In this document: piece by piece, positions 1 through 37,536 of the stretch
Numbering within the stretch: position 1 is the stretch's first letter
How the letters are laid out: each line of letters opens with the position of its first letter
Origin: a virus
DNA: 37,536 nt
Direction: 5' to 3' (one strand)
Virus record (IMG/VR): IMGVR_UViG_3300009379_000034
Span: 1-37,536 of that record
Position numbers and translations under genes: made by a program
Notes under the pieces: generated by a model
What the model saw: only the letters and a program-made list of their open reading frames with translations
Database searches by the model: none
Told to the model about the DNA's origin: nothing

Positions 1-68
1 TTCAAGCAGAAGACGGCATACGAGATTCCTCTACGTCTCGTGGGCTCGGAGATGTGTATAAGAGACAG
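1..68 (+). other. Illumina Nextera P7/i7 adapter (assembly artefact)
   Basis: Positions 3-26 match the P7 flow-cell oligo, 27-34 (TCCTCTAC) an i7 index (the reverse complement GTAGAGGA is the index I know as N712), 35-49 the Nextera read-2 linker and 50-68 the 19-bp Tn5 mosaic end (AGATGTGTATAAGAGACAG). This is library construct DNA left on the contig end. It creates false peptides ending or starting in MCIRDS and SYTHLRAHET, well-known contaminants of protein databases. Genuine sequence begins at 69. Confidence 0.98.
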
Positions 69-69
69 C

Positions 70-561
70 TTTTTGGCCCGGTTCCGTAAAAAAGATGATG
101 GGAGTGCAATCGAGAGCGGCAGTGTGCAAAAAAGGGAACTGCCGGGGGCAAAGCTGAATCTCGCCCGGATGTCCGGAGGTGAGTCCCTTGCGCTTGGCAA
201 TCTTCCTCCGGGTGATGCGTATGATTTTGGCGGCAAGGTCTTTTTTCTTCATGAACGCGCCCTGAAAATGGTGCCCGGTGCGATTCGCTGGCAGGGATTT
301 CCGTTGGGCAAGGTGGCCGGTCGAGGGCCTAAAGCCACCTTCAGGCCTGGCGCAATGTGCAGGGTGCTGCTGCCTCCTGTCGATTCAAAGCACGGGCCGG
401 ATGTCTTCAATGTAGATGATAAGGCCGTTCTGGAGCAATTTCTGTCAGGCCAAAGTCTGGGCTTCAAGACCGGAAAAGGCCCTGTCGGGCTGTATTATAA
501 GGGCTTGCCTCTCGGTTGGCTGTCCCGCAAGGGGAAACGTCTTATTTGGTCTGCAAAATAG
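70..561 (+). CDS. C-terminal part of a probable RsmF/NOL1-NOP2-sun type rRNA cytosine methyltransferase (5' truncated)
   Basis: Only the last 163 codons are present; the reading frame enters from the adapter, so any start inside positions 40-69 is false. The visible part has short conserved blocks such as IRWQGFPLGKV and GLYYKGLPLGWLSRKGKRL, with repeated 'G-LPLG' turns followed by basic residues. This resembles the PUA-like RNA-binding tail of RsmF-type 16S rRNA m5C methyltransferases. The catalytic domain is missing, so the assignment rests on this tail alone. It is a host gene upstream of two tRNA genes, outside the prophage. An alternative is another PUA-like RNA-modifying enzyme. Confidence 0.5.
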   Translation, partial: FLARFRKKDDGSAIESGSVQKRELPGAKLNLARMSGGESLALGNLPPGDAYDFGGKVFFLHERALKMVPGAIRWQGFPLGKVAGRGPKATFRPGAMCRVLLPPVDSKHGPDVFNVDDKAVLEQFLSGQSLGFKTGKGPVGLYYKGLPLGWLSRKGKRLIWSAK

Positions 562-610
562 ACGAAGTATTTCGGCGTGTTATATTTGTTATTTTTTTCG
601 CGAAAAAGCG

Positions 611-639
611 TTGACAAATGGCTCCCGTGTGGGCAGTAT
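611..639 (+). promoter_or_regulatory. Putative sigma70-type promoter for the tRNA-Val/tRNA-Asp operon
   Basis: A perfect TTGACA (611-616) is followed after 17 bp by CAGTAT (634-639). A second TTGACA at 705-710 with TAAAGA at 729-734 (18-bp spacer) lies just upstream of tRNA-Val at 746. Either or both may drive the two tRNA genes. Seen by eye only. Confidence 0.5.
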
Positions 640-745
640 GCCCTTCGCTGAACGCGGATGAGCGTCCCCGGCTGAAGCGGGTAGCCCCTTGATAACAAAG
701 GGGGTTGACAAGAATCCAGAAGCCAAGCTAAAGACACTCTCCTGC

Positions 746-821
746 GGGCGGGTAGCTCAGCTGGAAGAGCATCGCCCTTACAAGGCGAGGGTCACAGGTT
801 CGAGCCCTGTTCCGCCTACCA
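746..821 (+). tRNA. tRNA-Val (anticodon TAC)
   Basis: The 76-nt sequence folds as a cloverleaf: acceptor GGGCGGG pairs with TCCGCCT, the D arm is GCTC/GAGC, the anticodon stem TCGCC/GGCGA encloses the loop CTTACAA with anticodon TAC, and the T arm ACAGG/CCTGT encloses TTCGAGC. CCA is encoded at 819-821. It lies 42 bp upstream of tRNA-Asp, probably in one transcript. Confidence 0.95.
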
Positions 822-863
822 TTTCGTCTTAAAGCGTTGCTTAACACGCTTTATTATAAGTGC

Positions 864-949
<86 letters not shown>

Positions 950-952
<3 letters not shown>

Positions 953-987
953 AGTTTCAAGCAATTAGCTTGAGACTCTTTTTCTTT
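950..987 (+). terminator. Rho-independent terminator of the tRNA operon, overlapping the end of int
   Basis: A 13-bp stem (AAGAGTTTCAAGC 950-962 with GCTTGAGACTCTT 968-980, one G-U wobble) with a 5-nt loop is followed by a T-rich run to 987. The same hairpin exists at the right attachment site with compensating base changes in two stem pairs, which supports a real RNA structure. The integrase stop codon (957-959) lies inside the stem. Confidence 0.88.
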
Positions 988-2069
988 GCCTTGTCGCCTG
1001 TACCCCCGTTTGTACCCCCGATGGTCTTCCGACCGCCGTTGAGTACTTCCAAGTGGGGGCGAATCTGAGAACTGCCAAGAAGGTTTTTCAGGTATCTCTC
1101 GGTTGTTCTCGGCGACTTGTGCCGCAACAACATTTGAATGATGTGCAGCGGTGTATCTTTCGACCACAAAACCGACGCCGATAGATGACGAATGGCATGG
1201 CAGCCGAATTCTTTTACTTCAGCTTCCTCGCAAAGGTCTTGCGGGAAACCTCTATTCTCTGTGTAGGGCTTGTTCTTGAAGCGTCCTTTGGGTTGAACGA
1301 AAACCCATTCGTTGATAGCCTGTTTCCTGTGTTCGAGCAGGATGGCTACCAGGTCGTCAATCATGGGAATCCAATCGTATTCCATCGACCCACCAAGGCG
1401 CTTCTTTGTTCCTATCCTGATACGTTGACCGGCGAAGTCTACGTCTGACCATTGCAACCGGAATATCTCACCCTTCCGGGCCGCGGTGTAGAGCAAAGTG
1501 AGGAGCATGACACTGTCTTGCTCCTTTGCTTTTCCCACCGTTGCCCAAAAGTGTTTTTCTGGGGGGACGTATCTTTCTTTTCTCTGCTCGGGGAACTTGG
1601 GCACTGCTCTCCATGGGTTTGGACCTGTAGGGAAGCCCTCAATAAACTCCCTTCCCCAATTCCAGGCGGCAACCAAGTTCTTCCGATCTTTGTTCGCTGC
1701 GTATCCGCTTCGTTCCTCGAACTGCTTTTGCAAGAAACGCAGGGCATCGCCCTTGTTCAAGTGTTCGGCTGGCGTATCCAAGTCGATGACTGTTAATAGC
1801 CTTTTGATACACGTCCTTTTTTCACTGAGGGTTTTATTCGAGTACTTAGTCGCATAAAGCAAATACTTGGTTCCCCAGTTAAGGAGCGAGACCAAGGGGG
1901 TCGTCGGCTCTTCCGGTTCTGGATTGGGGATGATTACCCCCGCCCGAACCTTGCCTTCCCACATTAAGGCTTTCGCCTTTGTAGGAAAGTGAGCTACGTG
2001 TTCCTCGCCCTGTTTCCTTACCCGCGCTCTCCACGGGGTTTTCTTCCTGCCTTTTACTTTGTAAGGCAT
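957..2069 (-). CDS. int: Tyrosine recombinase integrase
   Basis: A 370-aa phage integrase. Residues 1-45 are a basic N-terminal arm-binding segment, about 55-150 a SAM-like core-binding domain, about 165-330 the catalytic domain. The catalytic set is visible: R198 in TAARKGE, H291 and R294 in HAIRH, H317 in LLRHK and nucleophile Y326 in TTERYL. The start is supported by GAGGAAAG upstream of the ATG. The gene points toward attL and ends inside the tRNA-Asp terminator, so its last residues (KKKSLKLIA) are written in attachment-adjacent DNA. It should catalyse integration into, and with the neighbouring HTH protein excision from, tRNA-Asp. A diverged relative begins at the right attachment site (36760-37536). 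Confidence 0.95.
   Translation of the reverse strand: MPYKVKGRKKTPWRARVRKQGEEHVAHFPTKAKALMWEGKVRAGVIIPNPEPEEPTTPLVSLLNWGTKYLLYATKYSNKTLSEKRTCIKRLLTVIDLDTPAEHLNKGDALRFLQKQFEERSGYAANKDRKNLVAAWNWGREFIEGFPTGPNPWRAVPKFPEQRKERYVPPEKHFWATVGKAKEQDSVMLLTLLYTAARKGEIFRLQWSDVDFAGQRIRIGTKKRLGGSMEYDWIPMIDDLVAILLEHRKQAINEWVFVQPKGRFKNKPYTENRGFPQDLCEEAEVKEFGCHAIRHLSASVLWSKDTPLHIIQMLLRHKSPRTTERYLKNLLGSSQIRPHLEVLNGGRKTIGGTNGGTGDKAKKKSLKLIA
999..1020 (+). repeat. Putative integrase arm-type sites on the left arm (2 copies)
   Basis: TGTACCCCCG occurs at 999-1008 and 1011-1020, 12 bp apart, inside the 3' end of int. The same motif occurs three times at 12-bp spacing just left of attR (36594-36627). The second integrase gene lacks it. 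Direct repeats flanking the core on both sides are what arm-type integrase sites look like. Confidence 0.7.
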
Positions 2070-2238
2070 GTTCTTTCCTCACTTTATCCACTATTAGATT
2101 TTCAAAGAACAGGACACGGCGACCGATCTTGACCCCACCGTATTTTCGATAGTTATTCTTTACGGTGGATTCTTTCAAGTCGAAGAATTCTGCAATCTCT
2201 TTGACTGATACTTTCTTGCCAAGTTCGTTCAAGGTCAT
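1879..2238 (-). CDS. AlpA/excisionase-like helix-turn-helix protein overlapping int
   Basis: The N-terminal 55-60 residues form a compact HTH: VSVKEIAEFFDLKESTVKNNYRK followed by VKIGRRVLFFE, as in MerR/AlpA/excisionase small DNA-binding proteins. ATG at 2238 is preferred over the GTG at 2247 because AGGG lies 8 bases before it. From about residue 57 the frame overlaps the 5' end of int in another frame, and that tail (rich in G, S, R and P) looks unselected. Overlap of a small xis gene with int is common in lambdoid phages. Likely role: excisionase or directionality factor, possibly also controlling int. Confidence 0.65.
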   Translation of the reverse strand: MTLNELGKKVSVKEIAEFFDLKESTVKNNYRKYGGVKIGRRVLFFENLIVDKVRKEHALQSKRQEENPVESAGKETGRGTRSSLSYKGESLNVGRQGSGGGNHPQSRTGRADDPLGLAP

Positions 2239-2367
2239 ATTGAACACCCTTTCCCCGGATTGTTATTCTCTACCATCGTTATATACGTTTTTTGCTGGGG
2301 TATTCCCGGCACAACTCACGCGAAGGCCGCACTGGTGGAAGGTGTGGCCTTCTGCGTTGGTGAGCAC

Positions 2368-2406
2368 CACGTCCCGGAGTCTCAGACTTTGACTCCGAGG
2401 ACGTGG
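2368..2406. repeat. Long inverted repeat upstream of xis/int
   Basis: CCACGTCC...GGACGTGG with an inner GGAGTC...GACTCC arm forms one long hairpin. A T-rich run at 2422-2435 lies 15 bp beyond it on the + strand, too far for a standard terminator in that direction. A second inverted repeat GAAGGCC/GGCCTTC lies just left (about 2320-2352). They separate the early operon from xis/int. A transcription attenuator or protein-binding site is possible. Confidence 0.45.
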
Positions 2407-2455
2407 CACTTGGGGAGGGGCTATTTTTCTTTTTGCTGCTCATGGCTATCGTTCG

Positions 2456-2650
2456 TCAGTTGCGAATGTTCTTGATTGTCGTTTTAAGTTCATCAGCCAG
2501 AGTAAAGAACGCGTCTTCGTCGTATGAGTAGGCCAACCCGCTACATTCGCGTACATAATTATCGGCCTTCATTGCTTCCATTTCAATCATCGCTTCTGCT
2601 ACGGCCTGTTGAATAAGGGCGGCTTCATGTGTTTTGTCTGCTTCTGTCAT
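2456..2650 (-). CDS. Small hypothetical acidic protein
   Basis: A 64-aa protein with no family I recognise, predicted mostly helical (MTEADKTHEAALIQQAVAEAMIEME...). GAGGAAT lies 4-5 bases before the ATG. It is the last gene of the leftward early operon. The region 2.4-4.8 kb holds mostly small accessory genes. Confidence 0.6.
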   Translation of the reverse strand: MTEADKTHEAALIQQAVAEAMIEMEAMKADNYVRECSGLAYSYDEDAFFTLADELKTTIKNIRN

Positions 2651-2669
2651 GTCATTCCTCAGTGTATAA

Positions 2670-2876
2670 TCAGTGGTTATTCAGCGTTTCGTTAAGTTCG
2701 CGCATACGGGCGTAGTGTTCGCCCATGGCATCGGCATGTCCCTGCTTGTTGGTTGCGCTGTTGACTGCCCACAGAGATGAGACAACTTTGGCCGCTTTTT
2801 CTCTAAGTTCGTCGTAGTCGTCTTTGTGTACGTACAAATCTCCGCTAATCGGGTTTGGCTCTATGGTTCTTGGCAT
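2670..2876 (-). CDS. Small hypothetical protein
   Basis: A 68-aa protein (MPRTIEPNPISGDLYVHKDDYDELREKA...HYARMRELNETLNNH), probably two helices after a short extended start. AGGGAA precedes the ATG. No recognisable family. It follows the anti-defence pair in the leftward operon after a 154-bp gap that contains a hairpin. Confidence 0.6.
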   Translation of the reverse strand: MPRTIEPNPISGDLYVHKDDYDELREKAAKVVSSLWAVNSATNKQGHADAMGEHYARMRELNETLNNH

Positions 2877-3011
2877 GATGATTCCCTATGAGTTGCCTTT
2901 CTTAATCCAACTGTTCGGTTATCTCGAAGAGTTGGACGCAACCGTTAAGTATTACTTACAAGTTGCCTCTTAATCGTGTTTTAACTCTTGGTTGTCTTCA
3001 TAGTCTTGGAA

Positions 3012-3025
3012 GGGGCCGAAGCCCC
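3012..3025 (-). terminator. UUCG-tetraloop hairpin after the Tad2-like gene
   Basis: On the minus strand GGGGC-TTCG-GCCCC lies just past the stop codon at 3031. UUCG loops are very stable and common in terminators, but only TTCC follows, so termination would be partial or factor-assisted. Confidence 0.45.
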
Positions 3026-3030
3026 CACCG

Positions 3031-3291
3031 TTACATATGGTCTGCGAGTCCCCAGTCTTCAGCCAGCATGTCGGTCTGAGAAGCCAGCCAAGGCACACGA
3101 ACTTTCGGGGCATCGGGGTTGGTGGTGTCCAAGCCGGATGTGTCGATGTAAATGTACGGCGCGGTCATGAAGCTGTTCTCATCAGGTACTTGCAGCTTGA
3201 TAAAGATGTTCTTGCCGTTCCAGCCTCGGCGGGTCAGCTTGTGGCCCTGCTTGAGGTACATCAGGGCGTCACCAAAGGTACTCGGTCCCAT
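3031..3291 (-). CDS. tad2: Tad2-like (DUF2829) anti-Thoeris protein
   Basis: An 86-aa protein with the DUF2829 signature: TFGDALMYLKQGHKLTRRGWNGKN (residues 5-28) and VPWLASQTDMLAEDW (66-80). DUF2829 proteins include Tad2, a phage protein that binds the cyclic ADP-ribose-type signal of Thoeris (and in relatives CBASS nucleotides), keeping the effector inactive. The start at 3291 is chosen because AAGGAG lies 7 bases upstream; an upstream in-frame ATG (3366) would overlap the preceding gene and has no advantage. It sits 46 bp behind a candidate Acb2/Tad1-type gene, so the two form a probable anti-defence unit. The family is clear; activity against Thoeris in this host is inferred. Confidence 0.88.
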   Translation of the reverse strand: MGPSTFGDALMYLKQGHKLTRRGWNGKNIFIKLQVPDENSFMTAPYIYIDTSGLDTTNPDAPKVRVPWLASQTDMLAEDWGLADHM

Positions 3292-3337
3292 ATCTATTCT
3301 CCTTTTGCGCTTTGCGCGGGTTTGTTCATATGAGTGG

Positions 3338-3685
3338 TTATTTTTCGTGCTTGTTCTCAACGCCACGGTTCAGCCGTTCGCGAGTACGCTCATGGAGAAC
3401 GTATAAAGCACCTCCGCATAGCGTCAAAGCTGTTGCGTTTTCGTCACAGGCGAACGGTCCAGATTGAAAGCCTTCAAGCCGGTCAAGAATGATGGCAAGC
3501 AGGACTTCATTGGTAACACCATTTTCTTCAAGGCTGATGAACTCGATAGGGACATTGTAGCCAACTCCGCTGTCTTGTTCGACTTGGATTCTGTAGATCT
3601 GTGGCGCATTGCCGGGGGCTACGTTTTCGCCAGCGTAAAGCCGGGGCTGTCTGTCGTTTTCGACGTGTGTGGTAATCTCTCTCAT
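3338..3685 (-). CDS. Candidate Acb2/Tad1 hairpin-family nucleotide-sponge protein
   Basis: A 115-aa protein. The first half is beta-rich (residues 1-55). The second half has two helices, EVLLAIILDRLEGFQSGPFA and ENATALTLCGGALYVLHERTRERLNRGVE. From memory, phage proteins with 'NE-LLA-IIDRL-FQ-GPFAC-EN--AL...RT--R--RGVEG' are annotated with the Acb2/Tad1 hairpin domain, which sequesters immune cyclic nucleotides. AAGGAG lies 8 bases before the ATG. The start overlaps the stop of the upstream zinc protein (ATGA), and the Tad2-like gene follows. The family call is recalled, not searched; a structural role is the alternative. Confidence 0.5.
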   Translation of the reverse strand: MREITTHVENDRQPRLYAGENVAPGNAPQIYRIQVEQDSGVGYNVPIEFISLEENGVTNEVLLAIILDRLEGFQSGPFACDENATALTLCGGALYVLHERTRERLNRGVENKHEK

Positions 3686-3855
3686 TTGATTTCTCCTTTA
3701 TCTTGGTTGGTAATATTCGTTGACTTTCCGCTCATCGGGCACCACTCGCCATTGTGTTTGTGATATTGGTAGCTCTCAAACTGAGTGCGGTGGTAGCAAA
3801 GGGCAACCGAGTGACCACACTTCGGGCATTTGACGTAAACGGTAGACCTATCCAT
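3682..3855 (-). CDS. 57-aa zinc-binding protein
   Basis: MDRSTVYVKCPKCGHSVALC followed by YHRTQ...YHKHNGEWCP. The CPKCGH knuckle and later C, H and WCP residues suggest one bound zinc. GAGGTGG precedes two tandem ATGs, the second of which (3855) has the better spacing. Its TGA overlaps the ATG of the candidate Acb2/Tad1 gene (ATGA), so the two are translationally coupled. The Cys/His pattern, the Shine-Dalgarno site and the coupling on both sides support a real gene. Function unknown. Confidence 0.72.
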   Translation of the reverse strand: MDRSTVYVKCPKCGHSVALCYHRTQFESYQYHKHNGEWCPMSGKSTNITNQDKGEIK

Positions 3856-3985
3856 CATCCACCTCGGTTGTATAGTCAGTTAAATACGCGGGCCGGTCGT
3901 TAACCCGGCTCTCCCTCTTGCACCGCTCCATCCCGGCATATCTGCACTCCCGCTTTTCGTCATCGGTGGTGGGGATGAGGTCCAA
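3848..3985 (-). CDS. Possible 45-aa Cys-containing protein (TTG start)
   Basis: An open frame LDLIPTTDDEKRECRYAGMERCKRESRVNDRPAYLTDYTTEVDDG ends with TAG overlapping the start of the 57-aa zinc gene. The frame is open back to a TAG just upstream and no ATG lies near its beginning; TTG at 3985 preceded by AGG is the best start seen. The residue pattern (CRYAGMERC) looks protein-like. The rest of 3986-4066 shows no gene. Confidence 0.35.
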   Translation of the reverse strand: MDLIPTTDDEKRECRYAGMERCKRESRVNDRPAYLTDYTTEVDDG

Positions 3986-4066
3986 TAACCTGACGGTCAG
4001 GTGGGGTACCTCTCGCTGGTAGCGTGTCTACTTTCCACGCCGCCGCGCAAATGTTCTCATGTAGGT

Positions 4067-4267
4067 TTATCGCTTATCCGTTGTGAACTTATAAAAGCTG
4101 TGTTGTCTGACCTTGACGGGACGCCCGCATTTTTTACAGCCAGAAGTCCATGACCCCCGCTTGTACGAAGCATCACTAATGGGTCTGCCGTACTGATTGA
4201 AATACCACTCAACACTTTCCGTGGCTTCACAGTGTGGACAGTCAAGATCGGGTCTATCATCGCTCAT
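4067..4267 (-). CDS. 66-aa zinc-ribbon protein
   Basis: CPHC (residues 10-13) and CKKC (44-47) form a four-cysteine ribbon, with ESVEWYFNQYG between them and a basic tail. GAGGTGA lies 4 bases before the ATG. The overlapping frame at 4057-4260 is a shadow. Such ribbons are common in phage early regions and may bind nucleic acid or host proteins; function unknown. Confidence 0.7.
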   Translation of the reverse strand: MSDDRPDLDCPHCEATESVEWYFNQYGRPISDASYKRGSWTSGCKKCGRPVKVRQHSFYKFTTDKR

Positions 4268-4290
4268 TTTTCACCTCGTAGTATGCTGAG

Positions 4291-4554
4291 TTAGTTGCTT
4301 TGAGGATAGACTGCGTCCATCTCGTAATCATCTCCGTCATCGGAAAATTCTTGCACCAACACCGTGGTCTTTTTCCCTGCAACAAGGTCTATAACCCCGT
4401 CCCATTCCACCTCTTCTTGGCACGCATCAACGTTGAACAAGTCCTCTGGATTTTGCTCAGCCCAAGCCTGTACATCACCAAAGGGGATATTGTCTGGCAC
4501 TGTAATTTTCGCGGTTTTCATTGTCTTTTTGGTGAGATTGATAAGATATTTCAT
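4291..4554 (-). CDS. Hypothetical acidic protein
   Basis: An 87-aa protein. After a short basic start, residues 15-87 (ITVPDNIPFGDVQAWAEQNPEDLF...VYPQSN) are strongly acidic, a feature of small phage inhibitors and DNA mimics. GGAG precedes the first ATG; the inner ATG (4521) has no ribosome site. No family recognised. Confidence 0.62.
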   Translation of the reverse strand: MKYLINLTKKTMKTAKITVPDNIPFGDVQAWAEQNPEDLFNVDACQEEVEWDGVIDLVAGKKTTVLVQEFSDDGDDYEMDAVYPQSN

Positions 4555-4574
4555 TTTTCTCTCCTCATTGCGGA

Positions 4575-4787
4575 TTAGTTGACTACATGGTGCGCTTCAT
4601 CGCTCAAGTCGCTGGCTTTAGCCTCGCGTACGTCAAGCAAATCAACATCCTCAACCCCGATCAGTTCGCCGCAATCGGTCCATGAGATTTCCCATGTCTC
4701 GATAGCGGCGCGGGCCTCATCCTCAGACTCGGCAGCTATGACCGCCGCGCACTTGAGGCTTGCCGTAAATTCGTAAAGTTTCTTCAT
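4575..4787 (-). CDS. Hypothetical small acidic protein
   Basis: A 70-aa protein, MKKLYEFTASLKCAAVIAAESEDEARAAIETWEISW..., with a beta-strand/helix pattern of a compact alpha-beta fold. ATG at 4787 is preferred to GTG at 4793 because GGGAG lies at ideal distance. Function unknown. It follows the PAPS-reductase-family gene by 21 bp. Confidence 0.66.
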   Translation of the reverse strand: MKKLYEFTASLKCAAVIAAESEDEARAAIETWEISWTDCGELIGVEDVDLLDVREAKASDLSDEAHHVVN

Positions 4788-4808
4788 GTCCACTCCCTGC
4801 TGAACAGT

Positions 4809-5837
4809 TTATATTGCCGCCGCCACTCGCGGGACTTCCGGCAAGTTGGCCTGATAAAGCGGGTATGGTTTGGAGGCGAACCGCCACGCGATACGGGGGT
4901 CGCCATTGACACGCATGTAATGCAGAACTTCCTCAAGGCCGAGGGTGTTCATGCAGTAGTCCCATAGCTTGGGATGCGTGTAATAGAGTTGCTGGAAACG
5001 ATTCGGAACGGTGTCACTATGCATGCCGAAACAACAAAAAATGCACCCGGTACGGCTTACGCCAGTTGTCTTGAACTCCCGGCCGTGACGTATGATATCG
5101 CCATATACAGACGGGTACGGCATGTTGTGTGCTTGGATGTATTCAAGGACGTCATTCTTCATCCAAAAGGCGATAGGCTTTGACATCGGAGTGTCGCCGT
5201 CAAAGGCGTTACATCCGGTCTTGGTATAGCCAATCTCCCGCAATCTACTTTCACAAGCCATCTGGCCGGATATCTCGCCTCGGCCAGTTTCTTTCTTGAA
5301 CGCCTTGAACGGGTTTTTCTTCATCACATCACAACAGCCGTCACCAATCTTGAACGGTGCATCGACAAGGAACCGCCACCTTTGAGCAAGCTTCCAGCCT
5401 GTTGTCATTTCGCCGTCTCTGTTAATCCCGGTATCGTACAAGTGGAACATGGCCCCTTGCAGCTCTTCCGGGTAACGCAGGACACGGATAACCTTTGCCC
5501 ATTTCTTTGAAACCAGAGGCCAGCCGTGTTCCTTTATGACTTTGTGGAAAGGCATCGTCGGGCGCACGATGAAAACGTTGTCCGTGTGCTTCACATGCTT
5601 TTCGAGTTCAGGATATTCCAGGCCAGTGTTTACATGCAGGGCCGGGACTTCCGGGTAGAGAGAGCGGACAAGACGAAGAGTGACAGAGGAATCTATGCCG
5701 CCGGAATAGGTCACGACCACATTGCCGTCGTGCGCTTCGTACCACTCGCGGATACGGGCAAGGCTCATCTGAATCTTTTCAGACAATGGCAGCCCTTGGC
5801 GGCGTTTGAGTTCGGTATATTCTACGGCTTTTTTCAT
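4809..5837 (-). CDS. PAPS-reductase-family (adenine nucleotide alpha-hydrolase) protein
   Basis: A 342-aa protein with a PP-loop TYSGGIDSSV (SGGIDS at 45-50) that grips ATP or PAPS, followed by VNTGLEYPEL and many cysteines (GDGCCDVMKK, GCNAF, TGCIFCCFGMH) that could hold an iron-sulfur cluster or act in thiol chemistry. In CysH/DndC-type enzymes the domain reduces PAPS or activates an atom for sulfur transfer. The start overlaps the stop of the HNH-type gene (TAATG), so both are co-translated. Phage relatives exist widely and their substrate is not settled: DNA or tRNA sulfur modification or sulfate assimilation are the options. Confidence 0.85.
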   Translation of the reverse strand: MKKAVEYTELKRRQGLPLSEKIQMSLARIREWYEAHDGNVVVTYSGGIDSSVTLRLVRSLYPEVPALHVNTGLEYPELEKHVKHTDNVFIVRPTMPFHKVIKEHGWPLVSKKWAKVIRVLRYPEELQGAMFHLYDTGINRDGEMTTGWKLAQRWRFLVDAPFKIGDGCCDVMKKNPFKAFKKETGRGEISGQMACESRLREIGYTKTGCNAFDGDTPMSKPIAFWMKNDVLEYIQAHNMPYPSVYGDIIRHGREFKTTGVSRTGCIFCCFGMHSDTVPNRFQQLYYTHPKLWDYCMNTLGLEEVLHYMRVNGDPRIAWRFASKPYPLYQANLPEVPRVAAAI

Positions 5838-6664
5838 TATTTCCCTGCTGATTTTGAAATCTCGGACTGTGCCCGGGCAAGCTCGAACCGCTTGGAATCC
5901 AACTTGGCCATCGCAATAATTGTTGGCTTGAAATCGTCCGGAACATCGCTGAAACCGAGCCTGGTCATTTGAAGACTTTCAGCCCTGGTGAACAGGCCGA
6001 GGTTTTCAAGAACGCAGTTCAGCTTGTCACCATCCAAGAAGCGGATAACGTGTCCCTCCGGAGTGGGCCCATGAGCTCCCTCCCAAATAACGACATGCTT
6101 GTGCTTGAATCGCGTCTTTGCTTCGGTGTAAGGATTCTCTTCTTCGATCTTGACCAGGATGAAGCCATCCTTCGGGCAAATGCGCTCACTACCAAGGGCC
6201 CGAACATTTCCGGGAATATCTCCCTTTTTGAAGCTGCCGCTGTTTGGCTTGCAAATTCCTTTTCCAGCCACTCCAGCGGTCCAGGGGATATTGCCTTTTT
6301 CAAAACGACCAGTTCGTCCGCAGCGGATCTTATGGTTGTCGATGAAAGCCTCAATCTGATTGACGCCCTTGTTTGTTCCAAACTCGCGATTGAAAGCCTC
6401 AGTCAACTTGTGCTTGTCCATCGTGAGGTATCCATCTTTGATGAATCCCACTTGCTCCGGAGTGTAGGTCAGCCGCTCCCCTTTCATGAAACCGGGTTTC
6501 CGGCCACACTTGAAGCCTTCCCTTGTGAGGGTGGTCTTGATTGCATTTTCGGTCCTGCTCTGCCCAAACTTCGCATTGAATGCGGCGGTCAGTGCCGGAA
6601 CGCGCTGCGCCTTGTATTCGTCTCGCAGAAAATCAAGCTGCTCTTTGGTGTAGCTAACGCGCAT
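5837..6664 (-). CDS. HNH-type protein with two N-terminal SANT/HTH-like repeats
   Basis: A 275-aa protein. Residues 4-62 and 66-125 are two similar copies (YTKEQLDFLRDEY...CGRKPGFMKGE; YTPEQVGFIKDGY...CGRTGRFEKGN), each a likely DNA-binding helical domain. The C-terminal half has FKHKHVVIWEGAHGPTPEG followed by FLDGDKLNCVLENLGLFTRAE, the frame of HNH_3 endonucleases. The usual catalytic 'DH' before the 'NGD' turn is replaced by RF, a variant I recall from other phage proteins. It may be a divergent nuclease or a DNA-binding regulator. AGGA precedes the ATG. Confidence 0.75.
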   Translation of the reverse strand: MRVSYTKEQLDFLRDEYKAQRVPALTAAFNAKFGQSRTENAIKTTLTREGFKCGRKPGFMKGERLTYTPEQVGFIKDGYLTMDKHKLTEAFNREFGTNKGVNQIEAFIDNHKIRCGRTGRFEKGNIPWTAGVAGKGICKPNSGSFKKGDIPGNVRALGSERICPKDGFILVKIEEENPYTEAKTRFKHKHVVIWEGAHGPTPEGHVIRFLDGDKLNCVLENLGLFTRAESLQMTRLGFSDVPDDFKPTIIAMAKLDSKRFELARAQSEISKSAGK

Positions 6665-6667
6665 GGC

Positions 6668-6907
6668 TTAGTCCTGATCAATGGACAACATCGATGGAGC
6701 CCTCATGTTCCCCCCGATGGAGTTGGACGCTGCGACCTGGGCCTTGAGCACCAGGCTGGCGTTGGAAACGATCTCCTTGGCAACATTGGTCACGGCTTGC
6801 GACCTCTGAATTTCTTCCTGGAGCTTCTCGCCCTCCAACTCTTCATCGTTGAGCCGTTCCATGGCCATGAACAAATGGTCATTCAAATCGGTGAGCTTAT
6901 TCTTCAT
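6668..6907 (-). CDS. Conserved phage helical protein
   Basis: A 79-aa protein, [53 protein letters not shown], a two-helix coiled-coil type. Very similar 'LTDLN-HLF--LERL-DE-L-GE-L-EEI-R--AV' proteins are known from other prophages, often beside an HNH gene, as here (3 bp upstream of it). AGGAGG precedes the ATG. No function is established; a partner of the HNH protein is an inference. Confidence 0.72.
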
Positions 6908-6940
6908 AATTTCTTCCTCCTAAAAATTCGCTGAGAACTA

Positions 6941-7123
6941 TCAAACGGTTGTGTATTCGCCCTTGTAGGCGTGTGACATCTTGAGCCTTGCGACATTGAC
7001 GGCCTTGGTTGCCCAAGGCGTTTCTTTCGTCTTCGGCTTTGCTGGTGCATTGAAAACGCAGTAGATGTACCGCGCCCACAAAACGAGCATAGGAATCAGG
7101 ATGAAAGGTATTAGCCACTTCAT
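6941..7123 (-). CDS. Small single-pass membrane protein
   Basis: A 60-aa protein: MKWLIPFILIPMLVLWARYIYCVF is one hydrophobic segment with a short N-terminus, then a basic soluble tail. Its ATG overlaps the stop of the upstream gene (ATGA), indicating coupling. An overlapping frame (6897-7187) lacks these signs. Function unknown. Confidence 0.65.
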   Translation of the reverse strand: MKWLIPFILIPMLVLWARYIYCVFNAPAKPKTKETPWATKAVNVARLKMSHAYKGEYTTV

Positions 7124-7410
7124 GCGGTAGCCCCGGCGTAATCAATACCCACGCAATCCCAAAGCTGTTCAAAGGGAAAACCTTCATCCATGTTCAGGTC
7201 AAAGTCGTCGCGGGCTTTCTTACGGACGTTGGCACAAAATTCACAGGTCTTGTAGGTGGCGAAGTCGCCTTCCCACATACCTTCAACGCGCTGGTATATT
7301 TCGCCTGGGTCAATGGTGGCCCCGCACTCGCAACAAACATGCTGCTTGCGGGCCTTGGGCATAGACTCGCGGTAGAGTTCGCCCATGATGCAGTCTCCAA
7401 TGCTACACAT
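7120..7410 (-). CDS. Zinc-binding phage protein
   Basis: A 96-aa protein with RKQHVCCECGATIDPGEIYQRVEGMWEGDF followed by YKTCEFC, a four-cysteine zinc knuckle seen in a recurrent phage family of unknown function. ATG at 7410 is chosen over an upstream TTG (7425) because GGAGGG lies 7 bases before it and it avoids overlap with the preceding gene. Confidence 0.75.
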   Translation of the reverse strand: MCSIGDCIMGELYRESMPKARKQHVCCECGATIDPGEIYQRVEGMWEGDFATYKTCEFCANVRKKARDDFDLNMDEGFPFEQLWDCVGIDYAGATA

Positions 7411-7414
7411 CGTA

Positions 7415-7783
7415 CTACCCTCCAAGAGTTGCGGCCTTCCGCATGTCGTTCAACGCAGCAATAAATGTCTTCCGTAGTTCCGGCAGTGATTTGCTGTTGA
7501 GGGTCGTGCTTGCCGGATGCGGCATGTCAAAGGCCTGAAGGAACCATTCGACAGATTCGCGTAGGGTGTCACGATCTTTGCGTATCTGCTCGGCTTCATG
7601 CCCAAGATCGCCATCGCATTCGACGCCAAGGCCGCGTGCTGCATCCTCTGCAAGGTGCCAGCCGCCTTCGGCTTCCAGAATCATCTTGACGTCCTTGTAG
7701 GTCGTGCCTTTGCACATTTCGCAAATAGGCCTGTCGTCTTCGTAAATGACGCAATCGTCGGAATTGTATTCGATAAATGACAT
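7415..7783 (-). CDS. Hypothetical protein with N-terminal CxxC
   Basis: A 122-aa protein, MSFIEYNSDDCVIYEDDRPICEMCKG..., with CEMC near residues 21-24 and a helical C-terminal half (EAEQIRKDRDTLRESVEWFLQAF). ATG at 7783 has GAGAGG 5 bases upstream; the in-frame TTG at 7795 lacks support. No family recognised. Confidence 0.65.
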   Translation of the reverse strand: MSFIEYNSDDCVIYEDDRPICEMCKGTTYKDVKMILEAEGGWHLAEDAARGLGVECDGDLGHEAEQIRKDRDTLRESVEWFLQAFDMPHPASTTLNSKSLPELRKTFIAALNDMRKAATLGG

Positions 7784-7806
7784 GCTACCTCTCAAACGTT
7801 TATGTA

Positions 7807-7866
7807 GAGCCCCGACCCTCCGGGGATTTAGGCCGGGGCTCCACTTGATTCGGGGTTGTCCCCGAA
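7807..7866. repeat. Pair of intergenic hairpins in the early operon
   Basis: GAGCCCCG (7807-7814) pairs with CGGGGCTC (7834-7841), and TTCGGGG (7849-7855) pairs with CCCCGAA (7860-7866) around a 4-nt loop. They lie between two leftward genes. No T-run follows on the minus strand, so attenuation or mRNA protection is more likely than simple termination. Confidence 0.5.
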
Positions 7867-7870
7867 ATAT

Positions 7871-8413
7871 CTAGGCGGCTGCTTTGGTGTCGGCTTCGAC
7901 CGGCAGCATGATTTGCTCGGCGTCGGTGTGGGCGGGGACCAAGTTGCCCTTGGCGTCCAGGTAGCCGATGCCACGGCCCGAGCTCTTGGGCTTCTTGATC
8001 TCGACGTCGTAGTCCAGATCAACGCGGGCGGATTCTTTGCCGGGCGCGCCGAGAACGGTGACGACGATCTTGCGGTCCTTGGTGACATGTCCACGGTTAT
8101 GGATGTCGTGGGCCATTTCCTGCAAGTGGTCGTTGATCTCGCGGAGACAGTCACCGCCGTCGAGCTGGTCGAGAGTGAGGAGGCCTTCCGCGCATCCGAA
8201 CAACAACAGGCGTTCTTTGAGGTTGTTGCGCTCTTCGATGAGGCTATCGACCTGTTCTTCGAGCAAGGCGTTGTCTTCAAGAGCTTCGTGCAGTTCGAAC
8301 CAAAGAATAACTTCTCGCCGGTAGGGGAAAAAGCGGAGTTGATTAAGCATGTACCGGTGCATTGCCGGGACAACTATCTCAGCGTTGCGGAGGAAATAAT
8401 CTTGTGTCTTCAT
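7871..8413 (-). CDS. Conserved phage protein with coiled coil
   Basis: A 180-aa protein. A helical first half contains a coiled coil (ALEDNALLEEQVDSLIEERNNLKERL), then CLREINDHLQEMAHDIHNRG and a beta-rich part (KIVVTVLGAPGKESARVDLDYDVEIK). ATG at 8413 follows GGAAGGA; the longer frame back to 8629 only reads the ATPase gene out of frame. It sits next to the recombination genes, so a role with SSB or the ATPases is possible. Function unknown. Confidence 0.72.
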   Translation of the reverse strand: MKTQDYFLRNAEIVVPAMHRYMLNQLRFFPYRREVILWFELHEALEDNALLEEQVDSLIEERNNLKERLLLFGCAEGLLTLDQLDGGDCLREINDHLQEMAHDIHNRGHVTKDRKIVVTVLGAPGKESARVDLDYDVEIKKPKSSGRGIGYLDAKGNLVPAHTDAEQIMLPVEADTKAAA

Positions 8414-8437
8414 TTGGTTTTCCTTCCTTTGAAGGGT

Positions 8438-8479
8438 GCGGGCGGGGAAGGGCAGGGAAACCCCGAGGCCCCCGCCCGC
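8438..8479. repeat. GC-rich intergenic hairpin
   Basis: GCGGGCGGGG (8438-8447) pairs perfectly with CCCCGCCCGC (8470-8479). It lies between the SMC-like ATPase gene and the next leftward gene. No poly-T follows; probably an attenuator or mRNA stability element. Confidence 0.5.
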
Positions 8480-8516
8480 GGTACAGGGATTGAGGAAACT
8501 ATTTTCTGGCCATGGC

Positions 8517-9740
8517 CTAATTGCTTTCCTGGGCGACTTCGCCGTCTTCAATGATGACGCTGCACTCGTCGCCCTTGCTGACTCTTTCGATCCAGACCTG
8601 GGCGTCGGCTTCCTTGGCTGCCTCGGCAATCATGGCAAGGCTGTTGTCGTCGAGAAGGGAGCCGTCTCGGATGAGCAAGACCTTGAGCTTGGGATTGAGG
8701 GCGATGCCCATGGCCACGGACACGCGAAGGCTTTCGGCACTGGAACACTGGGCGAAGGGGATACCGTTGAAGGTTACGCCGTTGTCGTCGAAAGCGAGGC
8801 CCGGAACCGGGAAGTCGGCTTCAGCCATTGCGGTCTGCTTGTATTTGTCGATGGCTTCGATTTTCTCGGTAAGGTGATCCGCCTCGGCCTTGGCGTTGAG
8901 CATGTTGTCCTCAACTCCGGCGCGGTTTTTCTTGGCTGCTACCTTGAGGTTAATGGCTTGGGCTTCGGCGATCCGCTGGCGAATGTCGCCCTGGTCCTTG
9001 GGCTTCCAGCCTTCGTGCTGCTTTTCCAGACCGTCGAGGGCTATTTCCTTCAAGGTCAGGCTGTCTTTCAAGGTGGCAATCTTGGTGAGGATGCTTTCTA
9101 TCTCTGTCTTGTGTTTGTCCATGGCGGCAATACGGGCCGTGCCTTCGTCGTTGTGCTTACGGATCGCTTCGCCCTCGCCGATAATGTCGTCGATGATTTC
9201 GAGTTCGTCAGGCACATCGGACAGGTCGCCGAAAGCCTCATACTGATTTTCGTATGCCTGGGCGTCCCGTTTCACGTTGCGGCGATCCTCAAACAAATTC
9301 GCGCGCTCGGCGTCCTTGTCGGAGAAGTCCAAGCCGACAAGATGCTTGAGCAATTCGACTTGCTTGCCGGGCTTCTCGGTGGTGAAGACCAAGGGGTCAA
9401 AGGTGAGTTTTGACGTGAGTTCATCAAGCATTTTTTGAGGGCTGCCGTAGCTTGCACCGTCCTTGGTCTTGACCTTGATGGCTCCGCCGCCTTCTTTCGT
9501 AATTGTGCGGGTGACGATGTACTCGCCAAGGTCCACGACGATCTTGGCCTTTTCCTCGCCGTTGCGAACGGGGTTGAGTCCCTGGGCCTTCTTTCCGGCA
9601 AGGGCCATGAGAATGGAGTCCAGAACGGAGGATTTACCTTGGGCATTGTCGCCGCCAATAATGACGGTGTTTCCGTCTGGGGTGATCTCGACGACTTTAA
9701 GACGCTTCACGTTTTCGGTACTGAGTTGAACTATTTTCAT
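8517..9740 (-). CDS. SMC/RecF-like AAA ATPase
   Basis: A 407-aa protein. Walker A GGDNAQGKSS (29-38) follows a short beta start as in RecF and Rad50; a long helical, charged middle (about 150-310) fits an SMC-type coiled coil. Near the C-terminus SSAESLRVSVA (about 333-343) is the ABC signature and KVLLIRDGSLLD (about 353-364) the Walker B region. AGGAG lies 7 bases before the ATG. It stands beside SSB and a Sak4-like ATPase, pointing to a DNA repair or recombination role in phage replication, as in SbcC-like phage proteins. Confidence 0.85.
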   Translation of the reverse strand: MKIVQLSTENVKRLKVVEITPDGNTVIIGGDNAQGKSSVLDSILMALAGKKAQGLNPVRNGEEKAKIVVDLGEYIVTRTITKEGGGAIKVKTKDGASYGSPQKMLDELTSKLTFDPLVFTTEKPGKQVELLKHLVGLDFSDKDAERANLFEDRRNVKRDAQAYENQYEAFGDLSDVPDELEIIDDIIGEGEAIRKHNDEGTARIAAMDKHKTEIESILTKIATLKDSLTLKEIALDGLEKQHEGWKPKDQGDIRQRIAEAQAINLKVAAKKNRAGVEDNMLNAKAEADHLTEKIEAIDKYKQTAMAEADFPVPGLAFDDNGVTFNGIPFAQCSSAESLRVSVAMGIALNPKLKVLLIRDGSLLDDNSLAMIAEAAKEADAQVWIERVSKGDECSVIIEDGEVAQESN

Positions 9741-9757
9741 GATATTCTCCTGATATT

Positions 9758-10252
9758 TTAGAAGGGCACGTCATCCATTCCAGACGCTTCGGACGGGAAG
9801 GCGGGGCCTAAATCTTCTTTCTGTTGTTGGGGCTGTTGCTGCTGGCGTTGCTGGGGCTGTTGCTGTTGGTAGCCGCTTTGCTGCTGGTACTGCCCGCCCT
9901 GGCCGTTGTCCGGCGCGCGGTCGAGTCCCTGCACGTTGTCTGCAACAACCTCCGTCATGTAGCGATCCTGGCCGGTGTTCTGGTCTTGCCATTTGCGAGT
10001 TTGGAGCTTGCCCTCCACCATGACCAAGCGGCCCTTGGTGAGATAGTTGCCCACAAATTCCGCGGTGTTGCGCCAGGCAACGATGTTGTGCCATTCGGTG
10101 CGCTCGACCTTCTGGCCGGTCTGCTTGTCGCGGTACCCCTCATCCGTGGCCAAGGAGAATTTGGCCCGGGCTTGACCGTTCGGAGTGTAGGAAAGCTCGG
10201 GGTCACGCCCGAGCCTTCCAATGAGGATTACTTTGTTCATGCTTCCTGCCAT
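9758..10252 (-). CDS. ssb: Single-stranded DNA-binding protein
   Basis: A 164-aa SSB. The OB fold begins [34 protein letters not shown] and contains [26 protein letters not shown], all standard for bacterial SSB. Residues 120-150 are a Gln-rich linker, and the protein ends in acidic MDDVPF, the conserved tip that recruits partner enzymes. ATG at 10252 (MAGSMNKV) or 10240 (MNKV) could be used; the first has AGGAGG 11 bases upstream and begins just after the previous stop. It probably works with the neighbouring Sak4-like ATPase. Confidence 0.95.
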
Positions 10253-10254
10253 GG

Positions 10255-11460
10255 CTATGCGGCCTCCTGGTTGATGGCGTCGATGAATCTGGACGCCATA
10301 TCTTTGGTGATGTCTTTGGTTGTGGTGAGTGGCTGGGCCAACTGGAAAAAATTGGTGAGTTCGCCGAGACATTGGTCCTTGTGGCTGTTGTAGGGGATGG
10401 CGCGGTCGTTGAAGTAAGCCATGATTGCCTTGCGCTGGGGGTCGGTCATGGGCTGGGGTTGAGCTGTCCCTTGCTGCTGGGCATTCTCGCCGCTGGGGAC
10501 AGGGTCGCCCATGCCTCCGCCGCCGGGCGCATACTCATCGCGTGGGGGCTGTTGGTTGTATTGCTGGGGTTCGTGTTCGACCGGCCCGGACGGCTTTGCC
10601 GCGGGGAATGTCTTGCCCTTTGCGGCAACCAATGCGGAGATTTGAGGGAAAGCCTTGGGCCGTGTTTGCCATCGCTTGCCAGAGCGCGCCCAAAGGTCGC
10701 GGAGTTCGTCAGCGGTGGTGCATGATTCGATGAGTTCGGAGGCCTCCTTGACCATGGCTTCGTCTGGATCGACGCCGGACTCGAGCCAGTCCAAGAGCTG
10801 CTTGCCAGTTTCCTTGGATGGTATGAAACTTTGACCGTCGAAAAGCCCGGTGCGGTCCTTGCTGGCGGTGGCGTAGTGCTTCTCCTGGTCAACGTCGAGA
10901 ACGGCGGTAAATTCAAAATCAAGGCCGTCGCGTTGAACCGGCTGCAGCCCGATCTTTACGGGGACCATTTTGCCCTTTTCGTTTCGCTGCATTTCGTATG
11001 CGGTCTTTGAGCGCATGGTCGCGATAATGTGGGCCGACGATTGGAGCATCGCGTCCACAAACTCATTGTGGAGTGGGGTGACATCGCGCCAGGCCGAAAA
11101 GCCGTTCGGGTTGTTGGATGAAGCCCGGCGTTTATCGACTTCCTCGAGCAATCCGCCAGAACCGGCCCATGCATGAGTGAGGCTATCCACGATGATGATG
11201 TCATAGCCGAGCTTCTCGGCTTCCTTGATAGCTTGGATATACTTGCTAGGCGTGAAGGGTGGCGAGATAGGGCAAACGTCGTACTCGCAAAGATGCGCGT
11301 ACAATTCGCCGCTGCCGTTTTCGGAGTCGACAAAGGCGATTTTCCCGCCAAGACCCATAGCAATCAACAAAGACGAATACGTCTTCCCGCCGCCGGATGT
11401 GCCGCAAAGGGCAAGGCGCAATTTCGCCTTTTTTCGTTCTGCTGGTCTAAACATTGACAT
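10255..11460 (-). CDS. Sak4-like RecA-fold ATPase (single-strand annealing/recombination)
   Basis: A 401-aa protein. Walker [10 protein letters not shown] (20-27) and Walker B YDIIIVDS (D92) lie in an AAA_24-type RecA core (about 10-230). A Gln/Pro/Gly-rich linker (about 305-345) leads to a helical C-terminal domain. Sak4 proteins are phage RecA-like proteins that promote annealing with the cognate SSB, and the ssb gene follows 2 bp downstream. ATG at 11460 has GAGAGGAA upstream; an earlier in-frame ATG lacks support. The extra C-terminal domain is longer than in minimal Sak4. Confidence 0.82.
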
Positions 11461-11551
11461 GGTTCGTTCCTCTCTTTCTGGCCCTGTATTCGGCCTGTTC
11501 TTCCTCACTGAGTCCCTCGAAAAAATCCCTGTCGTCTTCGTGGTCGTTCAT
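11447..11551 (-). CDS. 34-aa acidic protein
   Basis: [34 protein letters not shown]. The ATG lies 2 bp after the stop of the upstream zinc/TM gene and its stop overlaps the first codons of the Sak4-like gene, so it is fitted tightly into the operon. The composition, strongly acidic then basic, is protein-like. Function unknown. Confidence 0.6.
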   Translation of the reverse strand: MNDHEDDRDFFEGLSEEEQAEYRARKRGTNHVNV

Positions 11552-11553
11552 GG

Positions 11554-11781
11554 CTACCCCGCAATTCCGCAGATAAAGAGAAAGAGGGCGACGCCTACGG
11601 CCAGGATCACCCAGAGCCAGGCCATGAAATCCTCATGTTTCGTGCGACAATCCTGGCACCAGTCCCAGCCGCGGATTGTGGTGAAATTATCGCCGCGCGG
11701 GATGATCCGGTCGCACTTGTGGCAACAGACGTTACCGGCTGAAATGCGGTCTCTCTTGGTCGGAATGGTCAATGTTTCCAT
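11554..11781 (-). CDS. Zinc-ribbon protein with C-terminal membrane anchor
   Basis: A 75-aa protein: CCHKC (19-23) and CQDC (42-45) form a zinc ribbon, followed by MAWLWVILAVGVALFLFICG, one transmembrane helix at the C-terminus. AAGGAG lies 7 bases before the ATG. A ribbon displayed at the inner membrane could bind a host factor; no known family. Confidence 0.75.
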   Translation of the reverse strand: METLTIPTKRDRISAGNVCCHKCDRIIPRGDNFTTIRGWDWCQDCRTKHEDFMAWLWVILAVGVALFLFICGIAG

Positions 11782-11796
11782 GGTCCTCTCCTTTGG

Positions 11797-11818
11797 CCGG
11801 GGGGACGAATCCCCCCGG
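11797..11818 (-). terminator. UUCG-tetraloop hairpin between early genes
   Basis: On the minus strand a perfect 9-bp stem CCGGGGGGA/TCCCCCCGG closes a TTCG loop. It follows the first gene of the leftward operon (11849-12202). Without a T-run it would act as an attenuator or RNA-stabilising element, a plausible target for antitermination. Confidence 0.5.
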
Positions 11819-11848
11819 GGCTAGGGTTGGGAGGTGTATGCGTGAAAT

Positions 11849-12202
11849 TTAAGCCGCGGCCAGATCGTCTATGGCGACAAGTTTGCCGTAACGGTCGTGG
11901 GTCATCGGTTCGGGCAGGGGGGTAATGCGATACCAGTCGTCGTCTGGGCCGAGGCGGAAAGAACGCTCGGAGTCGAGTAGGTCACATGCTTCGGCGGTGG
12001 TCATGCATTCCTCACCTTCCACTTCGAAAGTGACGATGAAGTCCAGAAGGTCGGCATAGCTCTTGATGTCGCCTTCGCTCTCACCTTCCCAGATCATGCG
12101 GTAAACAAAGACGTTGTTGTCCTTGGCGTAATCGCCGGGGGTGTAGTCCAAGCCCTGGCGGGCGTCCTTCACGGTGTGGAGTTTTCTGGTATCGACCAAC
12201 AT
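11849..12202 (-). CDS. First gene of the leftward early operon, unknown function
   Basis: A 117-aa acidic protein (MLVDTRKLHTVKDARQGLDYTPGDYAKDNN...DDWYRITPLPEPM...). ATG at 12202 has GAGG 7 bases upstream. The frame extends to an ATG at 12349, but that codon overlaps the -10 box of the early promoter, so it cannot be made from it; the basic extension (MPSTGRRKTFAASPENKRKS...) would need another promoter. No family recognised. Its first place in the operon suggests an early regulatory or takeover role. Confidence 0.62.
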   Translation of the reverse strand: MLVDTRKLHTVKDARQGLDYTPGDYAKDNNVFVYRMIWEGESEGDIKSYADLLDFIVTFEVEGEECMTTAEACDLLDSERSFRLGPDDDWYRITPLPEPMTHDRYGKLVAIDDLAAA

Positions 12203-12347
12203 GTTTGCCTCGCTTCCCTGTGTTTCCCTGTATTTTCTCTTGCCGTCCCACTTTCCCCCTTTCCGGGTTTGCCAGCCGTAGCCAGCAGGGCTTTTGCGCT
12301 TGTTCTCGGGCGATGCCGCGAAGGTCTTGCGCCGACCTGTTGAAGGC

Positions 12348-12377
12348 ATAGTAACCAGTTGGGAAAGATGTTGTCAA
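12348..12377 (-). promoter_or_regulatory. Leftward early promoter (PL-like)
   Basis: On the minus strand TTGACA (12377-12372), an 18-bp spacer and TACTAT (12353-12348). An operator overlaps the -10 side (12352-12365) and a second one lies upstream of the -35 (12385-12398). It should drive the early operon down to about 2456 and be shut by the repressor in the lysogen. Confidence 0.78.
12352..12365. promoter_or_regulatory. Operator OL1 (TAACCAGTTGGGAA)
   Basis: One conserved TGGGAA half and one weaker half; it overlaps the -10 region of the leftward promoter. Its form matches the -10-proximal operator of the rightward promoter (14024-14037, TTCCCAGTTGGTTA) read on the opposite strand. Confidence 0.75.
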
Positions 12378-12384
12378 TAAAAAG

Positions 12385-12398
12385 TTCCCAACTGGGAA
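12385..12398. promoter_or_regulatory. Operator OL2 (TTCCCAACTGGGAA)
   Basis: A 14-bp palindrome with perfect TTCCCA/TGGGAA arms around 2 bp, lying upstream of the -35 box and 33 bp centre-to-centre from OL1. It is the best match of the four sites to a dimer-binding consensus. Confidence 0.78.
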
Positions 12399-12432
12399 TT
12401 ATTTAAATAAAAAAAGGGGACAAATAAGGTGG

Positions 12433-12909
12433 TTAACGATGTTTTTTTCTGAATTGAGCGGGGGTTTGGTTGAGGCCGCCCTTGGCCCAGAAGCCGGTTT
12501 TGGCGGCTTTGGCTTCGGCCTGGGCTTTCTTGAGGTTGGCTTTGTGCTTTTTGTTGGATTTATACGGAGAGGCGAGGGCAAGACCAGCGCGGACGATCTC
12601 GGCGTTGAGCATCTTGCCGTCCTTCCAGATATAGACTTGCAAACGGTTGAAGGGGCCGTAGCGGTTCATGTCGTATTCCAGAGTGACGGGGCCGCGAGAA
12701 CAGAAATTGACAGCGAAAGCCTTGGCCTCCTTGCCGTATTCCTGTTTCCATTCCGGGGCGTCGATACCAATGAGGCGGGCGTCGGTGCGGATGCCGTGGA
12801 CTTCGATGAGCACAGAATCACCATCGCGGACCTTGAGGACGTGGGCTTGTTCTGCCCAAGCGGGGAGGGCGAAGAGGAGGCAGAAGAGAAGGACAGCAAG
12901 TGTTTTCAT
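12433..12909 (-). CDS. Secreted staphylococcal-nuclease-like protein
   Basis: A 158-aa protein. A signal peptide (MKTLAVLLFCLLFALPAWAEQ, probable cut after AWA) precedes an SNase fold. Catalytic counterparts are present: D31 in RDGDS, R45, D50 and E53 in ARLIGIDAPE, and R89 in NRLQVYIW, so it should cut DNA or RNA with calcium outside the cytoplasm. Its ATG overlaps the stop of the 49-aa gene (ATGA), making it the last gene of the repressor operon and therefore expressed in lysogens. A role in degrading incoming DNA in the periplasm is an attractive inference; nutrient scavenging is an alternative. Confidence 0.88.
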   Translation of the reverse strand: MKTLAVLLFCLLFALPAWAEQAHVLKVRDGDSVLIEVHGIRTDARLIGIDAPEWKQEYGKEAKAFAVNFCSRGPVTLEYDMNRYGPFNRLQVYIWKDGKMLNAEIVRAGLALASPYKSNKKHKANLKKAQAEAKAAKTGFWAKGGLNQTPAQFRKKHR

Positions 12910-13055
12910 TGGGATATTAGTGGGGCAAGCATCAGGTTGTTTTGATCTGGTAGGGAAATCTTCTCGTTTTCCACCAATGTATGTGTTTTTTCAGTCTGCT
13001 CTGTAAGTTCGGCAATTACGCCAAGTAGCCATGTTTCCCATTGTTCATTTTTCAT
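12906..13055 (-). CDS. 49-aa protein in the lysogeny operon
   Basis: MKNEQWETWLLGVIAELTEQTEKTHTLVENEKISLPDQNNLMLAPLISQ. It starts 3 bp after the stop of the membrane-protein gene and ends with TGA overlapping the nuclease ATG. The pattern is one amphipathic helix plus a polar tail. Tight coupling on both sides makes it a convincing gene despite its size. Function unknown; it may link the membrane protein and the nuclease. Confidence 0.68.
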   Translation of the reverse strand: MKNEQWETWLLGVIAELTEQTEKTHTLVENEKISLPDQNNLMLAPLISQ

Positions 13056-13058
13056 AAA

Positions 13059-13238
13059 CTACATCCAGTGGAGTAAGGTCCAGTAGATGGGCCAGATGGT
13101 TGCGAGGAAAATGTCTATTCCCGCACAAAAGAGCCACGCAAGGAAATTGGGTGATTCTTGCCAGTCGAGAATGACGAGGTAGATGTATGTGGCGATGTAG
13201 CCAATGCCGTAGATGATGGGGATGAAGCTGCCTCTCAT
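13059..13238 (-). CDS. Two-TM membrane protein in the lysogeny operon
   Basis: A 59-aa protein, MRGSFIPIIYGIGYIATYIYLVILDWQESPNFLAWLFCAGIDIFLATIWPIYWTLLHWM, with two hydrophobic segments joined by a short polar loop. ATG at 13238 has GGGAG 8 bases upstream and begins 2 bp after the repressor stop. Small membrane proteins next to prophage repressors often block superinfection at the envelope (superinfection exclusion); that role here is inferred from position only. Confidence 0.72.
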   Translation of the reverse strand: MRGSFIPIIYGIGYIATYIYLVILDWQESPNFLAWLFCAGIDIFLATIWPIYWTLLHWM

Positions 13239-13240
13239 GG

Positions 13241-13942
13241 TTACACTCCCTGCATTTCCCACATGACTTGGCCGACGATGAGGTCGTCTCGCTCGTCAAT
13301 GGGGACACGGGTTTCCGGGTGGTTCGGGTTCTCGGGGCGCAAGATTAATTCACCTTTGGCCGAATCGAGATAGACGCGCTTGATGGTCAATCCTTCGTAA
13401 GGGACATTGACCGCGTAGACCTTGCCGGGCACCAGCTTTTGGGCGTGGCGATTTATGCCGACGATGGCCCCGTCCTTGATGAGCGGGTCCATGGAGTCGC
13501 CCGCGACCTCCACGGCCATGAGGCCAGGGAAAAGGAAGCGGCGGGGGATGCAAATTTCACAGATCGGTTCTGCCTCGGCAATCTCGACAGGGAGGCCGCC
13601 CGCGGCGAACTGGTACACGGCGACCACGCCACCGACACCTTCGGGCATTTCGTCCCCCGGGCGAACGATGGATGCCTCTTGGGTGGTGCTGTGTGGAGAC
13701 ATCGCGGTTATTTTGGCTCCGGGAGACTGGGAAATTATCTGGTTTAGCCCGATGCCGAGAGTTGTCAGTTTGTCAATGATCGGGCCGAGCGTGTCCAGTT
13801 TTGGAGAGCGTTCACCTTTGAACCATCTAGTGAGATTGTTGACGGGCATATCGTCCAGAGCTCGAGCCATGGCGGCAGCACTGCCGAACTCGTCTTCCAT
13901 GATTTTTTCAAGCCCTTTGAGTATTTCTTTTTCAAAAGTCAT
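13241..13942 (-). CDS. CI-like prophage repressor with S24 self-cleavage domain
   Basis: A 233-aa protein. Residues 1-70 form the HTH DNA-binding domain (MARALDDMPVNNLTRWFKGERSPKLDTL). Residues about 105-230 are a LexA/UmuD-type peptidase: nucleophile S150 in VAGDSMDPLIKDG, lysine K188 in GLTIKRVY, and a probable Ala-Gly cleavage site in QFAAGGLP (114-115). RecA activation after DNA damage should trigger self-cleavage and induction. It should bind the TTCCCAnnTGGGAA operators. It faces the Cro-like gene and heads a four-gene operon. Confidence 0.93.
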   Translation of the reverse strand: MTFEKEILKGLEKIMEDEFGSAAAMARALDDMPVNNLTRWFKGERSPKLDTLGPIIDKLTTLGIGLNQIISQSPGAKITAMSPHSTTQEASIVRPGDEMPEGVGGVVAVYQFAAGGLPVEIAEAEPICEICIPRRFLFPGLMAVEVAGDSMDPLIKDGAIVGINRHAQKLVPGKVYAVNVPYEGLTIKRVYLDSAKGELILRPENPNHPETRVPIDERDDLIVGQVMWEMQGV

Positions 13943-13991
13943 TTTTTCAACCTTTTGAACTGCAATATCAGATTGTTGAATGTGTGTAACG

Positions 13992-14005
13992 TCTCCAGTT
14001 GGGAA
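13992..14005. promoter_or_regulatory. Operator OR2 (TCTCCAGTTGGGAA)
   Basis: Matches the TTCCCA/TGGGAA palindrome at 12 of 14 positions with the conserved TGGGAA half. It lies just upstream of the -35 box of the rightward promoter and 50 bp from the repressor start, so it could also control repressor synthesis. Confidence 0.7.
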
Positions 14006-14011
14006 ACATGG

Positions 14012-14041
14012 TTGACTCTATCTTTCCCAGTTGGTTACAAT
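14012..14041 (+). promoter_or_regulatory. Rightward early promoter (PR-like)
   Basis: TTGACT (14012-14017), 18-bp spacer, TACAAT (14036-14041). The expected start of transcription, 7-8 bases further, coincides with the ATG at 14049, so the first message would be leaderless. Operators flank the -35 and overlap the -10. Confidence 0.8.
14024..14037. promoter_or_regulatory. Operator OR1 (TTCCCAGTTGGTTA)
   Basis: A full TTCCCA half-site with a weaker second half, overlapping the -10 box of the rightward promoter. It is 32 bp centre-to-centre from OR2, nearly the same as the 33 bp between the two leftward operators. Confidence 0.73.
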
Positions 14042-14048
14042 GCGGGGC

Positions 14049-14255
14049 ATGAACATACGAAAAGATTTGCAGGAAATGTTTAAGGCTACAGGGTGGACCC
14101 CTTCCAGGTTGAGCCGTGAGAGTGGGGTGCCTGTCAACGTCATTACCCGGTATTTGAAAAAAGAACGGGAAATGAGGACCGACACGCTTGAAAAGCTCTG
14201 GCCCTACATCTACGGGGACAAACGGCCCAAGGATATCCCCGAGGGCGCCGCGTAG
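14049..14255 (+). CDS. Cro-like HTH regulator
   Basis: A 68-aa protein, MNIRKDLQEMFKATGWTPSRLSRESGVPVNVITRYLKKEREMRTDTLEKLW, a single HTH domain of the Cro/C1 type (SRLSRESGVPVNVITRYL is the HTH). It is divergent from the repressor and transcribed from the promoter at 14012. ATG at 14049 is preferred because the promoter would start RNA there; the ATG at 14040 lies inside the -10 box. It should compete with the repressor at the shared operators during lytic growth. Confidence 0.85.
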   Translation: MNIRKDLQEMFKATGWTPSRLSRESGVPVNVITRYLKKEREMRTDTLEKLWPYIYGDKRPKDIPEGAA

Positions 14256-14263
14256 TGGCCCGC

Positions 14264-14527
14264 CTACTCCATGGGCAGGGCCGCCCGCAAGTGTACCAGC
14301 CGACCGGCTGGCTTTTCTTTGGGCGGCGGGCCGGGGGCGGTCGCACTCTTGGCGTTCAGGTAGTTCACAGCCGACGCGGCAACATCCCCATAGGCTGCAT
14401 ACGGATCAACGCCAGCGGCCAACACGATTCTGAAAAACCGCACCGTTTTCCCGGAAACCATCACAGCCGTGGCCAGGTGCGAACCGTCCGGCTTGCGTTT
14501 GAAATGGATGCTCACTTTCAAATTCAT
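14264..14527 (-). CDS. Hypothetical protein opposite to the early rightward operon
   Basis: An 87-aa frame, MNLKVSIHFKRKPDGSHLATAVMVSGKTVRFFRIVLAAGVDPYAAYGDVAASAVNYLN..., has believable strand/helix patterning and codon use, unlike the overlapping + frame (14255-14587), which is rich in R, G, H and P. No clear ribosome site precedes the ATG. Being antisense to the rightward transcript, it could be expressed mainly in the lysogen. A spurious frame is still possible. Confidence 0.5.
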   Translation of the reverse strand: MNLKVSIHFKRKPDGSHLATAVMVSGKTVRFFRIVLAAGVDPYAAYGDVAASAVNYLNAKSATAPGPPPKEKPAGRLVHLRAALPME

Positions 14528-14586
14528 GGGCCCATGACACGCGCGGGCCGCATGAGACTCAACGATTTTCCTGGAGGGATTCTCTA

Positions 14587-15030
14587 ATGCCGACTCTTAC
14601 CGAGATTGTGCGCGACATGGTTTTCAACAGCGGCGTTCCGGCCAAGTCAATCGCCCAGGAACTCAGGAAGTCATACACGACTTTCCTGCGGGAGCTTAAC
14701 CCGGATGACGACGGGGCGAAGCTCGGGGCGGATGCGCTCAAGATCATCATGGAGAAATGCAAAGAGGTCACGCCACTCCGTCACCTTGCGATGCAACTAG
14801 GCTACCGCCTCATGCCCCTCACCGGCGTCACGCCCGACAAGGCCACGCTTTCCGAAGAGGTTAACGACGACGTGCAAGTCCTGGCCCCGCTTCAGGCGGC
14901 CTTGCTCGACGTGCAAAACACCACGCTCGAGGATGCGGAAGCGTTGGCGATGCGGATGCATCTTGAGATTGATGAGAACCTTGTTGCATTTCGGCAAGAA
15001 AAATTGAGCCTCATGAAGAAAGCAGGGTAG
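14587..15030 (+). CDS. Phage regulatory protein CII family
   Basis: A 147-aa protein. MPTLTEIVRDMVFNSGVPAKSIAQELRKSYTTFLRELNPDDDGAKLGADALKIIMEKCKEVTPLRHLAMQLGYRL has the pattern of the CII-type (PF06892-like) phage regulators: an HTH with 'K-Y-T-LRELNP-D-GAKLG'. GGAGGG lies about 10 bases before the ATG. It is the first gene after the Cro-like gene, the classic CII place, and may activate lysogeny promoters. Confidence 0.85.
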   Translation: MPTLTEIVRDMVFNSGVPAKSIAQELRKSYTTFLRELNPDDDGAKLGADALKIIMEKCKEVTPLRHLAMQLGYRLMPLTGVTPDKATLSEEVNDDVQVLAPLQAALLDVQNTTLEDAEALAMRMHLEIDENLVAFRQEKLSLMKKAG

Positions 15031-15038
15031 GGGGAGCC

Positions 15039-15251
15039 ATGCATGGAGCAATGCCCAGAACTCAGTACAAGCGGAAAGCCGAAAGGCTCGAGGTCGAACT
15101 AAACGCTGCCAAGAGGCGCGAAGAGTGGGCCACGAAGGACGCCAAGGTCGCAAAGTATGACTTTATCCAGCTTCAAGAGGAAAACAAGCGACTCCGGGCC
15201 GAGTTGAAAAAGCGTGACAAGCAAGCCGCATTGCCGACGGGGGAAGCGTAG
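15039..15251 (+). CDS. Small coiled-coil protein
   Basis: A 70-aa, highly charged helical protein (YKRKAERLEVELNAAKRREEWATKDAKVAKYDFIQLQEENKRLRAELKKRD). GGGGGAG precedes the ATG. It ends one base before the replication gene start (TAG-A-ATG), so the two are probably co-translated. It may act as a replication accessory; not recognised. Confidence 0.7.
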   Translation: MHGAMPRTQYKRKAERLEVELNAAKRREEWATKDAKVAKYDFIQLQEENKRLRAELKKRDKQAALPTGEA

Positions 15252-15252
15252 A

Positions 15253-16236
15253 ATGCATCGTGGATATTATAAGGCATGGCGGAAAGTCACTGATTCCGTT
15301 TCATGGAGTCGTGGCCTTGAGTTCCGTGGCCTCATGCACTCCATTCTTGTCCGGGTAAACCGCAAGCCTATCCCATTTCGCGGGGAGCTTGTCCCTGGCG
15401 GTTCCTTCGCCGTGGTTATGTCTTCCTGGGCGGAAGAATTGGGGCTCTCAAGGCAAAAATTGCAGCGCATGTTGAAGACTTTGGAAGGCGAGCCGGACCA
15501 CTTCATAAAGGTCAAAAATGTGGGCAACCGATTTTCTATTATAAGTGTCTGTAATTGGGGCGTTTACCAGTCCGAAGAAGATGCCAAACGGGCAACCGGT
15601 GAGACAACCAGCGGGCAACTGCCGAGCAACCAGCGGGCAACCACCGGGCAACAGAACAAGAAAGAAGAGAAAGAGAAGAAGGAAGAGAAGAAAGAATACT
15701 CCCCCGAAATCTGCGATTTCGTACGTGCTTTCCAGGCCACCATTTCCGAGCGGTTTGAAAAGCAAGCCCCGAAGAAAACCGAAGCCCTCATCAAGAACGG
15801 GTGCGAAGCCGTTGACAAGCTCATCCACGTTGACGGTTTTGAAATGCTCGAGGTTCGGCGCGTCGTACGCTGGGCGATTGAGGATTCATTCTGGTCGAAG
15901 AATTCGCTTTCACTGGCCCAGATTCGAAAGATGTCCGACTCCAATGGGCTCACCAAGTTCCAGAACATCCGCGCCAGTTTCATCGTCGCCAAGGGCAAGA
16001 CCCAAGGGAAGGGACAGGCACAACACGGTGGCGACGATGCGGCGGCGTCGGATGCTTGGAACGGAGTGCTCGAGGCCGTGCGGCTCGGACAGGATGTAAA
16101 GGACACCGTTGCCAGTGACGTCGTGCGGCAGATTTGGGGAGGGCTCCATGGAGTGGGGCAACTCAGACCGGATAATTTACGGTTTGCGCGCAAGGATTTC
16201 ATTACGGCTTACAATTCGCAAAAGGTGGCAACGTGA
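15253..16236 (+). CDS. Replication initiator (lambda O-like)
   Basis: A 327-aa protein. The N-terminal 110 residues are a winged-helix initiator domain (WRKVTDSVSWSRGLEFRGLMHSILVRVNRKPIPFRG...SWAEELGLSRQKLQRMLKTLE). Then a linker encoded by iterons (about 112-135), a Lys/Glu stretch (KEEKEKKEEKKE) and a helical C-terminal part (FQATISERFEKQAP...KFQNIRASF) typical of phage replisome organisers that recruit helicase. ATG at 15253 has GGGGGAAG upstream. No separate helicase or loader is visible, so host DnaB must be recruited directly or through the neighbouring small proteins. Confidence 0.82.
   Translation: MHRGYYKAWRKVTDSVSWSRGLEFRGLMHSILVRVNRKPIPFRGELVPGGSFAVVMSSWAEELGLSRQKLQRMLKTLEGEPDHFIKVKNVGNRFSIISVCNWGVYQSEEDAKRATGETTSGQLPSNQRATTGQQNKKEEKEKKEEKKEYSPEICDFVRAFQATISERFEKQAPKKTEALIKNGCEAVDKLIHVDGFEMLEVRRVVRWAIEDSFWSKNSLSLAQIRKMSDSNGLTKFQNIRASFIVAKGKTQGKGQAQHGGDDAAASDAWNGVLEAVRLGQDVKDTVASDVVRQIWGGLHGVGQLRPDNLRFARKDFITAYNSQKVAT
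15589..15697 (+). other. Candidate replication origin: 11-bp iterons plus purine tract
   Basis: CGGGCAAC (one with CGAGCAAC) repeats at 15612, 15623, 15634 and 15645, exactly 11 bp apart, with another at 15589 and a degenerate one at 15601. A purine-only strand of about 45 nt (15653-15697) follows. The period is not a multiple of three, so it is a DNA-level signal inside the initiator gene, as in lambda ori. Confidence 0.72.
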
Positions 16237-16430
16237 GTGATCCGAAGCCGTGCGATGTCGAAAAGGTGCGTCCGTTGCTCCCGTGCCTCGCACCTGGGGA
16301 TAACGAGTGCTGGGGCTCCCGATGCTGGGACAAGACCAAGAATAATCCGAAAAAGGTAAAGTACATGACGTCCTGTCCCTGGTTGGAAACGGTCCGGGAC
16401 TGGTGGCGAAAGAGTAGGAGGACCAAGTGA
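16233..16430 (+). CDS. Small cysteine-containing protein
   Basis: A 65-aa protein, MSDPKPCDVEKVRPLLPCLAPGDNECWGSRCWDKTKNNPKKVKYMTSCPWLETVRDWWRKSRRTK, with five cysteines that could bind zinc. GTG start overlaps the stop of the initiator (GTGA) and its own stop overlaps the GTG of the next gene. No family recognised. Confidence 0.72.
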   Translation: MSDPKPCDVEKVRPLLPCLAPGDNECWGSRCWDKTKNNPKKVKYMTSCPWLETVRDWWRKSRRTK

Positions 16431-16867
16431 CCAAGCGGAAGAAGTCGCGTGATCTTGAGCACCATGAGCAAGCCGCATATTTTGACTGGACCCTCAAAAC
16501 GAACACTCTGGACAGGTGGCCGGAGCTTATCCTCGCCTTTGCCATCCCCAACGGAGGCGGACGGCCAGGGCAAACCCGGACCGACAAGAAAGGCAAGGTG
16601 GTCCGGTTCTCGCTCGAAGCGCAGAAGATGAAGCGCGAGGGCGTCAAGCCGGGTGTCCCCGACATCATGGTCCCTGTGGCCAGTGGTGGATTTCATGGGC
16701 TCTACATTGAAATGAAGGTCAAGGGGAACAAGCCGACGCCGGATCAAGTCTGGTGGCACGAACAGCTTGCCGCCCAGGGGTACGCGGTCTTTGTCTGCTA
16801 CTCGTACCCCGAGGCCCGGGCGGTGACGGAGCGGTACATGAAGGGCGGATACAGGAGGGTGGCGTGA
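16427..16867 (+). CDS. VRR-NUC domain nuclease
   Basis: A 146-aa protein in the PD-(D/E)XK superfamily: H-EQAAYFDW (E14), PNGGGRP, GVPDIMVPVASGGFHGLYIEMKVKGN (D in PD, E and K in EMK) and TPDQVWWHEQLAAQGYAVFVCYS. VRR-NUC proteins cut branched DNA and phages often use them as Holliday-junction resolvases. AGGAGG lies 6 bases before the GTG at 16427. Confidence 0.92.
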   Translation: MTKRKKSRDLEHHEQAAYFDWTLKTNTLDRWPELILAFAIPNGGGRPGQTRTDKKGKVVRFSLEAQKMKREGVKPGVPDIMVPVASGGFHGLYIEMKVKGNKPTPDQVWWHEQLAAQGYAVFVCYSYPEARAVTERYMKGGYRRVA

Positions 16868-17064
16868 GCGAGTATATTGTAAGCGGGGCGGAGCGCATTG
16901 CCGAAGCTGTAGGCGAACACAAGGACAATATCGGCAATCTAGTTGTTCAAGAGGAATTGCCAGCGTGGAAACGCACTAAAAAAGGCTCTTGGAAGGCTCA
17001 TCCCGATGACCTCAAAGAGTGGGCGCGGAAGCAAGCCGACAAATACCGCCAAAAGTCCGCCTAG
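16864..17064 (+). CDS. Small HTH-like protein
   Basis: A 66-aa protein, MSEYIVSGAERIAEAVGEHKDNIGNLVVQEELPAWKRTKKGSWKAHPDDLKEWARK, with the layout of small MerR/AlpA-type DNA-binding domains (helix-turn-helix, then wing and 'DL-EW' helix). GTG at 16864 overlaps the stop of the VRR-NUC gene. It is the last early gene before the late region and could regulate late transcription, but that is inferred from position. Confidence 0.68.
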   Translation: MSEYIVSGAERIAEAVGEHKDNIGNLVVQEELPAWKRTKKGSWKAHPDDLKEWARKQADKYRQKSA

Positions 17065-17199
17065 AAAAACCTTGTCAATACCGAATCATACCGGATTTAA
17101 CCGGATTTAACCCTGTTTCAGCCGGATTTAGCAGAAACGCCAAAAACAGGGGTTACGCTTTAAGCACTAAAAAATACGAGTGCGAAGGAGCGTTTCCCG
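17065..17199 (+). promoter_or_regulatory. Early/late boundary with three direct repeats and an inverted repeat
   Basis: CCGGATTTA occurs at 17091, 17101 and 17122. CCCTGTTT (17111-17118) is repeated inverted as AAACAGGG (17144-17151). This 135-bp gap is the only sizeable one before the lysis and head genes, so it is the natural place for a late promoter and activator sites, although I see no clear -10/-35 pair. Confidence 0.5.
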
Positions 17200-17619
17200 A
17201 TGATCGAAAAAGTTACCCTTATACGCTTGGAAAAGACAGACGCCGGAACCTTCGGCGTTTTGCTCATTGATCGCCAGGCCGTTTGCGTCACCCTCGAACC
17301 GCCTGACAAGGGTAACGCCTCGGATATTTCCTGTATCCCCGAGGGCATCTACCAATGCAAGAAGGTAGACTCGCCTCATTTCGGAGCCACCTACGAAATT
17401 ACCGACGTGCCCGAGCGCACTAATATCCTGTTTCATCCGGGCAACATCCGGGCCGACACTCATGGTTGTGTTTTGCTTGGCCGTCAATACGGGCTTCTCG
17501 GCGGAGACCGCGCGATCCTTCATTCTGGCGCGACGTTTAAAGACTTTCTTTCCACCGCTGCGGGCGTGGAAGGGTTTGAGCTTTCCGTCACTGACGTCAG
17601 TGGGATTAGTGGGGTGTAG
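17200..17619 (+). CDS. DUF5675 family protein, candidate endolysin
   Basis: A 139-aa protein with CIPEGIYQC, TNILFHPGNIRADTHGCVLLG (H79, H88, G89, C90) and a Ser-rich end. DUF5675 proteins recur in phage lysis cassettes. The THGC motif recalls the SHGC active site of YkuD L,D-transpeptidases, suggesting a cysteine-based peptidoglycan enzyme, though this is not proven for the family. GAAGGAG is upstream. The holin gene follows at once. Confidence 0.78.
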   Translation: MIEKVTLIRLEKTDAGTFGVLLIDRQAVCVTLEPPDKGNASDISCIPEGIYQCKKVDSPHFGATYEITDVPERTNILFHPGNIRADTHGCVLLGRQYGLLGGDRAILHSGATFKDFLSTAAGVEGFELSVTDVSGISGV

Positions 17620-17621
17620 TT

Positions 17622-18101
17622 ATGCTACCGATTCTCGCACTTGCCGCACAGATTGTCCCCAGCGTCGTCAAATGGGCGGTGGGGGATAAGGCCGGGGAAG
17701 TAGCCCAGAAGGTGGCCGACATCGCAACCGGGATGACCGGTGAAAGCGATGGAGAAAAGGCCCTTGCCGCCATCAAGGCAAACCCAGAACTCTCGCTTAA
17801 GTTCCAACAGAAATATTACAGCTTCGAGCTCGGGATCGAAAAGGAACTTACCAAACGACATCAAGCGGACATGAAGTCCGACTCCTGGCTTTCCAAAAAC
17901 ATCCGTCCCTTGTGTCTGCTCGGGCTCACCTTGGCCATCATGGTCGGCGTGTGGCTTCCCGACAAGTATATCAGCGCGGATCGTTTCATCGCTCTCACCG
18001 ACATGAGCCAGTGGGTTTACGGCTACTACTTTGTTGGTCGCTCTGGCGAGAAGTCCGGCGGACTCAGTGGGCTTGCTGGTGCTTTCGGGAGGTCCAAGTG
18101 A
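17622..18101 (+). CDS. Holin of the 3TM type
   Basis: A 159-aa protein. A hydrophobic N-terminus (LPILALAAQIVPSVVKWAVG), a charged middle, a clear TM helix (IRPLCLLGLTLAIMVGVWLP) and a YGYYFVGRSGEK tail match the 'holin of 3TMs' family (GTA_holin_3TM). It should form the lysis pore or scaffold in the inner membrane. It starts 2 bp after the DUF5675 gene. Confidence 0.85.
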   Translation: MLPILALAAQIVPSVVKWAVGDKAGEVAQKVADIATGMTGESDGEKALAAIKANPELSLKFQQKYYSFELGIEKELTKRHQADMKSDSWLSKNIRPLCLLGLTLAIMVGVWLPDKYISADRFIALTDMSQWVYGYYFVGRSGEKSGGLSGLAGAFGRSK

Positions 18102-18310
18102 CATCAATTGAGCGTATGGATTTACAAGATTTACTGGTCCGCATCGACGAACGGGTCAAGGCCATTCAGGAAGATATTCGAGAGATCAACGTGGCGAGAA
18201 GGTGCGCCAGTCATCAAGTGAAAATCAAGACACTCGAGCGCATGGTCTGGGGCTGTTTGGCTGTCTTGGCCGGGCTGGGTGTGAGGGTTGCTGTTGAGGC
18301 TTTGAAGTAA
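18098..18310 (+). CDS. XhlA-like lysis-associated membrane protein
   Basis: A 70-aa protein: a helical coiled part (DLLVRIDERVKAIQEDIREINVARRCASHQVKIKTLERM) followed by one TM helix (VWGCLAVLAGLGVRVAVEAL). This layout matches hemolysin XhlA-type holin helpers. GTG at 18098 overlaps the stop of the holin (GTGA); the ATG at 18116 is an alternative. Confidence 0.75.
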   Translation: MTSIERMDLQDLLVRIDERVKAIQEDIREINVARRCASHQVKIKTLERMVWGCLAVLAGLGVRVAVEALK

Positions 18311-18720
18311 TGGCAAATCGTACAAAGTGGACAGAAGAAAAAAGGGCGGACTTTCTCGAAGCCCTCAAAGAGACCGGAACCGTCGTCAAGGCGGCTTCTC
18401 GCGTTGATATGTCCACCACTCGACTCTATGAGCTCCGGGCCGAAGATGATGACCTCAAGAAGGACTGGGATGAAGCTCAGAAGATCGGGGACGGCGTTCT
18501 CTTGCAAGGCATGGAAAAGGAGTGCGACCGGCGCGCGATGAAAGGGACGGCAAAGCCTGTTTTCTACAAGGGCAAGGCCATCGGTTTCGTACGCGAATAC
18601 TCGGACACGCTCCTCATGTTCCGCATGAAGAAGCTTAATCCGGCATACGCCAAGCAAGTTCTGGTGGGCGACAAGGAAGCCCCGCTCCGTATTCGTCTGG
18701 TCGCGGAGGGTGAAGAGTAA
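18310..18720 (+). CDS. terS: Terminase small subunit
   Basis: A 136-aa protein. An N-terminal HTH (KRADFLEALKETGTVVKAASRVDMSTTRLYELRAEDDDLKKDWDEA) is followed by PVFYKGKAIGFVREYSDTLLMFRMKKLNPAYA, the usual small-terminase pattern. It should recognise the packaging site and load the large subunit, whose ATG overlaps its stop (TAATG). Confidence 0.9.
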   Translation: MANRTKWTEEKRADFLEALKETGTVVKAASRVDMSTTRLYELRAEDDDLKKDWDEAQKIGDGVLLQGMEKECDRRAMKGTAKPVFYKGKAIGFVREYSDTLLMFRMKKLNPAYAKQVLVGDKEAPLRIRLVAEGEE

Positions 18721-19994
18721 TGGCCAGGACAACGGATATCGTCCTCCGCAAACTGCAAATTGAGGCATGCCAGCAGCTCGACCAGCGCAAGCTCAACGTG
18801 CTCATTTGCCACCGACGCTTTGGCAAAACGGTCCTGGCAATTGCTCGCAAGGTCCGCAACGCATCGAATACCAAGCGCAGAGCATACCGAGGTGGATATG
18901 TTGCCCCTCTGTATCGACAGGCCAAGTCCGTCGCGTGGGATTATCTCAAATTTTTCGCCCGCCCGCTCGGGGCCAAGTTCTCCGAAACAGAGCTCCGTTG
19001 TGATTTCCGAAACGGTGCCCGCATTAATCTTTACGGTGCCGACAACCCGGACTCTCTCCGTGGTCTGGATCTCTGCGACACCACCTTCGATGAAGTCGCC
19101 CAGATGCCATACCGCATTTGGTCCGAAGTTGTTCTCCCGATGCTCCTGGCCAACGATGGCGAGGCCCTGTTTATCGGGACGCCCATGGGCAAGAACGCAC
19201 TGCAAGAAGTATGGGAAGACGCCGGATTCAACCCCGACGACTGGGGCCGGTTTATGTACCGCGCTTCCGAGACTGGTATCCTCACACCAAAGGCACTCGA
19301 ACTAGCTCAACGCTCCATGTCACCGGAGGAATATGCGCAAGAGTTCGAGTGCTCATTTTCTGCCGCGATCCGCGGCGCGTACTTCGCCGGGCTCATGGAA
19401 GACGCCGACCGCGATGGCCGGATCACCGACGTGCCTTACGAATCAGGGCTCCCCGTGCATACGGCTTGGGACTTGGGCATGTCCGACTCAACGTCTATCT
19501 GGTTCATCCAGGCGCATCCCGGCGGCAAGTTCGCCGTTATCGACTTTTATGAGGCCAGCGGCGAAGGGCTCGACCATTACGCCAAGGTGCTCGACGAAAA
19601 AGGCTACAAGTACGGCCAACACATCGCCCCCCACGACATCCGCGTCCGTGAACTCGGGACCGGTAAGTCTCGGCTCGAGATCGCGCGCGGCTTGGGCATT
19701 CGCTTCGACATCGCTGCCAATATTCCAGTGCAAGACGGTATCAACGCCATCCGTACCACGCTGCCGCGTTGCTGGTTCGACCGGCACAAGTGCGGCCCCG
19801 GCATTGACTCATTGCGCCATTACCGTCGCAACTTCAACGACAGGACCAAGATTTTCAGCTCGAAACCAATTCACGACTGGACAAGCCATGCCGTGGACGC
19901 TTTCCGCTACTTCGCGGTGGGGTTCCGGCAGCCTGACACAAGACCGCGGCCCTCTCAGGCCGTCAACGATTACAACCCATTTGGAAGGAGATAG
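18720..19994 (+). CDS. terL: Terminase large subunit
   Basis: A 424-aa protein. The ATPase has Walker A CHRRFGKT (R32-T37), a Walker B/catalytic pair in CDTTFDEVAQM (D124, E125) and the coupling motif FIGTPMG (151-157). The C-terminal RNase H-like nuclease has D251 in TAWDLGMSD and D393 in HAVDAFRYF. Length and order are normal for phage packaging motors. Confidence 0.95.
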   Translation: MARTTDIVLRKLQIEACQQLDQRKLNVLICHRRFGKTVLAIARKVRNASNTKRRAYRGGYVAPLYRQAKSVAWDYLKFFARPLGAKFSETELRCDFRNGARINLYGADNPDSLRGLDLCDTTFDEVAQMPYRIWSEVVLPMLLANDGEALFIGTPMGKNALQEVWEDAGFNPDDWGRFMYRASETGILTPKALELAQRSMSPEEYAQEFECSFSAAIRGAYFAGLMEDADRDGRITDVPYESGLPVHTAWDLGMSDSTSIWFIQAHPGGKFAVIDFYEASGEGLDHYAKVLDEKGYKYGQHIAPHDIRVRELGTGKSRLEIARGLGIRFDIAANIPVQDGINAIRTTLPRCWFDRHKCGPGIDSLRHYRRNFNDRTKIFSSKPIHDWTSHAVDAFRYFAVGFRQPDTRPRPSQAVNDYNPFGRR

Positions 19995-19996
19995 CC

Positions 19997-20212
19997 ATGG
20001 GCGCAATTTTTGGAGGCAAACCGGACCTGGGCACCAGCATGCCGGAAGACACGTCTAAACAGGAAGCCGAAGCCAGGAAGAAGGAACGCATGCGCGTCAA
20101 CGCGGCGGGCCGCTCTTCGTTGCTGGCCACCGGCGGCGCGGGCCTGACCAATCAGGCCAATACTCAGCAATCTTTGCTCCGCTCTGGACTCAAGAGCAAG
20201 CTGGGAGAGTAA
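19997..20212 (+). CDS. Conserved small phage protein between TerL and portal
   Basis: A 71-aa protein (MGAIFGGKPDLGTSMPEDTSKQEAEARKKERMRVNAAGRSSLLATGGAGL...). Small Gly/Ala/Lys-rich proteins of this type regularly sit between terminase and portal in podovirus-like prophages, with unknown function. GGAG precedes the ATG. Confidence 0.78.
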   Translation: MGAIFGGKPDLGTSMPEDTSKQEAEARKKERMRVNAAGRSSLLATGGAGLTNQANTQQSLLRSGLKSKLGE

Positions 20213-20215
20213 ACC

Positions 20216-21868
20216 ATGAGCGACAAGACGGATATGGCGGACAAGATTCTCAAGCGGCTCTCCGCTCTCGAGGAAGCCCGGCAACCTTGGGTTGGTTCGT
20301 GGCAAGAGCTCACTGACTACATGATGCCGCGCAAGAACAGTTTTGGCGCAAAGAACCCGGGAAAGCTCGGGGATGAACGCATCTTCGACTCAACGCCCAT
20401 GCATGCCTTGGAGCTGTTGGCCGGTGGTATTGGTGGATTGCTCACCAACCCGGCTATGCCGTGGTTTGAGATCGGCTGCAGGGATAAGGAGCAAGCCGAC
20501 CGCAAAGAAACCCGCGAATTCTTACAGGATGCCCGCGAACGTATGATCGGCCTTTTCAACGCCGAGGATTCTGGATTCCAGACTCATGTTCATGAGCTTT
20601 ACTTGGACGTCGCCTTGCTCGGCACGGCGGTCATGTGCGTCGAAGCCGATGAGGATACGGTGGTCCGCTTTTCAACGCGCCCGCTGGGTGAGGCTTTCGT
20701 GACTGAATCCGTCCGCGGCGTGGTGGACACAGTCTTCCGCAAGTACGAAATCACAGCGCGTCAAGCTGTTCAGGAGTGGGGGGGCGATTGTTCCAAGGAG
20801 CTCAAGGAAAAGGCTGAGAAGAAGCCCGAGACGGCTATCGAAATAGTTCACGCTGTTTACCCGCGCACCGACCGGAAAGCGGGCGGAAAGGATGCGGGTA
20901 ATTTCCCATTTGCAAGCATCTATCTCGAGGCCAAGACCAAGCACGTATTGGAAGAGTCCGGTTATCTCGAAATGCCCTACATGGTGCCACGCTGGTCCAA
21001 GGCGACCGGCGAAAAGTACGGGCGCGGGCCTGGTCAGACGGCCTTGTCTGATACGCGCGTACTCAATGCCATGGCGCGCACGGCTCTCATGGCTGCCGAA
21101 AAGATGAGCGACCCGCCTCTCATGGTTCCCGATGACGGATTCCTCGGCCCGGTTCGATCCGGTCCCGGCGGTCTGTCGTATTATCGCGCTGGGTCAACCG
21201 ACCGCATCGAGGCGTTGCCCATACGCGTGGACCTCGCGGCGACTGAGTCAATGATGATGCAGCGGCGCGAATCTATTCGGCGCATCTTCATGGGCGACCA
21301 ACTCGCACCGGAAGGTCCAGCCGTGACCGCGACCGAAGCCGTTATCAGGCAAAGCGAGAAAATGCGCGTACTGGGTCCGGTCCTTGGCCGGCTGCAGAGC
21401 GAATTCCTTACGCCGCTTATTCGCCGCGTTTGGAATATCATGATCCGGGCCGGTGAGGTCAAATTCCCCGAAGGCGTTGATTCTGATTCTATCTATGTCA
21501 GCTACATCAACCCGATTGAACGATCCCTCAAACAATACGAGGCCCAAGGCTTGATGCAAGCCGTGGAATACCTTTCCCCCTTGGTCGGCGAGTCCGATCC
21601 TTTCGGCATCATGGACAATTTCAACCCGGACAAGATCGCGCGGAGTACCCAGAGAATCTTTGGTTATCCGACCGACTACCTCAAGCCCGAGAAGGACGTC
21701 TCCGCCAGTCGCCAAGAACGCGCCAAAGCCGCTCAAGGGAAACAAGCTCTTGATGAGGCCGGGGCCGTGGCCGACATCGCCAAGACAGCCAGCCAGGCCG
21801 ACATGAGCGGACCGAACGCCATGACCGCCATACTCGGACAACAGCCAGGAGGCCCCCGTGCAGAGTAA
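20216..21868 (+). CDS. Portal / head-to-tail connector (podovirus type)
   Basis: A 550-aa protein. RQPWVGSWQELTDYMMPRK at the start, FDSTPMHALELLAGGIGGLLTNPAMPWF and GDQLAPEGPAVTATEAVIRQSEKMRVLGPVLGRLQSEFL are typical of the T7-like Head-tail_con family. The protein forms the dodecameric portal through which DNA enters the head and to which the short tail attaches. This gene is the best single sign that the phage is a podovirus. Confidence 0.93.
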   Translation: MSDKTDMADKILKRLSALEEARQPWVGSWQELTDYMMPRKNSFGAKNPGKLGDERIFDSTPMHALELLAGGIGGLLTNPAMPWFEIGCRDKEQADRKETREFLQDARERMIGLFNAEDSGFQTHVHELYLDVALLGTAVMCVEADEDTVVRFSTRPLGEAFVTESVRGVVDTVFRKYEITARQAVQEWGGDCSKELKEKAEKKPETAIEIVHAVYPRTDRKAGGKDAGNFPFASIYLEAKTKHVLEESGYLEMPYMVPRWSKATGEKYGRGPGQTALSDTRVLNAMARTALMAAEKMSDPPLMVPDDGFLGPVRSGPGGLSYYRAGSTDRIEALPIRVDLAATESMMMQRRESIRRIFMGDQLAPEGPAVTATEAVIRQSEKMRVLGPVLGRLQSEFLTPLIRRVWNIMIRAGEVKFPEGVDSDSIYVSYINPIERSLKQYEAQGLMQAVEYLSPLVGESDPFGIMDNFNPDKIARSTQRIFGYPTDYLKPEKDVSASRQERAKAAQGKQALDEAGAVADIAKTASQADMSGPNAMTAILGQQPGGPRAE

Positions 21869-22079
21869 CCCCGCAGAACTTCACCGCGCATACAAGCGGC
21901 TTTTTGATTGTGCGGACGGACAAACCGTCCTTGAAGATTTGGAAAATCGTGGATGCTTCAATCGCTCCACTTTCTCAACAGATAACGGGCGGACTCAGTT
22001 CAATGAGGGCCGCCGATCCATGGTTCTGCATATCAAGCACATGCAGAACGAAACCAATTTTATCCAGGAGGATAAGTAA
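21858..22079 (+). CDS. Bbp19-like small structural protein
   Basis: A 73-aa protein, ELHRAYKRLFDCADGQTVLEDLENRGCFNRSTFS...RTQFNEGRRSMVLHIKHMQ, matching the Bbp19 family first seen in Bordetella phage BPP-1. GTG at 21858 overlaps the end of the portal gene by 11 bp. Role in the virion uncertain. Confidence 0.82.
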   Translation: MQSNPAELHRAYKRLFDCADGQTVLEDLENRGCFNRSTFSTDNGRTQFNEGRRSMVLHIKHMQNETNFIQEDK

Positions 22080-22976
22080 ATGGATGACCTGATCCCCGAC
22101 ACCCCTGAAACCCATGAAAAGGCCCCGGCCACGCCGGAAACGCCATCCGAGAGCGGTGGCGGCGGTTTGGACTTCATCCCCGAACAGTATCGGGAAACCT
22201 CATGGGCGACCAAGTACGACAACTCCGACGACTTCTTCGACGGCATTGAGGGCATGTCCAAGGTCATCGGACAGAAGGAGATTGTGGACGGCCTCAAGGT
22301 TCCCGGTGAAGACGCGACTGACGAAGAGCGGACCGAGTTTGATACCGAGTTCCGCAAAGTCATGAACGTCCCCGAGGAAGCTGGCGGGTACGAAATTCCA
22401 GAAATGGAGCTCCCCGAAGGCGTCGAAGTCAAGGGCGAGTTCAATGAGGCTTACAAGGCCGCGGCGCACAAGTACGGCATGTCTCCCGACCAAATGGCCG
22501 GACTCTATCAAGACATGATGCCAGCCTTTGCCCAGGACGCGAAGGATACAGAGAATCTGACCGAAGAACAGGTCGCAACCAAGCGCACCGAAACAGCCAA
22601 GACTTTTCAAGATGAGCTTGGCGACGACACCGCCCAGTTTTTCGGCAACGTGAAGATTGGGGCCGAGTATGCGGATTCATTGCACGAAGGCTTACTCGAT
22701 CGACTCGAGAAACGCGGCCTTGCTGATGATCCCGACATCCTCCGCCTTGCCGGGGTTGCTGGCGCACTCGTTCCCAAGGAAGCCCAGATCAAGACGCCCG
22801 AAGGAAAGGGCGGCGACGGCGGGGCCAACATTACCCAGGTCGAAGCGCGCGCCAAGATTATCGAACTCAAGAAGGCAGGCGAGAAGGAAAACCGTGCGGA
22901 GATCGACAAACTGCTTGAGACACACTTCCCCGGGAAGCGCGAAACAACTTCGATTTCCGTAGGTGTCAGGAACTAG
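22080..22976 (+). CDS. Capsid scaffolding protein
   Basis: A 298-aa protein, acidic, starting with a Pro/Thr/Glu-rich disordered region, then DFIPEQYRETSWATKYDN and helical parts (EARAKIIELKKAGEKENRAEIDKLLETHFPGK). Position between the portal and capsid genes and this composition are standard for podoviral scaffolds, which shape the procapsid and leave before DNA packaging. Confidence 0.85.
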   Translation: MDDLIPDTPETHEKAPATPETPSESGGGGLDFIPEQYRETSWATKYDNSDDFFDGIEGMSKVIGQKEIVDGLKVPGEDATDEERTEFDTEFRKVMNVPEEAGGYEIPEMELPEGVEVKGEFNEAYKAAAHKYGMSPDQMAGLYQDMMPAFAQDAKDTENLTEEQVATKRTETAKTFQDELGDDTAQFFGNVKIGAEYADSLHEGLLDRLEKRGLADDPDILRLAGVAGALVPKEAQIKTPEGKGGDGGANITQVEARAKIIELKKAGEKENRAEIDKLLETHFPGKRETTSISVGVRN

Positions 22977-23071
22977 AGGTAATCGGCCCCAGCCGAGCGA
23001 GGCCCTACAAGGACACCCTCCGGAGCACGGGACACCCGAGCGAATAACAAAACTCACAGGAGGAAAAGAGA

Positions 23072-23902
23072 ATGTCCACCGACATCACCAATGCATTTAT
23101 TATTGACTATGCCACCGGCGTCCATGCCGCTTACCAGCAGCAGGGGTCCAAGATGCGTCACACCGTGCGCCTCAAGGAAGACGTCGAAGGTTCCAAGACC
23201 ACCTTCCAGAAGGTCGGCAAGGGGACCGCGGGCAAGAAAACCCGCCACGGCAACGTGCCCCTCATGAACCTCAACCATTCCACCGTGGATTGTACCCTGT
23301 CCGACTGGTACGCCGCGGAGTACATCGACAAGCTGGATGAGCTCAAGAAAAACACCGATGAATTCGGCGTCGCCACCAATGCGGGCGCGTGGGCTCTCGG
23401 TCGCAAGATCGACGAACTCATCATCAACAAGCTGGACGGCGCGACCAACGTGATTGCTCACGGTGGCACCGGCTTGACCAAGGACAAGATTCTCCAGGGT
23501 TTCGGCACTCTCAACGCCAACGACGCCCCTGATGACGGCAACCGCTTCGCCGTGGTTGGCCCGCACCAGTGGAACGAACTGCTCAACATCGAAGAGTTCA
23601 AGAGTTCCGATTTCGCGGGCGAAAATTATCCCTGGCTCAAGGGTACCGAGTCCCGGACCTGGCTGGGCATCACCTGGATGTTCCATACCGGTCTCCCGCT
23701 GGACGCTGGTACTCGCAAGTGCTTCATGTACCACAAGAACGCCGCTGGTTTGGCCGAAGGTCAGGAAATCAAATGCTTCGTGGACTGGGTTGCCGAGAAG
23801 GCTGCTCATCTGGTGGACCACCTGCTGTCCGCCGGTACGTGTCTCATCGACCCGGACGGCGTGGTCGAAATCCAGTGCGACGACGACGCGGTCATCGTCT
23901 AG
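23072..23902 (+). CDS. Major capsid protein
   Basis: A 276-aa protein. DYATGVHAAYQQQGSKMRHTVRLKEDVEGSKTTFQKVGKG, VPLMNLNHSTVDCTLSDWYAAEYIDKLDELKKN and FAVVGPHQWNELLNIEEFKSSDFAG match the phage capsid family of podoviruses with an HK97-type fold. GGAGGAAAAGAG precedes the ATG, a strong ribosome site. A stable hairpin follows. Confidence 0.93.
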   Translation: MSTDITNAFIIDYATGVHAAYQQQGSKMRHTVRLKEDVEGSKTTFQKVGKGTAGKKTRHGNVPLMNLNHSTVDCTLSDWYAAEYIDKLDELKKNTDEFGVATNAGAWALGRKIDELIINKLDGATNVIAHGGTGLTKDKILQGFGTLNANDAPDDGNRFAVVGPHQWNELLNIEEFKSSDFAGENYPWLKGTESRTWLGITWMFHTGLPLDAGTRKCFMYHKNAAGLAEGQEIKCFVDWVAEKAAHLVDHLLSAGTCLIDPDGVVEIQCDDDAVIV

Positions 23903-23917
23903 CCGAGAACCAATAAC

Positions 23918-23942
23918 CCGAAGGGGGCACGGCCCCCTTCGG
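23918..23942 (+). terminator. Hairpin after the capsid gene
   Basis: CCGAAGGGGG (23918-23927) pairs with CCCCCTTCGG (23933-23942) around CACGG, a 10-bp perfect stem. No T-run follows, so it would be a partial terminator or a barrier that raises capsid mRNA over downstream genes. Confidence 0.6.
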
Positions 23943-23961
23943 ATCACGCAAGGAGAACACA

Positions 23962-24213
23962 ATGGCATATGCAAGCGAAGACATGCGGCTCATGGGCGGA
24001 GTCCCGGGCCAGCAGCTCTTTCTCTACAAGACCGACGACATCGAAGCCGAGGTCATCGTCTCGGGCTACTTTGACGCCGCTGTCGAAGACTACAACCTCG
24101 ACACCGGCGATGTAATCATCGCTGTCTGTGACCAGGACGGCACCCAGGGCGTTGAGCTCTTGGTCGCCACGAACACCGCGGGCGTTGTCACCACCGTTGC
24201 GGAAGTTGACTAA
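23962..24213 (+). CDS. Putative head protein (decoration or head-associated)
   Basis: An 83-aa acidic, beta-rich protein ([60 protein letters not shown]...). It directly follows the capsid gene with AAGGAG before the ATG. Small beta proteins here are often capsid decoration proteins; the exact family is not recognised. Confidence 0.7.
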
Positions 24214-24222
24214 TGCCAACCA

Positions 24223-24252
24223 GGAGGGGGGGGCCTTCTTTTGCCCCCCTCC
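24223..24252 (+). terminator. Hairpin between two late genes
   Basis: GGAGGGGGG (24223-24231) pairs with CCCCCCTCC (24244-24252) over a 12-nt loop containing TTCTTTT. It lies directly after the head-associated gene and before the tail tubular A-like gene, and resembles the capsid hairpin in lacking a downstream T-run. Confidence 0.5.
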
Positions 24253-24269
24253 GCCTTGGAGGATTCGAC

Positions 24270-24854
24270 ATGGCTGATAGTGTAATCGCAATCTGTAATA
24301 ACGCGCTTCTGGATTTGGGCGAAGATGTCATCATGTCGCTGGGTGACGAAAGCAAGGCGGCAGGGCTTTGCAATCACCGTTGGCCCGCGATCCGGGACGC
24401 GGTTCTCCGCGCGCATCCGTGGAACTGTGCCATGACCCAGGCCGAGCTTGCCGCCGGAACCACGGCCCCGTTGTGGAAGTGGGAATACAAGTACAATCTG
24501 CCGACCGACTTTCTCCGCATCGTCATGATAGTCGGTCAAGACGGCGAGGAAATTGCAGACTGGGAAATCCAAGGCTGCATTATCCTCTGTAACGAGGCAG
24601 CCCCGATCTATATTTCATACGTCCGGCGCGAGAATGATCCGAAGAAGTACGACGCACTTCTCGACGAAGCTCTCGCGGCCCGGCTGGCTGCTACGTTGGC
24701 TTATTCTCTTTCCGGGTCTACTTCTCTGGCTCAATCCTATTGGTCTGTCTACCAGCAGAAACTTGCGGAAGCTCGAGGCGTTGACGCGCGCGAAGGGGTG
24801 CCCGAATCCTTGACGCCCACGTCTTGGTTGGGCGCAAAGATGGGGAGACGTTAA
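24270..24854 (+). CDS. Tail tubular protein A-like (gp11) adaptor
   Basis: A 194-aa protein: SVIAICNNALLDLGEDVIMSLGDESKAAGLCNHRWPAIRDAVLRAHPWNCAMTQAELA, LPTDFLRIVMIVGQD and a helical C-terminus are standard for T7 gp11-like adaptors joining portal and nozzle. ATG at 24270 has GGAGG 7 bases upstream; the longer frame from 24213 has none. Confidence 0.87.
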   Translation: MADSVIAICNNALLDLGEDVIMSLGDESKAAGLCNHRWPAIRDAVLRAHPWNCAMTQAELAAGTTAPLWKWEYKYNLPTDFLRIVMIVGQDGEEIADWEIQGCIILCNEAAPIYISYVRRENDPKKYDALLDEALAARLAATLAYSLSGSTSLAQSYWSVYQQKLAEARGVDAREGVPESLTPTSWLGAKMGRR

Positions 24855-26608
24855 TGAGCATTTCAACCCCGGCACTTACCAATTTTACAGGCGGCGAGAT
24901 CAGCCCGCGCCTTGATGGTCGTGTCGATCTCTCCAAGTATTTTAACGGGTGCAAGAAGTTGGAAAACTTCCTTGTGCACCCACACGGCGGGGCAACCCGT
25001 CGCAATGGTTTCCGATTTGTTGCCGAGGCGAAGCACCACGACAAGAAAGTCGGCCTGTTGCCGTTCGAGTTCAATGCGAGTCAGACTTATATGCTCGAGT
25101 TTGGTGATTTCTACATGAGGGTTTACCACGACCGCGGCAAAGTCATGACCGAAGCGGACCCGGATGTCCTGTACGAGCGGGCAACCCCGTTTACCGCGGA
25201 CCAACTCGACGGCCTGTATTTCGCCCAGAGCGCGGATACCATGTATATCGTGCACCCCAGTCACAAGCCCCAGAAGCTACAGCGCATCAATCATGATGAC
25301 TGGACACTCGCGGACGTTGCCTGGACCGGGGAGCCCTCGGACTGGGACGCGGACAATTACCCGTCCGTGGTTGGCTTCTATCAACAGCGGCTTGTAATCG
25401 GGGGAACCCCGAACCAGCCAAATACGCTTTGGCTCTCCAAGTCCGCCGGTATCTTCGACGATCTCACCATCGGTACCGCCGATGATATGGGCATGAAGTA
25501 CACCTTTGACTCCGAGTCCATGGACATCATCAACGGCCTAGCTCTAGGCAGCAAGCGGCTTGTCGTACTCACTGAGGGAGGCGAATGGACCATCGGCGCG
25601 GGATCGTTCGACTCGGAAGTCTTGACCCCGACCAATGTGAAGGCCGACCAGTGGACTACCGTGGGGAGTGAAGGGATTAGACCGATCCGTACGTCTAATG
25701 CAGTCCTGTTCTTCGATGCCAGTGGTCAGCGGCTCCATGAACTGGCCTACGTCTTTGAGAGTGACGGTTTCGCAACCCCGGATTTGACCCTCCTGGCCGA
25801 GCATATGGGCAGCCACCATCGCTTTATTGATTCGGCATTTGCGAGGACACCGGAGTCCGTCATGTTCGCCGTGAGGGATGACGGCGTTTTGTGCGGCCTG
25901 ACCTACGCCCGGGATCATGAGGTTGTGGCCTGGCACCGCCACCTTACCGATGGCGTTTTCGAGGCTGTTGCCGCTATCCACGGTGGGGACCGAACTGAGG
26001 TCTGGGTCGTAGTCAAGCGCACGGTGAACGGGCAAGACAAGCGTTTTATCGAACTTCTCGACGGCCCGTTCAATGGCAACATTGAGGATGCCTTTTTCCT
26101 TGATTGCGGACTCAGTTACTCCGAAGGAAGCCCGACTCGGGACTTTACCGGAGCCGATCATCTGGCGGGATGCACTGTTTCCGCGCTGGTGGATGGAGCT
26201 GTACACCCGGATGTTGCCATCGCCCAGGACGGCACCTTCTCGCTTGATCGGGATGCCACAAAGGTCCATATCGGATTTTCATACACATCGAAGCTGCAGC
26301 CCATGAGGCTCGAAGGCGGGAGCCAAAGAGGTACAGCCCAGACAAAGAAAAAGCGGATCACGAAAGTATCAGCGCGATTTCATGAAACCCTGGGCGGCAA
26401 GATCGGCCCGGACGAAACGCATCTGGAACCCGTGTATTTCCGCTCCCCGAGTACGCCGATGGGCCAGTCCGCCGGGGCTTGGTCGGGCGACAAAACAGTC
26501 AATTTTCCCAAAGGGTGGAACAAAGACGGGCTTCTCACCATCGTCCAGGACCAGCCGCTCCCGATGACGGTTCTTATGGTGGTGCCCGAACAGGTGATTA
26601 ACCAATGA
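24854..26608 (+). CDS. Tail tubular protein B-like (nozzle)
   Basis: A 584-aa protein. STPALTNFTGGEISPRLDGRVDLSKYFNGCKKLENFLVHPHGGATRRNGFRFVAEAK is the signature start of podovirus nozzle proteins, and ADTMYIVHPSHKPQKLQR follows. ATG overlaps the previous stop (TAATG). It forms the tail tube tip through which DNA and ejection proteins pass. Confidence 0.9.
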   Translation: MSISTPALTNFTGGEISPRLDGRVDLSKYFNGCKKLENFLVHPHGGATRRNGFRFVAEAKHHDKKVGLLPFEFNASQTYMLEFGDFYMRVYHDRGKVMTEADPDVLYERATPFTADQLDGLYFAQSADTMYIVHPSHKPQKLQRINHDDWTLADVAWTGEPSDWDADNYPSVVGFYQQRLVIGGTPNQPNTLWLSKSAGIFDDLTIGTADDMGMKYTFDSESMDIINGLALGSKRLVVLTEGGEWTIGAGSFDSEVLTPTNVKADQWTTVGSEGIRPIRTSNAVLFFDASGQRLHELAYVFESDGFATPDLTLLAEHMGSHHRFIDSAFARTPESVMFAVRDDGVLCGLTYARDHEVVAWHRHLTDGVFEAVAAIHGGDRTEVWVVVKRTVNGQDKRFIELLDGPFNGNIEDAFFLDCGLSYSEGSPTRDFTGADHLAGCTVSALVDGAVHPDVAIAQDGTFSLDRDATKVHIGFSYTSKLQPMRLEGGSQRGTAQTKKKRITKVSARFHETLGGKIGPDETHLEPVYFRSPSTPMGQSAGAWSGDKTVNFPKGWNKDGLLTIVQDQPLPMTVLMVVPEQVINQ

Positions 26609-27057
26609 TGAAAGCATACGTTGCCCCGTTCATTGCCTCCGACGCGACAAGCATTGACCTCCGAATCTTGGATGTCAGAGACCTCAAAGGCGTTGACCTC
26701 GAACTTTGGGGCCAGATCGCCGCGGCTTCGCCTGTCGCCTACTCACTTGTACGCGAGGATGGCACAATCATCGGGGCCGCCGGTGTCCATTTCCACGACG
26801 ATGGCGACGTCGCTGACGTGTGGGTGCTCACAAGCGCGCTTGTCGAGAAATACAAGTTTTCATTCGTCAAGGGCGTCCTCTGGGGCCTTAATCGCGCCTT
26901 TGACGAGTTCGGTATCCGGCGATTGCAAACGCTGGTCCTGACTGAGCACGACTTGAGCATCAAGTGGCTTGAATGGATGGGCTTCGAACGTGAGAAACTG
27001 TGTGAGAATTGCGGGCCGAACGGCCTTAACCGCTATCTCTATGCGAAGGTGAAATAA
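26605..27057 (+). CDS. T7 gp13-like / GNAT-fold protein
   Basis: A 150-aa protein with a GNAT-like pattern (VREDGTIIGAAGVHFHDDGDVADVWVLTS...WGLNRAFDEFGIRRLQTLVLTEHDLSIKWLEWMGFERE). Phage gp13-type proteins of this shape are found at this position and are implicated in virion assembly. Start overlaps the nozzle stop (ATGA). Whether it acetylates anything is unknown. Confidence 0.8.
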   Translation: MMKAYVAPFIASDATSIDLRILDVRDLKGVDLELWGQIAAASPVAYSLVREDGTIIGAAGVHFHDDGDVADVWVLTSALVEKYKFSFVKGVLWGLNRAFDEFGIRRLQTLVLTEHDLSIKWLEWMGFEREKLCENCGPNGLNRYLYAKVK

Positions 27058-27551
27058 TGGGCGCAAGTATTCTGTTGGGAACGGCAGCGACCGCGGCAAC
27101 CAAAGGCGTAGCGGCAACCGCTGCAACTTCTGGGCTCTTTGGGGCTGGTGGTTCTTTTGCGGCGGGTCAAACGCTGCTTACGGTTGGGACGGGGCTCTCC
27201 GGGTTAACCGGGTTTATGTCGGCCAATGACCAGGCCAACGCGCTTGAGGCAGAAGCGGCGGAGAAACAACGGGCGGGCATCCTTGCCGAAGCTGCAGAAC
27301 GTGAAGACAACAAGCGGAAGCTTTCCTCAATGCGGGCCAAATATGGCGCAAGTGGCGTGAAGCTCGAAGGTACCCCCCTTGAAGTTCTTGAGGAGTCCGC
27401 GGCCACGGGCGAGGCAAATGCCTTGGCTCTCAGGTACGGCGGGGCAAGTTCGGCAAGTTCAAGGCGGGCCGGGGCCGGTGCGCTTCGGGTGACGGGTGGT
27501 ATGAGTGCCGGAACGTCGCTGCTTAAAGGCGGCGCGGAAATCTTCGGGTAG
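27057..27551 (+). CDS. Internal virion protein (gp14-like)
   Basis: A 164-aa protein. A hydrophobic, Ala/Gly-rich start (ATAATKGVAATAATSGLFGAGGSFAAGQTLLTVGTGLSGLTGF) could insert in membrane; then a coiled segment (ALEAEAAEKQRAGILAEAAEREDNKRKLSSMRAKYGASGV). This is the usual make-up of gp14-type ejection proteins, which form the outer-membrane channel at infection. The stop of the previous gene overlaps its ATG. Confidence 0.85.
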   Translation: MGASILLGTAATAATKGVAATAATSGLFGAGGSFAAGQTLLTVGTGLSGLTGFMSANDQANALEAEAAEKQRAGILAEAAEREDNKRKLSSMRAKYGASGVKLEGTPLEVLEESAATGEANALALRYGGASSASSRRAGAGALRVTGGMSAGTSLLKGGAEIFG

Positions 27552-27558
27552 GCATAAA

Positions 27559-29577
27559 ATGAGTAATATTTCCCCTATTATCAAAAAGTACATCCCAACC
27601 GGTGACGGGTTCAATGTGTCCGGCATGATGGCCGAAGCCGCTGGCGACTTTGGCCAGAGCGTTTTCGAGTTTGGTAAAGCCATGAAGCGCAGGGACGAAA
27701 ATGAAGAGTTCCAGAGGGCTCAGAATCAATATTCGGATCGTATTCGAGATTTTGAAGAAGAGGCCGTCAAGCGTGGTGGGACAAATGCCGCCGGGCTTAC
27801 TGTCGATTATGAAAAAATTCATGAAAACGCCGTCGGGGATATCTCTGGCAGTATGAAGTACGGCCAGTCTTCCCATACCTTCAAGCAATGGACGAAAGAG
27901 CAATACGACCGTGGGCACCTTGGCTGGACCAAGCTTGAGCACTCGGAGACGAACCGTGCAGCATTGGACACTTGGAACGCCGGGCTCAAGGGGTTCGAGA
28001 ACCGTGCCCAGCGTGATCCGTACAACCTTGAGCCTGTAGTGCAGGATGTTGACTGGCATTTCGCCCAGGCCGTGGATGCTGGCTTCATGACGCAGGAAGA
28101 GGCCACGGAGAAGCTGGCAGCCCACAAGGAAGGCATGACCGTCCAAGCTCTCGAAAATGCATATGCCCAGGACTGGCGGCGCGTTGAGAAAGAGCTCAAA
28201 GAGGATGCTTGGGCCGTAGACCCGTCCGTCAAGGCCAAATACCTCGACCGGGCCAAGTCCGAGCGCAAGCGGATCACGGCGGAGACTAACCGCAAGGCAG
28301 GTGATATCAAGTCCGGTATTGCCGACGCGGAAGCCTACTTCCTCGAGACCGGCGACAATACCGCTTTGGTTGGTATTGAAAATAGCCTTGTAGCCCTCGG
28401 AAGGAAGGGGGACGCATCCGACGTGCAGAAAAAGCGCAGGATTACCGAGAAGGCCCACTCCGTCATTCGTGGCGGGACGAACATGCCGCTCATGGACCAG
28501 TGGGACTACGTCCAGAAGAATCTTTCCGTTGATTCGATGGAAAACGCCTCTCTCAAGTCCAAGGCGAAAGCCCAGGCGGAGAAGGTGGTCAAGGCGCGCA
28601 TGCAAACATTTCAGAAAGCCCCGGCGGATTACGTGGCCAAGATGGTTGACCCGACACTCCCGCCAGAGCGACAGGCCGAAAGACGGCTTGAGATTCAGAA
28701 AGAGCTTGGTCAGGGTCTCCGGTACAAGCCCCAGATTCTCACGAATGAGGAGGCAACGGTTTATCAAGACGCTTGGAGCGACGCGGATGCGAACGGCAAG
28801 CTGGATATCCTGACACGGTTAAACGGATTCGGAGCGCATCGCGGCATGGTCCTTAAGCAAGTCGGCGTCCCCGCAAGTGCCCAGGTTGCGGCGTCCATGT
28901 TCTGGGAGAACCCCATGGCCAAGGGCGACGCGCGCATCCTCATCACCGCAGCGACGGCCAAGGCTGCCGACATCCCCAAGACCGGCGTGACCGATGCGGA
29001 AGTCCTCAAGGAAATTGAGGACAGCGACGTCATGAAGGCATTGCGGACCGTGGCCAAGAATCAGCCCGGCAACGTGCGTTTTCAAGGCTTTGTTGCTGAC
29101 ATTGAAAAAACACTCATCAATGCCGGGAAGATCGGCGGCGACAAGGCCGTAGCGGGCAAGCTGCTCGACAAGCACTTCGCGTCCATCGTTGACGACACCA
29201 CGGCCATTTACTTCTCACCAGGCAAGGTGCCCGACGTGGACGCCCTTGAGGTCGCCTTGAAGAATAAGCGTGCGGCCCTTGGTGAATCGCTCGAGTACCA
29301 GCGGGAAAAGTTCGAGAAAGAGGGAATGCCCGCGGAAGCCTTTGACGAACGTCTCGGGGTGATTGTCGATAACGGCGTCTGGGTGAACGCGCCGGACAGC
29401 GATGGCTTTGTCCTGCTCAACCCGCTTGACTCCGGTACAGGCGGCAGCGGATCGACAATTCGTACTCAGGACGGCGACTATTTCCGGCTGGGCTGGGATG
29501 ACATTGACTTCTGGACCATCGGGACCACGTACAGGTTCCGCGCGGCCTCGGAAGGCGAGAACAAGAGGCACAGGTAA
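27559..29577 (+). CDS. Internal virion / ejection protein (gp15-like)
   Basis: A 672-aa protein, mostly helical with long charged segments (EENEEFQRAQNQYSDRIRDFEEEAVK, RRVEKELKEDAWAVDPSVKAKYLDRAKSERKRITAETNRKAGDIKSGIADAEAYF). Between gp14-like and gp16-like genes, the size fits an inner-core protein. ATG at 27559; the longer frame from 27505 overlaps gp14. Confidence 0.82.
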   Translation: MSNISPIIKKYIPTGDGFNVSGMMAEAAGDFGQSVFEFGKAMKRRDENEEFQRAQNQYSDRIRDFEEEAVKRGGTNAAGLTVDYEKIHENAVGDISGSMKYGQSSHTFKQWTKEQYDRGHLGWTKLEHSETNRAALDTWNAGLKGFENRAQRDPYNLEPVVQDVDWHFAQAVDAGFMTQEEATEKLAAHKEGMTVQALENAYAQDWRRVEKELKEDAWAVDPSVKAKYLDRAKSERKRITAETNRKAGDIKSGIADAEAYFLETGDNTALVGIENSLVALGRKGDASDVQKKRRITEKAHSVIRGGTNMPLMDQWDYVQKNLSVDSMENASLKSKAKAQAEKVVKARMQTFQKAPADYVAKMVDPTLPPERQAERRLEIQKELGQGLRYKPQILTNEEATVYQDAWSDADANGKLDILTRLNGFGAHRGMVLKQVGVPASAQVAASMFWENPMAKGDARILITAATAKAADIPKTGVTDAEVLKEIEDSDVMKALRTVAKNQPGNVRFQGFVADIEKTLINAGKIGGDKAVAGKLLDKHFASIVDDTTAIYFSPGKVPDVDALEVALKNKRAALGESLEYQREKFEKEGMPAEAFDERLGVIVDNGVWVNAPDSDGFVLLNPLDSGTGGSGSTIRTQDGDYFRLGWDDIDFWTIGTTYRFRAASEGENKRHR

Positions 29578-29580
29578 AAC

Positions 29581-31392
29581 ATGAGCTTTTTAACACCAGA
29601 ACTCACGAAAGAGACAGACATCGACGTCTTTGGCCAGTTCGACCGGCGGGAAACTCCCTTCGGTGAATACTTCGGCGCAAAGCTCGATGAGGGTTTCGAT
29701 TTCACCACGTCCCGCATGATGGTGGACGAAGACAGTATCGCCCGCGCGGAAAAGGATGAGTACGGCGTTTCCAAAAGTTTCTTTTGGGGCGGTGGTAATC
29801 CGTATGATCCGATTACTCAGAATGATCAGTACCGGGCACACAAGGCAAAACGTAATAATGTACCCTTGATGAACAAGGAAGAGTGGGAGAAGTCCGAGTT
29901 TTACCGCCCGGGCATGGAATTCCGCGACGATATGACGGGAGTTCGTGCCCGCTACATGTCCGAAGCGTTCGACAAGCGGCGTTACCGCGACTCTCTCATC
30001 CAACGCTCTCCGGACGGGTTTCGCAACGTGGCGGGCTTTGTTGGTCAGCTCCTTGGCAACGTGCCCGATCTTGTCAACTTTATCCCCTTCGGCCTTGCTG
30101 GGAAAGGTGGCTCGGCTGCCGTGCGGGTCGGAGCGGCTGCAGCGGAGGGCGTGGTCTCGACCGCCGTGGCGGATGCGATCATCCTGCCCGACCTGGCAGA
30201 ACGTGGCGAGGCCGTAGGCTGGCAGGACGCGGCAACGGATATTTTTTTTGGTGCGCTCATCGGCGGCGCGGGAGGTTGGGGTGGCCACAAGTTGCACCAG
30301 CGGCGCGTGTCCAAACTCAAGAATTCCCTGCTGGCAAGACACCGGGACGTACACGCCAGAGCGGCAGAGAAGGCCATGGCCGACTTGGCGGCGGGTGAGC
30401 CCGTTGACGTCTCGGCGGTGTATCGGTCGAGTGAGGAAGGCATGCAAGCCTTTCATGAGGCCCAGACCATCGCGCGTGCTTATGACGACGTGAGCGCGAA
30501 CCCCATGGGCGGACCGGCGGACGAAGTTCTCGCTACCATTAAGGCGAAGGATATTGAACGCATCTTGATTGAACGCGGGCCAGCCGTCGAAAAGGACGGA
30601 CAAATCCTTGTTCATACTCGCGCCCTTGAAAGCCAAGGAACAACCGCAGGGACCGGCCTGGTTAAAATCATCTGGAAACACGGGGAAAAGAGCACGAAGG
30701 CGTCGGCGGATCAAGTGACCCGAGCCGACGTTGTGTCTTTGCCCGAGTTCGTTCGTCGCTTCCTGCCTTCGGAAGAAAACAGCCGTCAAAAGGTGTGGCG
30801 TATTCCACGCGGCGATGGTCGGCAACTTGTGATTGTCGCCAGCAAGTATGTGGAAGATGGCAAGCATCGTTTGGTTTCCATGCATGCCGAGACTGTGGGG
30901 AAGGGGTACAATCCAAAGAAGAAACCCTCGAAGTCTCGCCCCGGCGCGTTCCAGGCTTCCGGGGGATACACTCAGGAGGGCTCCCGCCCAACAACTGAGG
31001 CTCGAGGGTCTCGGACAGAGTCTTCGAGTGCGGTTTCGGCCCACACCCAAGATACACACGGAAAAGGAGTGGTTGCCCCTGATCCACGGTCTGTCCTTAA
31101 TCAAAATATAGGCTTGCCCGAAGAGTCTGTCAACTGGACCGCCGGGAAGGGTGAAGACGTTGCGCCGGTCGAACTCCCTCAGACCAAGGAGGGGGAACTC
31201 GAGGCCATGGGCTTGGACAAGGACGGGAAGAGCGCGGAGCTGGACGCCATCATGGAAATGATTGAGCGCGATGAGCTCGACTTCGAGGAAATGAAGGCCA
31301 TTGAGCGCGTATTCGATGAATTTGAAGCAACCCAGCGGCTCGAAGGGGCCGGGCTGGAAATTATCAATTGTGTATTGGAGGCCGTAGGATGA
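29581..31392 (+). CDS. Ejection protein with probable PBECR-type nuclease domain
   Basis: A 603-aa protein. The N-terminal 250 residues have virion-core features, including a hydrophobic Gly/Ala block (GFVGQLLGNVPDLVNFIPFGLAGKGG..., 151-240). Residues about 343-447 look like a PBECR (phage Barnase-EndoU-ColicinE5/D-RelE-like) nuclease: GLVKIIWKHGEKS, DVVSLPEFVRRF, QKVWRIPRGDGRQLVIVASKY, HRLVSMHAE. Such domains occur in phage polyvalent proteins injected with DNA. The last 150 residues are acidic and helical. It ends overlapping the next gene (ATGA). The domain call is by pattern only. Confidence 0.72.
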   Translation: MSFLTPELTKETDIDVFGQFDRRETPFGEYFGAKLDEGFDFTTSRMMVDEDSIARAEKDEYGVSKSFFWGGGNPYDPITQNDQYRAHKAKRNNVPLMNKEEWEKSEFYRPGMEFRDDMTGVRARYMSEAFDKRRYRDSLIQRSPDGFRNVAGFVGQLLGNVPDLVNFIPFGLAGKGGSAAVRVGAAAAEGVVSTAVADAIILPDLAERGEAVGWQDAATDIFFGALIGGAGGWGGHKLHQRRVSKLKNSLLARHRDVHARAAEKAMADLAAGEPVDVSAVYRSSEEGMQAFHEAQTIARAYDDVSANPMGGPADEVLATIKAKDIERILIERGPAVEKDGQILVHTRALESQGTTAGTGLVKIIWKHGEKSTKASADQVTRADVVSLPEFVRRFLPSEENSRQKVWRIPRGDGRQLVIVASKYVEDGKHRLVSMHAETVGKGYNPKKKPSKSRPGAFQASGGYTQEGSRPTTEARGSRTESSSAVSAHTQDTHGKGVVAPDPRSVLNQNIGLPEESVNWTAGKGEDVAPVELPQTKEGELEAMGLDKDGKSAELDAIMEMIERDELDFEEMKAIERVFDEFEATQRLEGAGLEIINCVLEAVG

Positions 31393-33941
31393 GCGTATCA
31401 AAGGCAGATTGCATTTCTTCCGCTATGGAGGCGGGCGCGTCGGCTATCCATGCCGAAGCCATTGTCGAAGAACTTATCCAAAAAAAGAAGGAACTGGCAG
31501 CCGAAGGCAAGCTCGACCAGGCCGAACGCATCCTCGGGGAGCATGTCGTCACCTTGGCGGAAGAGGCGCGCATCAACGCGGCCTTGCAACAAAAGCATGC
31601 CGCGCTCAATGTCATCATACGCCGCGAGGTCGATGGCTTTCTCGACAAGTTCGAGGCCGAGACCGATGGTGACATCGTTGAGGGCATGATGGCTTTGCTT
31701 GGCGGATCACACAAGCGCGTTGCCGGTGCCAGGGCCAGCGTCACCGCCCGCCGGTGGGGGGTCGTGAACTCCTGGGGCGGCGGCATGATGAAGGAACTTT
31801 CCGAGCGTCCGCATGTCGTGGACATGCTGGGCAAGGACGAAGGCTTCCTCGCCAATGTTGTCCGCGAAATGCATGAGCTCAAGCTGGAAGGCAAGCGTGG
31901 CATTACCGGGGACCAGGATGCCGCTTTCACGGCTGAAATCTTCGGCAAGTATGCGGAGGTTGCGCGGATCCGGTTGAATGATGCCGGTGCCTTCATCCAC
32001 AAGCTGGACGGCTGGACACCCCAGAGCCACGACACGGGCAAGATGATGAGCAAGTCGCTCGGCAAGCAAGAGGGCTGGGTCGATTTCGTTCTTCCGCGTC
32101 TGGATCTCGAACGCAGTTTCCCGGGACTGGATGAGGCGGGAGTCCGCGAGGCCTTGGCTGAAGTTTACAACAATATTTTGACCGGGCAGAATCGTCTTGG
32201 CCCGAACGCCAAAGAGCAAGGGCAGTTCCTCGGACCACGCAACCTGGCCAAAGGGAAGGGCAAGAGCCGCGTTCTCCACTTCAAGGACGCTGACACCTTC
32301 CTCGAGTACCAGGGATCATACGGTCGCGGGAATATCTTCTCGGGCATGCTTGAACACCTGGAACGCTCCGCGCGCGACGTCTCACTCATGGAGAAGCTGG
32401 GGCCGAACCCGGAAACGATGCTTATGTCCATCATTGAGGAGCGGAAGCGGCGGGCACGACTCGACGAAAACTTCACCCCGGAGCAACGTCAGAAGCGTAT
32501 TGGCCAGCTTAACAAGGCATGGACGGACGGCTCCTTCGGCGGTGGCAAAGTCAAAAAGCTGTTTGCGGAGGTCAAGGGCGAAACCATGATCCCCGAGAAC
32601 CCGACCGCGGCGCGCATTGGCTCATACGTCCGGGCCGCTCAGTCTCTTTCGAAGCTGGGCAGCGCGACGCTTTCCGCGGTGGCCGACCTCACCACTTACG
32701 CCATGAGCTCCCGGATCATGGGCAAGAGCGCGGCGGAAGGATACCAGGAGGCAATTGTCTCACTGTTCAAGGGCAGGAAAGGGAAAGACGCGAAGCAACT
32801 GGCGTACTCATTTGGCACCATGCTCGACGGTACGCTCGGGGATATTTCCGCGCGATGGGACGCGCAGGACTCCACGTCCGGCAAAGTGCACCAGGTGCAA
32901 AACTGGTTTTTCAAGGCGAGCTGGTTGACCCAGTGGACCGAACGGCTCAAGGCCGGATACAGCCACGGGCTTTCAAACCATTTGGCCAGTCGGCGCGGAT
33001 TGTCGTGGGACGGTCTCGACGGGGATATCAAGGCCGTATTCGAGCACCATGGCTTTGACGGTCGGCACTGGGAAGCCTTCAAGAAAATGACCACCATAGA
33101 AGCGGATGGGAAATGGCATTTGCTACCCGAGAATGTCCGCAAGTTGTCCGGGAAAGAACTGGATGCTTTTATCCCCGAGAACGTCAAGGAAGGAAACAAG
33201 ACCAAGCGCAGGGCCAAGGCCGCGGAGCAACTGGAAGCCGACCTCATGGGCTTCTATTCGGATGAAACCATGTTCGCGGTGTTGGAACCGGACGACCGTA
33301 CCCGTGCCGTGATCGTGCAGGGAACCCGCCCGGGATCCCTTATGGGGGAAGCGGTCCGGTTCATCATGCAGTTCAAGAGCTTCCCAGTTGCTTACACCCA
33401 GCGAATCTTGAGGGGTAAACGGTTCAAAAAGAACGGCACAGGCTTTGATCTCCCCGGGTTTACTCACTTCATGGCTGGTACTGCGATCCTCGGATATGCC
33501 GCACAAGTGGCCAAGGATTTCAGCAAGGGCCGCACCTACAAAGACCCGACCAAGTGGAATACCGTGCTTGCTTCACTAGCCCAGGGTGGCGGGGCTGGTA
33601 TTTATGGAGACTTCCTTTTCTCGGCGGCCAACCGATTCGGCGGCGGCGCGCTGGGCACGGCTGCCGGGCCAACTGCCGGGGTGGTGGCCGATTTGCTCAA
33701 GGTGCCGAGCTACTTGATCCAGGGAGAAGGGGAGAAGGCCATGGACACCCTTGGCCGGGAAGCGGTCGGCAATCTACCGTTTATCAATCTCTGGTATGCG
33801 CGGGCGGCTGTTGATTACGCCTTCACTTACCACATCAAGGAAATGATTTCCCCCGGTTCATTGGACAGGGCGGAACGGAGGCTCGAGCGCGAGTTCGGCC
33901 AGAAATCCTTTTTCCCGCCGTCGGATGCGCTGGGCTACTGA
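31389..33941 (+). CDS. Large internal virion protein (gp16-like)
   Basis: An 850-aa protein with helical, coiled-coil-rich sequence, e.g. AEAIVEELIQKKKELAAEGKLDQAERILGEHVVTL near the start, and a late hydrophobic region (GFTHFMAGTAILGYAAQVAKDF..., GTAAGPTAGVVADLLKVPSYLI) that could cross the inner membrane. Large ejection proteins extend the channel into the cell and pull in DNA. ATG at 31389 overlaps the stop of the preceding gene. A lytic transglycosylase motif, as in T7 gp16, is not evident. Confidence 0.8.
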   Translation: MSVSKADCISSAMEAGASAIHAEAIVEELIQKKKELAAEGKLDQAERILGEHVVTLAEEARINAALQQKHAALNVIIRREVDGFLDKFEAETDGDIVEGMMALLGGSHKRVAGARASVTARRWGVVNSWGGGMMKELSERPHVVDMLGKDEGFLANVVREMHELKLEGKRGITGDQDAAFTAEIFGKYAEVARIRLNDAGAFIHKLDGWTPQSHDTGKMMSKSLGKQEGWVDFVLPRLDLERSFPGLDEAGVREALAEVYNNILTGQNRLGPNAKEQGQFLGPRNLAKGKGKSRVLHFKDADTFLEYQGSYGRGNIFSGMLEHLERSARDVSLMEKLGPNPETMLMSIIEERKRRARLDENFTPEQRQKRIGQLNKAWTDGSFGGGKVKKLFAEVKGETMIPENPTAARIGSYVRAAQSLSKLGSATLSAVADLTTYAMSSRIMGKSAAEGYQEAIVSLFKGRKGKDAKQLAYSFGTMLDGTLGDISARWDAQDSTSGKVHQVQNWFFKASWLTQWTERLKAGYSHGLSNHLASRRGLSWDGLDGDIKAVFEHHGFDGRHWEAFKKMTTIEADGKWHLLPENVRKLSGKELDAFIPENVKEGNKTKRRAKAAEQLEADLMGFYSDETMFAVLEPDDRTRAVIVQGTRPGSLMGEAVRFIMQFKSFPVAYTQRILRGKRFKKNGTGFDLPGFTHFMAGTAILGYAAQVAKDFSKGRTYKDPTKWNTVLASLAQGGGAGIYGDFLFSAANRFGGGALGTAAGPTAGVVADLLKVPSYLIQGEGEKAMDTLGREAVGNLPFINLWYARAAVDYAFTYHIKEMISPGSLDRAERRLEREFGQKSFFPPSDALGY

Positions 33942-34147
33942 TTGGAGTTTAGACGCTTGGCGGCGATTGAATCGCATACGCTTGAAATGACGATGAGGGA
34001 GACGGAAATGAGGAGAAAAAGCACTACGCTACCGCCCTTGGTGGCCCAGAAGGTGCCCGCCGCATAGTCCGCGACGAAGACAAGAACCCGCCAAACAATG
34101 AAGCCATAGAGCAACAGGGCGGCAATGGGAAACAGAACGCTTTTCAT
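33935..34147 (-). CDS. Two-TM membrane protein on the opposite strand (probable moron)
   Basis: A 70-aa protein, MKSVLFPIAALLLYGFIVWRVLVFVADYAAGTFWATKGGSVVLFLLISVSLIVISSVCDSIAAKRLNSNQ, with two TM helices. It lies between ejection and fibre genes, facing against late transcription, with its own promoter whose predicted start is the ATG itself (34147). Its 3' end overlaps the gp16-like gene by 7 bp. Independent expression in the lysogen, perhaps as superinfection exclusion or lysis timing, is inferred. A longer frame from 34171 or 34201 is less likely. Confidence 0.68.
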   Translation of the reverse strand: MKSVLFPIAALLLYGFIVWRVLVFVADYAAGTFWATKGGSVVLFLLISVSLIVISSVCDSIAAKRLNSNQ

Positions 34148-34153
34148 AGGACT

Positions 34154-34182
34154 CTTATAGGAGGATTCCATGACTCTAGCAA
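34154..34182 (-). promoter_or_regulatory. Promoter of the antisense membrane gene
   Basis: Minus-strand TTGCTA (34182-34177), 17-bp spacer and TATAAG (34159-34154), with the ATG 7 bases further on. It overlaps the ribosome site and first codons of the tail-fibre gene on the other strand. Confidence 0.58.
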
Positions 34183-35117
34183 GTACCACCACGAAAACCA
34201 TTTACGCGGGCAATGGGTCCACCGCGGCTTTCGCCGTCCCGTTTATGTTCGCCCAGAGTGCGGACATTGAAGTCACTATCACCGACGTCGATGGAAACGA
34301 CGACGTCAAAACTATCAGCACGGATTACAGCTTGACCGGAGCGGGGGAGCAAACTGGCGGCGTATGCACCATGGTCACGCCGCCCGCGACCGGGGAAAAG
34401 CTGACCATTCGACGCGATCCCAGCATTGTCCAGGAAGTGGATTACGTGGAAAACGACGCTTTCCCAGCGTCCACGCATGAGGCAGCCTTGGATAAATTAA
34501 CCATGATTTGCCAAGCCCTTTCCGAACGCCTCGACCGCACCATCACTTTTAGGGTGTCATCGACAGTCTCCGGCGTTGAGTTCCCCGATCCGGTCGGCGG
34601 ACGTGCCCTAGCGTGGGATGAAACTGGGGACAATTTCGAGAACGGCCCTACGGCGGACGAAATTGCCAACGCCCAGGGATACGCCGAGTCGGCTGCCACG
34701 GATTCCGCCGCCGTTGGATCAGCAAAGACCGCAGCGGAGGCCGCACGGGACCAGACTCTCGCAGTGGCCGATCATCTTGTCCTTGATAACTTGGCGGTGC
34801 TTCTTCAGGCCGTCTACGGCGATGAAGCGCAACCCCACACCGGCACCGACCTATCCAGCCTGACCGTGACCCGTAACCATATCGAGTGGACGCTGACCGA
34901 GGCCAGTTCGTTTTCGGACGTTGCGCTGCCTGATAATTGGACGGGGACGCTTGTGTTCCATGTCTACCCGGCCACGTTCCCGTTGGCTCTCGCCACATCC
35001 TACAAGACGGACGGTGGCCTTGATGATCCCGATCCGGCAGCCGGTGAAATCCGCATCGTGGTCGAGCAGTACAACGGGCGCAAGTCCATTGTCAGCTTGC
35101 AGAATATGGAGGCGTAG
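34170..35117 (+). CDS. Tail fibre protein with T7-type N-terminal anchor
   Basis: A 315-aa protein. TTTKTIYAGNGSTAAFAVPFMFAQSADIEVTITD...DYSLTGAG...KLTIRRDPSIVQEVDYVENDAFPASTHEAALDKLTMICQALSERLDRTI is the classic T7 gp17-like anchoring domain. A helical rod (ADEIANAQGYAESAATDSAAVGSAKTAAEAARDQ) and a beta C-terminal domain (210-315) follow. AGGAGG precedes the ATG. It links the tail to the distal binding protein encoded next. Confidence 0.88.
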   Translation: MTLASTTTKTIYAGNGSTAAFAVPFMFAQSADIEVTITDVDGNDDVKTISTDYSLTGAGEQTGGVCTMVTPPATGEKLTIRRDPSIVQEVDYVENDAFPASTHEAALDKLTMICQALSERLDRTITFRVSSTVSGVEFPDPVGGRALAWDETGDNFENGPTADEIANAQGYAESAATDSAAVGSAKTAAEAARDQTLAVADHLVLDNLAVLLQAVYGDEAQPHTGTDLSSLTVTRNHIEWTLTEASSFSDVALPDNWTGTLVFHVYPATFPLALATSYKTDGGLDDPDPAAGEIRIVVEQYNGRKSIVSLQNMEA

Positions 35118-35119
35118 CT

Positions 35120-36112
35120 ATGTTGACGCCTAAAGAAATAGGGGGCGGCAAGCGACACCTTATCCCGTATGCGGGCATTGTGACGGCGGTATCATCCGCT
35201 CAGTCCTTGCCGACCCAGGCCTCGGCCTCGCTCTGGTATCTGGATGCGGGTGAACTGATTTACGGTCATGTCCATATATCGAAGAATGATACGACCGTGA
35301 CAGTCACCATCGGCGGGACCACTGCCTACAACTACACCGGTACTATCGGGACAACCTATGCCGACCTGATCAAGAACGTCCTTACGGAATACTTTGGCGA
35401 GTGGGCAAGTGCTTGGGCTGAAGTTCATTGTTGTGACCAATTGCTCGGGGTAGATGTGTTCAGCGCAGCAACGAGTGGGACATTTAATGTTACTATATTA
35501 GATGAAACAGTATCGGCATTTATAGGGGGTACACCCACTGGTACGCCATCTGGCTATGGTGCGGCAAATCATGGGATAAAGGCTCTAGATAATAATTTTA
35601 GCACCTTTTGGGATACAGGACCTGGGGTTACTACTGGCTGGATAAAATACGATTTTGGGACGGGTAATAAAAAAGCTATTGCAAGTTATGGTATGCGACC
35701 GGATTCTGGGTATGCCGGGGGTAGTTATACCCCAAGTGGTTGGATTATAGCAGGCTCGGACGATGATATAAGTTGGACTACATTAGGCACTGTGACTGGC
35801 AATGCTGCTTGGAGTACCTTTACGACGAAAATGTACACTTTATCAAATACAACAGAGTATAGGTATTATCGACTTAATATAACCGGCTGTGTGAGTGCTT
35901 CTGAGACGCTACTGGCAGATTGGCTAGGTTATGCGCTAGTAACAACTACGTATGATAAGCGCAGGCCTATTAAACCTAAGGGGATTACTTATGGTGCTGC
36001 CGGTGTAGGCCTTGACTTTGCCGCAAGTGCAAATCTTGGCAATGATATATCCGGTAACGGCAATGATTGGACCATAACCGGCACACAAACCACAACAACG
36101 CCCACAAGCTAG
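35120..36112 (+). CDS. Distal receptor-binding protein with discoidin-like domain, C-terminus apparently cut short
   Basis: A 330-aa protein. Residues 1-130 are a beta domain with composition like the rest of the phage. About 135-265 resembles an F5/8 type C (discoidin) sugar-binding domain: NHGIKALDNNFSTFWDTG, WIKYDFGTGNKKAIASYGMRPDSG, WIIAGSDDDISWTTLGTVTG, YRYYRLNI. The end, GVGLDFAASANLGNDISGNGNDWTITGT, is the opening of a lectin-like phage domain that usually continues well beyond, but here stops at TTPTS. The distal two thirds are AT-rich, pointing to recent exchange. Confidence 0.78.
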   Translation: MLTPKEIGGGKRHLIPYAGIVTAVSSAQSLPTQASASLWYLDAGELIYGHVHISKNDTTVTVTIGGTTAYNYTGTIGTTYADLIKNVLTEYFGEWASAWAEVHCCDQLLGVDVFSAATSGTFNVTILDETVSAFIGGTPTGTPSGYGAANHGIKALDNNFSTFWDTGPGVTTGWIKYDFGTGNKKAIASYGMRPDSGYAGGSYTPSGWIIAGSDDDISWTTLGTVTGNAAWSTFTTKMYTLSNTTEYRYYRLNITGCVSASETLLADWLGYALVTTTYDKRRPIKPKGITYGAAGVGLDFAASANLGNDISGNGNDWTITGTQTTTTPTS

Positions 36113-36124
36113 GAGGGTGCAGAT

Positions 36125-36592
36125 ATGACTATTTGGATAAAAGACGGCAACATCGACCAGCTTGTGATTCCTCCGAGATTTGTTGAAGAGACAAGACAAG
36201 TGGGAGAGCAAACGGAGATATTTCGCGTTTCGACCAAAGATTATACCCGCGAACAGTGGGACGCACGTGGATACAACGAGAAGAGTACGCCGATTGTGCG
36301 CGAACTCTACACCGTCTACGAAACGCAATGGGTCAAGGGCGAGGACTTGATTTACCGGGAGGAGGTTGTTGCGGCCACGGTGAATGAAGAGGAGAAGGTA
36401 GAGGCCGAAGCAAGCGCGATCCGGGCCGAACGCGACAGGCTGCTTGCTGCATCCGACTGGTCGCAGCTTGCGGATTGTCCGCTTGATGTTGAGGGCAAGG
36501 CTGCGTGGTTGGAGTACCGGCAGGGGTTGAGGGATGTGCCGCAACAGGCGGGATTTCCGGGGGCGGTGGAGTGGCCGGTGGAGCCAGAGTAA
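36125..36592 (+). CDS. Phage tail assembly chaperone-like protein
   Basis: A 155-aa protein. Its C-terminal part, EAEASAIRAERDRLLAASDWSQLADCPLDVEGKAAWLEYRQGLRDVPQQAGFPGAVEWP, is a clear Phage_tail_APC domain. These proteins follow fibre genes and assist fibre or tail assembly. GGAGG lies upstream of the ATG. It is the last gene before attR. Confidence 0.88.
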   Translation: MTIWIKDGNIDQLVIPPRFVEETRQVGEQTEIFRVSTKDYTREQWDARGYNEKSTPIVRELYTVYETQWVKGEDLIYREEVVAATVNEEEKVEAEASAIRAERDRLLAASDWSQLADCPLDVEGKAAWLEYRQGLRDVPQQAGFPGAVEWPVEPE

Positions 36593-36593
36593 C

Positions 36594-36627
36594 TGTACCC
36601 CGTTTTGTACCCCCGCGCGTACCCCCG
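36594..36627 (+). repeat. Putative integrase arm-type sites on the right arm (3 copies)
   Basis: TGTACCCCG (36594), TGTACCCCCG (36606) and CGTACCCCCG (36618) are spaced at exactly 12 bp, as are the two left-arm copies at 999 and 1011. They start just after the last late gene and end 69 bp before attR. Confidence 0.7.
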
Positions 36628-36695
36628 AGGGCTGATTGAGGCTGGTTTGAAATAGAAAAAAGTGAGTAAGGACGGGGTCAAGACTGTCATTCCGG

Positions 36696-36755
36696 GGCCT
36701 GTCACGCCGGAGGCCGCGAGTTCGAGTCTCGTCGGCTCCGCCACTAAAGATCAAG
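36696..36755 (+). other. attR: attR: right copy of the 60-bp attachment-site repeat
   Basis: Perfect copy of 893-952, containing only the anticodon-to-CCA part of tRNA-Asp (to 36743) and the start of a terminator arm. Sequence before 36696 is phage. Together with attL it defines a prophage of 35,803 bp. Confidence 0.95.
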
Positions 36756-36790
36756 GATTTCAAGCGATTAGCTTGAGATCCTTTTTCTTT
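36753..36790 (+). terminator. Second copy of the tRNA-Asp terminator hairpin
   Basis: AAGGATTTCAAGC (36753-36765) pairs with GCTTGAGATCCTT (36771-36783), followed by a T-rich run. Relative to the left copy, two stem pairs are exchanged in a compensating way. Confidence 0.85.
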
Positions 36791-37536
36791 TGCCAATCGT
36801 TTTCCAGTCTGGTGGGCCCGGTGTTCAAGCCGCCTTCCAATATTTTTAGATGGGGCCTGATCGGTTCCATGCCGCGAACGTACCTTTCGGTAGTCGCAAG
36901 CTTCTTGTGCCGCAGGATTTGCTGGATAGCGATCATGGGCACATTATTGTTTGCAAGGATGGATGCTGTAAGGTGCCGGATGGCGTGGCAGCCAAAAGGC
37001 TTCACCCCGGCTTCTTCACAAAGCTTCTGGGGGAATCCTCGGTTCTCGCCATAGGGTTTGCCTTCACAACGGCCTGAGGGCTGTGTGAAGACCCATTCAT
37101 TGACGGTCTCTTGCCTATGAGCAAGCAGGATATTGAAAAGCTCGTCCGTCATGGGGAGCCATTCATATTCCATAGAGCCGTCTTGTCGTTTCTTGGTTCC
37201 GAGTCGAACGCGCTTCCCGCCAAAGTCTACATCTCCCCATTGAAGCTTGTAGAGCTCCCCGCGCCTCGCTGCCGTATGCAGAAAGGTCGTGAGCAGGACT
37301 TTGTTTTGCCCCTCAGACTGATCGAGTACCTTTCTGAAGTCCTTTTCTGGGGGGACATATCTGTTCTGTCGCACTTCGGGAAAGCGGGGAACTGCCAGAA
37401 ACGGATTCAAGGCAGGGAAGCCTTCAAGGAACTTGATTCCAAAGTTCCAAGCTGCCGCCATGTTTTTCCGTTTCTTGTTGACAGAGTAACCGCTACGTTT
37501 CTTGAAGAGCTTTTGAAGGTACTTCAGCGCGTCCAT
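36760..37536 (-). CDS. Integrase of a second element at the same site (5' part beyond the window)
   Basis: 258 residues of a tyrosine integrase that continues past the end of the window. The catalytic set is present: R in HTAARRGEL, H and R in HAIRH, H in ILRHK and Y in TTERYV. It is clearly related to the first integrase along its length but differs at many positions, so it is not a copy. It ends in KKKDLKLIA, nearly the same as the first integrase, inside the terminator hairpin. It marks a second prophage or island in tandem behind the first. The ATG at 37534-37536 is probably internal. Confidence 0.93.
   Translation of the reverse strand: MDALKYLQKLFKKRSGYSVNKKRKNMAAAWNFGIKFLEGFPALNPFLAVPRFPEVRQNRYVPPEKDFRKVLDQSEGQNKVLLTTFLHTAARRGELYKLQWGDVDFGGKRVRLGTKKRQDGSMEYEWLPMTDELFNILLAHRQETVNEWVFTQPSGRCEGKPYGENRGFPQKLCEEAGVKPFGCHAIRHLTASILANNNVPMIAIQQILRHKKLATTERYVRGMEPIRPHLKILEGGLNTGPTRLENDWQKKKDLKLIA

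Follow-up and report, generated by a model that had tools for sequence, protein, structure and literature searches.

A lambda-type prophage immunity operon with a predicted exported nuclease as repressor-linked cargo

Why should a phage repressor share an operon with a nuclease that appears to be secreted? We analyzed this question in a window of 37,536 bases (55% G+C), which is the whole of virus record IMGVR_UViG_3300009379_000034. Two attachment sites were found in the window:

893..952, no strand: attL, 3' end of tRNA-Asp (864-940), exact repeat of 36696-36755
36696..36755, no strand: attR, exact repeat of 893-952, about 60 nt

As the exact repeat includes the 3' end of the tRNA-Asp, the repressor-nuclease unit lies inside an integrated prophage. 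An integrase gene (957-2069) adjoins attL. A second integrase gene is located directly past attR (36760-37536), a sign that a further element may lie in tandem in this tRNA-Asp. A tail protein (24824-26608) is similar to tail tubular protein B of Pelagibacter podoviruses, and this phage kinship points to a Gram-negative host. In the leftward early operon, a PAPS-reductase-like protein (PF01507; 4809-5837, minus strand) abuts an HNH endonuclease (5837-6664, minus strand).

The initial annotation had described four abutting or overlapping leftward genes headed by a repressor, and our analysis confirmed this arrangement. The genes of the unit and of the adjoining rightward operon are as follows:

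13241..13942, minus strand: CI-like repressor with S24 peptidase domain (PF00717, E 1.2e-14; phrog_4, E 3e-22)
13059..13238, minus strand: two-TM protein, 59 aa from ATG (67 aa from an upstream GTG), called from hydropathy and codon use
12906..13055, minus strand: 49-aa ORF with weak coding signal, overlapping the nuclease start (ATGA)
12433..12909, minus strand: predicted exported staphylococcal-nuclease (SNase) homologue, 158 aa (PF00565, predicted Sec signal peptide)
14049..14255, plus strand: Cro-like HTH protein, gene 1 of the rightward early operon (PF13443, E 2e-5)
14587..15030, plus strand: CII-like regulator (PF06892, E 2e-8)

Within the unit, cI and the two-TM gene are separated by 2 nt, the two-TM gene and the 49-aa ORF by 3 nt, and the 49-aa ORF overlaps the nuclease gene by 4 nt (ATGA). 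Codon use supports coding for cI, for the nuclease and for the two-TM gene, which has a coding-like GC3 of 0.73 and a GGGAG ribosome site; its product shows two hydrophobic segments and a C-terminal LATIWPIYW motif. Support is weak for the 49-aa ORF (GC3 0.39), for which comparisons with family libraries and relative loci returned no family or homologue. No obvious ribosome site precedes the nuclease gene, the translation of which is thus probably coupled to the 49-aa ORF. It is likely that this ORF serves as a translational coupler, and it possibly does not encode a functional protein. A 12-nt match between the ORF start and OR was rejected as chance-level. Between cro and cII, antisense to the pR operon, we noted an 87-aa ORF (14264-14527, minus strand) in the region that a pRE-type transcript toward cI would cross; it is kept in a sister phage (L002:4887-5150, plus strand).

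A whole-window scan revealed an operator frame around the unit that is absent from the initial annotation, formed by four strong palindromes in two pairs:

12352..12365, no strand: OL1-like operator, TAACCAGTTGGGAA, within the pL spacer (12/14 to palindrome TTCCCAACTGGGAA)
12385..12398, no strand: OL2-like operator, perfect palindrome match TTCCCAACTGGGAA
12348..12377, minus strand: promoter-like pL, TTGACA-18-TACTAT, serving the leftward early operon that starts at 12349
13992..14005, no strand: OR2-like operator, TCTCCAGTTGGGAA, on the cI side (12/14 to the palindrome)
14024..14037, no strand: OR1-like operator, TTCCCAGTTGGTTA, within the pR spacer (12/14 to the palindrome)
14012..14041, plus strand: promoter-like pR, TTGACT-18-TACAAT, preceding the Cro-like gene

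These four 14-mers (starting at 12352, 12385, 13992 and 14024) are the only ones in the whole window with at least 12 matches to the palindrome. The pairs are mirror images with spacings of 33 and 32 bp, and the OR and OL regions share a 32-nt inverted match (81%). One pair is located with pR upstream of cI, the other with pL just past the nuclease gene, and pL and pR are the only promoter-like matches between 11.8 and 14.7 kb. The cI-to-nuclease unit is thus positioned between OR and OL, as is cI-rexA-rexB in lambda. With cI and cro divergent, and with one operator pair at pR and a second at pL, the region has the anatomy of a lambda-type immunity region. From this position we infer lysogenic expression of the cargo genes. 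The earlier claim that they are on in the lysogen is in line with this architecture and with our finding no other strong promoter, and expression of the unit in the lysogenic phase appears well supported on these grounds. On the minus strand, the OL2 palindrome (12385-12398) is followed by a T run; this terminator-like hairpin may form a weak end of the cI operon.

We compared the nuclease to SNases of known structure. Its nuclease domain matches the PF00565 profile with an E of 1.3e-19 (71 bits; cut-off 21), and a PDB search matched it to thermonuclease (E 6.5e-21). Arg-45, Glu-53 and Arg-89 align with the SNase catalytic residues Arg-35, Glu-43 and Arg-87, and Asp-31 and Asp-50 with the calcium-binding Asp-21 and Asp-40. 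The AlphaFold model (mean pLDDT 91.6) was matched by Foldseek to staphylococcal nuclease (E 8e-12), with TM values of ~0.72 (query) and 0.83-0.86 (target), in agreement with an OB-fold. The N-terminal stretch, MKTLAVLLFCLLFALPAWA-E, has the features of a Sec signal peptide ending AWA-E. Profile, residues and modeled fold together place the protein in the SNase family and predict that it is active, and the notion that it is exported with its catalytic residues intact holds at the level of sequence. The window's enzyme has the fold, catalytic residues and predicted export in common with staphylococcal nuclease (thermonuclease, PF00565) but is prophage-encoded and repressor-linked, and contains three additional residues (GPF) before the Arg-87 equivalent. 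Searches with the nuclease and the repressor of the window as single proteins returned no relatives, and no close relative of the nuclease emerged from the sequence searches. The first GenBank nuclease matches, mostly from Staphylococcus/Bacillus phages or Staphylococcus host DNA, were uninformative on gene context.

We next asked if the linkage to a repressor recurs. Two IMG/VR scans picked loci by nuclease sequence alone, and a nuclease was counted as linked if an S24 repressor preceded it on the same strand by no more than 2.5 kb. In the second scan, this was the case for 24 of 46 dereplicated SNases, a fraction that describes one branch, as the seeds included repressor-linked nucleases; random other ORFs from the same loci gave 5.0 +/- 1.8 (at most 14 in 2000 draws). 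With dereplication at 70%, linkage was found for 14/28 SNases (control 2.8 +/- 1.4). The first scan, seeded without regard to context, yielded 3 linked nucleases among 23, versus 0.7 in the control. At least three further SNase loci (L028, L037, L093) contain an HTH-only repressor-like gene, as judged by eye. In one locus (L015), Cro and OR precede an S24 repressor, which is followed in turn by a multi-TM protein, a TM protein with a signal, the exported SNase (4-nt overlap), a HicB/HicA-like pair and OL; 49-nt mirror operators are found at both ends, with the nuclease between OR and OL. An operator-like site lies just past this nuclease gene (L015:6502-6519), and the HicB/HicA-like pair (6650-7236) follows before OL. 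In GenBank, Moraxella phage Mcat8 has an SNase 13 nt downstream of an S24 repressor, and in Curvibacter phage TJ1 one protein separates the two. In Mae-JY22 (labelled as a Microcystis phage), a regulator-like gene that diverges from an HTH gene is followed by a secreted protein and an SNase, the repressor being called by position and eye only. Our literature search, in which coverage of subscription papers was limited, returned no description of repressor-linked SNases. Together, these findings indicate that the window's nuclease is one case of a recurrent cargo class found in many unrelated temperate phages. The cargo slot after cI is of a known kind, and the exported-SNase class in it appears undescribed in the literature searched.

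The initial annotation had treated the cargo as a triad of genes acting together, to be sought beside other repressors. The exported SNase does recur there, but the three genes need not go together: repressor-linked nucleases are found with different partners or with none. At many SNase loci, small membrane or secreted proteins are encoded between repressor and nuclease, and none of these intervening proteins showed likeness to the window's two-TM protein. Relatives of the latter were found in L158 and L159 (40%) and in L160 (36%), all with the LATIWPIYW motif; there, the start of the two-TM gene and the stop of an HTH-only repressor-like gene overlap, and no nuclease is present. In three phage lineages, a gene of the LATIWPIYW family thus starts at or overlaps a repressor-like stop, whether a nuclease is present or not (L158:3959-4150, L160:3950-4135, window 13059-13238). 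With the 49-aa ORF weak as well, we dropped the idea of one conserved set, and a joint mechanism of the triad is not supported. Two-TM genes without nuclease and SNases without the two-TM protein mark the two as independent repressor-linked modules, which meet in this well-anchored immunity-region operon.

The closest backbone relative of the window is the sister phage L002 (~70% in the AAA protein, same neighbors); a second scan with an AAA-protein alignment, run on genome contigs, returned no relatives. L002 has a different repressor, different operators (GTTTCCGTGCGGATAC) and, between cI and OL, a 213-aa lipoprotein (lipobox LAGC). This locus (L002:5249-7010), with its lipoprotein in the cargo slot, points to a swap of whole immunity cassettes, and it appears that envelope-directed cargo is exchanged along with the repressor and its operators.

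How does this cargo compare to known systems? The slot downstream of the repressor holds the anti-phage genes rexAB and bstA (PMC8585504), and RexABpp of Pseudomonas putida prophage P1 is anti-phage cargo in the same slot (PMC12894663). Like lambda cI-rexA-rexB and RexABpp, the window's unit has its cargo after cI on the same strand, includes a membrane protein and, by its architecture, would be expressed in lysogeny. Its cargo, however, consists of a predicted exported nuclease and a 59-aa two-TM protein, not of a DNA-binding sensor and an ion channel. The 59-aa and 49-aa proteins differ plainly in size from RexA/RexB and have no match in Pfam, PHROG, NCBIfam or PADLOC, libraries that may lack Rex models. 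BstA of prophage BTP1 is encoded directly after the repressor, presumably from the same promoter, and recurs in diverse Gram-negative prophages (PMC8585504). Its location is analogous to that of the window's cargo, but BstA is an abortive-infection protein that localizes to phage replication sites, whereas the nuclease is predicted to be secreted; the libraries scanned, which may lack a BstA model, gave no BstA match. SNIPE is a membrane nuclease that cuts DNA during injection (PMC13190303), and cutting of phage DNA at the envelope on entry is what we propose for the window's enzyme. SNIPE combines DUF4041 and a cytoplasmic GIY-YIG domain in a single membrane-anchored protein; in contrast, the window's protein is an SNase with a cleavable signal, in which the domain libraries identified the SNase domain alone and neither DUF4041 nor GIY-YIG.

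We favor, with somewhat better than even confidence, a prophage immunity-region operon in which the nuclease acts as a lysogeny-expressed envelope DNA barrier, destruction of incoming DNA being its selected function. In the lysogen, the lytic promoters would be repressed, and a pRM-type promoter situated between OR and OL would drive leftward transcription of cI and the downstream genes. The last gene of the unit would export a calcium-type SNase to the envelope, most likely to the periplasm of a Gram-negative host, where it would cut naked double-stranded DNA that passes or stalls there before reaching the cytoplasm. The chromosome and the prophage would be spared by compartment. The two-TM protein perhaps stalls the DNA of superinfecting phages, in a SieA- or Imm-like manner. 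T4 Imm together with host endonuclease I provides a precedent for periplasmic destruction of superinfecting DNA. Superinfection exclusion would be a plausible role; the word nuclease is absent from a review of superinfection exclusion (PMC11436027). Against the barrier, the DNA of phages, as in P22, often traverses the periplasm inside a protein conduit, in which a free nuclease might not reach it (PMC10883804). In addition, two-TM protein and nuclease are inconsistently paired, the window's nuclease is 25-39% identical to the SNases compared, and several relatives are located near lysis or other genes.

Which DNA would be the target? The anti-phage slot and SNIPE speak for phage DNA, the P22 conduit and the prophage nucleases that block transformation against a simple phage role, and we have divided our confidence in the barrier accordingly. 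Superinfecting phage DNA is a tentative first choice, placed slightly ahead of transforming DNA, itself a possible but rather doubtful target. The broader proposal that repressor-linked exported SNases form a widespread, undescribed type of lysogen-expressed superinfection exclusion, with periplasmic cutting on entry, self/non-self discrimination by compartment and a stalling of injection by small membrane partners, for example the LATIWPIYW two-TM family, is speculative, and we consider it rather unlikely in this full form.

The strongest rival is a nuclease that acts purely against transformation: it would degrade extracellular or periplasmic DNA and thereby prevent curing of the prophage by recombination with prophage-free DNA, with no exclusion of phages. 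Natural competence is a trait of Moraxella catarrhalis, which Mcat8 infects, and YokF, a prophage DNase of B. subtilis, itself belongs to the SNase family. Secreted prophage nucleases block natural transformation (PMC4774983; PMC4372405; PMC11472951), with CJIE1 Dns, the CJIE2/CJIE4 nucleases and YokF lowering it 10- to 1000-fold (PMC4774983; PMC4372405). Dns and YokF are exported nucleases of mobile elements that are expressed by the lysogen, as we propose for the window's enzyme, whose SNase domain, sequence-predicted signal peptide and prophage ends agree with an exported nuclease encoded by a lysogenic element; loss of natural transformation is their documented effect. The varied neighbors of the repressor-linked SNases are in keeping with a free secreted nuclease, which can act without a partner. 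The immunity-region slot, however, is best known for anti-phage genes, and we regard this explanation as possible yet improbable.

Less likely still, the nuclease could act outside the cell on environmental DNA, for nutrient or phosphate gain, a change in biofilm or the clearing of DNA from lysed siblings, as a general benefit of lysogenic conversion. Secreted nucleases do so elsewhere (PMC4372405), and the Mcat8 relative carries a C-terminal Excalibur domain. Taken alone, this function leaves unexplained why the repressor operon is strongly preferred over other lysogeny-expressed positions. It seems quite improbable that the two-TM protein is the true exclusion factor, blocking injection, with nuclease and 49-aa ORF as unrelated passengers in the slot: its family does occur directly after repressor-like genes without a nuclease, and the inner-membrane protein SieA blocks injection (PMC10883804), but the SNase-repressor linkage recurs independently, which makes a mere passenger role of the nuclease unlikely. 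A lytic-phase role in host DNA degradation or packaging is very improbable, for although some phage SNases are found near lysis genes (L114, L123), the window's nuclease has an export signal and belongs to the repressor unit, which is located upstream of OL/pL and oriented against the late genes; a cytoplasmic function is likewise disfavored by the signal peptide and the position of the gene.

The slot after cI is a proven source of phage-defense genes (rexAB, bstA). An exported nuclease that recurs in this slot well above control genes is thus a testable candidate for a prophage-made envelope DNA barrier, and the repressor-linked nucleases allow one to ask if prophages defend themselves in this way against other phages or against their own removal by transformation.
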